DNA of 64,000 nucleotides from Cetobacterium somerae (lineage in GTDB: Bacteria; Fusobacteriota; Fusobacteriia; Fusobacteriales; Fusobacteriaceae): positions 248,001-312,000 of the forward strand of contig NZ_CP092520.1 of NCBI RefSeq assembly GCF_022430525.1, in the 5' to 3' direction. Positions 1 to 64,000 of the stretch are shown here, piece after piece (position 1 is the stretch's first letter; every line of letters begins with the position of its first letter). Below the pieces are notes generated by a model that saw only the letters and a list, made by a program, of their open reading frames with translations, had not been told where the DNA came from and did no database searches. The translations under genes were made by a program, and so were the position numbers.

Positions 1-356
1 GTAGTAGATCCAAATATAGTTAGAACTTCTAAAACTGATTTTTTATCTCCTTTATATTGGATGTATAAAACTTTTGTCAAAAATATCAATAAGATATATA
101 TAGCAAATCCCCAAATTAAAAGATTGATACCTTGCTCTAAACTATTTTTGTTGATATCTTGCATAAAAGAGTTAAAAGCTAAAGCTGGTAAAGATGCGGA
201 TAAGATAACATCACTTAATGTTTTAGATGTACCATCTTTTAAAACATTAGTTTTTCTAAGATAAAATCCAAAAAGAATGATTAAAACAGATGAAGATATA
301 GCACCAACAATACTATTATTCTTCAAAATACTTGAAATAATTTCACTGAAATTCAT
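1..356 (-). CDS. AEC family transporter (auxin efflux carrier/malate permease type), N-terminal part
   Basis: The reverse strand from 356 reads MNFSEIISSILKNNSIVGAI and onward with no stop to the window edge, so only about 118 N-terminal residues are present. Hydrophobic helices and the stretch GFYLRKTNVLKDGTSKTLSD followed by LPALAFNSFM fit the start of AEC carriers, inner-membrane secondary transporters of malate-like organic acids or other anions. An AGGAGGA ribosome binding site lies 361-367. The gene is divergent from a CitA/DcuS-type two-component system, which in other bacteria commonly controls a neighbouring organic-acid carrier. Substrate is inferred from context only. Family call is fairly sure. 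Confidence 0.75.
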   Translation of the reverse strand, partial: MNFSEIISSILKNNSIVGAISSSVLIILFGFYLRKTNVLKDGTSKTLSDVILSASLPALAFNSFMQDINKNSLEQGINLLIWGFAIYILLIFLTKVLYIQYKGDKKSVLEVLTIFGST

Positions 357-401
357 AAAATCCTCCTAAAATAAAATTTAACAATTAAGTACTCATTAAT
401 T

Positions 402-466
402 AATATAAGTCCTTTTGAAAAGATTTACAATTTTTTAAACTTTATAAATAGTTTTTTAACTTTTTT
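402..466 (-). promoter_or_regulatory. Promoter of the AEC carrier with upstream direct repeats
   Basis: On the minus strand TTGTAA (425-430) and TATATT (402-407) are separated by 17 bp and precede the carrier gene. Immediately upstream of the -35 box are two similar direct repeats, TTTTTTAAACTTT (431-443, plus-strand reading) and TTTTTTAACTTTT (452-464), 21 bp apart, two helical turns. Tandem sites next to a -35 box are typical of response-regulator activation. Assignment to the adjacent regulator is inference. Confidence 0.45.
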
Positions 467-496
467 AAGTAGAAAAAACTAAAATTGATAAAAAAA

Positions 497-527
497 TAGA
501 CAAAAAAGTTATCTAAATTTGTATAAT
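497..527 (+). promoter_or_regulatory. Putative promoter of the sensor kinase/response regulator operon
   Basis: TAGACA (497-502) and TATAAT (522-527) are separated by 19 bp, longer than ideal. The predicted start of transcription is near 534, leaving a leader of roughly 37 nt before the ATG at 571. No clear Shine-Dalgarno sequence is visible in that leader. Confidence 0.4.
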
Positions 528-570
528 AATTAATTGTACTAACTCTTTTTTATATGTTAATATAACAGTT

Positions 571-2124
571 ATGAAGAGATTAAATTTTAAAAATAAAATA
601 ATGATTTGGGTTTTAATAATAAATTTAATACCCCTGATTTTTTCATATGCAATATTTTTTAATGAAAAAATAAAAAATGATGAAAATAATATAACAAAAA
701 ATCTTTTGGAAGCAGCAAAAGTTGTTAGCAGTAGTAATGAAATAAGAAAAAATTTACAATTAAACTATAAAGGTGGTGAGATTGAAAAAAAAGTTGATTC
801 TCTAACAGATATTTTTAGAGATATAGATATTATTGTAGTTGCAAATATAGAAGGGATAAAATATTCTCATTTAGATAAAAAGCAGATTGGACAAAAATTT
901 GTAAATCCAGTCCAATGGAATGATATAAAAAGAGGTGAAGGATATTTTTCTAAAATGATGGGATCTATGGGGATTACCTTTAGACGATTTGAACCTATAT
1001 ATGATGTACAAAATAAAGAAGTTATAGGATTTGTAATGGTAGGGAAATATTATACTGCAATTTCAGATATGAAAAAAAATACTGTATTAATGTTATGCTT
1101 ACTATTTTTAGAAGCTTTTGGATTAGCTTTTATATTAGCAATAACTTTTGCAAATGGTGTTAGAAAAAGTTTATTTGGCTTAGATCCTGAGGAGATTGGA
1201 AGACTATATGTTGAGGAACGATTGATAATAGACAATTTAGAATCTGGTTTAATCGCTTTAAACACAAAAAATGAGATACTTAAAGTGAATAGTGTTTTTT
1301 CTAAAAAATATGGAAAGTTATCACCTAAATTAATTTTAGAAAAAGTAAGTATCTATTTAGAAAAAAAAGAAAATACTGCTCGAAATATAGAGGTTGTTAT
1401 TGATAATGAGTATTACTATGTAAAAATATTACCAATATATAATTTAACAGAGTACTACGGAACAATATTACTAATAAAGACAAAAGATGATGTAAGTAGG
1501 TATGCTAGAGAGATAACTGGAATAGATCAATTAGTTGATGGAATGAGAGCAAATATACATGAGTTTAAAAATAGGTTACATGTAATTTTAGGTCTTATAA
1601 ATCTGGAAAAAATAGATATGGCAAAAAAATATATTTTAGAGATACAGAACTTAAATGAATATGATTTTAAAAAATTTACAAAAATTAAGAATTCTTTTTT
1701 AAAAGCTATGTTATTGGGAAAAGATGCAATTTGCAAAGAGAGAAAAATACAGTTTATAGTTGATTCTCAATCAGAGGTTACAACTGAAAATAAAAGTCCT
1801 ATAATTGAAGATATAAGTACAATAATAGGTAATTTAATTGAAAATTCTATGGACTCATTTAAAGAATTTAATATTAAAGAAAAAATAATTAAAATAAAAA
1901 TTATAGAAACTGAAGATAACATTGAACTTGAAGTTTGGGATAATGGTGAACCGATTCCACAAGAATATTTTTCAAAAATATATGAAAGAGGTTTTTCAAC
2001 AAAAGGAGAGTTACGTGGTGTAGGATTAAGTATTGTAAAAAATAAAATAACATTATATAAGGGAACAATTGAATTTGAACAAAATGAACAATGGAAATTC
2101 TTTAAAGTAAAGGTGGTGAAGTAG
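571..2124 (+). CDS. Sensor histidine kinase, CitA/DcuS family
   Basis: Inner-membrane sensor kinase of 517 residues. One N-terminal membrane helix (about 10-28), an extracytoplasmic sensor domain (about 30-165), a second helix (about 170-195), a cytoplasmic PAS-like region (about 210-310), then the kinase. The H-box MRANIHEFKNRLHVILGLIN (His about 330) is the form typical of the citrate/C4-dicarboxylate kinases. The ATPase part shows NLIENSMDSF, DNGEPI and GVGLSIVKN. The response regulator follows with no gap. Likely senses an organic acid and controls the divergent AEC carrier (inference). The ATG at 571 has no good ribosome binding site and no alternative in-frame start is nearby. Confidence 0.85.
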   Translation: MKRLNFKNKIMIWVLIINLIPLIFSYAIFFNEKIKNDENNITKNLLEAAKVVSSSNEIRKNLQLNYKGGEIEKKVDSLTDIFRDIDIIVVANIEGIKYSHLDKKQIGQKFVNPVQWNDIKRGEGYFSKMMGSMGITFRRFEPIYDVQNKEVIGFVMVGKYYTAISDMKKNTVLMLCLLFLEAFGLAFILAITFANGVRKSLFGLDPEEIGRLYVEERLIIDNLESGLIALNTKNEILKVNSVFSKKYGKLSPKLILEKVSIYLEKKENTARNIEVVIDNEYYYVKILPIYNLTEYYGTILLIKTKDDVSRYAREITGIDQLVDGMRANIHEFKNRLHVILGLINLEKIDMAKKYILEIQNLNEYDFKKFTKIKNSFLKAMLLGKDAICKERKIQFIVDSQSEVTTENKSPIIEDISTIIGNLIENSMDSFKEFNIKEKIIKIKIIETEDNIELEVWDNGEPIPQEYFSKIYERGFSTKGELRGVGLSIVKNKITLYKGTIEFEQNEQWKFFKVKVVK

Positions 2125-2790
2125 TTGAAGAAAGTTTTAGTAGTAGAAGACGATCCAATGGTAGCTATGATAAATATGGAATACATATCAAAGATATCAC
2201 AGTTAGAAGTAGTTGGACATGCAGTGAATAAAGATGAAGTATTCGAATATCTAAAAAAGTTTAAAGTTGATTTAATTTTAATGGATATTTTTTTAGGTGG
2301 TGAGAGTGGATTAGAAATTTTAAAAGCTATTAGAGGAGAGGGATATACGGTTGATATTATCATGATTACATCTGCTAATGGCAGCGAAGAGATAAAAAAA
2401 GCTTTGTCTTTAGGCTGTTTAGATTATTTAATAAAACCATTTGATTTTGAAAGATTTAAATGTGCTATTAAAAAATTTCATGATAAAAATATGCTTTTTA
2501 ATGAAGAAAAAATAGGACAAGAAGATTTGGATAAACTAAACTTTATTAAAAAAGAAAATTTAGAAATTTTACCAAAGGGATTAAATGAAAAAACCTTAAA
2601 TGGGATAATGAATAAAATAGATAGTTTAGAGGGAAAAGAATTTAATATTAAAGAAATTTGTGAGTTAACAGAAATGAGTAATGTAACCATAAAAAAGTAT
2701 TTGGATTATTTAGAAAAAATAGATTATATAAAGGAAAATATAACTTATGGAAATATAGGTAGACCACAATATGTGTATAAAAAATTATAA
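2125..2790 (+). CDS. Response regulator, CitB/DcuR family
   Basis: Receiver domain at residues 1-120 with the acidic pair Asp9-Asp10, phospho-acceptor Asp54 (LILMDIFLGG), a Thr/Ser switch (MITSANG) and Lys in YLIKPFDF. A linker is followed by a C-terminal winged-helix region (about 165-221) with ICELTEMSNVTIKKYLDYLE. This is the organisation of citrate/dicarboxylate response regulators. It starts at a TTG directly after the kinase stop, with GGTGGTG just upstream, so the pair is translationally coupled. Its likely target is the carrier promoter at 402-466 (inference). Confidence 0.85.
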   Translation: MKKVLVVEDDPMVAMINMEYISKISQLEVVGHAVNKDEVFEYLKKFKVDLILMDIFLGGESGLEILKAIRGEGYTVDIIMITSANGSEEIKKALSLGCLDYLIKPFDFERFKCAIKKFHDKNMLFNEEKIGQEDLDKLNFIKKENLEILPKGLNEKTLNGIMNKIDSLEGKEFNIKEICELTEMSNVTIKKYLDYLEKIDYIKENITYGNIGRPQYVYKKL

Positions 2791-2795
2791 AATAA

Positions 2796-2826
2796 AAAAT
2801 GCCTAGCTAATTAGCTAGGCATTTTA
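2796..2826. terminator. Bidirectional intrinsic terminator
   Basis: Perfect 20-bp palindrome 2801-2820 (GCCTAGCTAA and its complement) flanked by an A-run on the left and a T-run on the right. It can terminate both the two-component operon (+) and the convergent RND pump operon (-). Confidence 0.9.
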
Positions 2827-2836
2827 TCTTATTATC

Positions 2837-5800
2837 TTATGACTGAGCATCTTTATTTTCAGTTGGTTTATTTTCTATTAAACGACTTTCATCATATTTA
2901 TAATCAGCAAAATCAATTTTATAGAAAAGTGCATAGATAACAGGAATAACTCCAAGAGCTAAAACAGTATCTGTTACTAAACCAAATATAAGAACAACTG
3001 CTACTGGTTGGAAAAGTGGACCTCCAAAGAAATATAGAGGCATTAAACCAACTAATGTTGTAGCAACTGTTAGAAAAATTGGTCTAAGTCTTGATTGACA
3101 ACCGAATACTACAGCATCCTGATCGCTACGACCAAGATCATCTTTTTCTATGGTCATTTTATCTACTAGGATAATAGCATGGTTAAGAACAACACCCGCT
3201 AGAGCAATAATACCAATCATTGCCATAAATCCTAAATCAGTATTAGTTAATAGTAATCCAATAGCAACTCCTAATATAGAAAGTGGAATAACAAGCATAA
3301 TAGTTAAACCTTTTCTCATAGAGTTAAACTGAGCAACAACTAGGAAGAACATTCCTAAAATTGCTATTGGAACTTGTGCAAATAAAGCTTCTTGGTTTTC
3401 ATCAGATGTTTGCATAATACCAGATGAATAATATTTTACATCAGGTCCCCACTCTTTAAGTTTTTCATCTAGCCAAGGCATAAACTTTTTATTAACTTCA
3501 AGAGGAGTAGTTGAATCTTTTATAGCTGCATCAATTTCAATAGAGTAAGCCATATTTCTAGTTGCAACTAAACTATCATAATATTCTAAAGATATTTTAG
3601 CAATTTGTTTTAAAGGAACAGCTTGTCCTTTTGAATTTACAAGTTCAATAGATTGGATTGAGTTTAAATCATCTTTATATTGATCAGTTCCTCTCAATAC
3701 TATTGGAATAACTGTACTTTGAGGCGGAGCATCAAAGTTTCTATAAACACTAGCGTTATATCCTTGTAGAACATATTGTAAATATGTTCCAATAGTATCA
3801 TTAGTAAATCCAGCCATTTGAGCTTTTTCAGTATCTACTTCGATAAATATTTTAGGAACCTCAATTCCCCAATCATCAGATACAGCATAAGTACCATCAA
3901 GAGATGTCAATTTAGATTTAACCTCTTCTGCTACCTTTTTTAAAAGTTTTATATCACGTGAAGCAAAAACATATCCTAAATCTTTAGCAAGAGAAACTCC
4001 ACTACCTAATCCTTTAGAAACGACATCTATATCAGGATATTTATTTATAAGATATTGATTAATTTCTTGGCTTAATTTTGGAATTAATCTGTAATCAGTT
4101 AGATTATACATAATATAAGCATATTCAGGGAGTTGTGTTTGTGGTGAATATCCTGTAGAGAATCTAGGTGCACCTCCACCTATAAATGACCCCCAACTTA
4201 AAACTCCAGCTTTATCATATGTTTTTGTAGTACCACCAGTTGTTATATAATCCCAAAGTCCAGGTGGAAGAGGTTCTTGAGGACCAGTACTATAATTTTT
4301 TTCAATAAATTTATTTAAATCTTCAACTACTGCTCTTGTATGGTCAACGTCAGTACCTTTAGGTAAAGTTATATACGTTGACATAACGGGGTCAGTTGAA
4401 CCAGGCATAAAGTTTGAAGGAGCAAGACCAAGTAGCCAAATACCAAAAATAAATGAAATTGCAGTTAAAACAATTGTAATTTTTTTATTTTTTAAAACTT
4501 TAATTAAAATCTCTCTATATAAAAGATATGGTTTGCTATTAAGATTTTGTTTTTCTCCAGGTTTTAATTTTATAAAGTCATAACATAATAAAGGTATAAA
4601 AGTTTGGTTAATTAACCATGAACTCATAAGTGCAAGCATAACAACGATAGTTAACGGTCCAACGTATTCTCCCATGTTTTGTTTATTTAGAATAATAGGG
4701 GAGAAAGCCATTATAGTTGTTAGAGAACTAACAAATAAAGGAATTGCTAGTGTTTTAGATGATTCTAAACAAGCATCCATTCTTGAATATCCTTCTTCTA
4801 ATAGAACCGTAATGTTCTCTGACATAACAACGGCATTATCAACAAGCATACCTAGTGCTATAATAAGTCCTGCAAGAGTGATTTGGTTAATTCCGTAATC
4901 GAACCAAAATAATCCAATAAGAGTAAAAGCTATTGATGTTGGAGTTAAGGCAGCAACGATTAATCCAGATCTAAGTCCTAAGAATACAAGCATTACTAAA
5001 ACTATTGTTGTAACAGCTTGAATCAAGTTAACAATAAATGCAGTAACATTTGTTTGAACTAAATCAGGAAGATAATAAATTTCTCCAACTTCAAGACCTA
5101 TCGGAAGAGAGTTTCTATATGTTTTTAATGTTTCTTGAATACCTTTTCCCATTAATAAAACATCTTCACCTGAACCTAATGATATCCCTAAAACAAGAGA
5201 TTTATTACCATTGAAATCAATAGAATAAGGCGACGGGTCTTGATAACCTTTGTAAATATTTGCAACTTCACTAAGATAGATGCTTGAATCTCCATTAGGA
5301 CTAGTTATAATTGTATCTTTAATATCTTCAATACTTTTAAAATTTCCACTAGGAGTAACTTTTAATCTATTTTCATCAATTACAATATTTCCACCTTTAA
5401 TAATAACGTTAGAACTATTTAAAGTATTTATAATATTTTGTAAAGTAAGCCCTGTTTGAGATAATAGTTTATTATCAATATCGATATATACAGTTTCATT
5501 TTGAATACCAGATATATCAATACTTCCAATTTGAGGTACATTAAATAATAAAACCTCTTTTAATTGATAAGCTGTTTCATAAAGTTCTTCATAGGTATAA
5601 CCATCTCCACCTATAGCAAGAAGAGTTCCATAAATATCTCCATAAAATGTATTTATTTGAGGAACTTGAACTCCTTGAGGAAGGTTTGGAACAACAAATG
5701 TATTTATTCTGTTTCTAAGCTCTGTCCATACTGGCTGAATATCTTTATATTCAGCTTTTATGTTTACATAAACATTCGATTGTCCATCTGTATTAGTAGA

Positions 5801-6043
5801 GTTAACATACCATAGTGAATCCATATTTTGTACTTGATCTGCAATTCTTTTACTAACTAAATCAGCCATTTGTTTGGCAGTAGCACCAGGCCAATTTGTT
5901 GTAATTAATGCGACTTTTATTGTAAATCCAGGATCTTGAGCTTTTTCTGATTTTTGGTAAGATAAATATCCACCAATAAGTAAAACTACTATTAAAAAAT
6001 AGGTTGTAACTTTATTTTTAATCGCTAGTTCGGTTAACTTCAT
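2837..6043 (-). CDS. RND efflux transporter, inner-membrane pump subunit (AcrB/MexB-like)
   Basis: 1068 residues, normal for RND pumps. Starts MKLTELAIKNKVTTYFLIVV (first membrane helix), then a large periplasmic domain, a helix block around 335-480, a short gap with helix 7 (about 520-540), a second periplasmic domain and a C-terminal helix block (about 870-1040). TM4 carries GMLVDNAVVMSEN, so the proton-relay position reads Asp-Asn rather than the Asp-Asp of AcrB, as in several RND branches. Third gene of a tolC-adaptor-pump operon: it begins 3 bp after the adaptor. It exports drugs, dyes, bile acids or metabolites using the proton gradient; substrate unknown. Confidence 0.9.
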   Translation of the reverse strand: MKLTELAIKNKVTTYFLIVVLLIGGYLSYQKSEKAQDPGFTIKVALITTNWPGATAKQMADLVSKRIADQVQNMDSLWYVNSTNTDGQSNVYVNIKAEYKDIQPVWTELRNRINTFVVPNLPQGVQVPQINTFYGDIYGTLLAIGGDGYTYEELYETAYQLKEVLLFNVPQIGSIDISGIQNETVYIDIDNKLLSQTGLTLQNIINTLNSSNVIIKGGNIVIDENRLKVTPSGNFKSIEDIKDTIITSPNGDSSIYLSEVANIYKGYQDPSPYSIDFNGNKSLVLGISLGSGEDVLLMGKGIQETLKTYRNSLPIGLEVGEIYYLPDLVQTNVTAFIVNLIQAVTTIVLVMLVFLGLRSGLIVAALTPTSIAFTLIGLFWFDYGINQITLAGLIIALGMLVDNAVVMSENITVLLEEGYSRMDACLESSKTLAIPLFVSSLTTIMAFSPIILNKQNMGEYVGPLTIVVMLALMSSWLINQTFIPLLCYDFIKLKPGEKQNLNSKPYLLYREILIKVLKNKKITIVLTAISFIFGIWLLGLAPSNFMPGSTDPVMSTYITLPKGTDVDHTRAVVEDLNKFIEKNYSTGPQEPLPPGLWDYITTGGTTKTYDKAGVLSWGSFIGGGAPRFSTGYSPQTQLPEYAYIMYNLTDYRLIPKLSQEINQYLINKYPDIDVVSKGLGSGVSLAKDLGYVFASRDIKLLKKVAEEVKSKLTSLDGTYAVSDDWGIEVPKIFIEVDTEKAQMAGFTNDTIGTYLQYVLQGYNASVYRNFDAPPQSTVIPIVLRGTDQYKDDLNSIQSIELVNSKGQAVPLKQIAKISLEYYDSLVATRNMAYSIEIDAAIKDSTTPLEVNKKFMPWLDEKLKEWGPDVKYYSSGIMQTSDENQEALFAQVPIAILGMFFLVVAQFNSMRKGLTIMLVIPLSILGVAIGLLLTNTDLGFMAMIGIIALAGVVLNHAIILVDKMTIEKDDLGRSDQDAVVFGCQSRLRPIFLTVATTLVGLMPLYFFGGPLFQPVAVVLIFGLVTDTVLALGVIPVIYALFYKIDFADYKYDESRLIENKPTENKDAQS

Positions 6044-6045
6044 GA

Positions 6046-7134
6046 TTATTCAGCTCCTTTTAAAAGAGAAACTTTCTGATCTTCTAAAAGTACGCTACTT
6101 CCTTTTGTAACAACATAATCTCCATTGTTTAATCCAGTTACAATTTCTGTTCCAACTTCAGTAGTAGCTCCAAGTGTTACAACTTGTTTTTTTGCAATTC
6201 CAATATTATTTTCAAGATTTGTAACAACATAAACATATTTTTCACCATTAGGTGCAGTTAAAATAGCAGTTAATGGAACTGCAATAACTTGGTTACTATT
6301 ACTAGTAGTAACAATAACTTTTGCTGTCATTCCAACTTTAACGGTATCTAGAGGATCAACTATTTTAGCTTTAACAGGATAAGTTCCTCCATATCCAACA
6401 GAAAGAGTACCAATATTTGTAATTGTTCCTTTAATTTTTAGATTATTAAGGGATGTTATTTCAATGTCAACTTCTTCACCTAATTGTAAATCACCAACAA
6501 CAGATTGAGATACATTGAATTCTACATAACGTTCACCAAAAGTATTTAGTACAAAAACTACAGTATTAGAAGAAACATTTTGATTTACTTCACTTTTTAC
6601 TTGCCCAATTGTTCCATCACTTGGAGCTGTTAACATAGTATAACTAAGATTAACTTTAGCTAGATTAACTGCATCTTCTAAAGCTTTAACAGAAGATATT
6701 GCAGATTTGTAGTTAGCTGTAGCACTATCATATGAAGCTTTTGAAATACTATTTTCTAAATACAAAGCCTCTGATCTTTTAAAATTAGCTGTAGATTCAG
6801 CTAAGTTAGCATTTCCTTTATCTAAGTTTGAAACTGCTTGCTGATAATTTAATTGATATTCAATTGGATCAAGTGTTGCCAAGATTTGTCCTTGTTTAAC
6901 AGTATCTCCTAATTGTGCAATTCTGTTATTAATAGTTCCTGAAACTCTAAAGCTAAGATTAGATAGAGCTTCGGTATTAACTGTTCCAGAATATGTTCTT
7001 TTAACATCATATTCTTTTTTCTCAACTTTTTCATAAACTACAGATTTTATATCTCCTGTGTTTTCTTTTGTTTTGTCTTTACCACATGCTAATAATAAAA
7101 TTAGAATAGTAGCTGCTAAAAATTTATTTTTCAT
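6046..7134 (-). CDS. RND efflux periplasmic adaptor (membrane fusion protein), lipoprotein
   Basis: 362 residues. The N-terminus MKNKFLAATILILLLACGK is a lipoprotein signal with lipobox LLAC, so the protein is probably lipid-anchored and periplasmic. It has the HlyD/AcrA order: a barrel/lipoyl half, a coiled-coil hairpin (about 95-165, with regular alanine-rich repeats), the second lipoyl half (LTAPSDGTIGQVKSEVNQNV), then beta-barrel and membrane-proximal domains. It bridges the RND pump encoded just downstream and the TolC-like channel just upstream. Start ATG 7134 has AGGAGG nearby. Confidence 0.9.
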   Translation of the reverse strand: MKNKFLAATILILLLACGKDKTKENTGDIKSVVYEKVEKKEYDVKRTYSGTVNTEALSNLSFRVSGTINNRIAQLGDTVKQGQILATLDPIEYQLNYQQAVSNLDKGNANLAESTANFKRSEALYLENSISKASYDSATANYKSAISSVKALEDAVNLAKVNLSYTMLTAPSDGTIGQVKSEVNQNVSSNTVVFVLNTFGERYVEFNVSQSVVGDLQLGEEVDIEITSLNNLKIKGTITNIGTLSVGYGGTYPVKAKIVDPLDTVKVGMTAKVIVTTSNSNQVIAVPLTAILTAPNGEKYVYVVTNLENNIGIAKKQVVTLGATTEVGTEIVTGLNNGDYVVTKGSSVLLEDQKVSLLKGAE

Positions 7135-7146
7135 AATTTATCCCTC

Positions 7147-9327
7147 CTAATTATCTAACTCTTGTTGAAGTTTAAGCAGTAAAACTTTTCTTTCAGACGG
7201 TTCCATAGTAAGAGAAGACTTACCATAAAGGTATTCAAGTTTTAGCGTAGAGTTAATCAGATTAAAGTTTTCAATTACATGATTTAATTCTTGACTCAAA
7301 GTATTATTTTGAGCAGATAGGAAATCAGTTAGTGTAGTTGTTCCTTCTGTGTATAGGTTAGTTACGATATCTAAATTTTTCTTAGCTACATCTGAAGATA
7401 TTTTAGTTGTATAACTTTGTACAAAATTAGTTAAAAGATTTGTATATGTTTGTAAAACCTCTTGAGCTAATTGATTTTGAGATGAAAGCTTATTAAACTC
7501 AAGTGCTTTTAATTCACTTTTTATAGCTTGACCATTATAGTAAATTTCTCCTCCACTTATAAGTGGTAAACTAACATTGATTCCAGCTTGCCAATATTCA
7601 TCTGGAAAATCTCCATTTGAATTTTTACCCCAAGGTGTTACTACATTATTTTTGTAATAATTTCCAGAAGCAGTTATTGTAGGTATAAATCTTTCTCTAT
7701 TGTTTGATGTAAGTTCTCTTTCTTTACTTTTTATAGTATTATCAAGTTGTTTTAAAGAATTAGAATTCGTAAGAGCTCCATTTACTAAAAAGCTTTCTAT
7801 TTTTTTAGATTTTTCAGAACCAAATGTAAAGTTTTTACCTAAATTTTCACTTAATAAAAAGTATGGAGCAAGTTCATCAAGAGTTTCATAAGTATATGTG
7901 TTTCCCTCTGGATAATTTAAAAGGTTATTCAAGTAGATTTCTTGAGAACGAATTTCTCCTTTAACACTAGAAATATCCGAAAGAGCTCCGGCAACATTTG
8001 ATTGTAATCTATATACGTCTTGTAGTCCACCAGCACCAACATTATAATTAATTTTTGCAACATTTAAAGTTTCTCTTAAAAGATCATAGTTACTTGCTTG
8101 AATAGCTAATTGAGCTTTTAATTGAAGAATATTAACATATGTAGAAGCTACATAATATATAGTAGCTAATTTTTGTTGCTCAAATGCTTTTCTATTAGAA
8201 TCTAATGATAACTTATCAATATAAACACTAGCATTGATTTGATCACTAAATATAACTTGTGAAAGTTGTAAATAAGAAGCCACACTATTTGTAGGATATC
8301 CTTGTTTAAAATTAGGAGATCTATCATCTAGAGCTGAATAATCTGCATTAGCTGATAACTGCGGTAGACGCTTAGAATTAGTAACTTTAACATTATAGTA
8401 ACTAGTCATAATATTTTGTCTAACTTGAAGAAGGTCTAAGTTAGAATTAAGAGCTCTATTTACAGCATTTTTAAGTGTTAATTTTGGATTTGCCATTTCT
8501 GGAGTATTAACTTGTGATAAATCCTGAAGGAAAATAAGATTAGGATAAATATCAATTTTTGTTGCTACTTCAGAATTTAGGTATATATCTTTGATTGGAG
8601 CATTAACTTCAACTATTGTACTCATATCTTTTTTAGTTTTAAAAAACATATAATTTAAAGAAGCTGCTCTTAATCTTTTTCTAAACTCTTTATTTAGATT
8701 TAACCCAGAATATGCATATGGCTTTAATTCTTCGTTAAAATCAATAAGAAATGAAGGGACTTTTTTATCAATCGCATTTAACAAGTTTTCTTTTGTAGAT
8801 TTAAGAACATTAACTTTTATTCCAGGAACATTAGTACTTTGAGCAAGTTTTTTTAAATTGCTTGAATTCATATTAGAGATAAGTACATCAACTTCTGTAA
8901 CACCAGTCAATTCTTTAAAAGGCATCAGATAATTATTTAAATCAAGATTACTGTAAATATAGTTTAAATTTTTAGGAGTATTATTTCCTTTATCTCCAAA
9001 CCCTAGAGGCATAGAGTAAAATTTATTTTGTTGTAAATTAGATATATTTTCCAATGGTGCACAAGTTAATATAAAAACTCCATCAATTTTAGGATTTTTA
9101 TTTAATTTATTTATACCATCTTGAATATTATGATTTGTCAGATAAAATTTTTCTGTTATTTTTGGAGAAAAATTTGTACCTGCAAAATTTTTATTTAATT
9201 CATCTTTAAGAATTTCTAAAGCGGTCTCTGAACATTGCGAATGGTTTTCTAAAATAACTCCAACATCAAGAGTTTTTGCGAATAAAGAAAAATTGAAAAT
9301 AAAAAGTAAAAAAAGTATTTTTCCCAT
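7147..9327 (-). CDS. TolC-family outer-membrane channel with extra N-terminal alpha/beta domain
   Basis: 726 residues, against roughly 430-490 for ordinary TolC proteins. A signal peptide (about 1-18) is followed by about 260 residues of alternating beta-alpha character (for example TLDVGVILENHSQCSETALE and IDGVFILTC) that are not part of the TolC fold. This stretch resembles periplasmic solute-binding (ABC_sub_bind-like) domains by pattern only. The TolC half begins near residue 280 with LTLKNAVNRALNSN and shows the usual two OEP repeats to the end. First gene of the pump operon, with a strong GGGAGGG ribosome binding site. The channel call is sure; the N-terminal domain assignment is tentative. 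Confidence 0.85.
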   Translation of the reverse strand: MGKILFLLFIFNFSLFAKTLDVGVILENHSQCSETALEILKDELNKNFAGTNFSPKITEKFYLTNHNIQDGINKLNKNPKIDGVFILTCAPLENISNLQQNKFYSMPLGFGDKGNNTPKNLNYIYSNLDLNNYLMPFKELTGVTEVDVLISNMNSSNLKKLAQSTNVPGIKVNVLKSTKENLLNAIDKKVPSFLIDFNEELKPYAYSGLNLNKEFRKRLRAASLNYMFFKTKKDMSTIVEVNAPIKDIYLNSEVATKIDIYPNLIFLQDLSQVNTPEMANPKLTLKNAVNRALNSNLDLLQVRQNIMTSYYNVKVTNSKRLPQLSANADYSALDDRSPNFKQGYPTNSVASYLQLSQVIFSDQINASVYIDKLSLDSNRKAFEQQKLATIYYVASTYVNILQLKAQLAIQASNYDLLRETLNVAKINYNVGAGGLQDVYRLQSNVAGALSDISSVKGEIRSQEIYLNNLLNYPEGNTYTYETLDELAPYFLLSENLGKNFTFGSEKSKKIESFLVNGALTNSNSLKQLDNTIKSKERELTSNNRERFIPTITASGNYYKNNVVTPWGKNSNGDFPDEYWQAGINVSLPLISGGEIYYNGQAIKSELKALEFNKLSSQNQLAQEVLQTYTNLLTNFVQSYTTKISSDVAKKNLDIVTNLYTEGTTTLTDFLSAQNNTLSQELNHVIENFNLINSTLKLEYLYGKSSLTMEPSERKVLLLKLQQELDN

Positions 9328-9403
9328 AAGGACCCTCCCTTAAAAAATTAATTGTATCATTATCATATTCTGTTAAAAGTAAAAAAATCCTTTTGAAAAT
9401 AAA

Positions 9404-9429
9404 AAAAGAAGTATAAAAATACTTCTTTT
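9404..9429 (-). terminator. Intrinsic terminator after the M3 peptidase gene
   Basis: Inverted repeat AAAGAAGTAT with its complement, 6-nt loop or less, followed on the minus strand by TTTTTTTATTTT. It lies directly downstream of the peptidase stop and upstream of the pump operon. Confidence 0.75.
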
Positions 9430-9443
9430 AGACCTATAATATA

Positions 9444-11129
9444 TTAAAATTGAAATTCATCTAAATATTTCTTAACATCTTCAATTATATTTTCTACACA
9501 ATTCTCTTCAAAAGGAGATTTTAAATTAGCAACTTTTAATAAATTTAAGAATGATTTTATTCCACCCTCATGACATAAATTTAAATAATCTTTCCAACTT
9601 TCTTGGTAATTCTTATTCATTTTTTGCCAAAATTGTAATGCGCAAATTTGAGCTAATGTGTAATCTATATAGTAAAATGGAACTTCAAATATATGAGCCT
9701 GCTGGAACCACCATGTTCCTTTTTCTAAAAATGGATTTTCTGAATAATCACAATGAGGTTTATAAACTTTCTCTAACTTTCTCCAAATAGTCTTTCTTTC
9801 AGCTGGAGTTAAGTTAGGGTTTTCGTAGATTTTATGTTGGAAATGGTCAACTAAAACTCCATAAGGTATAAATTTAATAGCACTGCTTAAGTGTAAATAT
9901 TTATATTTGTTTGTATCCTCTTTAAAGAAATTTTCCATCCAATTCCAAGTAAAAAATTCCATACTCATAGAATGTATTTCAGAGCTTTCATATGTAGCCC
10001 ATAATAATTCTGGAATTTCAATCCAACTTGATCTATAAACTTGAAAAGCATGTCCGGCCTCATGTGTTAAAACATCAATATCTCCACTTGTTCCATTGAA
10101 ATTAGAAAAAATAAATGGTGATTTATAATCTGGAATAAAAGTACAATATCCCCCTCCAGCTTTCCCTTTTTTAGTTGTTAAATCCATTAAATCATTTTCA
10201 ATCATGAAATCAATAAATTCAGCAGTTTCAGAAGAAAGTTCGTGGTACATTTTTTTTCCTTGCTCAATAATCCAATTTGAATCCCCTTTAGGAGTTGGGT
10301 TCCCGTCATTAAATTCAAATTTTTCATCATAATATTTAAGAGACTCTAATCCTAATCTTGCTTTTTGTTTTTCATATAGAGATGAAGCCAATGGAACTAT
10401 ACTTTCAATAACTTGCTTTCTAAAACAGTCAACCATTTCAGCATTATAATCTACTCTATTCATTCTTAAATATCCTAGCTCTATAAAATTGTCGAATCCT
10501 AATTTTTTAGCTATTTTAACTCTTATTTTTATAAGGTTATCAAATATTTCATCAAATTTATTCTCGTTATTAATAAAAAAAGTTGATTTTGCTTCTTGAG
10601 CAGCTTTTCTAATAGTTCTATCTTTAGAAAGAATAAATGGTGTCATACCTGATAAGTTTCTTTCTTTCCCATCAAATAAAATTTTAGCAGAGGCCAAAAG
10701 TTTAACATACTTAGAGACTTCTTTATTTTCCTCTTGTAAATCTTCAATAATCTCTGGAGAAAATGTTTTTAAGCTATTCTCCATCAGTTTAAAGAGTTGA
10801 TCTCCATACTCTAATACTAAATTATTTTTATTGCTATGATTTACTAGAATCTCATAAAAATTAGTATCTAGCTCTTGGTAAAAAGGTGATATTTCATCCC
10901 AGTATTCATTCTCGTCATCATAAAATTTATCCTCAGTATTTATAGTGTGTCTAATATTAGCAATACTAGACATAGATGATATATTATTTCTTATGGTATT
11001 AATTTCATGAATTAAATGTTTTTGTTCTTGAATATCAGTTGAAGCTTTTAAATTTTGCATTAGATTTGTTAAAGTTTCTTTAATTAAATCGTAATTAGGT
11101 CTTTCATATTTAAAATCTTTAAATTTCAT
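9444..11129 (-). CDS. M3 family oligoendopeptidase (PepF/thimet-like)
   Basis: 561 residues, the length of bacterial M3 oligoendopeptidases. The zinc motif HEAGH lies at about residues 356-360 (LTHEAGHAFQVYRS), with a downstream glutamate-rich helix supplying the third ligand (ATYESSEIHSMSMEFF). No signal peptide, so a cytoplasmic enzyme that trims short peptides is expected. The gene stands alone between terminators, with a TCCTCCT (AGGAGGA) ribosome binding site before ATG 11129 and a TATAAT box near 11170 on the minus strand. Confidence 0.92.
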   Translation of the reverse strand: MKFKDFKYERPNYDLIKETLTNLMQNLKASTDIQEQKHLIHEINTIRNNISSMSSIANIRHTINTEDKFYDDENEYWDEISPFYQELDTNFYEILVNHSNKNNLVLEYGDQLFKLMENSLKTFSPEIIEDLQEENKEVSKYVKLLASAKILFDGKERNLSGMTPFILSKDRTIRKAAQEAKSTFFINNENKFDEIFDNLIKIRVKIAKKLGFDNFIELGYLRMNRVDYNAEMVDCFRKQVIESIVPLASSLYEKQKARLGLESLKYYDEKFEFNDGNPTPKGDSNWIIEQGKKMYHELSSETAEFIDFMIENDLMDLTTKKGKAGGGYCTFIPDYKSPFIFSNFNGTSGDIDVLTHEAGHAFQVYRSSWIEIPELLWATYESSEIHSMSMEFFTWNWMENFFKEDTNKYKYLHLSSAIKFIPYGVLVDHFQHKIYENPNLTPAERKTIWRKLEKVYKPHCDYSENPFLEKGTWWFQQAHIFEVPFYYIDYTLAQICALQFWQKMNKNYQESWKDYLNLCHEGGIKSFLNLLKVANLKSPFEENCVENIIEDVKKYLDEFQF

Positions 11130-11274
11130 AAAATCCTCCTTTATTTATTTATTTTAAAAATAACTCTATTATAGAGGAAAATCTAAATATCATCAACAAA
11201 AAAATTTTTAAAGGAAATATACATATAATATTGTATAAAGACAAAAATGAATTTTTTTGAAAGGGGGTATATAT

Positions 11275-12546
11275 ATGAAAAATGTAGATAAATTAGAAAA
11301 ATTAAAAAAAGCTTTTGAAAAAAACAAAGATTTAATAACAGATGCCTTGTATAAAGATTTAGGAAAAAATTTTGAAGAAAGTAGATTGTCAGAATATTAT
11401 CCTATTATATCTGAATTTGATTATTTTTTAAAAAATATAGAAAAGTGGAGTGAACCTGAAAAAATTAAAAGCTTTTTTAATTTCATAGGTTGTGGAACAA
11501 TTATTCAACCAGAACCCTATGGTAAAGTTTTAATTATCTCTCCTTGGAACTATCCTTTTAATTTGACATTCATTCCTTTGATAGGAGCAATAGCAGCTGG
11601 AAATGAAGTTGTTTTAAAACCCTCAGAACATTCTAAAACTTCAAGTGAAGTAATAAAAAAAATAATTGAAGAAAGTGGTGTTGAAGATATTTCTGTTGTA
11701 CTTGGAGATAAAGAAGCAACAACAAAACTTTTAAATACAAAGTTTGATTATATATTTTTTACTGGTAGCACAAAAGTTGGAAAAGAGGTATATTTAAAAG
11801 CAGCTGAAACTTTAACTCCAGTAACATTAGAACTAGGAGGAAAATCACCTGTTATAATAGAAGATGAGCATTGTTTAGAAGATGCTGTTGAAAAAATAAT
11901 TTGGGGAAAATTTTTCAATAGAGGTCAAACATGTGTAGCTCCCGACTATATCTATCTACCTATAGGATTGAAAGACAAATTTGTAGAATTAACAAGAGAA
12001 TATATTAGAAGAAATGGTGATATTCAGGGGAAAATAATAAATGATATTCATTTTGAAAGATTGGAAAATCTATTAAATAATCAAAATATAATCTATCAAA
12101 ATGGTAGAATAGATGATGACAGTAAAAATAAGGGAATATTTCCATTTACAATAATTTTAAATCCTAAAGATGAGGACCCTATTGCTCAAGAGGAGATATT
12201 TGGCCCAATTCTTCCTTTAATTGAGTATGAAAGTTTAGAAAAAGTTTATTGGGACTTAAGATCAAAGCCTTCACCATTAGCTCTTTATATTTTTAGGAGT
12301 GATAAGGGAAATTTATCTACAAAAGGCTTAAAAGCTGGTGGAGTATGTATAAATAGTACAATGCTTCAAATTATTGATAAAAGAGTTCCTTTTGGAGGAA
12401 TAGGTAACAGTGGTCTTGGTCAATATCATGGTAAATATTCTTTTGATACATTTACTCACTATAAGCCAATTTTTGAAGGAAGTAGTATAAAAATATCTAT
12501 GCTAAGAAAAGTTATAAATTTAATTTTAAATAAAATAAAAAAATAA
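11275..12546 (+). CDS. Aldehyde dehydrogenase (class 3-like, NAD(P)+)
   Basis: 423 residues from the ATG at 11275, which has AAGGGGG (11260-11267) at good spacing; a TTG at 11257 also opens the frame but would place the ribosome binding site inside the coding region. The family signatures are present: general base Glu about 186 in LELGGKSP, nucleophile Cys about 220 in GQTCVAPDY, and PWNYPF near the N-terminus. The C-terminus ends in a hydrophobic/basic tail, as in membrane-associated fatty-aldehyde dehydrogenases of class 3. It oxidises an aldehyde to the acid; substrate not predictable. Single-gene unit. Confidence 0.9.
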   Translation: MKNVDKLEKLKKAFEKNKDLITDALYKDLGKNFEESRLSEYYPIISEFDYFLKNIEKWSEPEKIKSFFNFIGCGTIIQPEPYGKVLIISPWNYPFNLTFIPLIGAIAAGNEVVLKPSEHSKTSSEVIKKIIEESGVEDISVVLGDKEATTKLLNTKFDYIFFTGSTKVGKEVYLKAAETLTPVTLELGGKSPVIIEDEHCLEDAVEKIIWGKFFNRGQTCVAPDYIYLPIGLKDKFVELTREYIRRNGDIQGKIINDIHFERLENLLNNQNIIYQNGRIDDDSKNKGIFPFTIILNPKDEDPIAQEEIFGPILPLIEYESLEKVYWDLRSKPSPLALYIFRSDKGNLSTKGLKAGGVCINSTMLQIIDKRVPFGGIGNSGLGQYHGKYSFDTFTHYKPIFEGSSIKISMLRKVINLILNKIKK

Positions 12547-12630
12547 ACAAAAGTAAAAAATAAATGTAGTGCTTCTTAAAAAAATATTATACAATATATA
12601 TGATACTAGAAAGATATTTAAGGAGAAAAC

Positions 12631-13134
12631 ATGAAAAAAGGATTAATTGCTTTATTTTTAGCAGCAAGTACAGCGGCATTTTCAATGGATGCACATTTAA
12701 GATTAGGAGCTATAACAAATGCTGGATCTTATAATAAAGAGGATAAAAGCTTTGAGAGCTATGCACCAACAATAGGATTAGAGGTTACTCAAACTTTACT
12801 TTTAGCAGATGTAGGTGTGGGAATTGCTTATAATGGAAAAACTTCAGGAACAGATATTGAAACAGTACCAGCTTATGGACTAATAAAAATGAATCTATTT
12901 CCAGTTGGAGTAAAACCATACTTAGTTGGAAAAGTTGGAAAAGTTTTATATACTCGTGACAGTGTATCTAATTCAAATCCTGATGGGAAGTATTTCTATG
13001 GTGCAGGAGTAGGTATGGATATATTTGCATTACAAGGTGAAATACTGTATTCTGTTACAAAAATAGACGGAGATAAAAGAGGAAATGATAATTTAGAGCA
13101 AATTAGCTTTACATTAGGATATAACTTCTTCTAA
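12631..13134 (+). CDS. Small outer-membrane beta-barrel protein
   Basis: 167 residues. Signal peptide MKKGLIALFLAASTAAFSM, then alternating polar/hydrophobic strands with many Gly and aromatic residues (LRLGAITNAG, PYLVGKVGKVLY, YFYGAGVGMDIF) and a C-terminal Phe (LGYNFF), the usual signal for BAM-dependent insertion. The length suits an eight-stranded barrel. Function unknown. AAGGAG ribosome binding site precedes ATG 12631. Confidence 0.7.
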   Translation: MKKGLIALFLAASTAAFSMDAHLRLGAITNAGSYNKEDKSFESYAPTIGLEVTQTLLLADVGVGIAYNGKTSGTDIETVPAYGLIKMNLFPVGVKPYLVGKVGKVLYTRDSVSNSNPDGKYFYGAGVGMDIFALQGEILYSVTKIDGDKRGNDNLEQISFTLGYNFF

Positions 13135-13141
13135 AAATAAG

Positions 13142-13168
13142 AAAGGGAGTTTTAAAAACTCCCTTTTT
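13142..13168. terminator. Intrinsic terminator
   Basis: AAAGGGAGT and ACTCCCTTT arms around a short A/T loop, followed by TTTT. It serves the small porin gene (+) and may also serve the convergent HAD gene (-). Confidence 0.85.
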
Positions 13169-13173
13169 ATATA

Positions 13174-13971
13174 CTATATATTTTCTAAAGAAAATATATC
13201 AGATAAATATTTTGCTACACCATTTTCATCATTTGTTAAGTCTAATGTATCAAACTCTTTTTTTAACTCTTCAAAACCATTTTTCATAACAAGTCCTTTT
13301 CCTGCAACTTTAAGCATTTCATAATCATTAAAAGCATCTCCAAAAGCAATTGTATGCTTTAAACTAATATTTTTTAATTTCGCTATTGTTTCAAGAGCTT
13401 TTCCCTTAGATGTTTCAAAATGAACAATATCAAGATAATCTTCTTGAGATATAAAAGCATTAACTTCATCATATTTATTAAAATATAATGATAGATGTTT
13501 CAATTTTTCATTATCTCTATCCATTAAAACTATTTTTTCAAAAATATATGAATTAATATTCTCTAAATTTATTTCAATAGGATCTTCTAGAGAGTTATAT
13601 AAAAAAGTATTCGCTTTATCTATTGTTCCCTCTCCTATATATACTTGAGTTCCGTATGTAGCAAAAAATACACAATCTTCTTCTATAGATTTCTTAAAAA
13701 CTTCATTTACTATATTAGAATCTAATACTCTTTGGAAAATCAATTCTCCTTTATTGTTATAAATGGTAGTTCCATTATTACAAACAATTTCGCTGTTTAA
13801 TTCTAATATATCGTAAATATGTTTAGCACCTTTATAGCTTCTTCCTGTAGCTATAATAAATTCAATACCTTTTTCTTTTAATAAAGTTACAATTTTTTTT
13901 GTGTATTCAGAAATATTTTTATTTTTATCAACTAAAGTTCCATCTAAATCAGAAACTATCAACTTATACAT
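13174..13971 (-). CDS. HAD superfamily phosphatase, Cof type
   Basis: 265 residues. HAD motif I DLDGTLVD (Asp8/Asp10) sits at the N-terminus, motif II in IIATGRSY, motif III Lys near SKGKALETIAK and motif IV GDAFNDYEML. The insertion between motifs II and III is the large C2B cap typical of Cof/YidA sugar-phosphate phosphatases. Cytoplasmic Mg-dependent phosphatase; substrate unknown. A GGGGGAG ribosome binding site precedes ATG 13971. Confidence 0.9.
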   Translation of the reverse strand: MYKLIVSDLDGTLVDKNKNISEYTKKIVTLLKEKGIEFIIATGRSYKGAKHIYDILELNSEIVCNNGTTIYNNKGELIFQRVLDSNIVNEVFKKSIEEDCVFFATYGTQVYIGEGTIDKANTFLYNSLEDPIEINLENINSYIFEKIVLMDRDNEKLKHLSLYFNKYDEVNAFISQEDYLDIVHFETSKGKALETIAKLKNISLKHTIAFGDAFNDYEMLKVAGKGLVMKNGFEELKKEFDTLDLTNDENGVAKYLSDIFSLENI

Positions 13972-14119
13972 ATACTCCCCCTAAACTCTTTTTATAGTTA
14001 TTATTATAATATCAAAAGATTGGAATTTCAATATTAATTATTTTCAATAGCTATAAAATATGTTAAAATATTAAAAAACATATGTAAGAACGTAAAAAAT
14101 CAGGAGTAAAGGAAGTTAG

Positions 14120-16474
14120 ATGAAAAAATCAAAGGTTTTAATTTTACATGAAAGTGAAAGCACAAAAATATCCCTTGAAGAATTAGGCTTACATCTGCTA
14201 CAAGATTATGAATTTGAATTTTTAAATATTTTAGATTATTTAAAAGCTAATTTCAGGATCTATGATTTTATAGTATTTGATAGTTATAATGATTATGTAT
14301 TTGAATACTTTAAAGAAAAAGCAGATAGAATAATTGTATCAGTGAATATTTTAAAAGAAGAAAGACCCTCAGATTATATAAAAAGAGGGGCAGGGAATTT
14401 TCTTTTAAAACCATATTCTTTAAAAGAAATCAGATTAATTTTAGATCAATTAAAAGAAAATCTTTTAATTAAAGAAGAGGCAGAAGAAAATAGATTAAAG
14501 TTTTATACTTTATTAGATAACATTCCTTATATGGCTTGGTTTAAAAATAAAGACAGTGAGTATATGATTGTTAATAATGAATTTAAAGAACATTGTGGAA
14601 AAGATTTTGAAACAATTCGAGGAAAAGGGGACCAATTTGTATGGGATGGTATGATTGGGGAAAATTGCCGTCAATACGATTTAAAAGTTATGACAGAACG
14701 AAAACAACTTGTTTTCGATGAAATAATTCCAGGTAAAAAAGGTTATAAACAATTTAATATTTATAAAGTTCCTGTAGTAGATAAGAAAAATAATATTTTA
14801 GGAACAATGGGGACTGCAAAAGATATAACAGATTTGAAAAATAAAGATGTAAAATTTGATATTTTATTAGAAAATATGCCATTTGCTGTATTTACTAAAA
14901 ATAGAAATGGAGATATTATACAAAATAATTCAACTTTTTATAAATTAACTGATGTTAATCGCTTCACTTATATTTCTCTAAAAGAGGAAGATTTCTTGGG
15001 CATAGAACATAAAGAAAGTATTGAAATTGAAGATAAGGATGTTATCTATAATAAAAGTAATATATCTTTAGTAAGGACACTAAAAACAAAAAATGGTGAG
15101 AAAATAGTTGAAGTTTTTAAATCTCCAATTATCGATATATCTGGAGAAGTTATTGGTATTGTTTGTACAATGAGAGATGTTACAGAGGTTAAAAATCAAG
15201 AAGCTAAAATAAAAAAGATGGCTTATACTGATTCTTTAACAGGATTAGCTAATAGAAGAGGATTGTATAACTATGTAGAGAGTCAACTAGTAAAAAAATA
15301 TGCAGATGTTACAATTATGTTTATGGATTTAGATAATTTTAAATCTTTAAACGATAGTTTTGGTCATCAACATGGTGATAGGATTCTAATTGAATTTGGT
15401 GAAGATTTACAGACAATTTGTAAAAATGGATTTGTCTCTAGAATCGGTGGAGATGAATTTGTAATTGTTTGGGAAGGAAAGATGAATAAAGAATTAGCAA
15501 CTGAAATGGCAGAAAAAATTCTTAATCTTTTAAGTGGAAAAAAAAGAAAGTTTAATAAATTATCTGCAAGTATCGGAATTGTGACAGGTAATACTGAAGA
15601 AGACACAATCGACAACTTTTTAACTAAAGGAGATTTAGCTTTATATAAAGCCAAAGATCAAGGAAAAAATCAATATGTCTTCTATAACCGTGATTTAGAT
15701 AAAAAGAGATGTTTAAATGAAGAGATTGAACAGGATTTAAGAAATGCTTTAGATAAAGATGAACTTGAACTTCACTATCAACCTCAATATACATGTAGTA
15801 AAGAGCTTGTTGGACTAGAAGCACTTCTTAGATGGAATAATGATAAATATAGAAAAGTACCCATAGTTGATATTATAAATATTATGGAAAAATCAACTCT
15901 AATTGATGAAATAGGGAAGTTTATAATAAAAAGTGCTTTTTCATTTGCAAAAAAAATAAATACTAACAGAGAAAAAAAAGTTATAGTTTCTGTTAATATA
16001 TCGGCAGTTCAAATAATGAAACATAACTTTGTTAGAACTATAAAAAAAATTATAGATGAAACAGGTGTTGAACCAAATACTGTAGGTATTGAAATCACTG
16101 AAACTGTATTATTACAAAATATTGGAGAAAATATTCTAAAAATAAAAGAACTTAAAGACATTGGAATTAAAATATCTTTAGATGATTTTGGAACTGGATA
16201 CTCTTCATTTAGCTATCTTGTAAAAATACCACTTTCTAATATCAAAATTGATAAGAGTTTTATTTGGGGTATGAAAGATAGTGAGGAATACAGAACTTTA
16301 GTTAAACTTTGCATAGATACTGCTCATGCCTTAAACTTAAAAGTTGTTGCAGAGGGTGTTGAAACGGTAGAGGATTTAGGATTATTGAAATATATGAAGG
16401 CTGACTTTATTCAAGGATACCTTTTTTCTAAACCATTACCAAAGCATATAATTGAAGCAACTGTATTACAATAA
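14120..16474 (+). CDS. PAS-GGDEF-EAL cyclic-di-GMP protein with N-terminal receiver-like domain
   Basis: 784 residues: a receiver-like domain (about 1-115, with VFD and LLKPYS), two PAS domains (about 125-235 and 245-350), GGDEF (motif RIGGDEF, about 442) and EAL (GLEALLRW, about 563). The EAL half keeps the catalytic set: EITETVLL, DDFGTGYSS, KIDKSF and AEGVET, so phosphodiesterase activity is likely. GGDEF is intact, but the inhibitory RxxD site five residues before it is replaced (KNGF). No transmembrane helix. A TTTTCA-N17-TAAAAT promoter lies 14041-14069. It probably tunes c-di-GMP, which would affect the pel genes. Confidence 0.92.
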   Translation: MKKSKVLILHESESTKISLEELGLHLLQDYEFEFLNILDYLKANFRIYDFIVFDSYNDYVFEYFKEKADRIIVSVNILKEERPSDYIKRGAGNFLLKPYSLKEIRLILDQLKENLLIKEEAEENRLKFYTLLDNIPYMAWFKNKDSEYMIVNNEFKEHCGKDFETIRGKGDQFVWDGMIGENCRQYDLKVMTERKQLVFDEIIPGKKGYKQFNIYKVPVVDKKNNILGTMGTAKDITDLKNKDVKFDILLENMPFAVFTKNRNGDIIQNNSTFYKLTDVNRFTYISLKEEDFLGIEHKESIEIEDKDVIYNKSNISLVRTLKTKNGEKIVEVFKSPIIDISGEVIGIVCTMRDVTEVKNQEAKIKKMAYTDSLTGLANRRGLYNYVESQLVKKYADVTIMFMDLDNFKSLNDSFGHQHGDRILIEFGEDLQTICKNGFVSRIGGDEFVIVWEGKMNKELATEMAEKILNLLSGKKRKFNKLSASIGIVTGNTEEDTIDNFLTKGDLALYKAKDQGKNQYVFYNRDLDKKRCLNEEIEQDLRNALDKDELELHYQPQYTCSKELVGLEALLRWNNDKYRKVPIVDIINIMEKSTLIDEIGKFIIKSAFSFAKKINTNREKKVIVSVNISAVQIMKHNFVRTIKKIIDETGVEPNTVGIEITETVLLQNIGENILKIKELKDIGIKISLDDFGTGYSSFSYLVKIPLSNIKIDKSFIWGMKDSEEYRTLVKLCIDTAHALNLKVVAEGVETVEDLGLLKYMKADFIQGYLFSKPLPKHIIEATVLQ

Positions 16475-16490
16475 AAAAATTATGTTCGAA

Positions 16491-16524
16491 GAGTAAAAGT
16501 ATAAAACTTTTACTCTTTTTTTTT
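16491..16524 (+). terminator. Intrinsic terminator of the GGDEF-EAL gene
   Basis: Ten-bp arms GAGTAAAAGT and ACTTTTACTC around ATAAA, followed by a run of nine T. Confidence 0.95.
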
Positions 16525-16600
16525 CGTCAAAAAACTTAGGTATTTAGGTAGAAACGCCGTATAATAAATTATAATGTTAAATAAAATTTAGGAGGAAAGT

Positions 16601-17530
16601 ATGGAAAGAATTAATACTTTAAAAAATGAGATTTCTAAAAAGGTAATTGGACAAAAAGATATGGTCGAGAAAATTCTTATAGGAATCTTAACAGGAAACC
16701 ATATTCTATTAGAAGGTCTTCCTGGATTAGCAAAATCATTAACAGTAAATACAATAGCAGAAACCCTTGGATTAAGTTTTTCGAGAATTCAATTTACACC
16801 AGATTTATTACCAAGTGATATTGTAGGAACAGAGATGTATAATGAAAAAACAGGAGATTTCAGTGTAAAAAAAGGACCTATATTTGCTAATATAGTTTTA
16901 GCTGATGAAATAAACAGAGCTCCTGCAAAAGTTCAATCTGCTCTTTTAGAAGCTATGCAAGAGAAACAGGTTACAATTGCTAACGAAACATTTAAATTAG
17001 ATAAACCATTCATAGTTTTAGCAACTCAAAACCCTATAGAGCAAGATGGAACATATCCATTACCAGAGGCTCAACAAGATAGATTTTTAATGAAAGTAAA
17101 GATAGAGTATCCAACATACGAAGAGGAGATGGAGATACTTGATTTATTGACAGGTGAAAAAGAGTTTTCTGATATTCCAATAAATACAATTGTATCTTTA
17201 GAAGATTTAGAAGAGATAAAAGAAACAATTAAAAAAGTTGTTATAGACCAAAAGTTAAAAAAATATATTTTGGATATTGTATTTAAAACTAGAGAACATT
17301 CTGATTATATTGCTTGTGGAGCTTCTCCTAGAGCAAGTATAAGTTTGGTTATAGCATCTAAAGCTGCTGCATTTTTAGATGGAAGAGATTTTGTAATGCC
17401 ACAGGATATAAAAAAGGTTATTTATGATGTATTACGTCATAGACTTATTTTAACATATGAAGCTGAAGCAGAGGATAAAAAAGTAGAAGATATAATAGAT
17501 GATATACTAAAAACAGTTATTTTACCATAA
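16601..17530 (+). CDS. MoxR family AAA+ ATPase
   Basis: 309 residues. Walker A region GLPGLAKS (about 45-52), Walker B VLADEINRAP (about 105-114), sensor 1 ATQNPIEQDGTYPLPEAQQDRF and sensor 2 GASPRAS. These are MoxR signatures. MoxR ATPases act as chaperones for von Willebrand factor A proteins encoded beside them, which is exactly the neighbourhood here. First gene of a seven-gene operon; AGGAGG ribosome binding site and a TATAAT box at about 16560. Confidence 0.95.
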   Translation: MERINTLKNEISKKVIGQKDMVEKILIGILTGNHILLEGLPGLAKSLTVNTIAETLGLSFSRIQFTPDLLPSDIVGTEMYNEKTGDFSVKKGPIFANIVLADEINRAPAKVQSALLEAMQEKQVTIANETFKLDKPFIVLATQNPIEQDGTYPLPEAQQDRFLMKVKIEYPTYEEEMEILDLLTGEKEFSDIPINTIVSLEDLEEIKETIKKVVIDQKLKKYILDIVFKTREHSDYIACGASPRASISLVIASKAAAFLDGRDFVMPQDIKKVIYDVLRHRLILTYEAEAEDKKVEDIIDDILKTVILP

Positions 17531-17539
17531 GGAGAGGCT

Positions 17540-18370
17540 ATGGATAATAAATTAGAAAGTAAAAAGGAACTTTTAAAAAAGATAAAGAATATCGAAATAA
17601 AAGCTACTATTTTATCTGATAATATTTTTGCAGGACAGTATCAATCTTGTTTAAAAGGAAATGGAATGGAGTTCTCTGATATTAGAAGATATGCTCCAGG
17701 AGATGATGTAAAAAAAATTGATTGGAAGGTTACTGCAAAACAAAGGAAAGCATACGTTAAAGAGTTTGTTGAGGAGAGAGAATTATCTGTTTTTTTATTA
17801 GTTGATATATCAGCATCTAATAGATTTAAAGAAAAATTAGAGCTTATAACAGAATTAGTTGGAAGTTTAGCATTTAGCGCTAATAAAAATGGCGATAGGG
17901 TAGGAGCTCTGTTTTTTTCTAATCAAATTGAAAGAGTTATTCCACTAAAAAAAGGAAAAAAACATACACTTTCTATAATTGAGAATCTGTTGACAATTAA
18001 TCCTAAAGGAGATAAAACTGATATTGCAATGGCTTTAAGATACTTTGGAAAAGTTTTTAAAAGAAGATCAGTAATTTTCTTAATATCAGACTTTTTAGAT
18101 GATAATTATGAAAAAGAGTTAAAAATACTTTCTCAGCGCCATGAAATTATCCCTGTAAGAATAGGTGATAAAAAATATGAATCACTTCCTATTGGAGCTA
18201 TTTTTACATTAGAAGATGCTGAAACTGGCGAACAAATAGTTGTTGAAAATTACAAAGAAAATAGTAGCAATATAAACATAAATAATATTTCTAACGGAAT
18301 AAATTTATATGTTGGAGAAGATTATGTTAAAGAAATTTCAAAATTTTTTAATAGAGGGAGAGTGCGATGA
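17540..18370 (+). CDS. DUF58 domain protein
   Basis: 276 residues. Contains the DUF58 signature GNGMEFSDIRRYAPGDDVKK followed by IDWKVTAKQRKAYVKEF, and a degenerate VWA-like fold with LLVDISASNRF. It follows moxR by 9 bp, as is standard in MoxR/Bat operons. Cytoplasmic or membrane-peripheral; exact biochemical role unknown. Confidence 0.93.
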   Translation: MDNKLESKKELLKKIKNIEIKATILSDNIFAGQYQSCLKGNGMEFSDIRRYAPGDDVKKIDWKVTAKQRKAYVKEFVEERELSVFLLVDISASNRFKEKLELITELVGSLAFSANKNGDRVGALFFSNQIERVIPLKKGKKHTLSIIENLLTINPKGDKTDIAMALRYFGKVFKRRSVIFLISDFLDDNYEKELKILSQRHEIIPVRIGDKKYESLPIGAIFTLEDAETGEQIVVENYKENSSNININNISNGINLYVGEDYVKEISKFFNRGRVR

Positions 18371-19074
18371 AAAAAATAGTTATTGGTATTTTTCTTTTAC
18401 TTTCTCTATTATCTTTTAGTAAAGAGTATAATATAGGTGACAAAATTACTCTAAAGATAGAAGGTACTATTAGTAAAAGTGAAATTGAAAAAGCTTTGGA
18501 AAATTATAAAATATCTTCCTTAGAAAAAGATAAAGATGGTTCTTATATTGTAACATTTACTACATATAAAGTTGGAGAAAATGAAATTCAAATTGGTAAT
18601 AAAAAATTAAAAATAGATGTAGTTTCAACGATAGAACCTTCTGAAAAAGAGATTTATGAAGCTCTTTCAAATCCAAATAATACATATATAGAAACTGATT
18701 ATCCTCATATGGGAATTTTAGCAACTATAGCAGGAATAATTGCTATTATAACAGCATTTTTTATGCATTTAGTAGATAGAGCTAAAGATCCATATATTAT
18801 ATTTAAAAAAGGTATGTCTAAAGTTAATGAATCTAATTGGAAAGAAAACATTAGCTTAGAATTACGTAGATATATAGATAATATGTACGGAACTAATTTT
18901 TTAGGAGGAGAATATAAACTTATTTATCCTATAACTGAAGAAGATATTGACTTTGTTAAAAATATGGATTATTTAAAATTTGCTCCTAATAGAGAGGGTG
19001 ATTATTTAGACTATAAAAAAAGAACCTTTGAAATAGTAGAGAGATTACGAAAGGAGAAAAAGAACAGTGTATAA
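18367..19074 (+). CDS. Bat-operon membrane protein of unknown function
   Basis: 235 residues. Signal peptide MKKIVIGIFLLLSLLSFSKE, an extracytoplasmic beta-rich domain (about 20-105), one membrane helix (about 118-138, MGILATIAGIIAIITAFFMH) and a cytoplasmic tail. Position between DUF58 and the first VWA gene matches the DUF4381-like slot of other Bat operons, but I cannot confirm the family. It overlaps the DUF58 stop by ATGA and itself overlaps the next start, indicating tight coupling. Confidence 0.7.
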   Translation: MKKIVIGIFLLLSLLSFSKEYNIGDKITLKIEGTISKSEIEKALENYKISSLEKDKDGSYIVTFTTYKVGENEIQIGNKKLKIDVVSTIEPSEKEIYEALSNPNNTYIETDYPHMGILATIAGIIAIITAFFMHLVDRAKDPYIIFKKGMSKVNESNWKENISLELRRYIDNMYGTNFLGGEYKLIYPITEEDIDFVKNMDYLKFAPNREGDYLDYKKRTFEIVERLRKEKKNSV

Positions 19075-20026
19075 CTTTAAGATACCATATATATTAATAC
19101 TGATTCCTATAGTTACCTATCTTTTTTTTAGAAAAAGATCTCAAGGAGCTATTAAGGTTCCAGGAATACAAATTATAAAAAAATATTCGAAAGGAAGTAA
19201 AAAACATCTTTTAGGACGAGTTTTTATGTATTTATCTACTGTATTTATGATTTTAGCTTTGGCTCGTCCTCAACTTACAACAGAGGGTAAAGTTGTAAAA
19301 AAAGATGGAATAGATATAGCTATAGCTTTAGATCTTTCAAAATCTATGGAAGCAAGAGATTTTAATCCCAATAGATTAGAAAAATCAAAAGAACTATTAA
19401 ATGAATTTGTAGATAAAAGACCAAATGATAGATTATCTTTAGTTGTCTTTGGAGGAGAAGCTTACACAAAAGTACCTTTGACATTTGATCACAGTGTATT
19501 AAAAAATATGATTTCTAATATAACAACTGATGATATAACAAGCAATAATAGAACTGCTATCGGTATGGGATTGGGAGTGGCATTAAATAGATTAAAAGAT
19601 TCTAATTCTAAATCTAAAATTATTATATTAATGACAGATGGTGAAAATAACTCTGGTGAAATGAGTCCAATAGGAGCCGCTGAAGTTGCCAAAGAGTTAG
19701 GTATAAAAGTTTATACCATTGGAATTGGAGCTAAAGAAATTGCAGTTCCTGGATTTTTTGGAACTTCATATATCGAAAATAAAGAGCTAGATGAAAATCT
19801 TTTAAATCTTATTGCAGAAAAAACAAATGGAAAATATTTCAGAGCTAGTGATTCTAAAGAGTTTCAGAATATTTTTAACGAAATAAATAATTTAGAAAAA
19901 AGCAAGATAGATAGTAGAAGTATCTATAATATTACAGAATATTTTGAAGAGTTATTAAAAGTTGCTTTAGTTTTATTTTTATTAGGAATATTTTTTGAAT
20001 ATTTTAAATATATAAGAATACCTTAG
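19067..20026 (+). CDS. batA: VWA domain protein BatA
   Basis: 319 residues. Two N-terminal membrane helices, a von Willebrand A domain (about 85-275) with an intact MIDAS motif DLSKS (about 89-93) plus the conserved TDGENNSGE, and a C-terminal helix (about 298-315). Start is GTG 19067, eight bases inside the preceding gene, with AAAGGAG upstream. Known Bat proteins form an inner-membrane complex linked to envelope stress or aerotolerance; the name BatA is by position and architecture. Confidence 0.88.
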   Translation: MYNFKIPYILILIPIVTYLFFRKRSQGAIKVPGIQIIKKYSKGSKKHLLGRVFMYLSTVFMILALARPQLTTEGKVVKKDGIDIAIALDLSKSMEARDFNPNRLEKSKELLNEFVDKRPNDRLSLVVFGGEAYTKVPLTFDHSVLKNMISNITTDDITSNNRTAIGMGLGVALNRLKDSNSKSKIIILMTDGENNSGEMSPIGAAEVAKELGIKVYTIGIGAKEIAVPGFFGTSYIENKELDENLLNLIAEKTNGKYFRASDSKEFQNIFNEINNLEKSKIDSRSIYNITEYFEELLKVALVLFLLGIFFEYFKYIRIP

Positions 20027-20037
20027 GAGGGATAGTT

Positions 20038-21000
20038 ATGGAATTTGGAAACACAACTAGTATTAAATTTATAGTTATCCCTATTTTAACTATTTTATTT
20101 TTAATATTAGGAGTAAGAAAAAGAGAGAAAATATTAGAAAGAATAGGTTGGAAAAAAGATACTCTGATTATGGTTGTTAAAACAATTCTTCTTTCTTTAG
20201 GTGGAATTTTAGTATTTATAGCACTACTTTCACCACAGAAGTTAAAGGAAGAGGAGAAAATAGAGGTTAAAGGAAGTGATCTTTATGTTCTGATGGATAT
20301 ATCTAAGTCTATGTTGGCTGAAGATACTTATCCAAATAGATTGGAGATAAGTAAAAAAGAATTAAAAGAGATTTTAAATAATCTCAAAGGGGATCGTGTT
20401 GGAATTATTCCATTTTCTGATAGTGCCTACGTTCAAATGCCTTTAACTGATGATTATTTTATGGCAATAAATTATATTGATGCAATAGATAGTAAGCTTA
20501 TTTCAGGTGGTGGAACAGAACTTTTAGAAGCTTTAAAATTAGCAAATGCCTCTTTTGAAAAAACAGGTGCAAAAGATAAAAATGTTATTATTTTTTCAGA
20601 TGGTGGAGAGAGAAATCCTGAAATTTTAAAGTATGTTAAAGATAATCATATTAAGACTTTTATCTTTGGAGTTGGAACTGATGAAGGAAGTGTAATTCCA
20701 ATAGATAATGGATTTATAAAAGATAATAGTGGAAATATAGTTGTATCTAAACTGAATGATGATTTTTTGAAAGAGTTAGCTAGAGAGAGTGGTGGACAAT
20801 ATTATTCTTTAAATAACTTAAATACAGGCAATTATCAAAAGTTAATTACTGATATTGGTAAACTAGATAAAACTTCTCAAAGAGATGAAAAATTAAATAT
20901 TTATGAACAATATTACCAATATCCATTAGGAATAGGACTTTTATTAGTGCTTATTGGATATTTTTTAAGAAGAAAAGAGAAGGAGGGAGAATATGTTTAA
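20038..21000 (+). CDS. batB: VWA domain protein BatB
   Basis: 320 residues with the same plan as the preceding gene: two N-terminal helices, a VWA domain with MIDAS DISKS (about 88-92) and SDGGERN, and one C-terminal helix (about 295-312). An AGGAGGG ribosome binding site is 7 bp before the ATG. It is a paralogue of batA and likely its partner. Confidence 0.88.
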   Translation: MEFGNTTSIKFIVIPILTILFLILGVRKREKILERIGWKKDTLIMVVKTILLSLGGILVFIALLSPQKLKEEEKIEVKGSDLYVLMDISKSMLAEDTYPNRLEISKKELKEILNNLKGDRVGIIPFSDSAYVQMPLTDDYFMAINYIDAIDSKLISGGGTELLEALKLANASFEKTGAKDKNVIIFSDGGERNPEILKYVKDNHIKTFIFGVGTDEGSVIPIDNGFIKDNSGNIVVSKLNDDFLKELARESGGQYYSLNNLNTGNYQKLITDIGKLDKTSQRDEKLNIYEQYYQYPLGIGLLLVLIGYFLRRKEKEGEYV

Positions 21001-21694
21001 AAAAGTATTAGTTCTTCTTCTAGGAATACTTTTAATTATATTTGGGATTCTGAGATTAAAAAGAGATAAAGCAGTTGAAGAGCCTGGATATCTAAAATTT
21101 ATGAGTGGTAACTCATTAGTAAAAGAAAACAAAACTAAAGAAGCTTTAGAAGAGTATAAACTAGCCATGGATACCAATGAAGATATAAATATAAAAAAGA
21201 ATTTTGAAATTATTAAAAATAAAGTTGATGAAGAAAAACAAAATCAACAACAAGATAATCAACAAAATCAAGATCAAGATCAAAAAAATAATGAAAATCA
21301 ACAGCAAAACCAGCAACAAGATCAACAAGATAAAAACAATTCACAAGATAATAATAAGCAAAATGATCAGAAAAATAATGAACAAAACAATAAAGATAAA
21401 AAAGATGATCAACAAAATAATCAGAAGCAAGATGAAAATCAAAATAAAAAAGATGATAATAATAATAATCAACAACAGAATCAACAAGAAAATCAAAATG
21501 ACTCACAAAATAATGAGCCAAACAAAGGAAGTACTCCAAAAGAGTTAACTCCAGAGGAGAAAGCTATGAAGCAAAAAGAAGAGGAGTTAAGAAGTATTAT
21601 GCAAAGACTTGAAGGAAATGAAAAACAAGCTTTTAAAAATAATGAGAGAGTTTTAAACACAAGTGAAAATAAAAATAGTGAAAATAGATGGTAG
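20993..21694 (+). CDS. batC: BatC-like TPR protein with long Gln/Asn-rich region
   Basis: 233 residues. One N-terminal membrane helix (about 3-20), a single TPR-like repeat (about 35-75, YLKFMSGNSLVKENKTKEAL), then about 100 residues almost entirely of Gln, Asn, Asp and Lys (about 82-178), and a charged helical C-terminus. Position between batB and batD and the TPR identify the BatC slot. The ATG overlaps the batB end by 8 bp. The low-complexity part is likely disordered. Confidence 0.8.
   Translation: MFKKVLVLLLGILLIIFGILRLKRDKAVEEPGYLKFMSGNSLVKENKTKEALEEYKLAMDTNEDINIKKNFEIIKNKVDEEKQNQQQDNQQNQDQDQKNNENQQQNQQQDQQDKNNSQDNNKQNDQKNNEQNNKDKKDDQQNNQKQDENQNKKDDNNNNQQQNQQENQNDSQNNEPNKGSTPKELTPEEKAMKQKEEELRSIMQRLEGNEKQAFKNNERVLNTSENKNSENRW
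21238..21525 (+). repeat. CAA/AAT-rich low-complexity tract encoding poly-Gln/Asn
   Basis: About 290 bp dominated by CAA, CAG, AAT, AAC, GAT and AAA codons with no exact long unit. It creates open frames on other frames and strand that are artefacts of the tract. Likely a site of replication slippage. Confidence 0.85.
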
Positions 21695-21705
21695 AGGAGA
21701 GCAGA

Positions 21706-23103
21706 ATGAAAAAAATTAATTTATTTTTAATAATGTTAATGCTTTGTAAATTAACTTTTTCTGAATTAATATTAAACTCTTCTAATTTATCTCCTTCAAA
21801 ATATGAAGTTTTTAATTTAGAAGTTTCATTTGTAAACGAAGATAAAGAAAAATACAAAATAGATGGTTTAGAAAATTTTGATGTTTTATCCAAAGGCTCA
21901 AGTAATAGCTACAATGTAATAAATGGAAAAACAACATCAGTTAAAAGCGATGTCTATAGATTGAAGCCAAAGAAAGATGGAGAATTTACACTAAAACTTA
22001 TAACTGAAAACGGCAATGAAAAATCTCTTCTAATAGATGTAAAAGAGAACAAGCAATTAGATAAAGTTATGGAAGATAGATTTGCTTTGCAAGTAGATAT
22101 ACCTAAAAAAAGTTATTATTTTGGTGAAAAAATACCTTTTCAAGAGAATTTTATAAGTACTGTTAACATCAGTTCTTTTTCTCAAGTTAAAGCACCAAAT
22201 TTCCAAGATTTTTCAGTAAAAGATATTACTAAATATAATAACAATAGCTATATACAAAATCAAATAGAATATAAAGGTAAACAAGCCATTGAACTTAATA
22301 TATTTAAAGGAATTTTGCAAGCTAATAGTAGTGGTGAAAAAAATATTATAACAAGTGAGGTTAAAGTTGGAGAACCTACAAGAGATTTTTTCTATGAAAA
22401 TACAACTTTAGTTGGGGGAGATAATTTAAAAATAGATATTAAGCCACTACCTGTAGATACACCTAAAAATTTTAAAGATATTGTAGGAACCCTTACCTAT
22501 AAAGAAAATTGGAAAAATAAAGAGGTTAATGTTGGACAAGCTATTACTTTGAATTTAACTTTATCTGGAAGTGGAAATTTAGCTTTATTAGAAAACTTGC
22601 CTATTGAAAATCAAAATGATTTTAATGTTTTTCAAAGTGTAAAAAATTATAATGAAGAGATTAAAGGTGAAAACTATTATAATGAAAAAACTTTTGAAGT
22701 AGCATTTATTCCTAAAAATGGAGGTATTGAAAAAACTCCAGAAATAGTTATTCCATATTTTAATACTAACACAGAAAAATATGAAAATTTAATAATTCCA
22801 TCACAAGAAATAAAAGTTACGGGAAAAAATCTTCAAATAGATGCCTCTTCTAATAATAGACCTATACAAAAAAATATGGAAAATAACAACTCGGTAAATA
22901 AGGATGAAATTACTTCTTCAGGAAAATTAACTGATAATTTACAAGAAGTTAATATAAAAGTTCTTGAAACAGAGAAAACTTCAGCTAAAAATATCTATAA
23001 ATTAGCTTTTGGAATTGTTTCGCTTCTATGTTTAGTAGAATTGATTACAATAATATACCTAGTATTAGATAGAAAGAAGTATAAAAACCATAAAAAAAGA
23101 TAA
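21706..23103 (+). CDS. batD: BatD-like membrane protein
   Basis: About 465 residues from ATG 21706, which has AGAGGAGAG at good spacing; a start at 21688 is possible but lies before that site. Signal peptide (MKKINLFLIMLMLCKLTFSE), a long extracytoplasmic beta-rich region with Ig-like character (about 20-400; for example FSQVKAPNFQDFSV and GQAITLNLTLSGSGN), one membrane helix (about 432-455) and a short basic tail. Last gene of the Bat operon. This matches the BatD family plan. Confidence 0.85.
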   Translation: MKKINLFLIMLMLCKLTFSELILNSSNLSPSKYEVFNLEVSFVNEDKEKYKIDGLENFDVLSKGSSNSYNVINGKTTSVKSDVYRLKPKKDGEFTLKLITENGNEKSLLIDVKENKQLDKVMEDRFALQVDIPKKSYYFGEKIPFQENFISTVNISSFSQVKAPNFQDFSVKDITKYNNNSYIQNQIEYKGKQAIELNIFKGILQANSSGEKNIITSEVKVGEPTRDFFYENTTLVGGDNLKIDIKPLPVDTPKNFKDIVGTLTYKENWKNKEVNVGQAITLNLTLSGSGNLALLENLPIENQNDFNVFQSVKNYNEEIKGENYYNEKTFEVAFIPKNGGIEKTPEIVIPYFNTNTEKYENLIIPSQEIKVTGKNLQIDASSNNRPIQKNMENNNSVNKDEITSSGKLTDNLQEVNIKVLETEKTSAKNIYKLAFGIVSLLCLVELITIIYLVLDRKKYKNHKKR

Positions 23104-23139
23104 ATTATTAATTATGAAAAATAATTTTTTAAAAAATAA

Positions 23140-23178
23140 AAGAGCGATTCCAAAATAAATATTGGAGTTGCTCTTTTT
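23140..23178 (+). terminator. Intrinsic terminator of the Bat operon
   Basis: Arms AGAGC...CCAA and TTGG...GCTCT with internal mismatches, loop of A/T, followed by TTTTTT. It sits between the batD stop and the convergent small gene. Confidence 0.85.
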
Positions 23179-23185
23179 TATAAAC

Positions 23186-23599
23186 TTATTTATTTTTTTT
23201 CATAAATTTTTGAAAATGATTACTTTGAGAATCTCTATTAATTGAGCTTTCTTTTGTTTTTCCAGTTTTTTTTGAATCGGACTTATTTTCTAAAGACCCT
23301 GCTCTGAAATACTTAGGAAATTTTTCATAAATATTTTTTTGTACTTTTGAATAATCACTTCCATCACCAATAACGAACTCTTCGTATACCTCATCTTCAT
23401 CGTCAACATAAATAGTAATTTCTAACAAATCGTTTTTCTTTGTTTTTATAAGATTAAAATCTTTTATATTTTCAATTAAAAACTCATCAGCTTCATCATC
23501 AATTTTATTTAATACGACTAACTCTCCATCTAATTTTTTTGCTAATTTAATATATCCATCTAAAATTTCAGTTAACATCTCTCTTGTAACATTATACAT
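23186..23599 (-). CDS. Hypothetical acidic protein
   Basis: 137 residues from ATG 23599 (GGAGG nine bases upstream; a TTG two codons earlier lies closer to the ribosome binding site). An alpha/beta N-terminal domain (MYNVTREMLTEILDGYIKLA) carries an acidic strand (YVDDEDEVYEEF), followed by a basic, probably disordered tail rich in Lys, Ser and Asn. No signal peptide, membrane helix or motif I recognise. Convergent with batD; monocistronic. Confidence 0.65.
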   Translation of the reverse strand: MYNVTREMLTEILDGYIKLAKKLDGELVVLNKIDDEADEFLIENIKDFNLIKTKKNDLLEITIYVDDEDEVYEEFVIGDGSDYSKVQKNIYEKFPKYFRAGSLENKSDSKKTGKTKESSINRDSQSNHFQKFMKKNK

Positions 23600-23868
23600 A
23601 ACCAAAAACCTCCTTATTATATGTTTTATATTATATTATTATCTCATATTTTATAAAAACTTACAATAATTTCAATATTATTCCAAGTAATAATTATTTT
23701 TATTTAATAAAACTTCAGATAAGAGGCATTATATGCAGTTTTGTAATGTAATATATTATAAAATAATAATTATTGTTATTTGATAGTAATTTAATGAAAA
23801 TTGGACGAATAAAACTTATCCTTACAATTTATATTTTTTATAGTTTAAATACTCAAAAAACAAAAAAG

Positions 23869-23897
23869 TTGACAATTTTTGTGAAATATAGTACAAT
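23869..23897 (+). promoter_or_regulatory. Sigma-70-type promoter of the purine permease transcript
   Basis: Perfect TTGACA (23869-23874), 17-bp spacer, TACAAT (23892-23897). Transcription should start near 23904, so the riboswitch at 23915 is at the 5' end of the mRNA. The rest of the gap 23600-23868 is A/T-rich with no further element that I can support. Confidence 0.85.
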
Positions 23898-23914
23898 AGT
23901 CTGTATTTTTATCA

Positions 23915-23977
23915 CTGATATAATCCTGTAATAAGGTCAGGAGTTTCTACAAGCCACCGTAAATGGCTTATTATTAG
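23915..23977 (+). promoter_or_regulatory. Purine riboswitch aptamer, adenine type
   Basis: All three helices can be drawn: P1 CTGATA (23915-23920) with TATTAG (23972-23977), P2 CCTG/CAGG, and P3 AAGCCA (23951-23956) with TGGCTT (23964-23969). The kissing loops read AATAAGG and CCGTAAA, and J2/3 holds GTTTCTAC, all conserved in purine riboswitches. The specificity base that is C in guanine aptamers is T here (23971), as in adenine aptamers. P1 ends inside the AGGAGG ribosome binding site, pointing to translational control of the permease. Confidence 0.93.
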
Positions 23978-23985
23978 GAGGAGTA

Positions 23986-25314
23986 ATGGAAAACATTAAA
24001 CAAAAGAATAATGGTGTGCTAAGGGCTATTGATTCTTATTTTCAACTTAGCCAATACAACACTACAATTTCAACAGAAATAACTGCTGGAATTACAACTT
24101 TTATGACGATGGCATACATCTTAATAGTTCAGCCTTTATTTATGAGTGCTGCTGGAATGGATGTTAAAGCTGTTACTATTGTAACTGCTCTGCTATCAGC
24201 TGCTTTTTCTATTGTTATGGGTCTTTATACAAATAGACCTTTTGCTATGGCACCAGCTATGGGAGGAAATGCATTTTTCGCTTATACTCTAGTTGCTGGA
24301 GGAATGGTTAATTGGCAAACAGCTATGGGAATGGTATTTTTATCTGGAATAGGTTTTTTAGTTCTTACAGTTTTCGGATTGAGAGGACTTATTGTAGAAG
24401 CAATTCCTAAAAATTTAAAGTTTGCTATAGGAGTAGCTGTTGGATTTTTTATAGCTATGGTAGGATTTAAAAATGGTCAAATAATGACAATTTCTAATGG
24501 AACTATCTCTATGGGAAGTATTTATAATCCAAATACTATATTATCTTTAATCGGACTTTTTATTACAATTGCTCTTGTTTTAAATAAAGTTAGAGGTGGA
24601 GTTTTAATTGGTATAGTGATTACTACACTACTTGGAATTCCAATGGGAATAACTCAAATACCTGAGAGCTTTTTCTCTATGCCACCATCAATATCTAGTA
24701 TAGCTTTTAAACTTGATATAATGGGAGCATTAAAATTTGCATTTTTACCTTTAATATTCACATTTTTCGTAGGAGATTTCTTCTGTACTCTAGGAACTTT
24801 ATTAGGAGTTTCAGCACAAGCTGGACTTTTAGATGAAAATGGTAATTTACCAGAAGTAGATAAACCTTTCCTAGTTGATTCTATAGCAACTATTGTTGGA
24901 GCATTATTTGGTTCTACAACAATAACAACATTTTTAGAGTCAGCAGCTGGAGTTGAAGAGGGAGGAAGAACAGGTCTAACTGCAATATCTACAGGAATTT
25001 GCTTTATATTTACAATTTTCTTAACACCAATTGTTTATATAATTCCATCTGCTGCAACAGCACCAGCATTAATTTTTATAGGCATCCTTATGATGACAAG
25101 CATGAAGTTTATCGATATGGACGATATGACTGAATTTGTTCCAGCTGTTATTACAATTATGTTTACTGTATTTACAGATAACATGGCATCTGGAATGAGT
25201 ATGGGTATTATATCTCATGTAATTATAAAGGTATTAACTGGAAGATATAAAGAATTAAATATACCAGTGTTAATTTTAACACTACCACTATTAGGATATT
25301 TTATATTCCTATAA
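23986..25314 (+). CDS. NCS2 family purine permease (probable adenine/hypoxanthine/guanine uptake)
   Basis: 442 residues with about 12-14 membrane helices. Signatures of the AzgA/PbuG branch of NCS2 permeases are present: AGITTFMTMAYILIVQP near the N-terminus, APAMGGNAFFAYTLV, and TTITTFLESAAGVEEGGRTG. Proton-driven purine uptake in the inner membrane is expected. The adenine-type riboswitch just upstream favours adenine as a regulating ligand. Terminator follows. Confidence 0.92.
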   Translation: MENIKQKNNGVLRAIDSYFQLSQYNTTISTEITAGITTFMTMAYILIVQPLFMSAAGMDVKAVTIVTALLSAAFSIVMGLYTNRPFAMAPAMGGNAFFAYTLVAGGMVNWQTAMGMVFLSGIGFLVLTVFGLRGLIVEAIPKNLKFAIGVAVGFFIAMVGFKNGQIMTISNGTISMGSIYNPNTILSLIGLFITIALVLNKVRGGVLIGIVITTLLGIPMGITQIPESFFSMPPSISSIAFKLDIMGALKFAFLPLIFTFFVGDFFCTLGTLLGVSAQAGLLDENGNLPEVDKPFLVDSIATIVGALFGSTTITTFLESAAGVEEGGRTGLTAISTGICFIFTIFLTPIVYIIPSAATAPALIFIGILMMTSMKFIDMDDMTEFVPAVITIMFTVFTDNMASGMSMGIISHVIIKVLTGRYKELNIPVLILTLPLLGYFIFL

Positions 25315-25349
25315 AAAATTAATCAAATATCAGATTGAATAAAATTACA

Positions 25350-25386
25350 AAAGCTGAAGAATAAAAATTCTTCAGCTTTCTTTTAT
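25350..25386. terminator. Bidirectional intrinsic terminator
   Basis: 13-bp perfect arms AAAGCTGAAGAAT and ATTCTTCAGCTTT around AAAA, then CTTTTATTTTT. It separates the purine permease (+) from the convergent osmolyte importer operon (-). Confidence 0.92.
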
Positions 25387-25391
25387 TTTTA

Positions 25392-26945
25392 TTATTTTAT
25401 AATACCTTTATTTATAAGAAACTTATTAATAATATTTTCAATGGGTTCATTCCCTTCAATTGCCAAAAGATTTAACTCTTGCATCTCATCTTCATTTAAA
25501 GCTTCCACAAGAGAATCCAATGCTTCTATAACATCTCCCTTTGTATCTTCAAATCCCTTTCTCATTGTAACCACAACTTCATAAGGAGGAAAAAACTTTA
25601 AATCATCCTCTAAAAGAAGCAACTTATGTTTAGCTATCAATCCATCTGTAGAGTAAACTAAAGCAACCTCAATCTTATCTGAAACTAAAGAATTAATAAC
25701 CAATCCCTGATCCATAGATAGAATACTTTTAAATCTTATATTGTAAGCTTTTTGTATTCCTAAAAGTCCATCTTCTCTCTCCATAAACTCATGAGGACCA
25801 CTTAAAACCATATTATTTGCATATCTTTTTAAATCACTAATAGCTTTTATTCCATACTTTTGAGCTACTTCTGGCTTCATAGCAAAAGCATATGTGTTTT
25901 CAAATCCCATAGGTTCTCTAATATCTAAATTATGATCTGCTAAGTATTCAGATTTTATGATATCAAATACAGTTTTAGCATCTGCCTTCTCTTTCTTTCC
26001 TAAATAAGCTGCATATGCTACACCTGTATATTCAGGATATACATCAATATCTCCACTTTTAATAGCCTCAAATATAACTGTTCCTGTTCCAAGCTCCACT
26101 GTTTTTACTTTATAATTAGTTTTAGCTTCTATAACTTGAGACATCATTACCCCTAAAATTCTTTGTTCGTTGTAATTTTTATGTCCTACAACTATTGTCG
26201 GTATACCTCTACTTTTATTATTTTCATATATTCTAAATCCAATTCCTAATATTAAGATAGCCATAACTATTTTTAAGATTTTTACATTTTTCTTTTTCTC
26301 TTTTGGATTTGTCAACATTCCACTAGGAGTCAGTACTTTTTCCAAAACTCCTAAAAAATAGTTTGCCACAAAAGCTAAAATAGCTGTAGGGATAGCTCCA
26401 GTTAAAACTAGATTATTATTACTTGTTGATATTCCTCTAAATATAAGTTCTCCCAATCCACCCGCTCCAATTAATGCTGCAATTGTTGCTGTTCCTATTG
26501 TAGCTACTGTAGAAATTCTAATTCCTCCCATTATGACAGCTACAGCAATAGGTAACTTAACTTTAGTTAAAACTTGGAAATTAGTCATTCCCATACCGAT
26601 AGCAGCTTGAATGGTAGATTTATCTACCCCTTTTATTCCAATATAAGTATTTGTTATAATTGGTAATAGTGAATATAAAAAAAGTACAAAAACTGCAGGT
26701 TTTATTCCAATTCCCATAATAGGAATTATCAGACCAAATAATGCTAAACTAGGTATTGTTTGAAATATTCCAGCTATAGTCAAAACCACTTTGGAAAGTC
26801 TTTCACTTCTAATTATAAAAATTCCTATTGGAACTCCAATTATAATAGCTATCGCTACAGCAAGACCTGTTATCTCTATATGTTGCATAAGTGCAACATG
26901 AACCTCAGGTAGTTTTTCTATAAAATATTTTATAAATGAGTTCAT
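25392..26945 (-). CDS. OpuC/ProW-type ABC permease fused to glycine-betaine-type binding domain
   Basis: 517 residues. N-terminal permease domain with about six helices (1-205) and the inner-membrane loop GAIGMGMTNFQVLTKVKLPIA contacting the ATPase. C-terminal OpuAC/OpuBC-like substrate-binding domain (about 235-517, from IVVGHKNYNEQRILGVMM) expected outside the membrane. Such fusions occur in betaine/choline/carnitine importers. It overlaps the ATPase stop by 4 bp. Substrate by homology: quaternary ammonium compound. Confidence 0.9.
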   Translation of the reverse strand: MNSFIKYFIEKLPEVHVALMQHIEITGLAVAIAIIIGVPIGIFIIRSERLSKVVLTIAGIFQTIPSLALFGLIIPIMGIGIKPAVFVLFLYSLLPIITNTYIGIKGVDKSTIQAAIGMGMTNFQVLTKVKLPIAVAVIMGGIRISTVATIGTATIAALIGAGGLGELIFRGISTSNNNLVLTGAIPTAILAFVANYFLGVLEKVLTPSGMLTNPKEKKKNVKILKIVMAILILGIGFRIYENNKSRGIPTIVVGHKNYNEQRILGVMMSQVIEAKTNYKVKTVELGTGTVIFEAIKSGDIDVYPEYTGVAYAAYLGKKEKADAKTVFDIIKSEYLADHNLDIREPMGFENTYAFAMKPEVAQKYGIKAISDLKRYANNMVLSGPHEFMEREDGLLGIQKAYNIRFKSILSMDQGLVINSLVSDKIEVALVYSTDGLIAKHKLLLLEDDLKFFPPYEVVVTMRKGFEDTKGDVIEALDSLVEALNEDEMQELNLLAIEGNEPIENIINKFLINKGIIK

Positions 26946-28114
26946 ATAGCATCACCCGTCTCTAAAGATTCTTCTTCGACTTCAGGAGATGGTGCTATTT
27001 TACTAATAGCATTAACTAACCCTAAGTTTGTTATAACTCCCTTCAATCTATTTTTATCATCAACAACAGGTATAACTTTTGCATTTATACTAGACATCTT
27101 ATTTAAAACATCTAACAAATTACTATCTTTATCTATAGTAGTAAACTCTTTGTCCATAATATCTCTTACTCTTAAAATATTATTTTCCATAGCATATATC
27201 AAATTTTTCCTAAATATTATTCCAATAGGTTCACTATATCTTCCACCCTCTGTTTCAGTAACAATAAGAAAATCTGTATCGTGAGTTTTTAATAGATTAA
27301 AAGCTCTAGAAATGTTACTTCTCTTTTCAATCGTCCAATAATGTTTAGACATTATATCTGAAACTAGAAGTTTTTTAGGTGTTTTCCAAATTCTATCTTT
27401 TCCTATAAATTGCTCTATATATTCAGATGCTGGCCTTTTCAAAATTTCATCTGGAGTATCAAACTGTAAAATCTCTCCATCTTTTAAAAATGCTATTCTC
27501 TCTCCTAACTTTATCGCTTCATCCATATCATGAGTAACAAATATAATAGTTTTTCCTAACTCTTTTTGCAGTTTTAAAACTTCATCTTGAATACTTTCTC
27601 TAGTTATAGGATCTAGTGCAGAAAAAGGTTCGTCCATCAAAATTATATCAGGATTTGTGGCCAAAGCTCTAGCTATACCAACTCTTTGCTTTTGACCTCC
27701 CGACACTTCATGAGGATACTTCTCATAGTATATTTCAGGATCAAGATTTAAAAGATTTAATAATTCATAAGCTCTGTCTTTTCTTCTTTCTTTTTCCCAT
27801 TTTAAAAGTTTAGGAACGAGCTCTATATTTTCACCAATAGTCATATGAGGCATCAGTCCCTCTTTTTGTATAACATATCCAATTCTTCTTCTAAGAGTTA
27901 TTGGATCAACTTTACTTATATCTTCTCCATCTATAAGTACAATTCCACTGGACGGATCAATAAGTCTATTTATTAGTTTCATAGTTGTTGTTTTTCCACA
28001 ACCAGATTCTCCAATTAAAACGACAAATTCTCCAGTTTTTATTTTAAAATCTATATTTTTTAAAATAAGTGTTCTTTTATCATAAGATTTTGTAACTTTT
28101 TTAAACTCAATCAT
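26942..28114 (-). CDS. Osmolyte ABC transporter ATPase with CBS domains (OpuCA-like)
   Basis: 390 residues from ATG 28114, preceded by GAGGTGG; a longer frame from 28129 has no better site. Walker A GESGCGKTT, signature VSGGQKQRVGIARAL, Walker B IILMDEPFSALDP and His switch FVTHDMDEA. Two C-terminal CBS domains (about 250-375, VSDIMSKHYWTIEKR and VRDIMDKEFTTIDKD) are the ionic-strength sensors of OpuA/OpuC transporters. Encoded directly before the permease-binding protein fusion. Confidence 0.92.
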   Translation of the reverse strand: MIEFKKVTKSYDKRTLILKNIDFKIKTGEFVVLIGESGCGKTTTMKLINRLIDPSSGIVLIDGEDISKVDPITLRRRIGYVIQKEGLMPHMTIGENIELVPKLLKWEKERRKDRAYELLNLLNLDPEIYYEKYPHEVSGGQKQRVGIARALATNPDIILMDEPFSALDPITRESIQDEVLKLQKELGKTIIFVTHDMDEAIKLGERIAFLKDGEILQFDTPDEILKRPASEYIEQFIGKDRIWKTPKKLLVSDIMSKHYWTIEKRSNISRAFNLLKTHDTDFLIVTETEGGRYSEPIGIIFRKNLIYAMENNILRVRDIMDKEFTTIDKDSNLLDVLNKMSSINAKVIPVVDDKNRLKGVITNLGLVNAISKIAPSPEVEEESLETGDAI

Positions 28115-28213
28115 ATTCAACCACCTCAAAATATAAATTTTTGTAAAATAAAACCTACTACAATGTCTATACTTACTAATCCTATTTTTCCTTTTTTAAT
28201 TTTTATTTTTTAT

Positions 28214-29416
28214 CTAAGAATTTTTTAATAATTTTTTATATGTAGAGTTTATACCTATAGCACCTAAAGGAGCTGTTATTAAAACACTTAAAATAGCTAT
28301 AGCTTGCATTACTTCTCCACCTACAACTCCCATTTGAAGTGGAATTCCTGCTTTTGCTGACTGAACAGTTGCTTTAGGAAGATAAGCAATAACACAAAAT
28401 AATCTTTCTTTATATGTTAAATTTGTACCAATTAACGCAATTAAAACTCCAATTGATCTTATAGATAAAGAATATGTTAAAATTGTTAATCCGATGAAAA
28501 AGTAACCACCTACTAATCCTGGATTTATAGCCATTCCTACAAAAGTAAATAGATATATTTTTCCATATTTCCATATCTCATTCATTCCTTTATGAATTTC
28601 TTTATACTTTTCTACTTGATAATAACGAATAAAAAATCCCAGAGACATTATTGTTAATAGTGAATTATATAAAGTAAAATGAAACTTATTTTCTATAAAT
28701 CTAAGGACTAAGCAAATTGTAAAAACTACAGCTATTTTTATCTTGTTATTATTTATTTTTAAATAACTATATTTTCCAATCAATCCCACTAACCACCCAA
28801 TTATTAAACTGACTACAATAGATACAGGTATAAGAAATAGTTGAGTTTTAAAATCAAAAGTTCCACCATCAAGTTTTTGAAAATATATTGCTAAAAAAGA
28901 TGTAAATAGAGTAATAGCTATCGTATCATCTGCAGATGCTCCTACTAATAATAACTGTGGAATAGATTTTTTTTGACCAATATTTTTGTCTATCAAACTT
29001 ACCATAGATGGAATCAAAACCGCTGGACTAACAGCAGCTATAATAAATCCTAAAATAGCTCCTTGAATAAAAGTAAAACCTAAAAAAATAGTTGATAAAT
29101 ATGCTATTGCAAATCCTTCTAAAGTTGCAGGAATAATACTTAACAATATAGCTGGACGACCTATTTTTTTTATTTGATCGGCACCTATACCAAGTCCCCC
29201 AATAAATAAAACTATTATTAGAGCTACATCTTTTAAAATTGGTGCTAATTCAAGAGCTAACTCTGGTGTCTTGTTCAGACCATATGGTCCAATTAAAACT
29301 CCTGCAATCATCATTCCAATTAAAGACGGGAACTTAATCTTTTCAAAAATCTTTCCTACATAATTTGAATAAAATGCTAAAAAAATAAAAAAAAGTAAAA
29401 TAATAAAGTAATTCAT
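28214..29416 (-). CDS. CPA2-type cation/proton antiporter under fluoride riboswitch
   Basis: 400 residues from ATG 29416, which has AAGGAGGAGAG directly upstream; an upstream extension runs through the leader terminator and is not credible. About 12 helices. Signatures are FPSLIGMMIAGVLIGPYGLN and GASADDTIAITLF, the latter resembling the acidic ion-binding site of Na+/H+ exchangers. Inner membrane. Sodium/proton antiporters are among the genes known to be controlled by fluoride riboswitches, so a role in fluoride or acid tolerance is likely. The opu genes follow on the same strand after 99 bp with no clear terminator. Confidence 0.88.
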   Translation of the reverse strand: MNYFIILLFFIFLAFYSNYVGKIFEKIKFPSLIGMMIAGVLIGPYGLNKTPELALELAPILKDVALIIVLFIGGLGIGADQIKKIGRPAILLSIIPATLEGFAIAYLSTIFLGFTFIQGAILGFIIAAVSPAVLIPSMVSLIDKNIGQKKSIPQLLLVGASADDTIAITLFTSFLAIYFQKLDGGTFDFKTQLFLIPVSIVVSLIIGWLVGLIGKYSYLKINNNKIKIAVVFTICLVLRFIENKFHFTLYNSLLTIMSLGFFIRYYQVEKYKEIHKGMNEIWKYGKIYLFTFVGMAINPGLVGGYFFIGLTILTYSLSIRSIGVLIALIGTNLTYKERLFCVIAYLPKATVQSAKAGIPLQMGVVGGEVMQAIAILSVLITAPLGAIGINSTYKKLLKNS

Positions 29417-29430
29417 CTCTCTCCTCCTTA

Positions 29431-29471
29431 AAATAAAAAAGACTCCTACCCTTAAAAAAAGAGTAGGAGTC
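29431..29471 (-). terminator. Leader attenuator terminator of the antiporter gene
   Basis: On the minus strand GACTCCTAC (29471-29463) pairs perfectly with GTAGGAGTC (29449-29441) and is followed by TTTTTTATTT. It lies in the 5' leader, between the fluoride aptamer and the ribosome binding site. Its upstream arm overlaps the aptamer, so the two structures exclude each other. Confidence 0.9.
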
Positions 29472-29508
29472 ATTAGCTTTCGCGTTTAATGGCGAACTCC
29501 ATCGCCTA
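29463..29508 (-). promoter_or_regulatory. Fluoride (crcB-motif) riboswitch
   Basis: Read on the minus strand: stem GGCG (29506-29503)/CGCC (29494-29491) with loop ATGGAGTT, then AAAC, a small GC-GAAA-GC hairpin, TAATG, and ACTCC (29470-29466). The loop GGAGT (29500-29496) pairs with that ACTCC to form the diagnostic pseudoknot. These conserved blocks match the crcB motif. With the attenuator it forms a transcription-ON switch: fluoride should stabilise the pseudoknot and prevent termination. Confidence 0.93.
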
Positions 29509-29530
29509 TTTATTAAATTAATCTTTTATT

Positions 29531-29558
29531 ATTATACCATATTTTTAAATAAAGTAAA
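29531..29558 (-). promoter_or_regulatory. Promoter of the fluoride-responsive antiporter transcript
   Basis: Minus strand TTTACT (29558-29553), 16-bp spacer, TATAAT (29536-29531). Predicted start of transcription near 29524, about 18 nt before the aptamer. Confidence 0.7.
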
Positions 29559-29616
29559 GAAATAATTTTACTGTATACAATATAGCTAATGTGTTCTGTT
29601 AAAATATGAATTGTAC

Positions 29617-29645
29617 TTGACACAATAATTCTTTTATTATAAAAT
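29617..29645 (+). promoter_or_regulatory. Promoter of the PTS gene
   Basis: TTGACA (29617-29622), 17-bp spacer, TAAAAT (29640-29645). The mRNA leader to ATG 29692 is about 40 nt with AGGAGGG. Confidence 0.75.
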
Positions 29646-29691
29646 ATGTTAGAAATAAAATTTCAAAAACAAATGTATTTAGGAGGGAAAA

Positions 29692-31149
29692 ATGTTTAGT
29701 TATTTACAAAAAATAGGTAAAGCACTAATGGTTCCTGTTGCAGTTTTACCAGCTGCTGCAATTTTATTAGGATTAGGTTACTTTATTGACCCAACTGGTT
29801 GGGGAGGAAATAGTGCATTAGCTGCATTTTTAATTAAATCTGGGGCTGCGATAATAGATCAAATGCCTATATTATTTGCTGTTGGGGTTGCCTTTGGAAT
29901 GTCTAAAGACAAAAATGGTTCTGCTGCTTTAACAGGTTTAGTAGGTTTCTTAGTACTTACTACATTATTATCACCTGGTGCTGTTGGACAGATTATGAAA
30001 ATAGACAATGTACCTGTTGGATTTAGTAAAATAAATAACCAATTTATAGGTATTTTAGTTGGAGTTATCTCTTCAGCTTTATATAACAGATTTAGTGATG
30101 TTGAGTTACCTAAAGCTCTTTCATTCTTTAGTGGAAAAAGATTAGTTCCAATCATTACATCATTTGTTATGATTATAGTTGCTTTCCTTTTAATGTATGT
30201 ATGGCCAACAATTTATGATGGATTAGTTAACTTTGGAGAGGGAATCAGCGGAATGGGAGCTGTTGGAGCAGGTATCTATGGATTCTTAAACAGACTTTTA
30301 ATTCCTGTTGGATTACACCACGCTTTAAACTCAGTATTCTGGTTTGACGTTGCTGGAATTAATGATATTCCTAAATTCTTAGGTGGAGCTCAATCAATTG
30401 CAAACGGAACTGGAATCCCTGGAGTTACAGGAATGTATCAAGCTGGATTCTTCCCTATTATGATGTTTGGTCTTTTAGGAGCAGCAGTTGCTTTCGTAAA
30501 AACAGCTAAACCTGAAAATAAGGATAAAATTAAATCTATCATGATTGCTGCTGGATTTGCAACTTTCTTAACAGGGGTTACTGAGCCATTAGAGTTTGCA
30601 TTCATGTTCGTTGCACCTGGATTATATTTAGTTCATGCTATATTAACTGGAATCTCATTATTTATAGCTGCTACTATGCACTGGATTGCTGGATTTGGAT
30701 TCTCTGCTGGATTAATAGATATGTTATTATCATCTAGAAATCCATTAGCTACAGGATGGTATATGTTAGTTATACAAGGTATTGTATTCTTCTTCTTATA
30801 CTACTTCATATTCTACTTCATCATTACAAGATTTAATCTTAAAACTCCTGGAAGAGAAGATGCTGATCCTTCAGAAGAAGTAAATGCACCATCAAAAGCT
30901 TCTACAAATGATGAGTTAGCTGAAAGAATGCTACCACTTTTAGGTGGAACTGATAACTTAGTGACTGTAGATAACTGTATAACTAGATTAAGACTTGATG
31001 TTAAAGATAGTTCATTAGTTAATGAAGCAGAAATCAAGAAATTAGGGGTAGCTGGAGTATTAAAACCAAGTAAAACTTCTGTTCAGATTATCGTTGGAAC
31101 TCAAGTTGAGTTTGTAGCTAACGCTTTAAAAAGAATGACAGGAAAATAA
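29692..31149 (+). CDS. PTS glucose/N-acetylglucosamine-type EIICB permease (NagE-like)
   Basis: 485 residues. EIIC membrane domain (about 1-375; starts MFSYLQKIGKALMVPVAVLP, with the substrate-site loop GVTEPLEFAFMFVAPGLY) followed by an EIIB domain (about 400-485) with phosphorylated Cys in DNCITRLRLDV. No EIIA domain, which must come from elsewhere. Overall pattern is closest to N-acetylglucosamine permeases. It imports and phosphorylates sugar using HPr-derived phosphate. Confidence 0.88.
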   Translation: MFSYLQKIGKALMVPVAVLPAAAILLGLGYFIDPTGWGGNSALAAFLIKSGAAIIDQMPILFAVGVAFGMSKDKNGSAALTGLVGFLVLTTLLSPGAVGQIMKIDNVPVGFSKINNQFIGILVGVISSALYNRFSDVELPKALSFFSGKRLVPIITSFVMIIVAFLLMYVWPTIYDGLVNFGEGISGMGAVGAGIYGFLNRLLIPVGLHHALNSVFWFDVAGINDIPKFLGGAQSIANGTGIPGVTGMYQAGFFPIMMFGLLGAAVAFVKTAKPENKDKIKSIMIAAGFATFLTGVTEPLEFAFMFVAPGLYLVHAILTGISLFIAATMHWIAGFGFSAGLIDMLLSSRNPLATGWYMLVIQGIVFFFLYYFIFYFIITRFNLKTPGREDADPSEEVNAPSKASTNDELAERMLPLLGGTDNLVTVDNCITRLRLDVKDSSLVNEAEIKKLGVAGVLKPSKTSVQIIVGTQVEFVANALKRMTGK

Positions 31150-31160
31150 TTTTAAAATAT

Positions 31161-31188
31161 AAAGGTTGTCTATTTGACAGCCTTTTTT
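31161..31188 (+). terminator. Intrinsic terminator of the PTS gene
   Basis: Arms AAGGTTGTC and GACAGCCTT (one mismatch) around TATTT, then TTTTTT. Confidence 0.88.
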
Positions 31189-31210
31189 ATTTTATCTTAA
31201 AATTTGAATT

Positions 31211-31239
31211 TTGCCAAATTCAGTGATACACTGTATTAA
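31211..31239 (+). promoter_or_regulatory. Putative sbcDC promoter with palindrome in the spacer
   Basis: TTGCCA (31211-31216), 17-bp spacer, TATTAA (31234-31239). The spacer contains a perfect CAGTG-ATA-CACTG palindrome (31221-31233), a position typical for repressor binding. No regulator is assigned. Confidence 0.45.
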
Positions 31240-31266
31240 AGAAGAAATAATTTAGGAGGGGCTTTT

Positions 31267-32442
31267 ATGAGAGTACTTCATACTTCTGATTGGCATTTAG
31301 GCAAAAAGCTTGAAGGACAATCAAGAATATTAGAACAAAAACTATTTATTAATGCTCTAGAGTCAGTTATAAAAGAGGAAAAAATTGATTTAATTCTTTT
31401 AGCTGGAGACATATATGACACTTATAATCCATCAGCTGAGGCCGAGAAACTATTTTTTGATAGTATAAAACAATTATCTTTAAATGGGGAAGTAGGAATT
31501 ATAATAATTCCCGGTAATCATGATAATCCTCAAAGATTAACTGCTGTATCTCATTTAGCTAAAGATTATGGAGTTATAATCTATGATAGTGCATTCCAAG
31601 AAATCACTATAGGAAAATACGGTACTCTAAATATTTATAATTCTGTTCCAGGTGGAATTTTCATAGAAAAAAATAATAAAAAAATATATATATATAATCT
31701 TCCTTTTCCAAGTGAAGCTACTTTAAACGAAACTTTTGATGATATCAAGTTCAATACTAGAATCAAAGAGATTTTAGAAGAGGGTGTCAGTTACAATAAT
31801 GAAAATATACCTAGTGTAGTAATGACTCATATCTATGTAGCTGGAGCTATGGGTGAGGGAGAAGTTGCTTTAGAACTTGGTGGGTCACGTGCAATTGCTA
31901 CTAGTGATTTACCAGATGTCGATTACATAGCTTTAGGACATGTTCATAAACCAATGTGCTTTGCAAATAAAAAAGCTTATTACTGTGGTTCTCCTATCGA
32001 GTATAGAGTAACTGAAAATAGATTTGATAAAAAGATTTTTGTAGTTGATATTTTAAAAGATTCAACTACTGTAAAGGAGATACCTTTAGAAAATTATAAA
32101 CCTATAAGAGAATATAGCGTAATTGGAGCAGATGAGGCTATTAATAAATCTCTAGAACTTATTGATAAAAACGAGTGGATTTATTTAAATGTAGAGTTGG
32201 AAGAACCTCTTACAAATTCTGTTATTAGAAAAATTAAATCTAATAAAAATATTTTAGAAATAGTTCCAATTATAAAAGTAAAATCAAAAGAAATTGAAGT
32301 TACAAATTATAACGAACAAACTCTCGAAGAGGCTTTTATTGAGTTTTATAAAGAAGAAACAATGGGATTACCTCCAAATGATAACATAACGAAACTTTTC
32401 TTAGAAATTTTAGAGGAGGGAGAAAGCAATGAGACCAATTAG
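31267..32442 (+). CDS. sbcD: Exonuclease subunit SbcD
   Basis: 391 residues. Metallophosphoesterase motifs of Mre11/SbcD are intact: TSDWHLGK (about 6-13), LAGDIYD, PGNHDNPQR and ALGHVHKP. With SbcC it forms a Mn-dependent nuclease that opens DNA hairpins and trims protein-blocked ends. Its 3' end overlaps sbcC by 14 bp. First gene of an sbcDC-murI-binding protein run. Confidence 0.95.
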   Translation: MRVLHTSDWHLGKKLEGQSRILEQKLFINALESVIKEEKIDLILLAGDIYDTYNPSAEAEKLFFDSIKQLSLNGEVGIIIIPGNHDNPQRLTAVSHLAKDYGVIIYDSAFQEITIGKYGTLNIYNSVPGGIFIEKNNKKIYIYNLPFPSEATLNETFDDIKFNTRIKEILEEGVSYNNENIPSVVMTHIYVAGAMGEGEVALELGGSRAIATSDLPDVDYIALGHVHKPMCFANKKAYYCGSPIEYRVTENRFDKKIFVVDILKDSTTVKEIPLENYKPIREYSVIGADEAINKSLELIDKNEWIYLNVELEEPLTNSVIRKIKSNKNILEIVPIIKVKSKEIEVTNYNEQTLEEAFIEFYKEETMGLPPNDNITKLFLEILEEGESNETN

Positions 32443-35437
32443 ATTAGAAATAACTGGATTACAAAGCTTTTCTAAAAAGCAGATAGTTGACTTTGATGCT
32501 CTAACAACTCTTGGACTTTTCGGTATTTTTGGTGAAACAGGAAGTGGAAAATCTACAATACTAGATGCCATGATTTTTGCAATATTTGATGAAATACCAA
32601 GAACTATGGGTAGTAAAGGGAAAAATATAAGACCATGTTTAAATCAAGATAGTGATATTTTAGAGGTTTATTTTAAATTTGCACTTGGAAAGGATATCTT
32701 TGAAATAACTAGATGTTATAAGAAAAAGTTTTCTAGAAAAGGTGAGGAGAAATTTGAACAAAGCAATCCTATTTTAATTTTAAATGGAGATGTTATAGCT
32801 GATACTGTTAAAAATGTAGAAGGCAAAATAAATGAATTCTTCGGTATAAGTGTAAATGATTTTACAAGATCAGTTGTTTTACCTCAAGGTAAGTTCAGTG
32901 AGTTTTTAAAATTAAAAGGTGCTGATAAGATGACTATGTTAGAAAATATCTTCGATTTAGAACGATATGGAACTAAAATGTCTGAAAAAATAAAAGTTAG
33001 AAATAATAAATTAAAAGAAGAGATTACATCTTTAGAAAACCAAATTAAAGGAAAAGGAGATTGTTCATTAGAAACAATAAATAATCTTAAAGCCACTTTA
33101 GCAACTAAAGAGGAAGAGTACAATAATCTTTTATCGAGTAAAAAAGAGCTATCTCAGGAATATAGTGAATTAAAAGAACTAAAAATTTTATTTGAAAAAC
33201 TAGAGTCATATACATATGAACTTCAAAGATTAGATTTAGACAAAGAAGATATTAATCTATGTAAAAATATTTTAACTAAGCATGAAGTTGCACAATCCTT
33301 CAAAAGCGTTATTGATGAAATAACAAATCTTAAAGAAAGTATTTTTAACAATCAGAATAATCTCTTAAAATCAAAAAGTACTTTAGAGAATCTAAACTCA
33401 GCCCTTGAAAATCTTAAAGAACAAGAGAGAGAAAAGCAGATTGAATTAGATAAATTAATACTAGAACTAAATAATTTAAAAGTAGATTATACTGAACTTG
33501 ATAATTTACGTAAAGGAGATCAATATATTAGATCATTAAAGTTTAAAGAAAAGCTTTTAGAAGAAACTTTAATAGATTCTAATTCAATCTCTTCTAACTT
33601 AAAATCTTTATATGAAAAATTGAAAGTTGATAATCTATCTTTAGAAAGTGAAAATAATAATCTTCAAAACCTTGAAAAAATAGATAAGGATAAATTAATT
33701 TCTCTTGAAGATGAAATAAAGAAATTAAATGCTGATATTAAGCTATTAGAAGAAAAACTAAAGGAAAAAAATAAATTAGAAGTTGAAATTAAAGAGGACA
33801 ATTCTTTAAAAATTTCGATTACAGCAGAGTTGGAAAATTGTTTAATACAAATTAAAAATATTAACCAGCAACATTTAGAAAGTAAAGCTTTCGAAATATC
33901 TAAAAATCTCATTCATGGAGAGTCTTGTCCAGTTTGTGGATCAAAAGACCATCCAAATCCAGCTAAAGAAATTCAAAATATAGATACATCTATTTTAGAT
34001 GAATTATCTAAAAATAAAGAAAGATTAGAAAAATCTATATTAGAGATAGATACAAAGCTTAATTATCGTTTGGAAAAGTTATCTGAATTGAATAGGTTAG
34101 ACAATATAGATATTCTAAAAAGTGCATTAAAAATTAAAGAAAACAATATAAATGATTTAAAGGTTAAAGAAAAAGAGATTTTAGAAAATGAAAAAGAATT
34201 AAATAATAAAATTTCCACTTTGAAATCAAATATAAAAAATTCTTCATCTAATATAACTCAAAAAGAGAATGACTTAAATAAACTCAAAGAAAAATTAACT
34301 TTATATGAAAAAGAAATTTTAGAGGAGAGAGAAAATATATCTCTTCTTAAACTTGAAAGTGATTCTTTAGATTTCATTAGTAGCAGAAAAACTTTACTAG
34401 AAAATATGGATAAAGAGTATCGTGAGGTATTTAATAAAAAAGAAAATTTAGATATATCTCTTAGAGGAGTGAGAGATAATATTTTTAAAGATTTTAATGC
34501 GATTCAAACTCTTTCTCTTGAAGTAATTAGTTTAGAAGAAAAGAATAATCATTTAAAAGATAGTTATAATGATAAAAAAGAGTGGTTAAAAATAGAAGCT
34601 ACTAAAAATGGATTTTTATCTATTGAAGATATCTTAAACCACATCTTAGAAAATAGCAAAATAAATATATTAAAAGATAAAATATCATCATATGAAATAG
34701 ATAGTATAAGATATCAAAGTTTAAAAGATGAGGTAATGAAATCTATTGATAATAGAGTTTTTAATAAAGATAGATGGAGTGAGTTGGAAGAAAAACTTGA
34801 AGGTCTAACAATTAAAGAGAATAATCTTTTTAAAGAGATTACAGAACATAGAGGTGATTTAAATAGGCTCGAACAACTAGCCTTAGAATCTAAAGAGCTT
34901 TTAGAAAAAATAGATAAACTTATTTTAAAACAAGATGATATCATCACTCTTCAGAAAAAATTTGAAGGAAGAAAATTTGTAAAATTTCTAGCTAGAAAAA
35001 AATTAGATTATATAGCTTATGAAGCATCTAAAAGATTACAAAAAATTACAAGAGGTAGATATATTTTAACAGTTGATAATAACTGTGATTTTAATATTGT
35101 AGATGCTTTTAATAGTAACTTTACTAGAGAGTGTTCAACACTTTCAGGAGGAGAAACTTTTATCGTATCTCTTGTGCTAGCTTTAGCCTTATCTAGCCAA
35201 CTACAGTTAAAAGGAAAAATACAGCTTGAGTTTTTCTTTTTAGATGAAGGATTTGGAACTTTAGATGCTACTCTTCTTGATAGAGTTATTGAAATTCTAG
35301 AAGAGATCAGATGGAAAGATGCAATGAAAATAGGAATTATAAGTCACGTTGAAGATTTAAAAATTAGAATTCCAAGAAGATTAGAAGTTACTCCAGCAGT
35401 TCCTGGAGAATCAGGTAGTATAATAAAATTAATATAA
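32429..35437 (+). CDS. sbcC: Exonuclease subunit SbcC (Rad50-like ATPase)
   Basis: 1002 residues. N-terminal Walker A GETGSGKST (about 36-44), two very long coiled coils (about 180-490 and 520-830), a central zinc hook ESCPVCGSKDHPNP (about 495-508), then the ABC signature TLSGGETFIVSL and Walker B FFLDEGFGTLD. This is the complete SMC-like plan. AGGGAG precedes the ATG. Partner of SbcD. Confidence 0.95.
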   Translation: MRPIRLEITGLQSFSKKQIVDFDALTTLGLFGIFGETGSGKSTILDAMIFAIFDEIPRTMGSKGKNIRPCLNQDSDILEVYFKFALGKDIFEITRCYKKKFSRKGEEKFEQSNPILILNGDVIADTVKNVEGKINEFFGISVNDFTRSVVLPQGKFSEFLKLKGADKMTMLENIFDLERYGTKMSEKIKVRNNKLKEEITSLENQIKGKGDCSLETINNLKATLATKEEEYNNLLSSKKELSQEYSELKELKILFEKLESYTYELQRLDLDKEDINLCKNILTKHEVAQSFKSVIDEITNLKESIFNNQNNLLKSKSTLENLNSALENLKEQEREKQIELDKLILELNNLKVDYTELDNLRKGDQYIRSLKFKEKLLEETLIDSNSISSNLKSLYEKLKVDNLSLESENNNLQNLEKIDKDKLISLEDEIKKLNADIKLLEEKLKEKNKLEVEIKEDNSLKISITAELENCLIQIKNINQQHLESKAFEISKNLIHGESCPVCGSKDHPNPAKEIQNIDTSILDELSKNKERLEKSILEIDTKLNYRLEKLSELNRLDNIDILKSALKIKENNINDLKVKEKEILENEKELNNKISTLKSNIKNSSSNITQKENDLNKLKEKLTLYEKEILEERENISLLKLESDSLDFISSRKTLLENMDKEYREVFNKKENLDISLRGVRDNIFKDFNAIQTLSLEVISLEEKNNHLKDSYNDKKEWLKIEATKNGFLSIEDILNHILENSKINILKDKISSYEIDSIRYQSLKDEVMKSIDNRVFNKDRWSELEEKLEGLTIKENNLFKEITEHRGDLNRLEQLALESKELLEKIDKLILKQDDIITLQKKFEGRKFVKFLARKKLDYIAYEASKRLQKITRGRYILTVDNNCDFNIVDAFNSNFTRECSTLSGGETFIVSLVLALALSSQLQLKGKIQLEFFFLDEGFGTLDATLLDRVIEILEEIRWKDAMKIGIISHVEDLKIRIPRRLEVTPAVPGESGSIIKLI

Positions 35438-35456
35438 AAATGAATGCGAGGTTTTA

Positions 35457-36230
35457 ATGAGAACAATTGGAGTATTTGATTCTGGAGTAGGGGGAGTTTC
35501 AGTATTAAAAGAGGTTATAAAAGAGTTTCCCTATGATAATATCATCTATTTTGGAGATAGTCTACATGCTCCTTATGGGGATAGAGAGATTGAAGAGATT
35601 CGTGCGCTCTGTCTAAAGGTCTCAGACTTCTTAGTTTATGAAAAAAAAGTTGATGCTATAGTTATAGCTTGTAATACAGCTACTGGAGCAGCCATGCACA
35701 TAATGAAAGAAAGATATCACATTCCAGTTGTTGGAGTGGTAAATAATGGTGTTAAAGAAGGAATAAGAGTAACTAAAAATAAAAACATTGGAGTTATTGC
35801 TACTCCTGCTACAATTAAAATGGATATCTATTTAAAAGAGTTCAATAGAATTGATAAAAATTTAAATATTTATCAAGTTAAATGTCCACTTTTTGTTGGA
35901 ATGATTGAAAGAGGATGGATTGACAATGAAGAGAGTAATCAGTTAATTAAAGATTATTTAAGTAATCTACCTCAAAATGTTGATACTCTTATTTTAGGAT
36001 GCACCCATTATCCATTAATTGAAAAATATATAAAAAGACATTTTATTGGAAGTATTGTAGACCCTGCCAAAGAGACTGCAAAGTCTTTAAAAACAATTAT
36101 AGGTGAAGGGGGATCTTCTGAAAAAACATCTATAAAATTTTTTGTTAGTGGTGATTGCCAAAAATTCAAAGAAGTTGCTCAAGAGTTTTTAGGAACAAAT
36201 ATCGATAAGGTCGAAAAAATTATCTTATAG
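35457..36230 (+). CDS. murI: Glutamate racemase
   Basis: 257 residues. Starts MRTIGVFDSGVGGVSVLKEV; catalytic cysteines lie in ACNTATG (about 73) and LGCTHYPLIE (about 183). Makes D-glutamate for peptidoglycan in the cytoplasm. It lies 19 bp after sbcC and 11 bp before the next gene, so it is probably cotranscribed with both. Confidence 0.95.
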   Translation: MRTIGVFDSGVGGVSVLKEVIKEFPYDNIIYFGDSLHAPYGDREIEEIRALCLKVSDFLVYEKKVDAIVIACNTATGAAMHIMKERYHIPVVGVVNNGVKEGIRVTKNKNIGVIATPATIKMDIYLKEFNRIDKNLNIYQVKCPLFVGMIERGWIDNEESNQLIKDYLSNLPQNVDTLILGCTHYPLIEKYIKRHFIGSIVDPAKETAKSLKTIIGEGGSSEKTSIKFFVSGDCQKFKEVAQEFLGTNIDKVEKIIL

Positions 36231-36241
36231 GAGAGTATTTT

Positions 36242-37717
36242 ATGAAAAGGATTCGTTTGTTTTTATTTCTTATTTTTACAATGAGTGTTGCTCTTTTTTC
36301 AGCAACAATTAATATAGTGCAAGAAGGAGATCCTAGAACATTTGATCCTCATTTTGGAAACGATGGATTTTCTTTAAGAATAAATCGTTTATTATATTCT
36401 AGACTTTTAGAAAAAAATTCAAATATGGAAACTGTTTTAGGAGTAGCTAAAAGCTATAAATTTATAGATAATAAAACTATTGACTTTACTTTAAAAGATA
36501 ATGTTTTTTTTCAAAATGGAGAGAACTTAACTTCTGAAGATGTTAAGTTCTCTTTTGAAAGAATGAAAAAATCTCCTAGAATTGCAGGAATATTACCTCC
36601 TATCAAAGAGATTATTATAAAGGATAAATATAATTTTCAAATGATTTTAGAAAAACCATTTTCAGCGATTATAGATCAACTTACTCATCCTGCGCTAAGC
36701 ATTGTGAGCAAAAATTATCTAACAAAAAATCCAGATATTTTAGTGGAACAACCTATGGGAAGCGGTAAATATATTTTAGAAAGCTGGTCTCCAGGAGAGG
36801 GATTAGTACTTGAAAGATTTGAAAACTATTTTGATACTAAGCCAACTTACGAAAAAATAAATATAAAAACAATACCTTTAGCAACAAATAGAACTATAGC
36901 CCTTGAAACAGGAGAAGCTGATATAGCTTTTTCTCTACCACCTCAAGATGAAAAAACTATTAATAATAATGGGAATTTAAAATTTATATCTAAGCCATCA
37001 TACTCATATACATATATGGGGCTAAATTTACAAAAAGATACTTTTAAAGATTCTAATATAAGAAGAGGGTTAAATTTAGCTATTGATAAAGAAGCTATCT
37101 TGGAAGTAGTTTTAAATGGAGAGGGAAAAATTGCTAACTCTCCAGTTGCTGAAGGAGTAAAAGGTCACAATCCAAATCTAAAAAATTTAGGATATGATAA
37201 AAATGAAGCTTCAAAACTTCTAGCACCTTTAAAAGATAAGATTCTTACTTTAGCTACAATGAGTAATAATATAGATATTCAAACTGCTGAAATTATTGCT
37301 GGATATTTAAATGATATTGGTGTTAATGTTCAAATAACTGTTTTAGAACCTAGTATTTATTGGGTTAAAACTAATAGTGGAGAGTTTGATATGTTTATAG
37401 GATCTTGGGGAAGTGTTACAGGAGATTCTGACTATGCTCTTTATCCAACTCACCACTCAAGTGCTTTTGGTGCTCCAGGAAATCGTACATTTTTTAGTGA
37501 TGAAAAAGTTGATAAACTTTTAGAAGAGGCTAGAAGTACTTTAGATAAAAATAAAAGAGAAATAATCTATCAGCAAGTTCAAGAGATTATTGTAAATAAT
37601 AATAGTGAAGTTATGCTATTTTATAGAGACTTAAATGGTGCACTTAATAAAAAAGTACAAGGCTTTGAAATGTATCCAATCCCAATACATGATTATTCTT
37701 TAGGAACTATTCATTAG
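36242..37717 (+). CDS. ABC transporter solute-binding protein, family 5 (peptide/nickel type)
   Basis: 491 residues. Signal peptide MKRIRLFLFLIFTMSVALFSA without a lipobox Cys, then the SBP_bac_5 fold: DPRTFDPHFGNDG, the family loop SEDVKFSFERMKK, and PMGSGKYILESW. Periplasmic. It stands alone without permease or ATPase genes, so it must use components encoded elsewhere, perhaps the importer at 52-57 kb (inference). Likely cotranscribed with murI. Confidence 0.88.
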   Translation: MKRIRLFLFLIFTMSVALFSATINIVQEGDPRTFDPHFGNDGFSLRINRLLYSRLLEKNSNMETVLGVAKSYKFIDNKTIDFTLKDNVFFQNGENLTSEDVKFSFERMKKSPRIAGILPPIKEIIIKDKYNFQMILEKPFSAIIDQLTHPALSIVSKNYLTKNPDILVEQPMGSGKYILESWSPGEGLVLERFENYFDTKPTYEKINIKTIPLATNRTIALETGEADIAFSLPPQDEKTINNNGNLKFISKPSYSYTYMGLNLQKDTFKDSNIRRGLNLAIDKEAILEVVLNGEGKIANSPVAEGVKGHNPNLKNLGYDKNEASKLLAPLKDKILTLATMSNNIDIQTAEIIAGYLNDIGVNVQITVLEPSIYWVKTNSGEFDMFIGSWGSVTGDSDYALYPTHHSSAFGAPGNRTFFSDEKVDKLLEEARSTLDKNKREIIYQQVQEIIVNNNSEVMLFYRDLNGALNKKVQGFEMYPIPIHDYSLGTIH

Positions 37718-37776
37718 AATGATGATTCAAATTAAAGGAAAGCATTTGACTTTATGGTATCTATGAGGTAATACAT

Positions 37777-38175
37777 ATGGTAATTAAGATAATAGAAGGG
37801 GTTGATACCATGATTATAGCTTATGAAAAATTAACTAACTCTTACAGAAATATTGTTAAAGAAAATCTATTCCATATTGGAGAGGGACTTATTCTAGATA
37901 GAGAGAATAATGTTTTACATAGATTTGAAAATATTAATGATATTACCTTAGATACTTTAAAAACACTTAATAAGCTTAAAGAGGAGATTGTTATAGTATA
38001 TCCTTGCAATTTAAGAGATAGAAAAACGACTCTTGATGTCTGTGTAGAATCTTATGTAATTAGACATTATAACTTAGAAACTATATTTGATGCGATTCAT
38101 GGCTGCCAGTGCACAAAGAGAAACATCAAACTTTTATGGAATGTGGACTTAAGACATTGTAATGTTTTCTTTTAA
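37777..38175 (+). CDS. Hypothetical small protein with C-terminal cysteines
   Basis: 132 residues from ATG 37777 (GAGGT 7 bp upstream); an ATG at 37810 with AAGGGG upstream would give 121 residues starting MIIAYEKL. No signal peptide or membrane helix. The C-terminal half has five cysteines, in VYPCN, DVCVES, GCQCTKRN and RHCNVF, suggesting metal binding or disulfides. I do not recognise the family. It lies just upstream of the FNT channel but is separated from it by a palindrome that can act as a terminator. Confidence 0.65.
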   Translation: MVIKIIEGVDTMIIAYEKLTNSYRNIVKENLFHIGEGLILDRENNVLHRFENINDITLDTLKTLNKLKEEIVIVYPCNLRDRKTTLDVCVESYVIRHYNLETIFDAIHGCQCTKRNIKLLWNVDLRHCNVFF

Positions 38176-38230
38176 AAAATACAGTTAGATTACATTTTAA
38201 TCCACAAAAAATCTTTTTTTACACAATTTA

Positions 38231-38278
38231 ACATAGTGTGATTTAAATCACACTATGTTTTTTTATTTTTAATATAAA
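38231..38278 (+). promoter_or_regulatory. Crp/Fnr-type operator and promoter of the FNT channel gene
   Basis: A perfect 28-bp palindrome (38231-38258) contains TGTGA-TTTAAA-TCACA, the Crp-family consensus. Its centre (38244.5) is 28.5 bp before the -10 box TATAAA (38273-38278), which puts it close to -41.5, the class II activator position; no consensus -35 box is present. The palindrome is followed by TTTTTTT, so it could also terminate the upstream gene. Confidence 0.7.
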
Positions 38279-38311
38279 ATGCTAGTATATCATTTAATTG
38301 AGGAGGAATAT

Positions 38312-39088
38312 ATGTTTTTTGAGGCAGTTGAAAAAGTTGCAAATGCAGGGGTTAGCAAATCTAATTTTTTAAAAAATAGTTTTGGAAAATACTTTGTCTT
38401 ATCAACTTTTGCTGGATTTTTTGTTGGATTAGGAATTTTATTAATTTTCTCTATTGGTGGATTAGCAGCACCAGTTATTGGACCTTTAGGTGCTAGAACA
38501 CTTATGGGAGCTTGCTTTGGAGTAGCACTGAGTTTAGTTATTATGTGTGGTAGTGAACTTTTTACTGGAAATAACTTTGTTATGACAATATCTACACTAT
38601 CTAAAAAAACAACTTGGGCTGATACTATTAAACTTTGGGTTGTATGTTATTTTGGAAACTTAGCTGGATCTATTTTATGTGGATATTTATTCTCTCTAAC
38701 AAATTTAACTGTTCACTTTGTTCCTGGAGCTGAAAGTGTTGGTAAATTTATGGGAACTATAGCCACACTAAAGGCTACAGCACCTTTCTGGGATCTATTT
38801 TATAGAGGAATACTTTGTAATATACTTGTTTGTTTAGCTGTTTGGTGTTCTATAAAAATGACATCTGAATCAGGTAAATTGATTATGATTTGGTGGTGTC
38901 TATTTGCTTTCATAACTGTTGGTTTAGAACACAGTATTGCAAACATGACTCTTTTCTCAGCATTAATGTTTAAAGAACCACAATTCTTTATGGGAATGAT
39001 TGTTAACTTAATTCCAGTAACTTTAGGAAATATGCTTGGAGGAGTTGGATTAGGAGCAGCATACTATTACGTATCTAAAAAAGATTAA
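38312..39088 (+). CDS. Formate/nitrite/hydrosulfide channel, FNT family
   Basis: 258 residues from ATG 38312, which has GAGGAGG at good spacing. Six membrane helices and the FNT signatures CGSELFTGNNFVM, WVVCYFGNLAGS, GLEHSIANMT and NLIPVTLGNMLGG. The family conducts formate (FocA), nitrite (NirC) or hydrosulfide (HSC). The specificity cannot be settled by eye. The operator shared with asrABC makes HS- export a serious alternative to formate. Confidence 0.88.
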   Translation: MFFEAVEKVANAGVSKSNFLKNSFGKYFVLSTFAGFFVGLGILLIFSIGGLAAPVIGPLGARTLMGACFGVALSLVIMCGSELFTGNNFVMTISTLSKKTTWADTIKLWVVCYFGNLAGSILCGYLFSLTNLTVHFVPGAESVGKFMGTIATLKATAPFWDLFYRGILCNILVCLAVWCSIKMTSESGKLIMIWWCLFAFITVGLEHSIANMTLFSALMFKEPQFFMGMIVNLIPVTLGNMLGGVGLGAAYYYVSKKD

Positions 39089-39104
39089 TTTCAAAAGATT
39101 AATA

Positions 39105-39147
39105 AAAGGTATCTATTTTGTCAAAAATAAAATAGGTACCTTTTTTA
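39105..39147 (+). terminator. Intrinsic terminator of the FNT gene
   Basis: Arms AAAGGTA-CTATTTT and AAAATAG-TACCTTT with one mismatch, loop of about 10 nt, then TTTTTTATTTTT. Confidence 0.88.
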
Positions 39148-39201
39148 TTTTTAGTGATATAATATAATAATATTGTAATAAATAAAATCCCAGGAGGATA
39201 T

Positions 39202-41028
39202 ATGAATAAATTAACAGCAAAAGAAAATTTAATTCTAAAAAAATACTTTGGATATGATGAGTTTAGAAAGGGACAACATGATATCATTAAAAATATTTTA
39301 CAAAGAAATGATACTCTAGCTATTATGCCAACAGGTGGTGGAAAATCTATATGTTTTCAAATACCAGCCTTAATTTTTGAAGGAGTTACTATTGTCATTT
39401 CTCCTTTAATATCACTTATGAAAGATCAAGTTGATGCTTTAAATGAAAATGGTATCCCTTCTGTATTTATAAATAGTAGTCTTTCAAATTCACAATGTGA
39501 GATTATTTATAATGCTCTTCTTTTTAATAAATACAAAATAATTTATATTGCACCTGAAAGATTAGAGAATTCTAGATTTTTATCAGTAATAAAAAATATT
39601 AATATATCTCAAATCGCTATTGACGAAGCTCATTGCATATCTCAGTGGGGACATGACTTTAGAGTTAGCTATAAAAACATTAAAAATTTTATCCAAGATA
39701 TAAATAGTAATCCAGTAATATCAGCTTTTACAGCTACAGCTACTCCTGAAGTTACTGAAGATATTTTAGAAAGTTTAAATATTGAAGCAACTATATTTAA
39801 AAATGGATTTAAAAGAGATAATTTAAAGTTTTCTGTTTTCAAAAATGTAGATAACCTTAAATTTATAAAAAAATTTATTGAAGAACACCCTGAGGAAAGT
39901 GGAATAATATATACTTCTACAAGAAAAGAGTGTGAACAAATTTATGAATTTCTTTCTAAAGAAAAGAGTGTTGCTAAATATCACGCTGGTCTTTCTGATA
40001 ATGAGAGAATGAGTAATCAAGAGGATTTTCTTTTAGATAGATGTAAAATAATTGTCGCAACCAATGCTTTTGGAATGGGTATTGATAAATCCAATGTAAG
40101 ATGGGTTATTCATAATAACCTACCAAAAGATATTGAAAGTTATTATCAGGAAGCTGGTAGAGCCGGTAGAGATGGTCTTATTTCAAGTTGTATTCTACTT
40201 TATAATCCTAAAGATATTATTATTCAAAAATTATTCATTGAAAATGAAAATTTATCTCCAGAAATAGCTAAAGTTAGATACAGTAAACTTTCTGCTATGG
40301 AAAATTATACTAGAACTAACGGCTGTCTTATTGAATACATTGTAAACTATTTTGAAAATAAACCTTTGGCTGAGAACTGTGGAATGTGTGGAAATTGTGA
40401 AAATAAAGGTGAACTTATTGATATAACTATTGAAGCTCAAAAAATCATTTCATGTGTTGGAAGATTGAATAATAAATATGGCGCAAAGCTAATTTTAGAT
40501 ATTTTAAAAGGTTCTAACAACGCAAGAATTAGAGAAAATCGTTTAAATGAACAGTCTACATATGGGTGCTTAAAAGACAAATCCTCTAACTATATAAAAA
40601 CAGTTATGGATTACCTTATAGGAAGTGATTTTATTGAAAGTACTGAGGGTAAATACCCACTTTTAAAATTAAAAGAGAGTGCTTATATTTTTATAAAATC
40701 TAAAGAAACTTTATCTATGAAAGTTTTAAGTAATGATAATGATTCTGTTATGAAAAAAGAAAAATTCAACGATAAAAAAACTTCTTTACCTCTTATTCCT
40801 GGTGGAGAACAGCTATTTAATCTTCTATCAGAATATAGAAGTAAAACTGCTCATGATAATCATGTTCCATCTTATATAATTTTTTCTGATAAAACTATTA
40901 TTGATATTTGTAATTATAAACCTAAAGAAAAAGATGACCTTCTAAAAATAAATGGAATTGGTGAAGCTAAATTTGAAAAATACGGTAACGATATCCTTTC
41001 TATTGTAAATAACTATATAAAAAAATAA
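39202..41028 (+). CDS. recQ: ATP-dependent DNA helicase RecQ
   Basis: 608 residues. Superfamily 2 motifs: Walker A MPTGGGKSICFQ (about 46-57), DEAHCISQWGHDFR (about 143-156), TATATPEV and the QEAGRAGRDG motif VI. The RQC zinc cysteines are present (CLIEYI, CGMCGNCE), and a C-terminal HRDC domain (about 530-605) is seen. Unwinds recombination intermediates. AGGAGG before the ATG; single-gene unit. Confidence 0.95.
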   Translation: MNKLTAKENLILKKYFGYDEFRKGQHDIIKNILQRNDTLAIMPTGGGKSICFQIPALIFEGVTIVISPLISLMKDQVDALNENGIPSVFINSSLSNSQCEIIYNALLFNKYKIIYIAPERLENSRFLSVIKNINISQIAIDEAHCISQWGHDFRVSYKNIKNFIQDINSNPVISAFTATATPEVTEDILESLNIEATIFKNGFKRDNLKFSVFKNVDNLKFIKKFIEEHPEESGIIYTSTRKECEQIYEFLSKEKSVAKYHAGLSDNERMSNQEDFLLDRCKIIVATNAFGMGIDKSNVRWVIHNNLPKDIESYYQEAGRAGRDGLISSCILLYNPKDIIIQKLFIENENLSPEIAKVRYSKLSAMENYTRTNGCLIEYIVNYFENKPLAENCGMCGNCENKGELIDITIEAQKIISCVGRLNNKYGAKLILDILKGSNNARIRENRLNEQSTYGCLKDKSSNYIKTVMDYLIGSDFIESTEGKYPLLKLKESAYIFIKSKETLSMKVLSNDNDSVMKKEKFNDKKTSLPLIPGGEQLFNLLSEYRSKTAHDNHVPSYIIFSDKTIIDICNYKPKEKDDLLKINGIGEAKFEKYGNDILSIVNNYIKK

Positions 41029-41045
41029 TTTTTCAAACAATATAT

Positions 41046-41088
41046 AAAGAGATAACTCCATTACATAATAAAGTTATCTCTTTTATTA
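41046..41088. terminator. Bidirectional intrinsic terminator
   Basis: Arms AAAGAGATAACT and AGTTATCTCTTT around a loop of about 14 nt with T-rich flank on the right and an A-rich flank on the left. Serves recQ (+) and possibly the convergent phosphoesterase gene (-). Confidence 0.85.
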
Positions 41089-41091
41089 ATT

Positions 41092-42162
41092 TTATTTAAA
41101 AATCATTATCTGACTACTACTTCCAATTCTATATGGAATCATCCAAGTTCCCAATCCTGAACTTACATATGTATGTGTCTCTCCTATTTTTCTGTACCCA
41201 CCAGAGTTTTCATACATATAATCTACTACTAAATTAAAAGGAAATAGTTGCCCTTTATGTGTATGACCTGACAAATATAAATCTACTTTTTCATTTCCTA
41301 ACTCTTTTAAAGATTGAGGATTATGATCAATAACTATAACAGAACTTTTTTTATCGATATTTTTTAAAAGTTCATCTAACGATTTTCTCTTTTTATTATA
41401 TCTATCATCTCTTCCTACAATTGTTATTCCTTCAATCTCTACTATTTCATCTCTTAAAATATTTATTCCAAGATTTTTTATATATTCAATATTTCCATCT
41501 ATTCCACCATAGTATTCATGATTTCCTAAAACTAAATAAATTCCATGTTTAAAGTTCGTTTCATCAATTATACTTTTAATATCATCTGTTACACTCTTAT
41601 ATGAATTATCTAAAAAATCTCCACCTATAAGAACTAATTCAACATCCTCATTTTTCATTTTTTCAAAAGCTGTTTTTAATTTACTCCCATCAAATTTCCC
41701 ATTTAAATGAACATCACTTATAAAAGCAAATTTTAAGTTTTTTTCATTTTTAATTATCTCTTTTGGTGTTTCATAATTTTCTACAGCAATATTTTTAAAG
41801 TTTTTATATCCTAAAATTGACAGAATACCTAAACTAAAAATCATAAAAACATGAAAACTCGTCTTTCTGTAACTAACCTCTTTTAATATATCAATTGAAA
41901 ACATCTTAAAAACAAGGGCAATTGATAAAAGAATTAAAGCTCCAAATATTATATAGTTAAGATAAAATAGATAATGTCCTAAAAAAATTTCTAAAGATAC
42001 ACTCCTTTTATTTCGATAAAAATAAAAAAGAACAAAAGGTAAAAAAGTAAAAATTGGTATAAAAAGAAAATACCATAAGCTTCCATATATTTTATAAAAA
42101 ATATACGCTACTCCTAATATAGGAAGTATTAATAATAGCAATCTTTGTAAAATCCAAATCAT
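41092..42162 (-). CDS. Membrane-bound metallophosphoesterase (YkuE-like)
   Basis: 356 residues. Four N-terminal membrane helices (about 5-125), then a calcineurin-like phosphoesterase domain with FISDVHLNGKF, LVLIGGDFLDN, LVLGNHEYYGG and YLSGHTHKGQLFPF. Related proteins act on lipids or nucleotide-lipids at the membrane; substrate here unknown. GGAGGAACG precedes ATG 42162. Its promoter has the unusual 19-bp spacer with a palindrome listed separately. Confidence 0.9.
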   Translation of the reverse strand: MIWILQRLLLLILPILGVAYIFYKIYGSLWYFLFIPIFTFLPFVLFYFYRNKRSVSLEIFLGHYLFYLNYIIFGALILLSIALVFKMFSIDILKEVSYRKTSFHVFMIFSLGILSILGYKNFKNIAVENYETPKEIIKNEKNLKFAFISDVHLNGKFDGSKLKTAFEKMKNEDVELVLIGGDFLDNSYKSVTDDIKSIIDETNFKHGIYLVLGNHEYYGGIDGNIEYIKNLGINILRDEIVEIEGITIVGRDDRYNKKRKSLDELLKNIDKKSSVIVIDHNPQSLKELGNEKVDLYLSGHTHKGQLFPFNLVVDYMYENSGGYRKIGETHTYVSSGLGTWMIPYRIGSSSQIMIFK

Positions 42163-42203
42163 CGTTCCTCCATTTTAGTGAGCTAATTTTTAAACTGTAA
42201 AAT

Positions 42204-42234
42204 ATTATATCACTTAGAGTAAACTCTAAGTCAA
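42204..42234 (-). promoter_or_regulatory. MerR-type promoter of the phosphoesterase gene
   Basis: Minus strand TTGACT (42234-42229) and TATAAT (42209-42204) are 19 bp apart. Between them, overlapping the -35 box by three bases, sits a 20-bp palindrome with arms ACTTAGAGT and ACTCTAAGT around TT (42231-42212). A 19-bp spacer with such a CTTAGAGT-type dyad is the hallmark of MerR-family activator promoters. No MerR gene is in the window. Confidence 0.7.
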
Positions 42235-42275
42235 TAAAAAAACTGTAGATTGATTTTACTCCTTCTACAGTTTTA
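42235..42275 (-). terminator. Intrinsic terminator of the asrABC operon
   Basis: Minus strand AAAACTGTAGA pairs with TCTACAGTTTT across a loop of 14 nt and is followed by TTTTTTATT. It lies immediately after the asrC stop. Confidence 0.88.
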
Positions 42276-42285
42276 TTCAGTTTAA

Positions 42286-43278
42286 TTATTTACCAATATC
42301 ATTTTCAGCACCAGAGTAGATAATTCCGTTCCAGTTAACCATATTTCTTTCAATTGCTACCTCTTCTAAGTTAACACCTTCTAATGCAAACTTTTTAAAC
42401 TCATTGAATCCTGTTCTATCAACAATATATCCGATGTGTTCTTTTGGAAGTGCTCTGTTAATATATGTATCTACATATCTATATGTATTTTTAATAATTT
42501 TTATTATGCTCTCTTCATCAGCCCATAAAATCCAATCTTCAGCAAGTCTTGGATTTTTCTTTCCTGTTCTACCCATAATGGCAAGTCTATAATACTTTTT
42601 CTCATCTCTAACCCAAGATGATGTTGGACAGTTTAAAACACACTCTCCACACCCTATACATTTACTATGTTCTCTTATAACTGTATAGTTTTCTGCTCTT
42701 AAAGCACCTGTCGATAATCCTTTACATTTTTTTACACATGCTCCGCATGAAACACATCTCTCTTTTTCGTATAAAGGCATAGTCATTCCAATAATACCAA
42801 AGTCATGCATTCTTGCTTTGATACAATCATTGGGACATCCTGTTAAAGCAATTTTAAAATGGAAGTCATTAGGGAAAACTTCTTTTTCTATTTTTTTAGC
42901 AAAGTTTGTCGTATTATATTGAGCTTTAGGACAAACACTATTTCCAATACAAGCTGTTATATTTCTTGTTCCAGCTGCTGGATATCCATTTCCCTCTCCA
43001 TTTGGTTGATTAATATCAAAACCATCAATTAAAACTTGAATCTCTTTATTTACTTCATCAATTTTTGTAATATCAATACCTTTAATTTCAAATCCTTGAC
43101 GAGTTGTTATATGAACTTTTCCGTTTCCATATTTTGAAGCTATTTCAGAAACTTTTAAAAGTAGTTCTGCCGTTATCTCTCCACCAGGAACTCTAACTCT
43201 TAAAGCTGTTTTTTTTCTATCTTTTGTTATTCTATACGCATTTTTTGTAAAACTTTTTCTACTTAACTCTAAAGCCAT
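42286..43278 (-). CDS. asrC: Anaerobic sulfite reductase subunit C (siroheme catalytic subunit)
   Basis: 330 residues. Siroheme/4Fe-4S cysteines are visible in ACIGNSVCPKAQ (about 110-121) and LTGCPNDCIKARMHDFG (about 147-163). Two ferredoxin motifs follow: CVSCGACVKKCKG and CIGCGECVLNCPTS. Catalyses six-electron reduction of sulfite to sulfide in the cytoplasm. Third gene of asrABC; AGGAGGAG ribosome binding site 9 bp after asrB. Confidence 0.95.
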   Translation of the reverse strand: MALELSRKSFTKNAYRITKDRKKTALRVRVPGGEITAELLLKVSEIASKYGNGKVHITTRQGFEIKGIDITKIDEVNKEIQVLIDGFDINQPNGEGNGYPAAGTRNITACIGNSVCPKAQYNTTNFAKKIEKEVFPNDFHFKIALTGCPNDCIKARMHDFGIIGMTMPLYEKERCVSCGACVKKCKGLSTGALRAENYTVIREHSKCIGCGECVLNCPTSSWVRDEKKYYRLAIMGRTGKKNPRLAEDWILWADEESIIKIIKNTYRYVDTYINRALPKEHIGYIVDRTGFNEFKKFALEGVNLEEVAIERNMVNWNGIIYSGAENDIGK

Positions 43279-43287
43279 GGTCTCCTC

Positions 43288-44082
43288 CTAATCTAAAAGC
43301 GTTTTAGCTTTTACATAATTAAATATAGGTCCTTCTAAACAAACATATGTTTCATCAATTTTACAATGTCCACACTTTCCTACAGCACAAGACATATTTC
43401 TTTCAAAAGAAACCCAAATTTTGTCCTCTGGAATTCCTAACTTTAAAAACTCTAATGCAGAGTATTTCATCATCATAGGAGGCCCTACTATAACAACTTC
43501 TAAATTATCAAAATTTTCATACATTTTTAGATGAGGAATATACTCAGTTACAAGTCCTACACATTCTCCATCAATTCCACAACCTTTATCTACAGTTAAA
43601 ATCATTGGAGCTTTTTTTCTCCACTCATCTATCTCTTTTTTAAATAGAATAGATTCTTGATCTTTAAATCCAAAAATTAGCTCAATATTTGTATTCTCAT
43701 CATCTATAAAATGCTTTATTAATGGTCTTACGGGAGCAGTTCCACTTCCACCAGCAACTACAATAACTCTTTTTCCAGAGTATGTCTCCATAGGGAAACA
43801 ATTTCCATAAGCTCCTCTTAAAAATATTGAATCTCCTGGTTGAAGATTGAATATTGCATCAGTAACTTTTCCAACTTTTCTTATTAGAAACTCAATCCAT
43901 TCCTCATCGTGATTATAATTAGCAACAGATATCGGTGCTTCTCCTACCATAGGAATAGATAGTTGTATAAATTGTCCTGGAGCTGGTTTTATAGTTGTTT
44001 TAACTTTAAATAACCACTCAATTGGACTCTCTTGAACTATTGATAAAATTTCTCCTCTTTCAGGCATATATATATTACTCAT
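43288..44082 (-). CDS. asrB: Anaerobic sulfite reductase subunit B (FAD/NAD(P)H reductase)
   Basis: 264 residues from ATG 44082 with AGGTG upstream; a GTG at 44091 also opens the frame. Ferredoxin-NADP+ reductase fold with the FAD site at SVANYN, the NAD site VVAGGSGTAPVRPLI and a C-terminal 2Fe-2S cluster site MSCAVGKCGHCKI...YVC. It passes electrons from NAD(P)H to the AsrA/AsrC clusters. Overlaps the end of asrA by 8 bp. Confidence 0.95.
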   Translation of the reverse strand: MSNIYMPERGEILSIVQESPIEWLFKVKTTIKPAPGQFIQLSIPMVGEAPISVANYNHDEEWIEFLIRKVGKVTDAIFNLQPGDSIFLRGAYGNCFPMETYSGKRVIVVAGGSGTAPVRPLIKHFIDDENTNIELIFGFKDQESILFKKEIDEWRKKAPMILTVDKGCGIDGECVGLVTEYIPHLKMYENFDNLEVVIVGPPMMMKYSALEFLKLGIPEDKIWVSFERNMSCAVGKCGHCKIDETYVCLEGPIFNYVKAKTLLD

Positions 44083-45082
44083 TATTATCACCTAACTTTT
44101 TAGATAGTTTATTTATACAGTTTATATAAGAGATATACTCTGGACAAGCATCGTCACATCTTCCACATCCAATACACATATGTGTTCCAAATCTTTTTTT
44201 ATAATCAGATATTTTATGCATAACTTTAAATCTCATTCTGTCTCCAGATTTTTGTCTAAACTCATGTCCACCAGCCATAGTTGAAAACCCATCTACGTGG
44301 CAAGAAGCCCAAACTCTTCTTCTCTCTCCAGTTTTAGAGTTATCTCTATTAAAAATATCCTGAGTTGTAAAACAAGTGCAAGTAGGACAAACAAAATTAC
44401 ATCTTCCACACTTAATACATCTATCGTAATCTCTCCACATCTCATCATTTATAATATCTTCTAACTCTATATTTTCAGGAACTGTAACTTTTTCAACATT
44501 TTCTGTTACAAACTCCATTTGAAACTCTTCATCTTTTCCGTCATTAAAGAACTCGTTTAACTCTTCATCTTTTATATGAGTATAAACTGCACCATCTTTA
44601 AATGTAAGACCTAAGTTATAATTCTCTGTTGTATTTGTTCCCATTGAAGCGCAGAAACAGCTCTCCCATCCTTTTCCTGGGCAGCCAATAACTGCAAATT
44701 TAACCATTTTTTTTGCATCTGCATAATACTCATCTGCAAATTTGTTATTTAAATATATATTATCTACTCTTTCAATAGCATGAAGATCGCAACTTCTTAA
44801 TAAAACTAAAGCTTTTTTTGTTCTTCCTTCTGGCTTTTTAAACTCATTTTCATTAAAGTAAAATATTGTTTGTCTTATAGGTAGTAGAATCTCTTTAGCT
44901 GAATAGTAACTTTTATCTTTTAGATTGATCTCTTCTAATTTAGTTATCTTCTCATATTTAACTAAATCAGTATCAGAGAACGTTCCTTTAAAAGGAAGTG
45001 TAACTGGAGCATAGATATCATACTCTTTTGATAAATTTAATAATGCTGTATTAAATTCATCATTTGTTAATAATTTTTTCAT
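44075..45082 (-). CDS. asrA: Anaerobic sulfite reductase subunit A (4Fe-4S protein)
   Basis: 335 residues. Two C-terminal ferredoxin motifs, CIKCGRCNFVCPTCTC (about 222-237) and CIGCGRCDDACPEY (about 303-316), mark it as the electron-transfer subunit. First gene of asrABC; AGAGGTG before ATG 45082. Preceded by a Crp-type operator, so expression is probably controlled by a Crp/Fnr regulator in anaerobic growth. Confidence 0.95.
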   Translation of the reverse strand: MKKLLTNDEFNTALLNLSKEYDIYAPVTLPFKGTFSDTDLVKYEKITKLEEINLKDKSYYSAKEILLPIRQTIFYFNENEFKKPEGRTKKALVLLRSCDLHAIERVDNIYLNNKFADEYYADAKKMVKFAVIGCPGKGWESCFCASMGTNTTENYNLGLTFKDGAVYTHIKDEELNEFFNDGKDEEFQMEFVTENVEKVTVPENIELEDIINDEMWRDYDRCIKCGRCNFVCPTCTCFTTQDIFNRDNSKTGERRRVWASCHVDGFSTMAGGHEFRQKSGDRMRFKVMHKISDYKKRFGTHMCIGCGRCDDACPEYISYINCINKLSKKLGDNNE

Positions 45083-45122
45083 CTCTTCACCTCTTATACA
45101 ACTGTTTTTATACTAGTATCTC

Positions 45123-45171
45123 ATTCTATTACTTTATATAGAAAAAAATGTGTGACTCTAGTCACACATTT
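45123..45171 (-). promoter_or_regulatory. Crp/Fnr-type operator and promoter of asrABC
   Basis: A 26-bp dyad (45146-45171, 12-bp perfect arms) holds TGTGA-CTCTAG-TCACA. Its centre (45158.5) is 30.5 bp before the minus-strand -10 box TAGAAT (45128-45123), close to -41.5 from the predicted start, with no consensus -35 box. On the minus strand the dyad is followed by TTTTTTT, so it may also terminate the upstream DUF1456 gene. Confidence 0.7.
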
Positions 45172-45218
45172 CTATATTGACAAAAAATAAATTTTTTTAA
45201 GATCAATTTGTAATCTTA

Positions 45219-45695
45219 TTATTTTTCTCCTCTGAAAAGTTCAGTGATTCCCTTAATAAATACTCTAACATATTTATCTCCAGCTTCTCTGTAATTTTTA
45301 TGATCTGGTCTTCTGAAAATTGCACTTAATTCTGATTCAGACATGTTAATTCCACCAGTCTTAAATGCATCTATCATATCCTCACTTCTAAAAGCTAAAG
45401 CAATCTTTAATTTTCTTAGGATGTAGTTATTTATATTTTTATTATTTGGTACTTCCTCAGTTTTTTCTGGAGCATTTTTTTGCGGTCCTCTTTTATAAGT
45501 TATAAGTCCACTTAAAAATACATCTAAAGTTTTATTGTTACAAGTTTTAAAGTTTTCATCTTCTGGCTTACTTAAAAGAGCTGTTAACTCTTCTAAAGAG
45601 ATATTCATTCCTCCTAATTTGAAAACTTCCATCATAGCTTTATCATTTATTCTTAAAGCATATCTAACTCTTCTTAGAACGTCATTATTTGTCAT
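45219..45695 (-). CDS. DUF1456 family protein (YehS-like)
   Basis: 158 residues made of two related halves: MTNNDVLRRVRYALRINDKA at the start and NNYILRKLKIALAFRSEDMI at about residue 92, each ending in a short motif with LSKPEDENF or FRRPDHKNY. This internal duplication is the DUF1456 plan. Small, soluble, function unknown. AGGAGGAAC before the ATG; a TATAAT box lies 45735-45730 on the minus strand. Confidence 0.9.
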   Translation of the reverse strand: MTNNDVLRRVRYALRINDKAMMEVFKLGGMNISLEELTALLSKPEDENFKTCNNKTLDVFLSGLITYKRGPQKNAPEKTEEVPNNKNINNYILRKLKIALAFRSEDMIDAFKTGGINMSESELSAIFRRPDHKNYREAGDKYVRVFIKGITELFRGEK

Positions 45696-45767
45696 TTGTT
45701 CCTCCTATTTTTTTTTAATTTTACTCATAATTATACCACAAATATAGGAGTATTCCTATTTTTTATT

Positions 45768-46433
45768 TTAACGTCTATAAAAATCTCTGATTTCTTTTTT
45801 TAAAATAAAAATTTGTCCATTTTCAACTTTTACAAGGCCTAACTCTTTAAGTTTTTTTATACCTCTTGAAACTGTTTCCCTATTAGTTCCTAACATATCT
45901 GCCAAATAGGTGTTATTTACTTTTACTGTAAAACCATGAAATTCCTTGTGTTCATATCCAAAATCTTTTGCTAACTTCCATAATTTTGCAGCAATTCTTT
46001 TATCCATAGAGATAGTTGTTGTATTTTTTAATTGTCTATATAATCGTTTTGTTTTTTTTGAAAGAGATTTTATCATTAAGATAGCTAAATCTGGATACTT
46101 TAAAATTAATCTTTTAAGCTCTTTTATTGGAATAATCATCACTTTAACATCAGTAAAAGCATCACAACTAACACTTGTCTTTTGTGATTCATCATATACC
46201 ATAGTATCATTTAAAAATGAATCTTTTCCCAGCAAATAGATTATTTTTCTTTTTCCATCTGAATTATCTTTATATACTGTAACATTTCCACTAATAATGA
46301 AATATATATTTTCACAAAATGAGTGCTCTAAAAAAAGAGTTTCTCCCTGCTTAAACTCTTGGCATTGAGAAACTCTTAATAAATTATCTAAGCACTCCTT
46401 TGTTAATGAACTACTTAAGTAATCTTGATTCAT
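45768..46433 (-). CDS. Crp/Fnr family transcription regulator
   Basis: 221 residues. Cyclic-nucleotide-binding-like beta roll (about 15-130), dimer helix, and a C-terminal winged helix (about 145-221) with recognition helix GTNRETVSRGIKKL. The R-E-x-x-x-R pattern equals the base-reading residues of E. coli CRP and predicts a TGTGA half site. It lacks an obvious cAMP pocket RxA motif and the FNR N-terminal cysteine cluster (cysteines only near 14, 24 and 40), so the effector is unknown. Encoded 2 bp after deoC; neighbours asrABC. Confidence 0.9.
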   Translation of the reverse strand: MNQDYLSSSLTKECLDNLLRVSQCQEFKQGETLFLEHSFCENIYFIISGNVTVYKDNSDGKRKIIYLLGKDSFLNDTMVYDESQKTSVSCDAFTDVKVMIIPIKELKRLILKYPDLAILMIKSLSKKTKRLYRQLKNTTTISMDKRIAAKLWKLAKDFGYEHKEFHGFTVKVNNTYLADMLGTNRETVSRGIKKLKELGLVKVENGQIFILKKEIRDFYRR

Positions 46434-46435
46434 AA

Positions 46436-47101
46436 TTAGTATTTATTTGGATCAGCAGTTCCAGTTGTCACTAATTCAACACCTGAACTTGTTCCTAATC
46501 TTGTTACACCTAAAGATATATACTTCTCTGCAGTTGCTAAATCTCTTACTCCTCCAGCAGCTTTTAATTCAGCTTTATCTCCAACAATCTCTTTCATCAA
46601 CATTATATCTTCAAAAGTAGCTCCACCTGTTCCAAAACCTGTTGATGTTTTTACAAAGTCAGCCTTTGCATCTAAACATAACTGAGTCGCTATTTTTTTC
46701 TCATTATCAGTTAAATAACAATTCTCTATTATTACCTTTAATACATTTGTTCCAATAGCTTCCTTAATAGCAGCTATTTCATTTTTAACATACTCTGTCT
46801 CACCAGCTTTTAACATTCCAATATTGATAACCATATCAATTTCAGATGCTCCATCTTCTATACAAGTTTTTGCTTCAAAAACTTTTGACTTTGTTGACAT
46901 AGCTCCTAAAGGGAACCCAATTACAGCACAAACTTTAACATCTGTTCCTGCAAGTTCTTTTGCTGCTAATTCAACATAACATCCATTTACACAAACTGAA
47001 AAGAATTTATGCTCTTTAGCTTCTGCACATAATTTTATAATATCCTTTGGTTCTGTTGTAGCTTTTAATACTGTGTGATCAATATATTTACTTAAATTCA
47101 T
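46436..47101 (-). CDS. deoC: Deoxyribose-phosphate aldolase
   Basis: 221 residues. Starts MNLSKYIDHTVLKATTEPKD; Schiff-base Lys in DFVKTSTGFGTGGAT (about 151) and AAGGVRDLATAEKYI. Cleaves deoxyribose-5-phosphate to acetaldehyde and glyceraldehyde-3-phosphate. Middle gene of a pdp-deoC-crp operon; AGGAGG before the ATG. Confidence 0.96.
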   Translation of the reverse strand: MNLSKYIDHTVLKATTEPKDIIKLCAEAKEHKFFSVCVNGCYVELAAKELAGTDVKVCAVIGFPLGAMSTKSKVFEAKTCIEDGASEIDMVINIGMLKAGETEYVKNEIAAIKEAIGTNVLKVIIENCYLTDNEKKIATQLCLDAKADFVKTSTGFGTGGATFEDIMLMKEIVGDKAELKAAGGVRDLATAEKYISLGVTRLGTSSGVELVTTGTADPNKY

Positions 47102-47130
47102 TTTTCCTCCTAAAATATTCTTTGTATTTA

Positions 47131-48444
47131 TTATAACCCAATATTAGATAAAATTTCTAGAATTACTTTATTTTTTTCCACTTTTTCATCCACTATTGTA
47201 TAAGCACCTTCTAAAAATCTAATAGATGACTCTAAATTTTTATCATTGTGTTGAACAAAAGCTAAAACTTCTCCTGCTTCAACATAGTCTCCAACTTTTT
47301 TAGTTAATAGAACTCCAACAGAATGATCAATTATATCATCTTTAGTTGCTCTTCCAGCTCCTAAAACCATTGCAGCCTTTCCAATCTCTTCTGCTTCAAT
47401 CTTAGAAATCCATCCTGATTTTTTAGATTTAAATTCATATTCTGATTTAAACTTTGGAAGTAATGTATAATCATCAACTAATTTTGGATTTCCTCCCGCT
47501 GCTTCTATGAAATCTTTTAAGTGTTGAATTGCAGCTCCATTTTTTATAACTTCTGCTACTTTTTCTTTACCCTCTTCCAAAGAATTTACATCCCCTTTAA
47601 TTTGAAGAGCAGTTGCAACTATTGTTTCTACAAGCTCAGTAAAATCCTTTGGACCTCTTCCTTTTAAAGTTTCAATCGCTTCTATTATTTCATTGGCATT
47701 TCCAACAGCATATCCAAGTGGTTGATCCATATCTGTTAGTAAAGTTACCACTTTTCTATCAAAAGAATCTCCAATATCAATCATAGTTTTTGCTAACTCT
47801 TCGGCTGTTTTTAAGTTTTTCATAAATGCACCAGAACCAACTTTAACATCTAAAATGATTCCATCAGCATAAACTGCTAACTTTTTACTCATAATAGAAC
47901 TTGCTATTAAAGGTATACTTGATACTGTTGCAGTTACATCTCTAAGAGAATATAATTTTTTATCTAAAGGAACTATTGTATCTGAATAACCCATAATACC
48001 TGTTCCAACTTTATTTACCATTTTTACCAATTCATCTCTTGTTTCTGGAAAAACAAAACCAGGAATAGCTTCAAATTTATCTATTGTTCCTCCAGTATGT
48101 CCAAGACCTCTTCCAGAAAGCTTTGCAGTTCCTATATTAAAAGCTGCAAATAATCCCGCTAAAGCGATAGTAGTTTTATCTCCTACTCCTCCTGTTGAAT
48201 GTTTATCAATTAAAAACTTTTCTATTCCATCAAACTTTATAACTTCCCCACTATTCATCATAAGTTCTGTAAATACTTTTAATTCATCTTTTGTCATTCC
48301 ATTAAAATAAACTGCCATTAGAAACGAAGACATTTGATAATCAGGAACTTTATTTTGTAAATACTCTCCTAATAAGAAGCTCATCTCTTCAGATGTTAAC
48401 TCAATATTGTCTCTCTTTTTTTGAATAATATCTACCGCTCTCAT
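47131..48444 (-). CDS. pdp: Pyrimidine-nucleoside phosphorylase
   Basis: 437 residues from ATG 48444 (MRAVDIIQKKRDNIELTSEE), with GAGGTGG just upstream; a longer open frame to 48576 has no support. Signature SGRGLGHTGGTIDKFEAIPG and phosphate site DKHSTGGVGDKT. Splits uridine/thymidine-type nucleosides into base and sugar-1-phosphate, feeding deoC downstream. Confidence 0.95.
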   Translation of the reverse strand: MRAVDIIQKKRDNIELTSEEMSFLLGEYLQNKVPDYQMSSFLMAVYFNGMTKDELKVFTELMMNSGEVIKFDGIEKFLIDKHSTGGVGDKTTIALAGLFAAFNIGTAKLSGRGLGHTGGTIDKFEAIPGFVFPETRDELVKMVNKVGTGIMGYSDTIVPLDKKLYSLRDVTATVSSIPLIASSIMSKKLAVYADGIILDVKVGSGAFMKNLKTAEELAKTMIDIGDSFDRKVVTLLTDMDQPLGYAVGNANEIIEAIETLKGRGPKDFTELVETIVATALQIKGDVNSLEEGKEKVAEVIKNGAAIQHLKDFIEAAGGNPKLVDDYTLLPKFKSEYEFKSKKSGWISKIEAEEIGKAAMVLGAGRATKDDIIDHSVGVLLTKKVGDYVEAGEVLAFVQHNDKNLESSIRFLEGAYTIVDEKVEKNKVILEILSNIGL

Positions 48445-48558
48445 ACTCCACCTCGTTTTATTTTCATATTTTATATATTTTTCTAGCATTTTTTCTATTT
48501 TTATGATATATAAATTCTTATATAATAGATAGGACAATTGGCCCATTAAGGAGAATTT

Positions 48559-49167
48559 ATGAAAAAAATAGAACAATATATAACCTCTTATAATTTAGAC
48601 GATATTTTAATTAAAGAAGTTCATGAAAAATTACTAATAAAGCACTATAAAAAAGGAGAATACATTTTAGAAGCTCACAAAGGAACTAATAGTATTTATT
48701 TTATAGTAGAAGGAACTGTTGAAGTTTCCTGTATTCTTGATAATGGAAATCAAATATGCTTAAATATACTTAGACCTTTAGAAATTTTTGGGGATATTGA
48801 ATATATTAACAAAGAGGAAGTTCTGTTTGATGTAGTAGCTAAAAGTGATGTTATTGTCATACTTTTACCTTTTCAATTAGCAAAAGACTATCTCGAAGAC
48901 AATATTAACTTTTGGAGATTTTTAGCTATTGAAGGAAATAAAAAACTTTTAAATACAAATAGAGCTATATTTTATAAAAGTACTTTAAAAGCAAAAGATA
49001 TTTTTATAAAATATCTTGAGGATAATGGTGGAGAAATAACTTTTAAATCTCTAGATGAACTTTCTGGTAGGCTTAATATAAGCTATCGAAACTTAACTAG
49101 AATAATTAAATTTTATATTAATAAGGGTACCATAGTTAAGGATAGAAATTTTATTAAAATTTTATAG
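48559..49167 (+). CDS. Crp-family transcription regulator (YeiL-like)
   Basis: 202 residues. N-terminal cNMP-binding-like fold (about 20-125; KKGEYILEAHKGTNSIYFIV) and C-terminal helix-turn-helix LDELSGRLNISYRNLTRIIK. The recognition helix YRNLTR lacks the R-E pair of the other regulator, so a different site is expected. Divergent from pdp and 12 bp ahead of the alcohol dehydrogenase gene, with which it probably forms an operon. Confidence 0.82.
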   Translation: MKKIEQYITSYNLDDILIKEVHEKLLIKHYKKGEYILEAHKGTNSIYFIVEGTVEVSCILDNGNQICLNILRPLEIFGDIEYINKEEVLFDVVAKSDVIVILLPFQLAKDYLEDNINFWRFLAIEGNKKLLNTNRAIFYKSTLKAKDIFIKYLEDNGGEITFKSLDELSGRLNISYRNLTRIIKFYINKGTIVKDRNFIKIL

Positions 49168-49179
49168 GAGGTTTTTATT

Positions 49180-50352
49180 ATGAAAAATTTTATTTACGAT
49201 GTTCCAACGAGAGTTCTATTCGGAGAAGGACAAGTATCAAATGTAGGAAAAGAAGTAAAAAAACATGCAAGTAAAATTTTACTTCTTTATGGAAAAAATA
49301 GTATTAAAAAAAATGGATTATATGATGAAGTTATAAAATTTTTAACTAAAGAAAACATTGAAGTTATTGAACTTTCTGGAGTTGATCCTAACCCTAGAAT
49401 TGAAACCGTTAGAGAGGGTGCTGATCTTTGTAGAAAACATAATTTAGAATTAATTTTAGCTGTTGGTGGTGGAAGTACTATCGATTGTGCAAAAGGAATA
49501 GCTGCTCAAACTAAATATCATGGAGATATTTGGAAAGATCTTTGTGTAGATAAAAAATTTGACCTATTAACTGAAGCATTACCTGTAGCTTCTATTTTAA
49601 CTCTTGCTGCAACTGGAAGTGAAATGAATGGAAATAGTGTTTTATCTAATGTAAAAGAAAATTTAAAATTAGGATTTAATAGCTACATTTTAAGACCTGT
49701 ATTTTCTATACTTGATCCAACATATACTTTTTCTGTTAATAAATACCAAACTGCTGCAGGCGCTGTTGATATAATGAGTCATATTTTTGAACAGTATTTT
49801 TCTCCAGATAAAAATGGATATTTACAAGCTCGTATGATGGAAGGACTTTTAAAAACAGTTATTCATTATGCTCCAATCGCTTATGATAATCCTACTAATT
49901 ATGAAGCAAGAGCTAACATTATGTGGGCAAGCTCTTTATCTTTAAATGGTTTAACATCTGCTGGAAAAGAATCTACCGATTGGGCAACTCATCAAATAGA
50001 ACATGAATTGAGCGCAAAGTATGATATTACTCACGGTGTTGGATTAGGAATCTTAACTCCTTATTGGATGGAGTATGTTCTTGATAAAGAAAATGTCCAC
50101 AGATTTGTAGATTATGCAAATAATGTTTGGGGAATTTTTGGAGAAGATGATTTTGAAGTTGCTAAAAAAGTAATTACAAAAACAAGAGAATTTTTTGATT
50201 CTCTGGAGATTCCTTCTACTTTAACAGATATTGGAATTGATAGTTCAAGATTTGAAGAAATGGCAACTGGAGCAACAAGACTAGGACCAATAGGAACTAT
50301 GAAAAAATTAAATTATAAAGATGTTTTAGAAATATTAACGATGTCTTTATAA
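49180..50352 (+). CDS. Iron-containing alcohol dehydrogenase (butanol dehydrogenase/YqhD type)
   Basis: 390 residues. Nucleotide-binding GGGSTIDCAKGIAA (about 97-110), metal-binding residues in AVDIMSHIFEQYF and ATHQIEHELSAKYDITHGVGL, all typical of the BdhA/YqhD group. Reduces short-chain aldehydes with NAD(P)H in fermentation. It follows the YeiL-like regulator on the same strand with AGGAGG, suggesting control by it. It might also dispose of acetaldehyde from deoC (inference). Confidence 0.92.
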   Translation: MKNFIYDVPTRVLFGEGQVSNVGKEVKKHASKILLLYGKNSIKKNGLYDEVIKFLTKENIEVIELSGVDPNPRIETVREGADLCRKHNLELILAVGGGSTIDCAKGIAAQTKYHGDIWKDLCVDKKFDLLTEALPVASILTLAATGSEMNGNSVLSNVKENLKLGFNSYILRPVFSILDPTYTFSVNKYQTAAGAVDIMSHIFEQYFSPDKNGYLQARMMEGLLKTVIHYAPIAYDNPTNYEARANIMWASSLSLNGLTSAGKESTDWATHQIEHELSAKYDITHGVGLGILTPYWMEYVLDKENVHRFVDYANNVWGIFGEDDFEVAKKVITKTREFFDSLEIPSTLTDIGIDSSRFEEMATGATRLGPIGTMKKLNYKDVLEILTMSL

Positions 50353-50356
50353 TATT

Positions 50357-50397
50357 ATAATAGTCTGAGATTTATTCTCAGACTATTATTTTTCTTA
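50357..50397. terminator. Intrinsic terminator, possibly bidirectional
   Basis: 13-bp perfect arms ATAATAGTCTGAG and CTCAGACTATTAT around ATTTATT, then TTTTTCTT. Lies between the alcohol dehydrogenase (+) and the VanZ gene (-). Confidence 0.92.
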
Positions 50398-50399
50398 TT

Positions 50400-50813
50400 C
50401 TATTTGATTATAGGTTTTTTATTGGAGTTAAAAAATAAAAATATCAATACTATTCCTAAACATCCTCCCAAAGTATCTATAAAAACATCTTTTAAAGCTG
50501 GTCCTCTTCCAGGTACAAATCCCTGGTGAAATTCGTCTGTACAAGCATATAAAAAAGTTAAGGTTATGCTTATTATAACTGATTTTTTATCTAAACTTTT
50601 AAAACTTAAAAAATAACTACTCCCTAATATTAAATATATTGTAAAGTGTGCTAATTTTCTAATACCTAAATTAAATATATCTAAAAATTCTTTTAAATAT
50701 TGAAGTATAAAATTTGATTGTTTCAATGATTCTTCACCATTTTGATGTGAAAACCAAAAGATTAAAATCATTATTGCTATAGAAATAATTCTAAATAACT
50801 TTATTCGACTCAT
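50400..50813 (-). CDS. VanZ family membrane protein
   Basis: 137 residues with four helices and the VanZ signatures ILIFWFSHQNGEES, RKLAHFTIYLILG and ACTDEFHQGFVPGR. Inner membrane; the family is linked to envelope stress or glycopeptide tolerance but activity is unknown. It starts 23 bp inside the end of the diguanylate cyclase gene, so the two are translationally coupled. Confidence 0.9.
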   Translation of the reverse strand: MSRIKLFRIISIAIMILIFWFSHQNGEESLKQSNFILQYLKEFLDIFNLGIRKLAHFTIYLILGSSYFLSFKSLDKKSVIISITLTFLYACTDEFHQGFVPGRGPALKDVFIDTLGGCLGIVLIFLFFNSNKKPIIK

Positions 50814-51879
50814 TAGTAGCTCCTTGCTTTTTATATTTCATTTTATAAAGCTCTATATCTGCTTTTTTATATAAATTATTTAAATTTTCCTCTTGCTCTC
50901 TTTCCGCTAAACCAACGCTAATATTAAATTTTAAATCACCTAATAAATTTTCTTTTAAAATGTCTTTTTCCACTCTTTTTAAAATTTTTTCTAGCTCTTT
51001 TAAATTTCCATCTATTATTACCGCTAACTCATCGCCGCCGATTCTTATTACAAAGTCATTACTTTTTCTTACGTTTCTTTTTAAAATTTCTGCAATTTTT
51101 TTTAAGACTAAATCACCAACATCATGTCCTTTATCATCATTTATCTTTTTAAATTTATCAATATCTAAAAGCATCATAGAAAAAATCTTCGTTTTTTTAT
51201 TTTCTAAAAGTTTATTCATCTTCTCTTCATAAAAATTTCTATTATATATTCCTGTTAAAATATCCTTGTATACTTTCTCTTTTAAATCAAGTGTTTTCTT
51301 TTTAGAAGCTGTAATCTCTTTAACCATTCCTAAGATTCCATAACTATTATTTCCTAAATCTACTCTAGATTTGAATGTTTGATACCATCTTCCTTCAAAA
51401 TTTTCTTCTTCATAAAAATTTCCATTATCTAAAGCTTTTCTATTGTTTGCCTCACATTTTTCTGCCATCTCTTTTGGAAAAAATTCACTCTCTTTTTTAC
51501 CAATTATTTCTAAATATGATTTTCCAAGATAATTTGCATAAGCTTCATTAAAATATTCTATTCTTCCTTTTGAATCTAAATAAAATATAAAATCTTGAAC
51601 TGTATCCAACATAGTAACTAACTTATACTCAGACCTTTCTATCGTTTCATGAAATTCCATTTGAATAAATTTTTTCTTATTTTTTTTAATTTCATAAGTT
51701 TTTATTTTATAATTTTCAATAGTATTAAAATTTTTTATTGAAAAATTAAAGTATTTTTTATCAATATTTTGCTCTTTTAAAATATTTTTCATTTTTTTGT
51801 TTAAATATATAGTCTTTAAATCATTATCTAAAACTAGTATTCCTATTGTCAGATTGTCTAATAATGTATCTTTAAACAT
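50791..51879 (-). CDS. PAS-GGDEF diguanylate cyclase
   Basis: 362 residues from ATG 51879 with AGAGGTG upstream (an open frame to 51921 lacks a site). Two PAS-like regions (about 5-90 and 95-200) precede a GGDEF domain (about 205-360) with motif RIGGDELAVI; the last residue is Leu instead of Phe. The inhibitory-site position reads KSND rather than RxxD, so product inhibition may be weak. Cytoplasmic. Makes c-di-GMP if active. Confidence 0.88.
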   Translation of the reverse strand: MFKDTLLDNLTIGILVLDNDLKTIYLNKKMKNILKEQNIDKKYFNFSIKNFNTIENYKIKTYEIKKNKKKFIQMEFHETIERSEYKLVTMLDTVQDFIFYLDSKGRIEYFNEAYANYLGKSYLEIIGKKESEFFPKEMAEKCEANNRKALDNGNFYEEENFEGRWYQTFKSRVDLGNNSYGILGMVKEITASKKKTLDLKEKVYKDILTGIYNRNFYEEKMNKLLENKKTKIFSMMLLDIDKFKKINDDKGHDVGDLVLKKIAEILKRNVRKSNDFVIRIGGDELAVIIDGNLKELEKILKRVEKDILKENLLGDLKFNISVGLAEREQEENLNNLYKKADIELYKMKYKKQGATNESNKVI

Positions 51880-51979
51880 CTTACACCTCTTAATTTTTAT
51901 CTTTGCTCTATATTTTATCATATTTTATAAAATATAAAAATTCTTTATTTTTTTATTTCTATACTACAAGTAGAATTTC

Positions 51980-52010
51980 TTGTAAAACTGTGTTAAACTT
52001 AATACAGTTT
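51980..52010 (+). promoter_or_regulatory. Promoter with operator dyad for the peptide/nickel importer operon
   Basis: TTGTAA (51980-51985), 17-bp spacer, TACAGT (52003-52008). A 26-bp dyad (51985-52010; arms AAACTGTGTTAA and TTAATACAGTTT, one mismatch) covers the region from the -35 box to the -10 box, a typical repressor site. Regulator unknown. Confidence 0.5.
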
Positions 52011-52032
52011 AGATTAAATTTTTGGAGGCATT

Positions 52033-53553
52033 ATGAAAAAGAAAATTATGGCTGCTTTAATAGCAATATCACTACTTTCTTTAAGTGGATGTAAGGAGGA
52101 AAAAGTTGAAGACAAAACAAAAATAATAATTCCTATTAAAGTAGGTTTTAACTCTATCGCTCCTGATACTGATGTTTCTGCAGCTACTAAAGAGGTTATT
52201 AGAAATATGAACACAGGATTAATTAAATTTGATCCCGACTCTAAAACTCTTGTTCCTGCTTTAGCTAAATCTTATGAAATAAAAAATAATGGAAGAACTT
52301 ATATTTTTAAACTAAGAGATGATATTTTCTTCCATAATAATAAAAAAATTACTCCTGAAGATGTTAAATACTCTTTTGAAAGAGTTTCTGGAATTAATAC
52401 AGGTAAAGTTATTGTTGGTGAATGGAATAAAAAATTAGAAAGTATCAATGTTTTAGATGAGAATACTATCGAAATAAATATAAAAGATAGTGAACATAGT
52501 AGTTCTGATATATATAACATTACCGATGTTTCTATTATTCCAAAAGGAATATCTGAAAATGAACTTGAGAAAAATCCTATTGGTGCAGGGCCTTATAAAT
52601 TTGTTGAATATATTCCTGGGCAAAAAATTGTATTAGAAGCCTTTGAAAACTATTATTTAGGTGTGCCTGAAATAGAAGAAGTAGAATTCAAAATTTATAA
52701 AGAAGGGGCAAGTAGACTTCTTTCGTTTAAAAACGGTGAAATTGACTTTCTTCCTTTAAATTTAGAATCTTTAAAAGAAGTAACAAAAGATAAAAATATA
52801 GAGGTCATATCTTCTTTAGGAAATGATGTTAACATTTTATATTTAAATAACTCTTTTAAAGCTTTTCAAAATAAAAAAGTTAGACAAGCTATTTGGGAAG
52901 CTATTGACATGGATCGAATTATTGAAAATTTAGCTTTACCTAAAGCAGAAAAATTATATACACATATGTCTCCTTATTTAAAGGAATTTTATAAGAATGG
53001 TTTAGAAAAAAATTACCCTTATAATCCTGAAAAAGCTAAAGAACTTTTAAAAGAAGCTGGTTATTCCAATTTAAGTTTTACTTTAACAACTATTTCAGAA
53101 AATACTTTTGAAAATGACCTTGCTCTTTTTATTAAAGAGGATTTAGCCAAAATTGGTGTTAATGTAAGTATTAACCCAATTCCATGGGGACAATATCTTC
53201 CAGAAGTTTATAAAGCTCATAGATATGAAGCTGCACTTTTAAGAGTTGCTGGATATCCTGACCCTCAAAGAATTCTTCAAAGATACGAAACAAATTACTC
53301 TTCAAACATGGGGAATTATTCAAATCAAAAAGTTGATCTTCTTTTAAAAGAGGCTACTGAAACTTATGATACTAGTAGACGAATTGATATTTATAAAGAA
53401 ATTCAAACCTTATTAAATGAGGATATTGCATCTATTTATTTAATGGATCAAGGAGTAGCTATAGCTCTTTCATCTAAATATACTGGATATAAAACATATC
53501 CTTTTGCTTTTATCGATGTTTCAACTATAAAATTAAAAAAGAATAGTAAGTAG
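52033..53553 (+). CDS. Peptide/nickel-type ABC transporter solute-binding lipoprotein
   Basis: 506 residues. Lipoprotein signal MKKKIMAALIAISLLSLSGC (lipobox LSGC), then an SBP_bac_5 domain with PEDVKYSFERVSG and PIGAGPYKFVEY. Membrane-anchored periplasmic receptor. First gene of a five-gene importer operon; GGAGG precedes the ATG. Substrate (oligopeptide, nickel or other) not resolved. Confidence 0.92.
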   Translation: MKKKIMAALIAISLLSLSGCKEEKVEDKTKIIIPIKVGFNSIAPDTDVSAATKEVIRNMNTGLIKFDPDSKTLVPALAKSYEIKNNGRTYIFKLRDDIFFHNNKKITPEDVKYSFERVSGINTGKVIVGEWNKKLESINVLDENTIEINIKDSEHSSSDIYNITDVSIIPKGISENELEKNPIGAGPYKFVEYIPGQKIVLEAFENYYLGVPEIEEVEFKIYKEGASRLLSFKNGEIDFLPLNLESLKEVTKDKNIEVISSLGNDVNILYLNNSFKAFQNKKVRQAIWEAIDMDRIIENLALPKAEKLYTHMSPYLKEFYKNGLEKNYPYNPEKAKELLKEAGYSNLSFTLTTISENTFENDLALFIKEDLAKIGVNVSINPIPWGQYLPEVYKAHRYEAALLRVAGYPDPQRILQRYETNYSSNMGNYSNQKVDLLLKEATETYDTSRRIDIYKEIQTLLNEDIASIYLMDQGVAIALSSKYTGYKTYPFAFIDVSTIKLKKNSK

Positions 53554-53562
53554 GTGAAAATT

Positions 53563-54516
53563 TTGATATATTTAAAAAAAATTTTTTCAGCTATTACTAC
53601 TATTTTTATAGTATCTTTAATTATTTTTTTACTTTTTGAATTTTTACCTGGTGACCCTGTTTTAATTAGATTAGGAATTGAAAGTGATCCTATATTAGAA
53701 GCTCGTTTAAGAGAGGAGCTCGGTCTAAACGCTCCTCTTTATATAAGATTTTTTAAATGGTGTTTCCAACTCCTAAAAGGAGACTTAGGACATTCTTTTT
53801 CTTACTCTAGTTATACGGTTGTTGAATTAATAAAATCAAGATTTTTAACTACTTTTATAATTACAGTTTCTACTTTAATAGTTGTATTAATCACATCTAT
53901 ACCTTTAGGAACTATTTTAGCTAAAAATCATAAGCTTAAAACTTTTAAATTTTTAAAAGTTTTTTCTCAAATTGGTTTTTCAATACCCGCCTTTTGGACT
54001 GCTATAGTTTTAATGTATATTTTTTCATTAAAACTAAAACTTTTACCGACGTTAGGAAGTATTAATTGGGATAGATATCCTATTAAATCTATGAAATCAC
54101 TTATTCTTCCAATACTTACTCTTAGTATAAGTAAAGTTCCTTTAGTAAGTCATTATTTGTGTAATAGTATGATTGAAGAAAGCTCAAAAGATTATGTTCG
54201 AGTTGCAAAGAGCAAGGGATTGAATCAAAATGAAATTTATAAAAATCATATATTTAGAAACTCCTTAATCAGTGTTGTTACTGTAATTGGAATGATTACT
54301 ATTTATCTTATTACAGGAACTATTGTTATTGAAAATGTTTTTGCTCTACCTGGATTAGGAACTCTTTTAATGGAAGGAATCAATCGAAAAGATTATCCTC
54401 TTGTTCAAGGAATAGTTCTATATATAAGTTTTTCTGTTATTTTAATAAATTTTATTATAGATATCATTTATTCTATTATTGATCCAAGAATTAGAAAAGG
54501 AGGAGAAAAAAGATGA
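53563..54516 (+). CDS. ABC importer permease, DppB type
   Basis: About 317 residues. Start is uncertain: a TTG at 53563 has AGGTGA at 5-bp spacing, while a GTG at 53554 overlaps that site. Six helices; N-terminal FEFLPGDPVLIRLG and the ATPase-contact loop YVRVAKSKGLNQNEIYKNHI. First permease of the dipeptide/nickel family. The next start overlaps its stop as ATGA. Confidence 0.9.
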   Translation: MIYLKKIFSAITTIFIVSLIIFLLFEFLPGDPVLIRLGIESDPILEARLREELGLNAPLYIRFFKWCFQLLKGDLGHSFSYSSYTVVELIKSRFLTTFIITVSTLIVVLITSIPLGTILAKNHKLKTFKFLKVFSQIGFSIPAFWTAIVLMYIFSLKLKLLPTLGSINWDRYPIKSMKSLILPILTLSISKVPLVSHYLCNSMIEESSKDYVRVAKSKGLNQNEIYKNHIFRNSLISVVTVIGMITIYLITGTIVIENVFALPGLGTLLMEGINRKDYPLVQGIVLYISFSVILINFIIDIIYSIIDPRIRKGGEKR

Positions 54517-55316
54517 ATGTATCTAAAAATACAAATCTAAAAGTTGGTTTATCTATCATTGGTGTTCTTTTCTTTTTTATGATTTTAAGTATATTTTGGA
54601 CACCTTATAATCCTTATTTAATTGATGAATTAAATAGATTAAAACCACCATCTTTTACTCACATATTAGGAACTGATCAATTGGGAAGAGATATTTTGTC
54701 AAGAGTAATGATTGCTTCTCAAGGAGCTTTTTATGTTGGTTTTATTTCTGTTCTTATCGGTGGTATTATCGGAAGTTTTTTAGGTACTATCTCTGGCTAT
54801 TTTTCAAATTGGATTGATGAAATTCTTTCAAAAATAGTTGATGCGTTTGTATCTATTCCATCTATTTTATTTTTATTAGTTTTTATTACTATATTTGGAA
54901 AAGATCTCAAAAATACTGCAATTTCAATTGGTATTTTAAATATCCCAACTTTTTTTAGAATTAGTAGAAGTAAAGTTATGGAAATTAAAAATCTACCATA
55001 TATAACTTGGGCTAAAATAATTGGTGTTAAAGAAATTCAAATTATTTTTTCTCATATTTTTCCAAATATTCTTTCCACTATAATTGTTGTTGGTGCATTA
55101 TCTTTCTCAACTGCAATTTTAACAGAAGCTAGCTTAAGTTATTTAGGAATGGGAGCTAATCCTCCTGAACCTACTTGGGGAGAGATTATTTATAGAGCAC
55201 AAGAATATATTACAACAAATCCATTCTATGCTTTTGTTCCCGGAGTTTTAATAAGCTTAGTTGCTATTGGTTTTAATTTACTTGGTGAAGGTATCAAAGA
55301 GTATATAAAGAAATAG
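54513..55316 (+). CDS. ABC importer permease, DppC type
   Basis: 267 residues, six helices. Contains HILGTDQLGRDILSRVM and GEGIKEYIKK at the C-terminus, typical of DppC/OppC. Second permease of the importer, coupled to the first by a 4-bp overlap. Confidence 0.92.
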   Translation: MNVSKNTNLKVGLSIIGVLFFFMILSIFWTPYNPYLIDELNRLKPPSFTHILGTDQLGRDILSRVMIASQGAFYVGFISVLIGGIIGSFLGTISGYFSNWIDEILSKIVDAFVSIPSILFLLVFITIFGKDLKNTAISIGILNIPTFFRISRSKVMEIKNLPYITWAKIIGVKEIQIIFSHIFPNILSTIIVVGALSFSTAILTEASLSYLGMGANPPEPTWGEIIYRAQEYITTNPFYAFVPGVLISLVAIGFNLLGEGIKEYIKK

Positions 55317-55330
55317 GAGTATATATAAAT

Positions 55331-56308
55331 ATGGTTATTTTAAATGTTAAAAATCTTTCTATAGAAGAAATTTCTAAAGTTAATAGAGTTGTTGTGGATG
55401 AAATCTCATTTTCTTTAAAAAAAAGTGAAGTCTTAGGAATCGTTGGTGAAAGTGGTAGTGGTAAAACTGTTACTGCTATGAGTCTTTTAAATCTATTGTC
55501 TGATGATTTAAAAATTTCAAAAGGCTCTATTTGCTTTTTAAATAAAAATCTTTGCAATGTTTCAGAAAAAGAGTTAGAAGAAATTAGAGGTAATAGTTTT
55601 TCTATTGTATTTCAAAATCCAATTAGTTCATTAAATCCTTTAATGAAAGTTGGAAAACAAATTTCAGAGGTAATTAAAAAACATCAAAATTTAGATAAAA
55701 ATCAAAGGCTTAATAGGACTTTTGAAGTTTTATCAGATGTAGGATTTAAAGATAACTTTATAGAAATATATCACAAATATCCCCATGAACTTAGTGGTGG
55801 ACAAGGTCAAAGAATTGGTATTGCTATGGCTATCGCTAATAATCCAAAGATTATTATTGCTGATGAACCAACAACTGCCTTAGATAAAAATACTCAAGAA
55901 CAAATTTTAAAACTTTTAAAAGATATTCAAAAAAAATACCAAACTTCTATTATTTTAATTTCTCATGATTTAGATATTATTAAAAATTTTACTGATAATG
56001 CTTTAATTATGTATTTTGGACAAATCGTAGAAAGTGGTAGTACACATGATATCTTTTTAAATCCACGCCATCACTATACCAAAGGGCTTTTAGATTCTCT
56101 TCCCGAAAACTTCAGAAAAGGAGAACCGATTAAAGTGATGAAAGGTGGAATTCCAAATATAAATGATAATATTGAAGGATGCTTTTTTTCTCCTAGATGT
56201 CCTGAAGTTACAGAAAATTGTAAAAAAAATAGAATTGACTACATTTTAGATGAAAAAAATAATAAAGGAATTAGGTGCATAAATCCTATAAAGGAAAAAA
56301 AATTATGA
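55331..56308 (+). CDS. ABC importer ATPase, DppD type
   Basis: 325 residues. Walker A GESGSGKTVTAMS, signature ELSGGQGQRIGIAMA, Walker B IIIADEPTTALDK, plus a C-terminal oligopeptide-transporter extension with CFFSPRCPEVTENC (four-cysteine iron-sulfur-type site usual for DppD/OppD). Note Gln-Gly-Gln in the signature. Confidence 0.92.
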   Translation: MVILNVKNLSIEEISKVNRVVVDEISFSLKKSEVLGIVGESGSGKTVTAMSLLNLLSDDLKISKGSICFLNKNLCNVSEKELEEIRGNSFSIVFQNPISSLNPLMKVGKQISEVIKKHQNLDKNQRLNRTFEVLSDVGFKDNFIEIYHKYPHELSGGQGQRIGIAMAIANNPKIIIADEPTTALDKNTQEQILKLLKDIQKKYQTSIILISHDLDIIKNFTDNALIMYFGQIVESGSTHDIFLNPRHHYTKGLLDSLPENFRKGEPIKVMKGGIPNINDNIEGCFFSPRCPEVTENCKKNRIDYILDEKNNKGIRCINPIKEKKL

Positions 56309-56985
56309 AAAATAAAATAATTTTTAAAATAAAAAATTTAAATAAAAAGTTTAAAAACTCTATGATTTTGGATAATGTTAATTTTGACATTTTTGAAGGA
56401 GAAACACTTGGAATTGTAGGTCCCAGTGGATGTGGAAAAAGTACCTTTGGTAAAATTCTGCTTTTACTTTTATCCCCTAATTCTGGAGAGATTATATATA
56501 AAAATAAAAATATATTTGATTATAACAAGAATGAAATTTTAGAATTTCGTAAAGATGTTCAAATGGTTCTACAAGATCCATATCTTTCTCTAAATCCTAG
56601 AAAAAATATTAAGTGGCATTTAGAAGAACCACTAGCTGTATTAAATTACCCTAAAAATGAACGACTAAAAAAAATACTTTCTATGTTAGAATTAGTTGGT
56701 TTATCAAAAGATTATTTAGATAAATATCCTAACCAATTAAGTGGAGGACAGAAACAACGGGTTCTAATTTTAGCTGCCTTACTTATAAATCCTAAAATTA
56801 TTGTTTTAGATGAATCTGTTTCCGCTTTAGACATCTCTGTTCAAGCTCAAATTCTAAATCTTTTAGTTGAGCTACAACAAAAATTAAATCTAACATATAT
56901 TTTTATATCTCATGATTTAAATGTTGTAAAGTATATGTGTGATCGTATTATTTCTTTTGAAAATGGAAAAGTCATAGATATATAA
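56305..56985 (+). CDS. ABC importer ATPase, DppF type
   Basis: 226 residues from ATG 56305 (overlapping the previous stop as ATGA). Walker A GPSGCGKSTFGKI, signature QLSGGQKQRVLILAAL, Walker B IIVLDESVSALDIS. Shorter than usual DppF (about 320): the C-terminal oligopeptide extension is absent and the protein ends shortly after the His switch. Operon ends with a terminator. Confidence 0.9.
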   Translation: MKNKIIFKIKNLNKKFKNSMILDNVNFDIFEGETLGIVGPSGCGKSTFGKILLLLLSPNSGEIIYKNKNIFDYNKNEILEFRKDVQMVLQDPYLSLNPRKNIKWHLEEPLAVLNYPKNERLKKILSMLELVGLSKDYLDKYPNQLSGGQKQRVLILAALLINPKIIVLDESVSALDISVQAQILNLLVELQQKLNLTYIFISHDLNVVKYMCDRIISFENGKVIDI

Positions 56986-57013
56986 AAAAAGGGTTTATGC
57001 AACCCTTTTTTTT
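56986..57013. terminator. Bidirectional intrinsic terminator
   Basis: AAAAAGGGTT and AACCCTTTTT arms around TATGC, followed by more T. Separates the importer operon (+) from the convergent flavin reductase gene (-), whose stop lies inside the right T-run. Confidence 0.9.
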
Positions 57014-58694
57014 ATTGTTGATTTATAAATTTAACTGCATTTTCTCCTGCAATACGTCCAAATATAACTGCAGCACTATATGCAGCGCTACTATTTGTTA
57101 CTTCTCCAGCAGCAAATACTCCTGGAACTACATTACCTTCTACATCTAAAACTTCAGTTTTTTCATTTGCTACTACTCCACCTCTAGTCATATGAACAGC
57201 TGATTCAACTTGAACACCATAGAATGGCCCTTCTGTTCTAAACTCTCTTTTAAATGGTTTCGCTCTAAATGGATCTTGCTCTTCCCCACGTATTGCTTTA
57301 TTAAAGTGATCTCTTGTAGCTATCAATTTATCTGCTGGTACACCTAATTTTTGTGCTAACTCTTCTAAAGTATCAGCTTTTACATGATATCCCTTTGCTG
57401 TATGTTTTTGTAAACGATAGCTAGCTTCATATAAAGCTTGATCATATATATAAAAGGCTTTTCCTTCTGGTTGTGCTAATATTGTTTGAGCAGCTTTAAA
57501 TCTATCATTTTTAGAGATATTCTCGTTTAAGAATCTTTCTCCATTTGCGTTTACTAACATGAAGCCATCTCCACCACCTGTTAGATCTCTAGTAGTTCTA
57601 ACTATAAATGGGAATAAATTTAGTTCATCTAAATTGGCTAGTTGCATATTATTCTCTTCAAATACAGGAATAAAATCTCCTGTTGCTCCAAGTTGATTTG
57701 AAGTTTGTAACTTTTCAGTTCCTGGAGAGTACTTAGCTAGTAACTCTTTGTTTGCCGAAAATCCTCCTGTTGCCATTACAATAGCTTTTGCTTTTATATC
57801 ATAAAAGTTATTTCCATTTTGAACTTTAACTCCTTTAATAGTTCCATCTTCTACTATTAAATCTGTCCCTTTTGTTCCCGTTCTTATATCTATACCTAAA
57901 CTCTTAGCTTTTGCTTCCATTCCATCTTGTACTTCTTCTCCAGCATAAGCATCCTTTTCAGCCATATGCCCTCTTTTTCCGTAATAATGATTTAATTTTA
58001 CTCCCATTTCTCTTAACCAAGAATCTAATTTTGAAGCTCCTTCTGCTTGAGCTCTAGTTCTTTCTGGAGTATCCATCCAGTTTGTATTATCAGCAATTAA
58101 TTTCTCAACAGAATCTTCCACACCTGCTTTTTTTTCTGCTTCTGAATTAATAAGATCATAGAAATTCATATCATACTTTCCATTACCACTTAATATATCT
58201 AATTTTTCAATTAATATTATATTATTTAATCCAGCTTCTTTTGCAGATATTGCTGCTGCAAGACCTGCTGGTCCTCCACCAACTATAACTAAATCTGTAG
58301 ACACTGGCTCTAAATATGCCACTGGTTGCTCTGGCCCTGCCGTTTTTACAGTTATTCTACCGAAATCTTTTCCACCCTCTTTTAATGCTGCGGCTACTGC
58401 TCTTTTAACTCCTAAAGATGTGTATGTTGCTCCTGATACACTATCAACTATTGGAGATTGAGCTTTCAAGATTCTATCTTTTAAAATTGGAAATGATCTT
58501 GACATTATATGTGAAGTTTCATTATCTGAAACTAGTTCAAGATTTTCAATCTTATCTCCTTTTGTAATTACATTTACTTTAATCTCTCCAGAAAATCCAT
58601 TTCCTTTACCTATAATAGATTTTTCCTTCTCACCGCAAGCCATTAACATTAAACTTGCTAAAAAAATTGCTAATTTACACCTGTTTACTTTCAT
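57012..58694 (-). CDS. FMN-binding, FAD-dependent reductase lipoprotein (flavocytochrome/fumarate reductase-like)
   Basis: 560 residues. Lipoprotein signal ending LMAC, an FMN_bind domain (about 30-105) with the flavinylation motif VSGATYTS, then a FAD domain starting DLVIVGGGPAGLAAAISA (about 132). It ends GVFAAGEVTNSSAAYSAAVI with FGRIAGENA. The expected GANRLGG segment, which carries a substrate Arg in fumarate reductases, is absent, and HMTRGGV replaces HHTMGGV. So the acceptor is probably not fumarate. Membrane-anchored, facing out; reduces an unsaturated carboxylate or similar electron acceptor. Confidence 0.85.
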   Translation of the reverse strand: MKVNRCKLAIFLASLMLMACGEKEKSIIGKGNGFSGEIKVNVITKGDKIENLELVSDNETSHIMSRSFPILKDRILKAQSPIVDSVSGATYTSLGVKRAVAAALKEGGKDFGRITVKTAGPEQPVAYLEPVSTDLVIVGGGPAGLAAAISAKEAGLNNIILIEKLDILSGNGKYDMNFYDLINSEAEKKAGVEDSVEKLIADNTNWMDTPERTRAQAEGASKLDSWLREMGVKLNHYYGKRGHMAEKDAYAGEEVQDGMEAKAKSLGIDIRTGTKGTDLIVEDGTIKGVKVQNGNNFYDIKAKAIVMATGGFSANKELLAKYSPGTEKLQTSNQLGATGDFIPVFEENNMQLANLDELNLFPFIVRTTRDLTGGGDGFMLVNANGERFLNENISKNDRFKAAQTILAQPEGKAFYIYDQALYEASYRLQKHTAKGYHVKADTLEELAQKLGVPADKLIATRDHFNKAIRGEEQDPFRAKPFKREFRTEGPFYGVQVESAVHMTRGGVVANEKTEVLDVEGNVVPGVFAAGEVTNSSAAYSAAVIFGRIAGENAVKFINQQ

Positions 58695-58707
58695 TATTAC
58701 CCCTTTT

Positions 58708-58765
58708 AATTTTCTTTGAACAAATATTCAAAGAAAATTTTAGCACATAATGACTTTTTTATCAA
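58708..58765 (-). promoter_or_regulatory. Promoter and large operator dyad of the flavin reductase gene
   Basis: Minus strand TTGATA (58765-58760), 17-bp spacer, TAAAAT (58742-58737). A 32-bp dyad (58708-58739) with perfect 13-bp arms AATTTTCTTTGAA and TTCAAAGAAAATT around a 6-nt spacer starts within the -10 box and covers the predicted start of transcription, a classic repressor position. It could alternatively fold as a leader hairpin. Confidence 0.6.
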
Positions 58766-58783
58766 TGTTTTTAACTATTTTTT

Positions 58784-59710
58784 TTAAAATATATATTCAA
58801 AACCACATCTAATTTTCATATATAGTCCAGATTCTGAAACACTTGAAAATTTTGTTTTTACTTCTTCAAAATTATATCCAGTTACTCCAATTTTCGCAAA
58901 AATTCGTAACTTCTCTGTTAAATCTTGACTATAGAGCAAGTATGGACCTATATTGAATTTAAAGGATTTATCTTGATCTGTGTTTCTATAATAATTATAC
59001 GAATCAATTTCTGAATCCAATGAAAATGCGAAGTTTTCGTTTAAATCATATGTCCATCTAAAATTATTTTCGATTCTAAATAAATATGTTCCTTTATTAT
59101 TTCCGTAATCTAAATATTCATTATAAATTGTGAAAAAATTCTGGAATCCATAACCTAAATTTATACTTCCTGTTAAATTTCCCTCTAAAGAATATCCGTC
59201 TCGAGAGTTTGTGTCAATAGATGAAAGAAAAGAATCAAATCCCCAATAAGATCCACCCAAACCAATATCTGAATTTGTTCGAACTCTATATCTGATTGAA
59301 TATTTATTTTCCTTAAAATTTTCTCCAAAGTCTCCAGCTATATCACTTACATTATATTTAATGTATGGTCCTATATCTCTAGACCAACTTTTTCCAAAAG
59401 CTTCTTTTTCTTTTAATTTTTTATATAAAGAAAATGTATTTTCCCAACCATCTGTATTAGAGTTTTTATCATACTTTTTTTCAATATCGTAATCAAAAGT
59501 CCAATTTTCTCTTAATTTTGATGTTCCAGTTCCAATTTTCCATTTATAATATTCTTTTCCATCTTTATTTTCTAACTCTCCATAATTCTGATATAGGTTA
59601 TTCTCTGATTCTTCTAAATAAAAATTTAGTATTTCCCGTCCAACACTAAAAGAACTTACATGAAGTAGTAGAAATGTACATATAACATTCTTAATATTCA
59701 TCTCCCACAT
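58784..59710 (-). CDS. Putative outer-membrane beta-barrel protein at the end of the pel operon
   Basis: 308 residues; MWEM could be extra and ATG 59701 (MNIKNVICTFLLLHVSSFS, a signal peptide) fits better, but ribosome binding sites do not decide. The mature part is a run of alternating-residue beta strands rich in Tyr, Phe, Asn and Gly (for example SIRYRVRTNSDIGLGGSYWG) ending in FEYIF, a BAM-type C-terminus. It overlaps pelG by up to 20 bp. It may supply an outer-membrane step of Pel export, but this is positional inference. Confidence 0.7.
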   Translation of the reverse strand: MWEMNIKNVICTFLLLHVSSFSVGREILNFYLEESENNLYQNYGELENKDGKEYYKWKIGTGTSKLRENWTFDYDIEKKYDKNSNTDGWENTFSLYKKLKEKEAFGKSWSRDIGPYIKYNVSDIAGDFGENFKENKYSIRYRVRTNSDIGLGGSYWGFDSFLSSIDTNSRDGYSLEGNLTGSINLGYGFQNFFTIYNEYLDYGNNKGTYLFRIENNFRWTYDLNENFAFSLDSEIDSYNYYRNTDQDKSFKFNIGPYLLYSQDLTEKLRIFAKIGVTGYNFEEVKTKFSSVSESGLYMKIRCGFEYIF

Positions 59711-61808
59711 ACACTCCCTTTCTATTAAAGCCTTCTCTATCTACTCCATTTTCATCATAACCATTTTTATCATAGCCCTCTTTATCATAATTAGTATCAT
59801 ATGAAGTAATTACTTCACTATTATTTTCTAAATCATCTTTTGGTTTTTTATTTCCAGCTTGATCATAGCCATTCTTATTATAGCCTTCTTGATTATAACC
59901 TTCATAATTATAACCGGCTTTATTATAATAATTATTGGTTTCTTTATTTAGACCATACCATGTCCACCCATTTTTATCGTACTCTGTCATTGTTTCTCTA
60001 TTTATTCCTTGAAAATCAAAACCTTTTTTGTCATAGTCGGTTTTAGTTATTCTATTATATCCCGTATAATCAAATCCTCTTTCATCAACATTTTTTCCAG
60101 TATCACTGTTGATTCCACCAAAATCAAAATTAAAATAATCATATGGTGAATCTGTGTACACATTCCATCCCTCTTTTGTAAAACCTCTTGAATTTATTCC
60201 TTCTTGATTATAACCTTCATAATTATAACCAGCCTTATTATAATAACTCATTGTATTCCAGTTTCTTTTAGTTTTTTTATTAAATCCATCTTTTGTATGA
60301 GTATTTGTACAACCACTTAAAAATAGAAGTATAACTATAATCACTGGAAATAACAGCTTACGATTTAATATTTTCTCTAATTTTTCAATAAAAGGTGCTT
60401 CAATATTAAAGGTAAAATTCTGTTTATAAAAAGTAATATAATTTAATTCTTGCGCTATTTTATCTAGCATTATTTCTGATAAAATAAGAGATAAAAATGC
60501 TGCTATAAAAAAACCAAGTCCCGTATATTCTTTTCCCATTAATGATGTTAGTATTGAAAAAGAAGTGCTTAAAAAGAAAAATACCATTGAGACCAATAAA
60601 GCTTCTTTTCTAGAATCAAAATATAAAAATATCGTTATATACACAGATATAAAAACGGTACAATAGGCTCCAAAAATCATAACTCTAAATAAATCCAGTA
60701 GATATAAATCCATTCCATATTTCAAAAATATGATTTTAGATAAAAGAGCTACTGAAAAGGAAACAAAAAATTGCAACTCCATTATATAATAGATTTCCTC
60801 TTTTAATACATCAATCATTTTTTTCTTTTCAATATTTATATCAACTAAATTTCCATTTAATGTTAAAAGAGCGTAGTACTTCTTATAAATCGGAAAAAAT
60901 TTAGTCTCCATAAATACTAAAAAATAAATCATCGTTGGAATTGTTAAAAAGAAAGCATAGAATACTGCTACTTCATATAAGGGTGAACTTAAAAATACTC
61001 CTCCTACTCTATATGAATCACCATATATCCAATTTACAAATATGTGTGACCACATTCCAAAATTAAAAAATATTCCAATAAAACTTAAAGATGTATATCG
61101 CTTAAATGCTCTTAAAAATTCAAATTCGCTTTCATCTGAATCTTCAAATATATATGTTAAATATGAAAATAGCATAAAAAATGTTATTCCTATCCCAATT
61201 GTATAAGATAATATAATCGAATAAGCTAAATTATTTTTAAAAAATTCATTGTCTGAATACTTTAAAATATATCCACCTAATGCTATTGCTGTAATATTCC
61301 CTATTATATAAGCCAATATTGAGTAACTATAATTTTTTACTGCTGATATATAGTTCATACTTACCCAAATTCCAGATAAAAAACAAAATAAAGATGTAAG
61401 CGTAAATATATAAAACCAAGATAAATCTTGACCTTTAAAATATAAAATTCCTATAAAAAAGGCTATTATTAATATAAACTTTATTGTTCCTATATACGTT
61501 GCTTTTAATTTTTTTTGTTCATTTGAATATATACAATCTGATATAAACCTTGTTATAAGATATTGAACTGCTCCTGTTAAAAGTTGAGAAAAAATGAAAG
61601 AATATACTATTCCTGTCATAAAAAGATTTCTCTCTCCTCTTGATAAAATATACTGTTTCCCAATAAACATAAGAATATTTAAAGTTATAACGGTTATTAA
61701 CCATGGGCCTACTCCGATAAGAGCCGAATAGGCCATAGCCTTTATATCTTGAAAGGTATTATTATCGTCTGAAAATAGATTTTTTAATTCAAATCCTATT
61801 CCTGCCAT
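59691..61808 (-). CDS. pelG: PelG exopolysaccharide transporter fused to a lipoprotein-like repeat domain
   Basis: 705 residues against about 456 in Pseudomonas PelG. Starts with the PelG signature MAGIGFELKNLF and has about 12 membrane helices to residue 470. After KLEKILNRK comes a hydrophobic segment and LFLSGC (Cys about 500), which looks like a lipoprotein signal. The remaining 205 residues are Gly-aromatic pentapeptides such as GYNYE, GYNQE, GFTKE and GYDKN. No stop, shift or plausible start separates the two parts. PelG moves the Pel polymer across the inner membrane with PelD/E/F. Confidence 0.88.
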   Translation of the reverse strand: MAGIGFELKNLFSDDNNTFQDIKAMAYSALIGVGPWLITVITLNILMFIGKQYILSRGERNLFMTGIVYSFIFSQLLTGAVQYLITRFISDCIYSNEQKKLKATYIGTIKFILIIAFFIGILYFKGQDLSWFYIFTLTSLFCFLSGIWVSMNYISAVKNYSYSILAYIIGNITAIALGGYILKYSDNEFFKNNLAYSIILSYTIGIGITFFMLFSYLTYIFEDSDESEFEFLRAFKRYTSLSFIGIFFNFGMWSHIFVNWIYGDSYRVGGVFLSSPLYEVAVFYAFFLTIPTMIYFLVFMETKFFPIYKKYYALLTLNGNLVDINIEKKKMIDVLKEEIYYIMELQFFVSFSVALLSKIIFLKYGMDLYLLDLFRVMIFGAYCTVFISVYITIFLYFDSRKEALLVSMVFFFLSTSFSILTSLMGKEYTGLGFFIAAFLSLILSEIMLDKIAQELNYITFYKQNFTFNIEAPFIEKLEKILNRKLLFPVIIVILLFLSGCTNTHTKDGFNKKTKRNWNTMSYYNKAGYNYEGYNQEGINSRGFTKEGWNVYTDSPYDYFNFDFGGINSDTGKNVDERGFDYTGYNRITKTDYDKKGFDFQGINRETMTEYDKNGWTWYGLNKETNNYYNKAGYNYEGYNQEGYNKNGYDQAGNKKPKDDLENNSEVITSYDTNYDKEGYDKNGYDENGVDREGFNRKGVYVGDEY
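59884..59931 (-). repeat. 48-bp direct repeat inside pelG, copy 1
   Basis: Encodes YYNKAGYNYEGYNQEG. Differs from the copy at 60199-60246 at two bases, both silent. The near-identity at DNA level suggests recent duplication or gene conversion within the repeat domain. Confidence 0.9.
60199..60246 (-). repeat. 48-bp direct repeat inside pelG, copy 2
   Basis: Second copy of the unit described at 59884-59931, 315 bp away, in the same frame. Confidence 0.9.
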
Positions 61809-61812
61809 ATTA

Positions 61813-63225
61813 CTACTCTCCTAACTCTTTATATAATCTTTTGTACGAATCTATAAACTGTTTCTTTGAATAGTATTTTTTTACTATCTCTTTTCCATTT
61901 TTACCCATCTCTTTTATTTTTTCTCTATTTTGAAAAAGTGAAACTATAGAATCCCCTAAATCTGAGTATGAAGTTGGTGGAACAATTATTCCAGCCTCAC
62001 CCTCAGGCTTTTCTTTTAAAATTTCTCTACAATTCCCTACATCTGTAGCTATAAATGGTATTCCACAAGCTAATCCTTCTAAGATACTAAGAGGTTGTCC
62101 TTCTGAAATTGATGTAAGCATTAAAAAATCTAAAAATTTATAATATTCTTTTACATCTGCTCTACCAGTAAAAATAACATAATTTTTTAAATCCAAATTT
62201 TCAACCAATTCTAAACATTCATTATAATATTCTTCATTTTCTTCTATTGGTCCTATTAAAAAAAGTTTTGTATTTCTAAGTTTAGGTAATGCCATTTTAA
62301 ATCCTTTTAGCATCATTTTCACGTCTTTTATTGGTACAACTCTTAAAACTGAACCTATATTAAATCCTTCTCTTTTTTCTCTAATAACTTTTTCATAAGC
62401 CTCAATATCAATACCATTTGGAATCACTTCACATTTTTTAAAATTTGCCCCATTTTCAATTTGTAGTTTTCTATTATATTCAAATAAAGATATTATTTTG
62501 TCACATCTATCATAAGTTAATCTCGATAAAAAATAAAAAAAATCTATCCAAATTTTTTTAAAATCTTTCTCTATCCATTTAGCTCCAATAACTTCCTCTT
62601 CTCTTTCACGAGGATAAATTCCGTGTTCTGTTAAAAGTAACGAGCCTCCATTTTTAAGCTTTGCAACTACTGATATATACCCAGAGTACCCCGTTGCCAC
62701 AGGATGGTATATATCTGCTTTAGGTAAAGTTTCTTGAGATAGAGAAATCATATTCAAAAATATATTTCTATATGTCCAATAAAAAGTATTAAAACCTATT
62801 TTACTATAATTCTCATTATAATATTTTAATAAACTATTCCAAAAACTTTTATTAATTATTATCTCTAATGGATTACCATATTTTTTATCTGATATTTTTT
62901 CTATAATTTTTATGACTTCTTCAGAGTTAGTATTGTTAAAATTTAAAATTTTCTCTATATCTCCCTCTAATTTTTTGAAATCAAATCTATTTTTTAAAAC
63001 TTTAAATGGTGAAATTTCATAGTTTTTATCTAAAACTATATTTTTAATTTCTATTATATTTTTAGGTATTTCATATTTTATTTTTGCAAAATCCAAATTT
63101 GGTATTATACATACAATGGAAAATGTATGTTCCTCATTAGATTTTACTAATTCTTGAATCCATGAGGAAACTCCACCTACAACATATGGATAAGACCCTT
63201 CACATATCAAACAGATTTTTGCCAT
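61813..63225 (-). CDS. pelF: PelF exopolysaccharide glycosyltransferase (GT4)
   Basis: 470 residues. N-terminal CLICEGSYPYVVGGVSSWIQ is the PelF signature (GGVSSW), followed by TEHGIYPREREEEV and a GT4 donor domain with VRVVPIKDVK-type and SISEGQPLSILEGLACGIPF. Cytoplasmic enzyme that polymerises the Pel polysaccharide from UDP-amino sugars. Overlaps pelE by 19 bp and lies 4 bp ahead of pelG: one operon. Confidence 0.93.
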   Translation of the reverse strand: MAKICLICEGSYPYVVGGVSSWIQELVKSNEEHTFSIVCIIPNLDFAKIKYEIPKNIIEIKNIVLDKNYEISPFKVLKNRFDFKKLEGDIEKILNFNNTNSEEVIKIIEKISDKKYGNPLEIIINKSFWNSLLKYYNENYSKIGFNTFYWTYRNIFLNMISLSQETLPKADIYHPVATGYSGYISVVAKLKNGGSLLLTEHGIYPREREEEVIGAKWIEKDFKKIWIDFFYFLSRLTYDRCDKIISLFEYNRKLQIENGANFKKCEVIPNGIDIEAYEKVIREKREGFNIGSVLRVVPIKDVKMMLKGFKMALPKLRNTKLFLIGPIEENEEYYNECLELVENLDLKNYVIFTGRADVKEYYKFLDFLMLTSISEGQPLSILEGLACGIPFIATDVGNCREILKEKPEGEAGIIVPPTSYSDLGDSIVSLFQNREKIKEMGKNGKEIVKKYYSKKQFIDSYKRLYKELGE

Positions 63226-64000
63226 CTTCTAACCTCTTTCAACATTTCATTATTATTTAAATCATAATAATATTTTTCTATAAACTCTACTGTAGTTTGA
63301 TCCAAGCTCTCATTTTTTATAATATCTTCAATAAGTTTATCGCATTCCATATAATTTTTCATATCTTTATATATATTTAAAAGATTATATTTATCTCTAG
63401 ACTCTATCTCCTTTTTAGATTTTACATAATATATATACTTTTTTTGATAAAATTCTAAAATTTCTCCAATTAAAAGTCCGGACGTACAGTAATCGTAATA
63501 TACTTCACAAATTTCATTTAAATTCTTTAGATTAGTTTTTTCTTTTATTAATTTTTGAAAATTTTCATCAATTTTATTTATCTCTGTTGCAGCATAGTGA
63601 ATAACTTCGATATCTTCATCCCATAAAGCTTTTTTTAGAACTTCAATCTTAAATTTTAAATTTTGCGTTTCAAATCCAATTAAAAAATTTTTCTTTTCTA
63701 CTGGAGTTCCAACAGCTAAAATATCATAAGCTCCTATTAAATTGAGATCAATAGAACTATTTACTATTATCTCTTTCTCTTCATTTAAAATATATTTTTC
63801 TAAATCTTCATTTATTTCAATCTCGCTTTTAAAGTAGTCTCTAAAAAATAAAAATTGATTTATTAAAATCATACAATAACCAATTACAGGAAAAATTAAA
63901 ATTAAGATGTCAAATTGCTTTTCTCCTGAAATTAATTTATTTAAATATATAAAAATTAAAGATAATGAGAAGTGGCAAATCCAAAAGTATGATCTAAAAC
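63207..64000 (-). CDS. pelE: PelE-like membrane/TPR protein, C-terminal part
   Basis: The reverse frame stays open to the window edge, so the start is off-window. Readable residues show two membrane helices (FSLSLIFIYLNKL and FDILILIFPVIGYCMILINQ) followed by about 210 helical residues with TPR-like spacing (YNLLNIYKDMKNYMECDKLI). Two helices plus TPR before pelF is the PelE plan. It probably scaffolds the PelD/F/G inner-membrane complex. Sequence identity to known PelE cannot be judged here. Confidence 0.75.
   Translation of the reverse strand, partial: FRSYFWICHFSLSLIFIYLNKLISGEKQFDILILIFPVIGYCMILINQFLFFRDYFKSEIEINEDLEKYILNEEKEIIVNSSIDLNLIGAYDILAVGTPVEKKNFLIGFETQNLKFKIEVLKKALWDEDIEVIHYAATEINKIDENFQKLIKEKTNLKNLNEICEVYYDYCTSGLLIGEILEFYQKKYIYYVKSKKEIESRDKYNLLNIYKDMKNYMECDKLIEDIIKNESLDQTTVEFIEKYYYDLNNNEMLKEVRRWQKSV

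Follow-up and report, generated by a model that had tools for sequence, protein, structure and literature searches.

The pel locus and the layout of the fused chain

The window, i.e. the whole stretch of 64,000 nucleotides analysed from the Cetobacterium somerae contig NZ_CP092520.1, carries part of a pel operon on its minus strand. The features considered here are the following.

63207..64000, minus strand: 3' part of a gene for a protein of 292 aa; the gene begins outside the window and occupies the pelE position, as it does in all relatives
61813..63225, minus strand: pelF, a GT4 glycosyltransferase (NCBIfam NF038011 equivalog, 345 bits against a cut-off of 100)
61808..59691, minus strand: fused pelG open reading frame, 705 aa, ATG start
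60429..61808, minus strand: PelG transporter core, residues 1-460 (PF16933, E 1.6e-125), with 12 predicted helices and a predicted cytoplasmic C-terminus
60357..60383, minus strand: n-region KLEKILNRK, residues 476-484, predicted on the cytoplasmic side, K484 being little changed across the clade
60321..60356, minus strand: hydrophobic h-region, the core of helix 13, residues 485-496, assigned from sequence, relatives and hydropathy
60309..60320, minus strand: lipobox LSGC, residues 497-500, with a predicted signal peptidase II cut before Cys500
59694..60308, minus strand: repeat tail, residues 501-705 (205 residues), with G-[YFWIL]-[DN] motifs
58784..59710, minus strand: gene following pelG, start probably at 59701, for a protein with a signal peptide and a predicted outer-membrane beta-barrel of about 14 strands

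In the Pfam search the fused frame covered PF16933 completely (profile positions 1-452 of 452, E 1.6e-125). Together with the adjacent PelF partner and 12 predicted helices with both termini inside, this identifies the protein as a PelG, while residues 461-705 matched nothing in Pfam or NCBIfam. The first-pass annotation had described a module resembling a lipoprotein precursor fused to the C-terminus of PelG, and its parts, i.e. the basic n-region, the hydrophobic helix, LSGC with Cys500 and the 205-residue repeat tail, are all present. Elsewhere in the window (25392-26945) an osmoprotectant-type permease and a substrate-binding domain are encoded as one chain of 517 aa, another case in this genome of an exporter-like membrane protein joined to a periplasmic domain.

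The gene in the pelE position had no match in Pfam or NCBIfam. Just outside the window, upstream, lie genes for three further proteins, as in Pel systems: a DUF2194 deacetylase (E 2.5e-93), a PelD-like protein with a GAF domain, and one resembling GH114 glycosidases. The deacetylase and the hydrolase are thus separate genes in this operon, and they are likewise separate in the Gram-positive pelDEADAFG layout (PMC7112168). The organism is diderm, and no recognisable PelB- or PelC-like gene was found in the operon. The barrel protein encoded after pelG has 305 aa and was modelled by AlphaFold2 with about 14 strands (mean pLDDT 81); its best Foldseek matches were the monomeric porins CymA and OmpG (E ~1e-8). 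PelB has a 16-strand barrel and a TPR scaffold, whereas the barrel predicted here has about 14 strands and leaves no room for TPRs. The barrel gene co-occurs with tailed PelG. Strong homologues of it were found only in PelG-bearing genomes and in one 62 %-complete relative, where pelG may be missing.

Distribution of the fusion and a free homologue of the tail

The search for PelG covered 98 fusobacterial genomes, 24 of which had a PelG above the family cut-off. In 18 genomes, representing 10 genera and two fusobacterial families, a total of 19 PelG copies have helix 13 followed by the repeat tail, which excludes a frameshift or an assembly error as the origin of the fusion. In most fusobacteria with a Pel operon PelG and the lipoprotein are made as a single chain. 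PelG proteins of other phyla are 457-497 aa long (frames of 464-503 aa in eight genomes), and no tail was present in the six of these eight outgroup genomes that were read in detail. In a scan of the genome collection, tail matches were confined to Fusobacteriota, in records of Cetobacterium, Propionigenium maris, Leptotrichiaceae, and Fusobacteriaceae or Psychrilyobacter; the patterns used gave no relatives of the tail outside this phylum.

In genus g14, which matches Psychrilyobacter records, the tail module is encoded on its own, by the gene immediately following pelG (loci L049, L050, L057 and L058). The g14 PelG has 513 aa and ends in a helix of its own, and the lipoprotein gene starts 19 bases later with a ribosome-site-like sequence, an ATG, a signal peptide and a lipobox, reading MKYKIAIVISGIIFMAGC/SSYDKTGFNGNTKRNWHSM (cleavage region MKYKIAIVISGIIFMAGC/SSYDKTGFN; the slash marks the predicted cut here and below). 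From the lipobox onwards the free lipoprotein aligns with the fused tails through a TKRNWHSM block, the repeats and a C-terminal GFNRKxVYIG block (GFNRK-x-x-Y), and its lipobox aligns with that at Cys500. The tail of the window is fused to PelG, whereas the g14 protein has its own gene and start; the module is the same in both, from the lipobox through the repeats to the C-terminal motif. The fused tail is thus homologous to an ordinary lipoprotein with an N-terminal signal, which further supports the initial reading of the tail as a lipoprotein module. It had also been asked whether relatives always keep the two parts as separate genes: they do so in this one genus, and in ten genera, whose fused copies form one clade, the parts are joined.

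The 19 fused PelG proteins form a single clade in the tree (support 100/99), with g14 as sister and genus g7 outside. Because g14 is sister to all fused copies and the outgroups are untailed, the simplest history would be a single fusion in the ancestor of the lineages other than g14, the lipoprotein having formerly been encoded by a separate neighbouring gene. An alternative history, in which a fused gene was split in g14, is conceivable.

The PelG proteins of g7 are longer (1032-1050 aa; L035 9142-12240, plus strand; L036 4198-7350, minus strand) and have a different C-terminus, in which helix 13 is followed by an Asn/Lys-rich linker (about 180 residues) and then by a domain of some 345 residues. 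The g7 genomes have neither the repeat tail nor the barrel gene. A fusion of the g7 PelG to the outer-membrane barrel was considered and is not supported, as there was no profile match and no strand-like alternation. One genome of the Cetobacterium group (G006) contains two pel operons (L038 and L039) with fused PelG proteins of 804 and 704 aa. Two genomes have a broken pelF frame (L035 4892-9140 in G040 and L047 7358-8792 in G019), and G040 a broken DUF2194 gene as well, reflecting either draft errors or loss of function.

In the window the motifs of the tail are spaced by 5 or 13 residues (18 = 5 + 13) and 19 % of its residues are aromatic. The fused tails range from 205 to 409 residues and from pI 4.8 to 8.7, with 16-20 % Phe, Tyr and Trp, and G, N and W positions are invariant among 16 sequences from two families. 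The AlphaFold2 model of the tail (mean pLDDT 84, at least 90 over residues 11-140) contains many very short strands and is suggestive of a solenoid. Neither the tail profile nor the tail model matched a PDB sequence or fold, and the viral library gave no good matches. Similar repeats occur in unrelated fusobacterial proteins, including other lipoproteins and a helicase, and the repeat is thus a general module and not a Pel-specific fold. The helicase-like protein, a frame of 918 aa (L071, G021:C229), has GYD/GFN repeats at its N-terminus, indicating that the repeat is found in cytoplasmic proteins as well. Two other repeat proteins, encoded away from pel operons (L072 and L074), have lipoprotein signals of their own (MKKVIWLGAIVLALSGC and MIIKRLYFLVFLFYLLIGC, respectively).

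The junction signal and the fate of the chain

The topology of PelG was derived by a simple method, from the averaged hydropathy and charge of the 19 aligned relatives. The core has 12 hydrophobic stretches, and its even-numbered (inside) loops contain about 18 Lys and Arg residues compared to about 5 in the odd-numbered loops. With 12 helices and the C-terminus of the core inside, helix 13 would, like a signal peptide, lead out of the cytoplasm, and the positive-inside rule predicts a periplasmic tail.

The published lipobox consensus is [LVI][ASTVI][GAS]C (PMC6139136), and LSGC at residues 497-500 fits it. The junction thereby has all features of a signal peptidase II lipoprotein, i.e. a basic n-region, a hydrophobic h-region and a lipobox with Cys, placed internally (residues 476-500) and not at the N-terminus, where the signal lies only in the g14 homologue. 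A strict lipobox was found near the C-terminal end of 5 out of 795 internal transmembrane segments, as delimited by a crude hydropathy method in about 0.9 Mb of this genome. Among 15 loose matches in the same 0.9 Mb, that of PelG alone combined a basic stretch directly before the helix with a long soluble domain after it, and the lipobox at helix 13 is thus more than chance.

Cys500 is retained in 16 of the 19 fused copies, in 7 genera, although it is conserved no better than about a quarter of the core PelG columns. The Gly preceding it has changed three times among the 19 copies, compared to an average of six changes for each site of the h-region. The three copies without the Cys (G066, G078 and G081) belong to one Leptotrichiaceae clade of modest support (81/80), placed beside genus g24. 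In this clade an Ala-x-Ala-like, i.e. signal peptidase I-like, site replaces the Cys (GGKIKA/STYD, GSAKAHA/AYD and GGKANA/AYD, respectively), the Ile at position -3 of G066 being a weak fit. Genus g24 has both the lipobox and the Ala-type site (LGSCNIHA/AYD). The fused pelG of G078 is interrupted by stop codons (L051 9208-11907) and may be a decaying copy whose sequence is drifting. If selection acts on cutting and not only on tethering, a signal peptidase II site would be expected to give way to one for signal peptidase I at the same position. Both the persistence of Cys500 and the Ala-x-Ala-like site that stands in for it where it was lost favour a cut over an uncut chain.

We consider it probable that PelG is made as a precursor and is cut at an internal signal peptide, and that the periplasmic lipoprotein so freed acts with the barrel encoded next. 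The first 12 helices would fold into the inner-membrane exporter, ending on the cytoplasmic side, and helix 13, a lipoprotein signal peptide retained inside the chain, would cross from the cytoplasm to the periplasm. Lgt would lipidate Cys500 and signal peptidase II would cut before it, freeing a lipid-anchored repeat protein while helix 13 remains on PelG. The lipoprotein would once have been encoded by a separate neighbouring gene, as it still is in g14. A single fusion would have taken place in the ancestor shared by the remaining lineages, the lipid anchor later being swapped for a signal peptidase I-like site in one Leptotrichiaceae clade. In the periplasm the repeat tail would handle the Pel chain together with the barrel, taking the place that PelC has in Pseudomonas. 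Co-occurrence with the barrel gene and the aromatic content of the tail make such guiding of Pel its likeliest function. Genes for both Lgt and LspA were found in the genome. No LolA was detected in it and its LolC/E-like proteins scored below the cut-off, so that the lipoprotein may be destined for either the inner or the outer membrane. Signal peptidase II substrates normally carry a free N-terminal signal. With the internal signal of PelG, Lgt and LspA would need access to a helix packed against the 12 helices of the core.

It is possible, though clearly less probable, that the periplasmic tail is never cut and that helix 13 tethers a repeat arm guiding nascent Pel towards the outer-membrane barrel. 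A 13th helix ends PelG in all fusobacteria examined, even in g14 with its separate lipoprotein and in g7 with its unrelated C-terminus, suggesting that a C-terminal helix is useful on its own. Pseudomonas PelB, which may bridge both membranes via an uncleaved N-terminal helix (PMC12141448), would be a precedent for such a tether. However, a tether leaves unexplained both the persistence of the lipobox Cys in 7 genera and the appearance of an Ala-x-Ala-like site at the same place in the clade that lacks it. Internal cleavage of the PelG chain is regarded as likely.

That the lipobox, derived as it is from a formerly free lipoprotein, is now an unused relic of the fusion and the tail a drifting, tolerated appendix seems very improbable, since Cys500 and the Gly before it change less than the surrounding helix and the G, N and W positions of the tail are invariant across 16 sequences from two families. 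Least probable of all is the production of the tail by internal translation initiation instead of proteolysis. Some relatives do have ATG, GTG or TTG near the junction, a few with a ribosome-site-like sequence, but these codons are not at conserved positions, the sole candidate in the window is a GTG inside the helix that has no ribosome site, and one relative (L044, G005) has no start codon near the junction at all.

Relation to known systems and significance

Internal cleavage would probably mean that one gene gives two proteins in two places. The cytochrome b/c1 precursor FbcH of Bradyrhizobium is a polytopic protein with an internal export signal. Dual Sec-Tat polytopic proteins carry an internal Tat signal and a separately exported domain, and such domains on polytopic proteins are thus already known for Tat signals (PMC5449189). 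Like the fused PelG, these proteins have a multi-helix part, then an internal signal and a domain that is exported, and whether the parts are fused or separate depends on the species. Their signals are of the Tat or signal peptidase I type, whereas PelG has a lipoprotein (signal peptidase II) signal. We found no described case of an internal lipoprotein signal on a polytopic protein, or of a switched cleavage type. A polytopic exporter with an internal signal peptidase II site, cut into its lipoprotein partner and with the site switched to signal peptidase I in a descendant lineage, is probable as well, if with slightly less assurance than the precursor reading itself.

PelC forms an outer-membrane lipoprotein ring in Pel export of Pseudomonas. 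Like PelC, the tail is a predicted lipoprotein of a Pel operon that should be periplasmic and close to an outer-membrane barrel. In contrast to the PelC ring, which is consistently anionic, it is a repeat protein of variable length and charge, and the PDB searches showed no resemblance to the solved subunit of that ring in sequence or fold. A role as a PelC-like anionic funnel was considered and is weakened by the pI range of 4.8 to 8.7 and by the missing fold match.

The fused protein differs from the PelG proteins of other phyla by helix 13 with its lipobox and by a repeat tail of 205 to 409 residues. Two large Pel surveys (PMC7112194, PMC7112168) do not describe this arrangement and do not mention fusobacteria in their main text, and no paper was found on a PelG-lipoprotein fusion or on internal lipoboxes, in agreement with the initial view that the Pel architecture was undescribed.

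The present analysis names candidate parts of outer-envelope Pel export in a diderm phylum, in whose operon neither a PelB nor a PelC gene could be recognised. If the chain is cut, the enzymes that mature lipoproteins would be able to process a signal preceded by 12 membrane helices. This would challenge the assumption of an N-terminal signal made by lipoprotein predictors, by which internal lipoproteins would have been missed. The two cleavage types inside one family make the idea of cleavage directly testable. If true, the fused PelG would be a bacterial envelope precursor giving two products, with a type of anchor that has changed in evolution within the chain itself.
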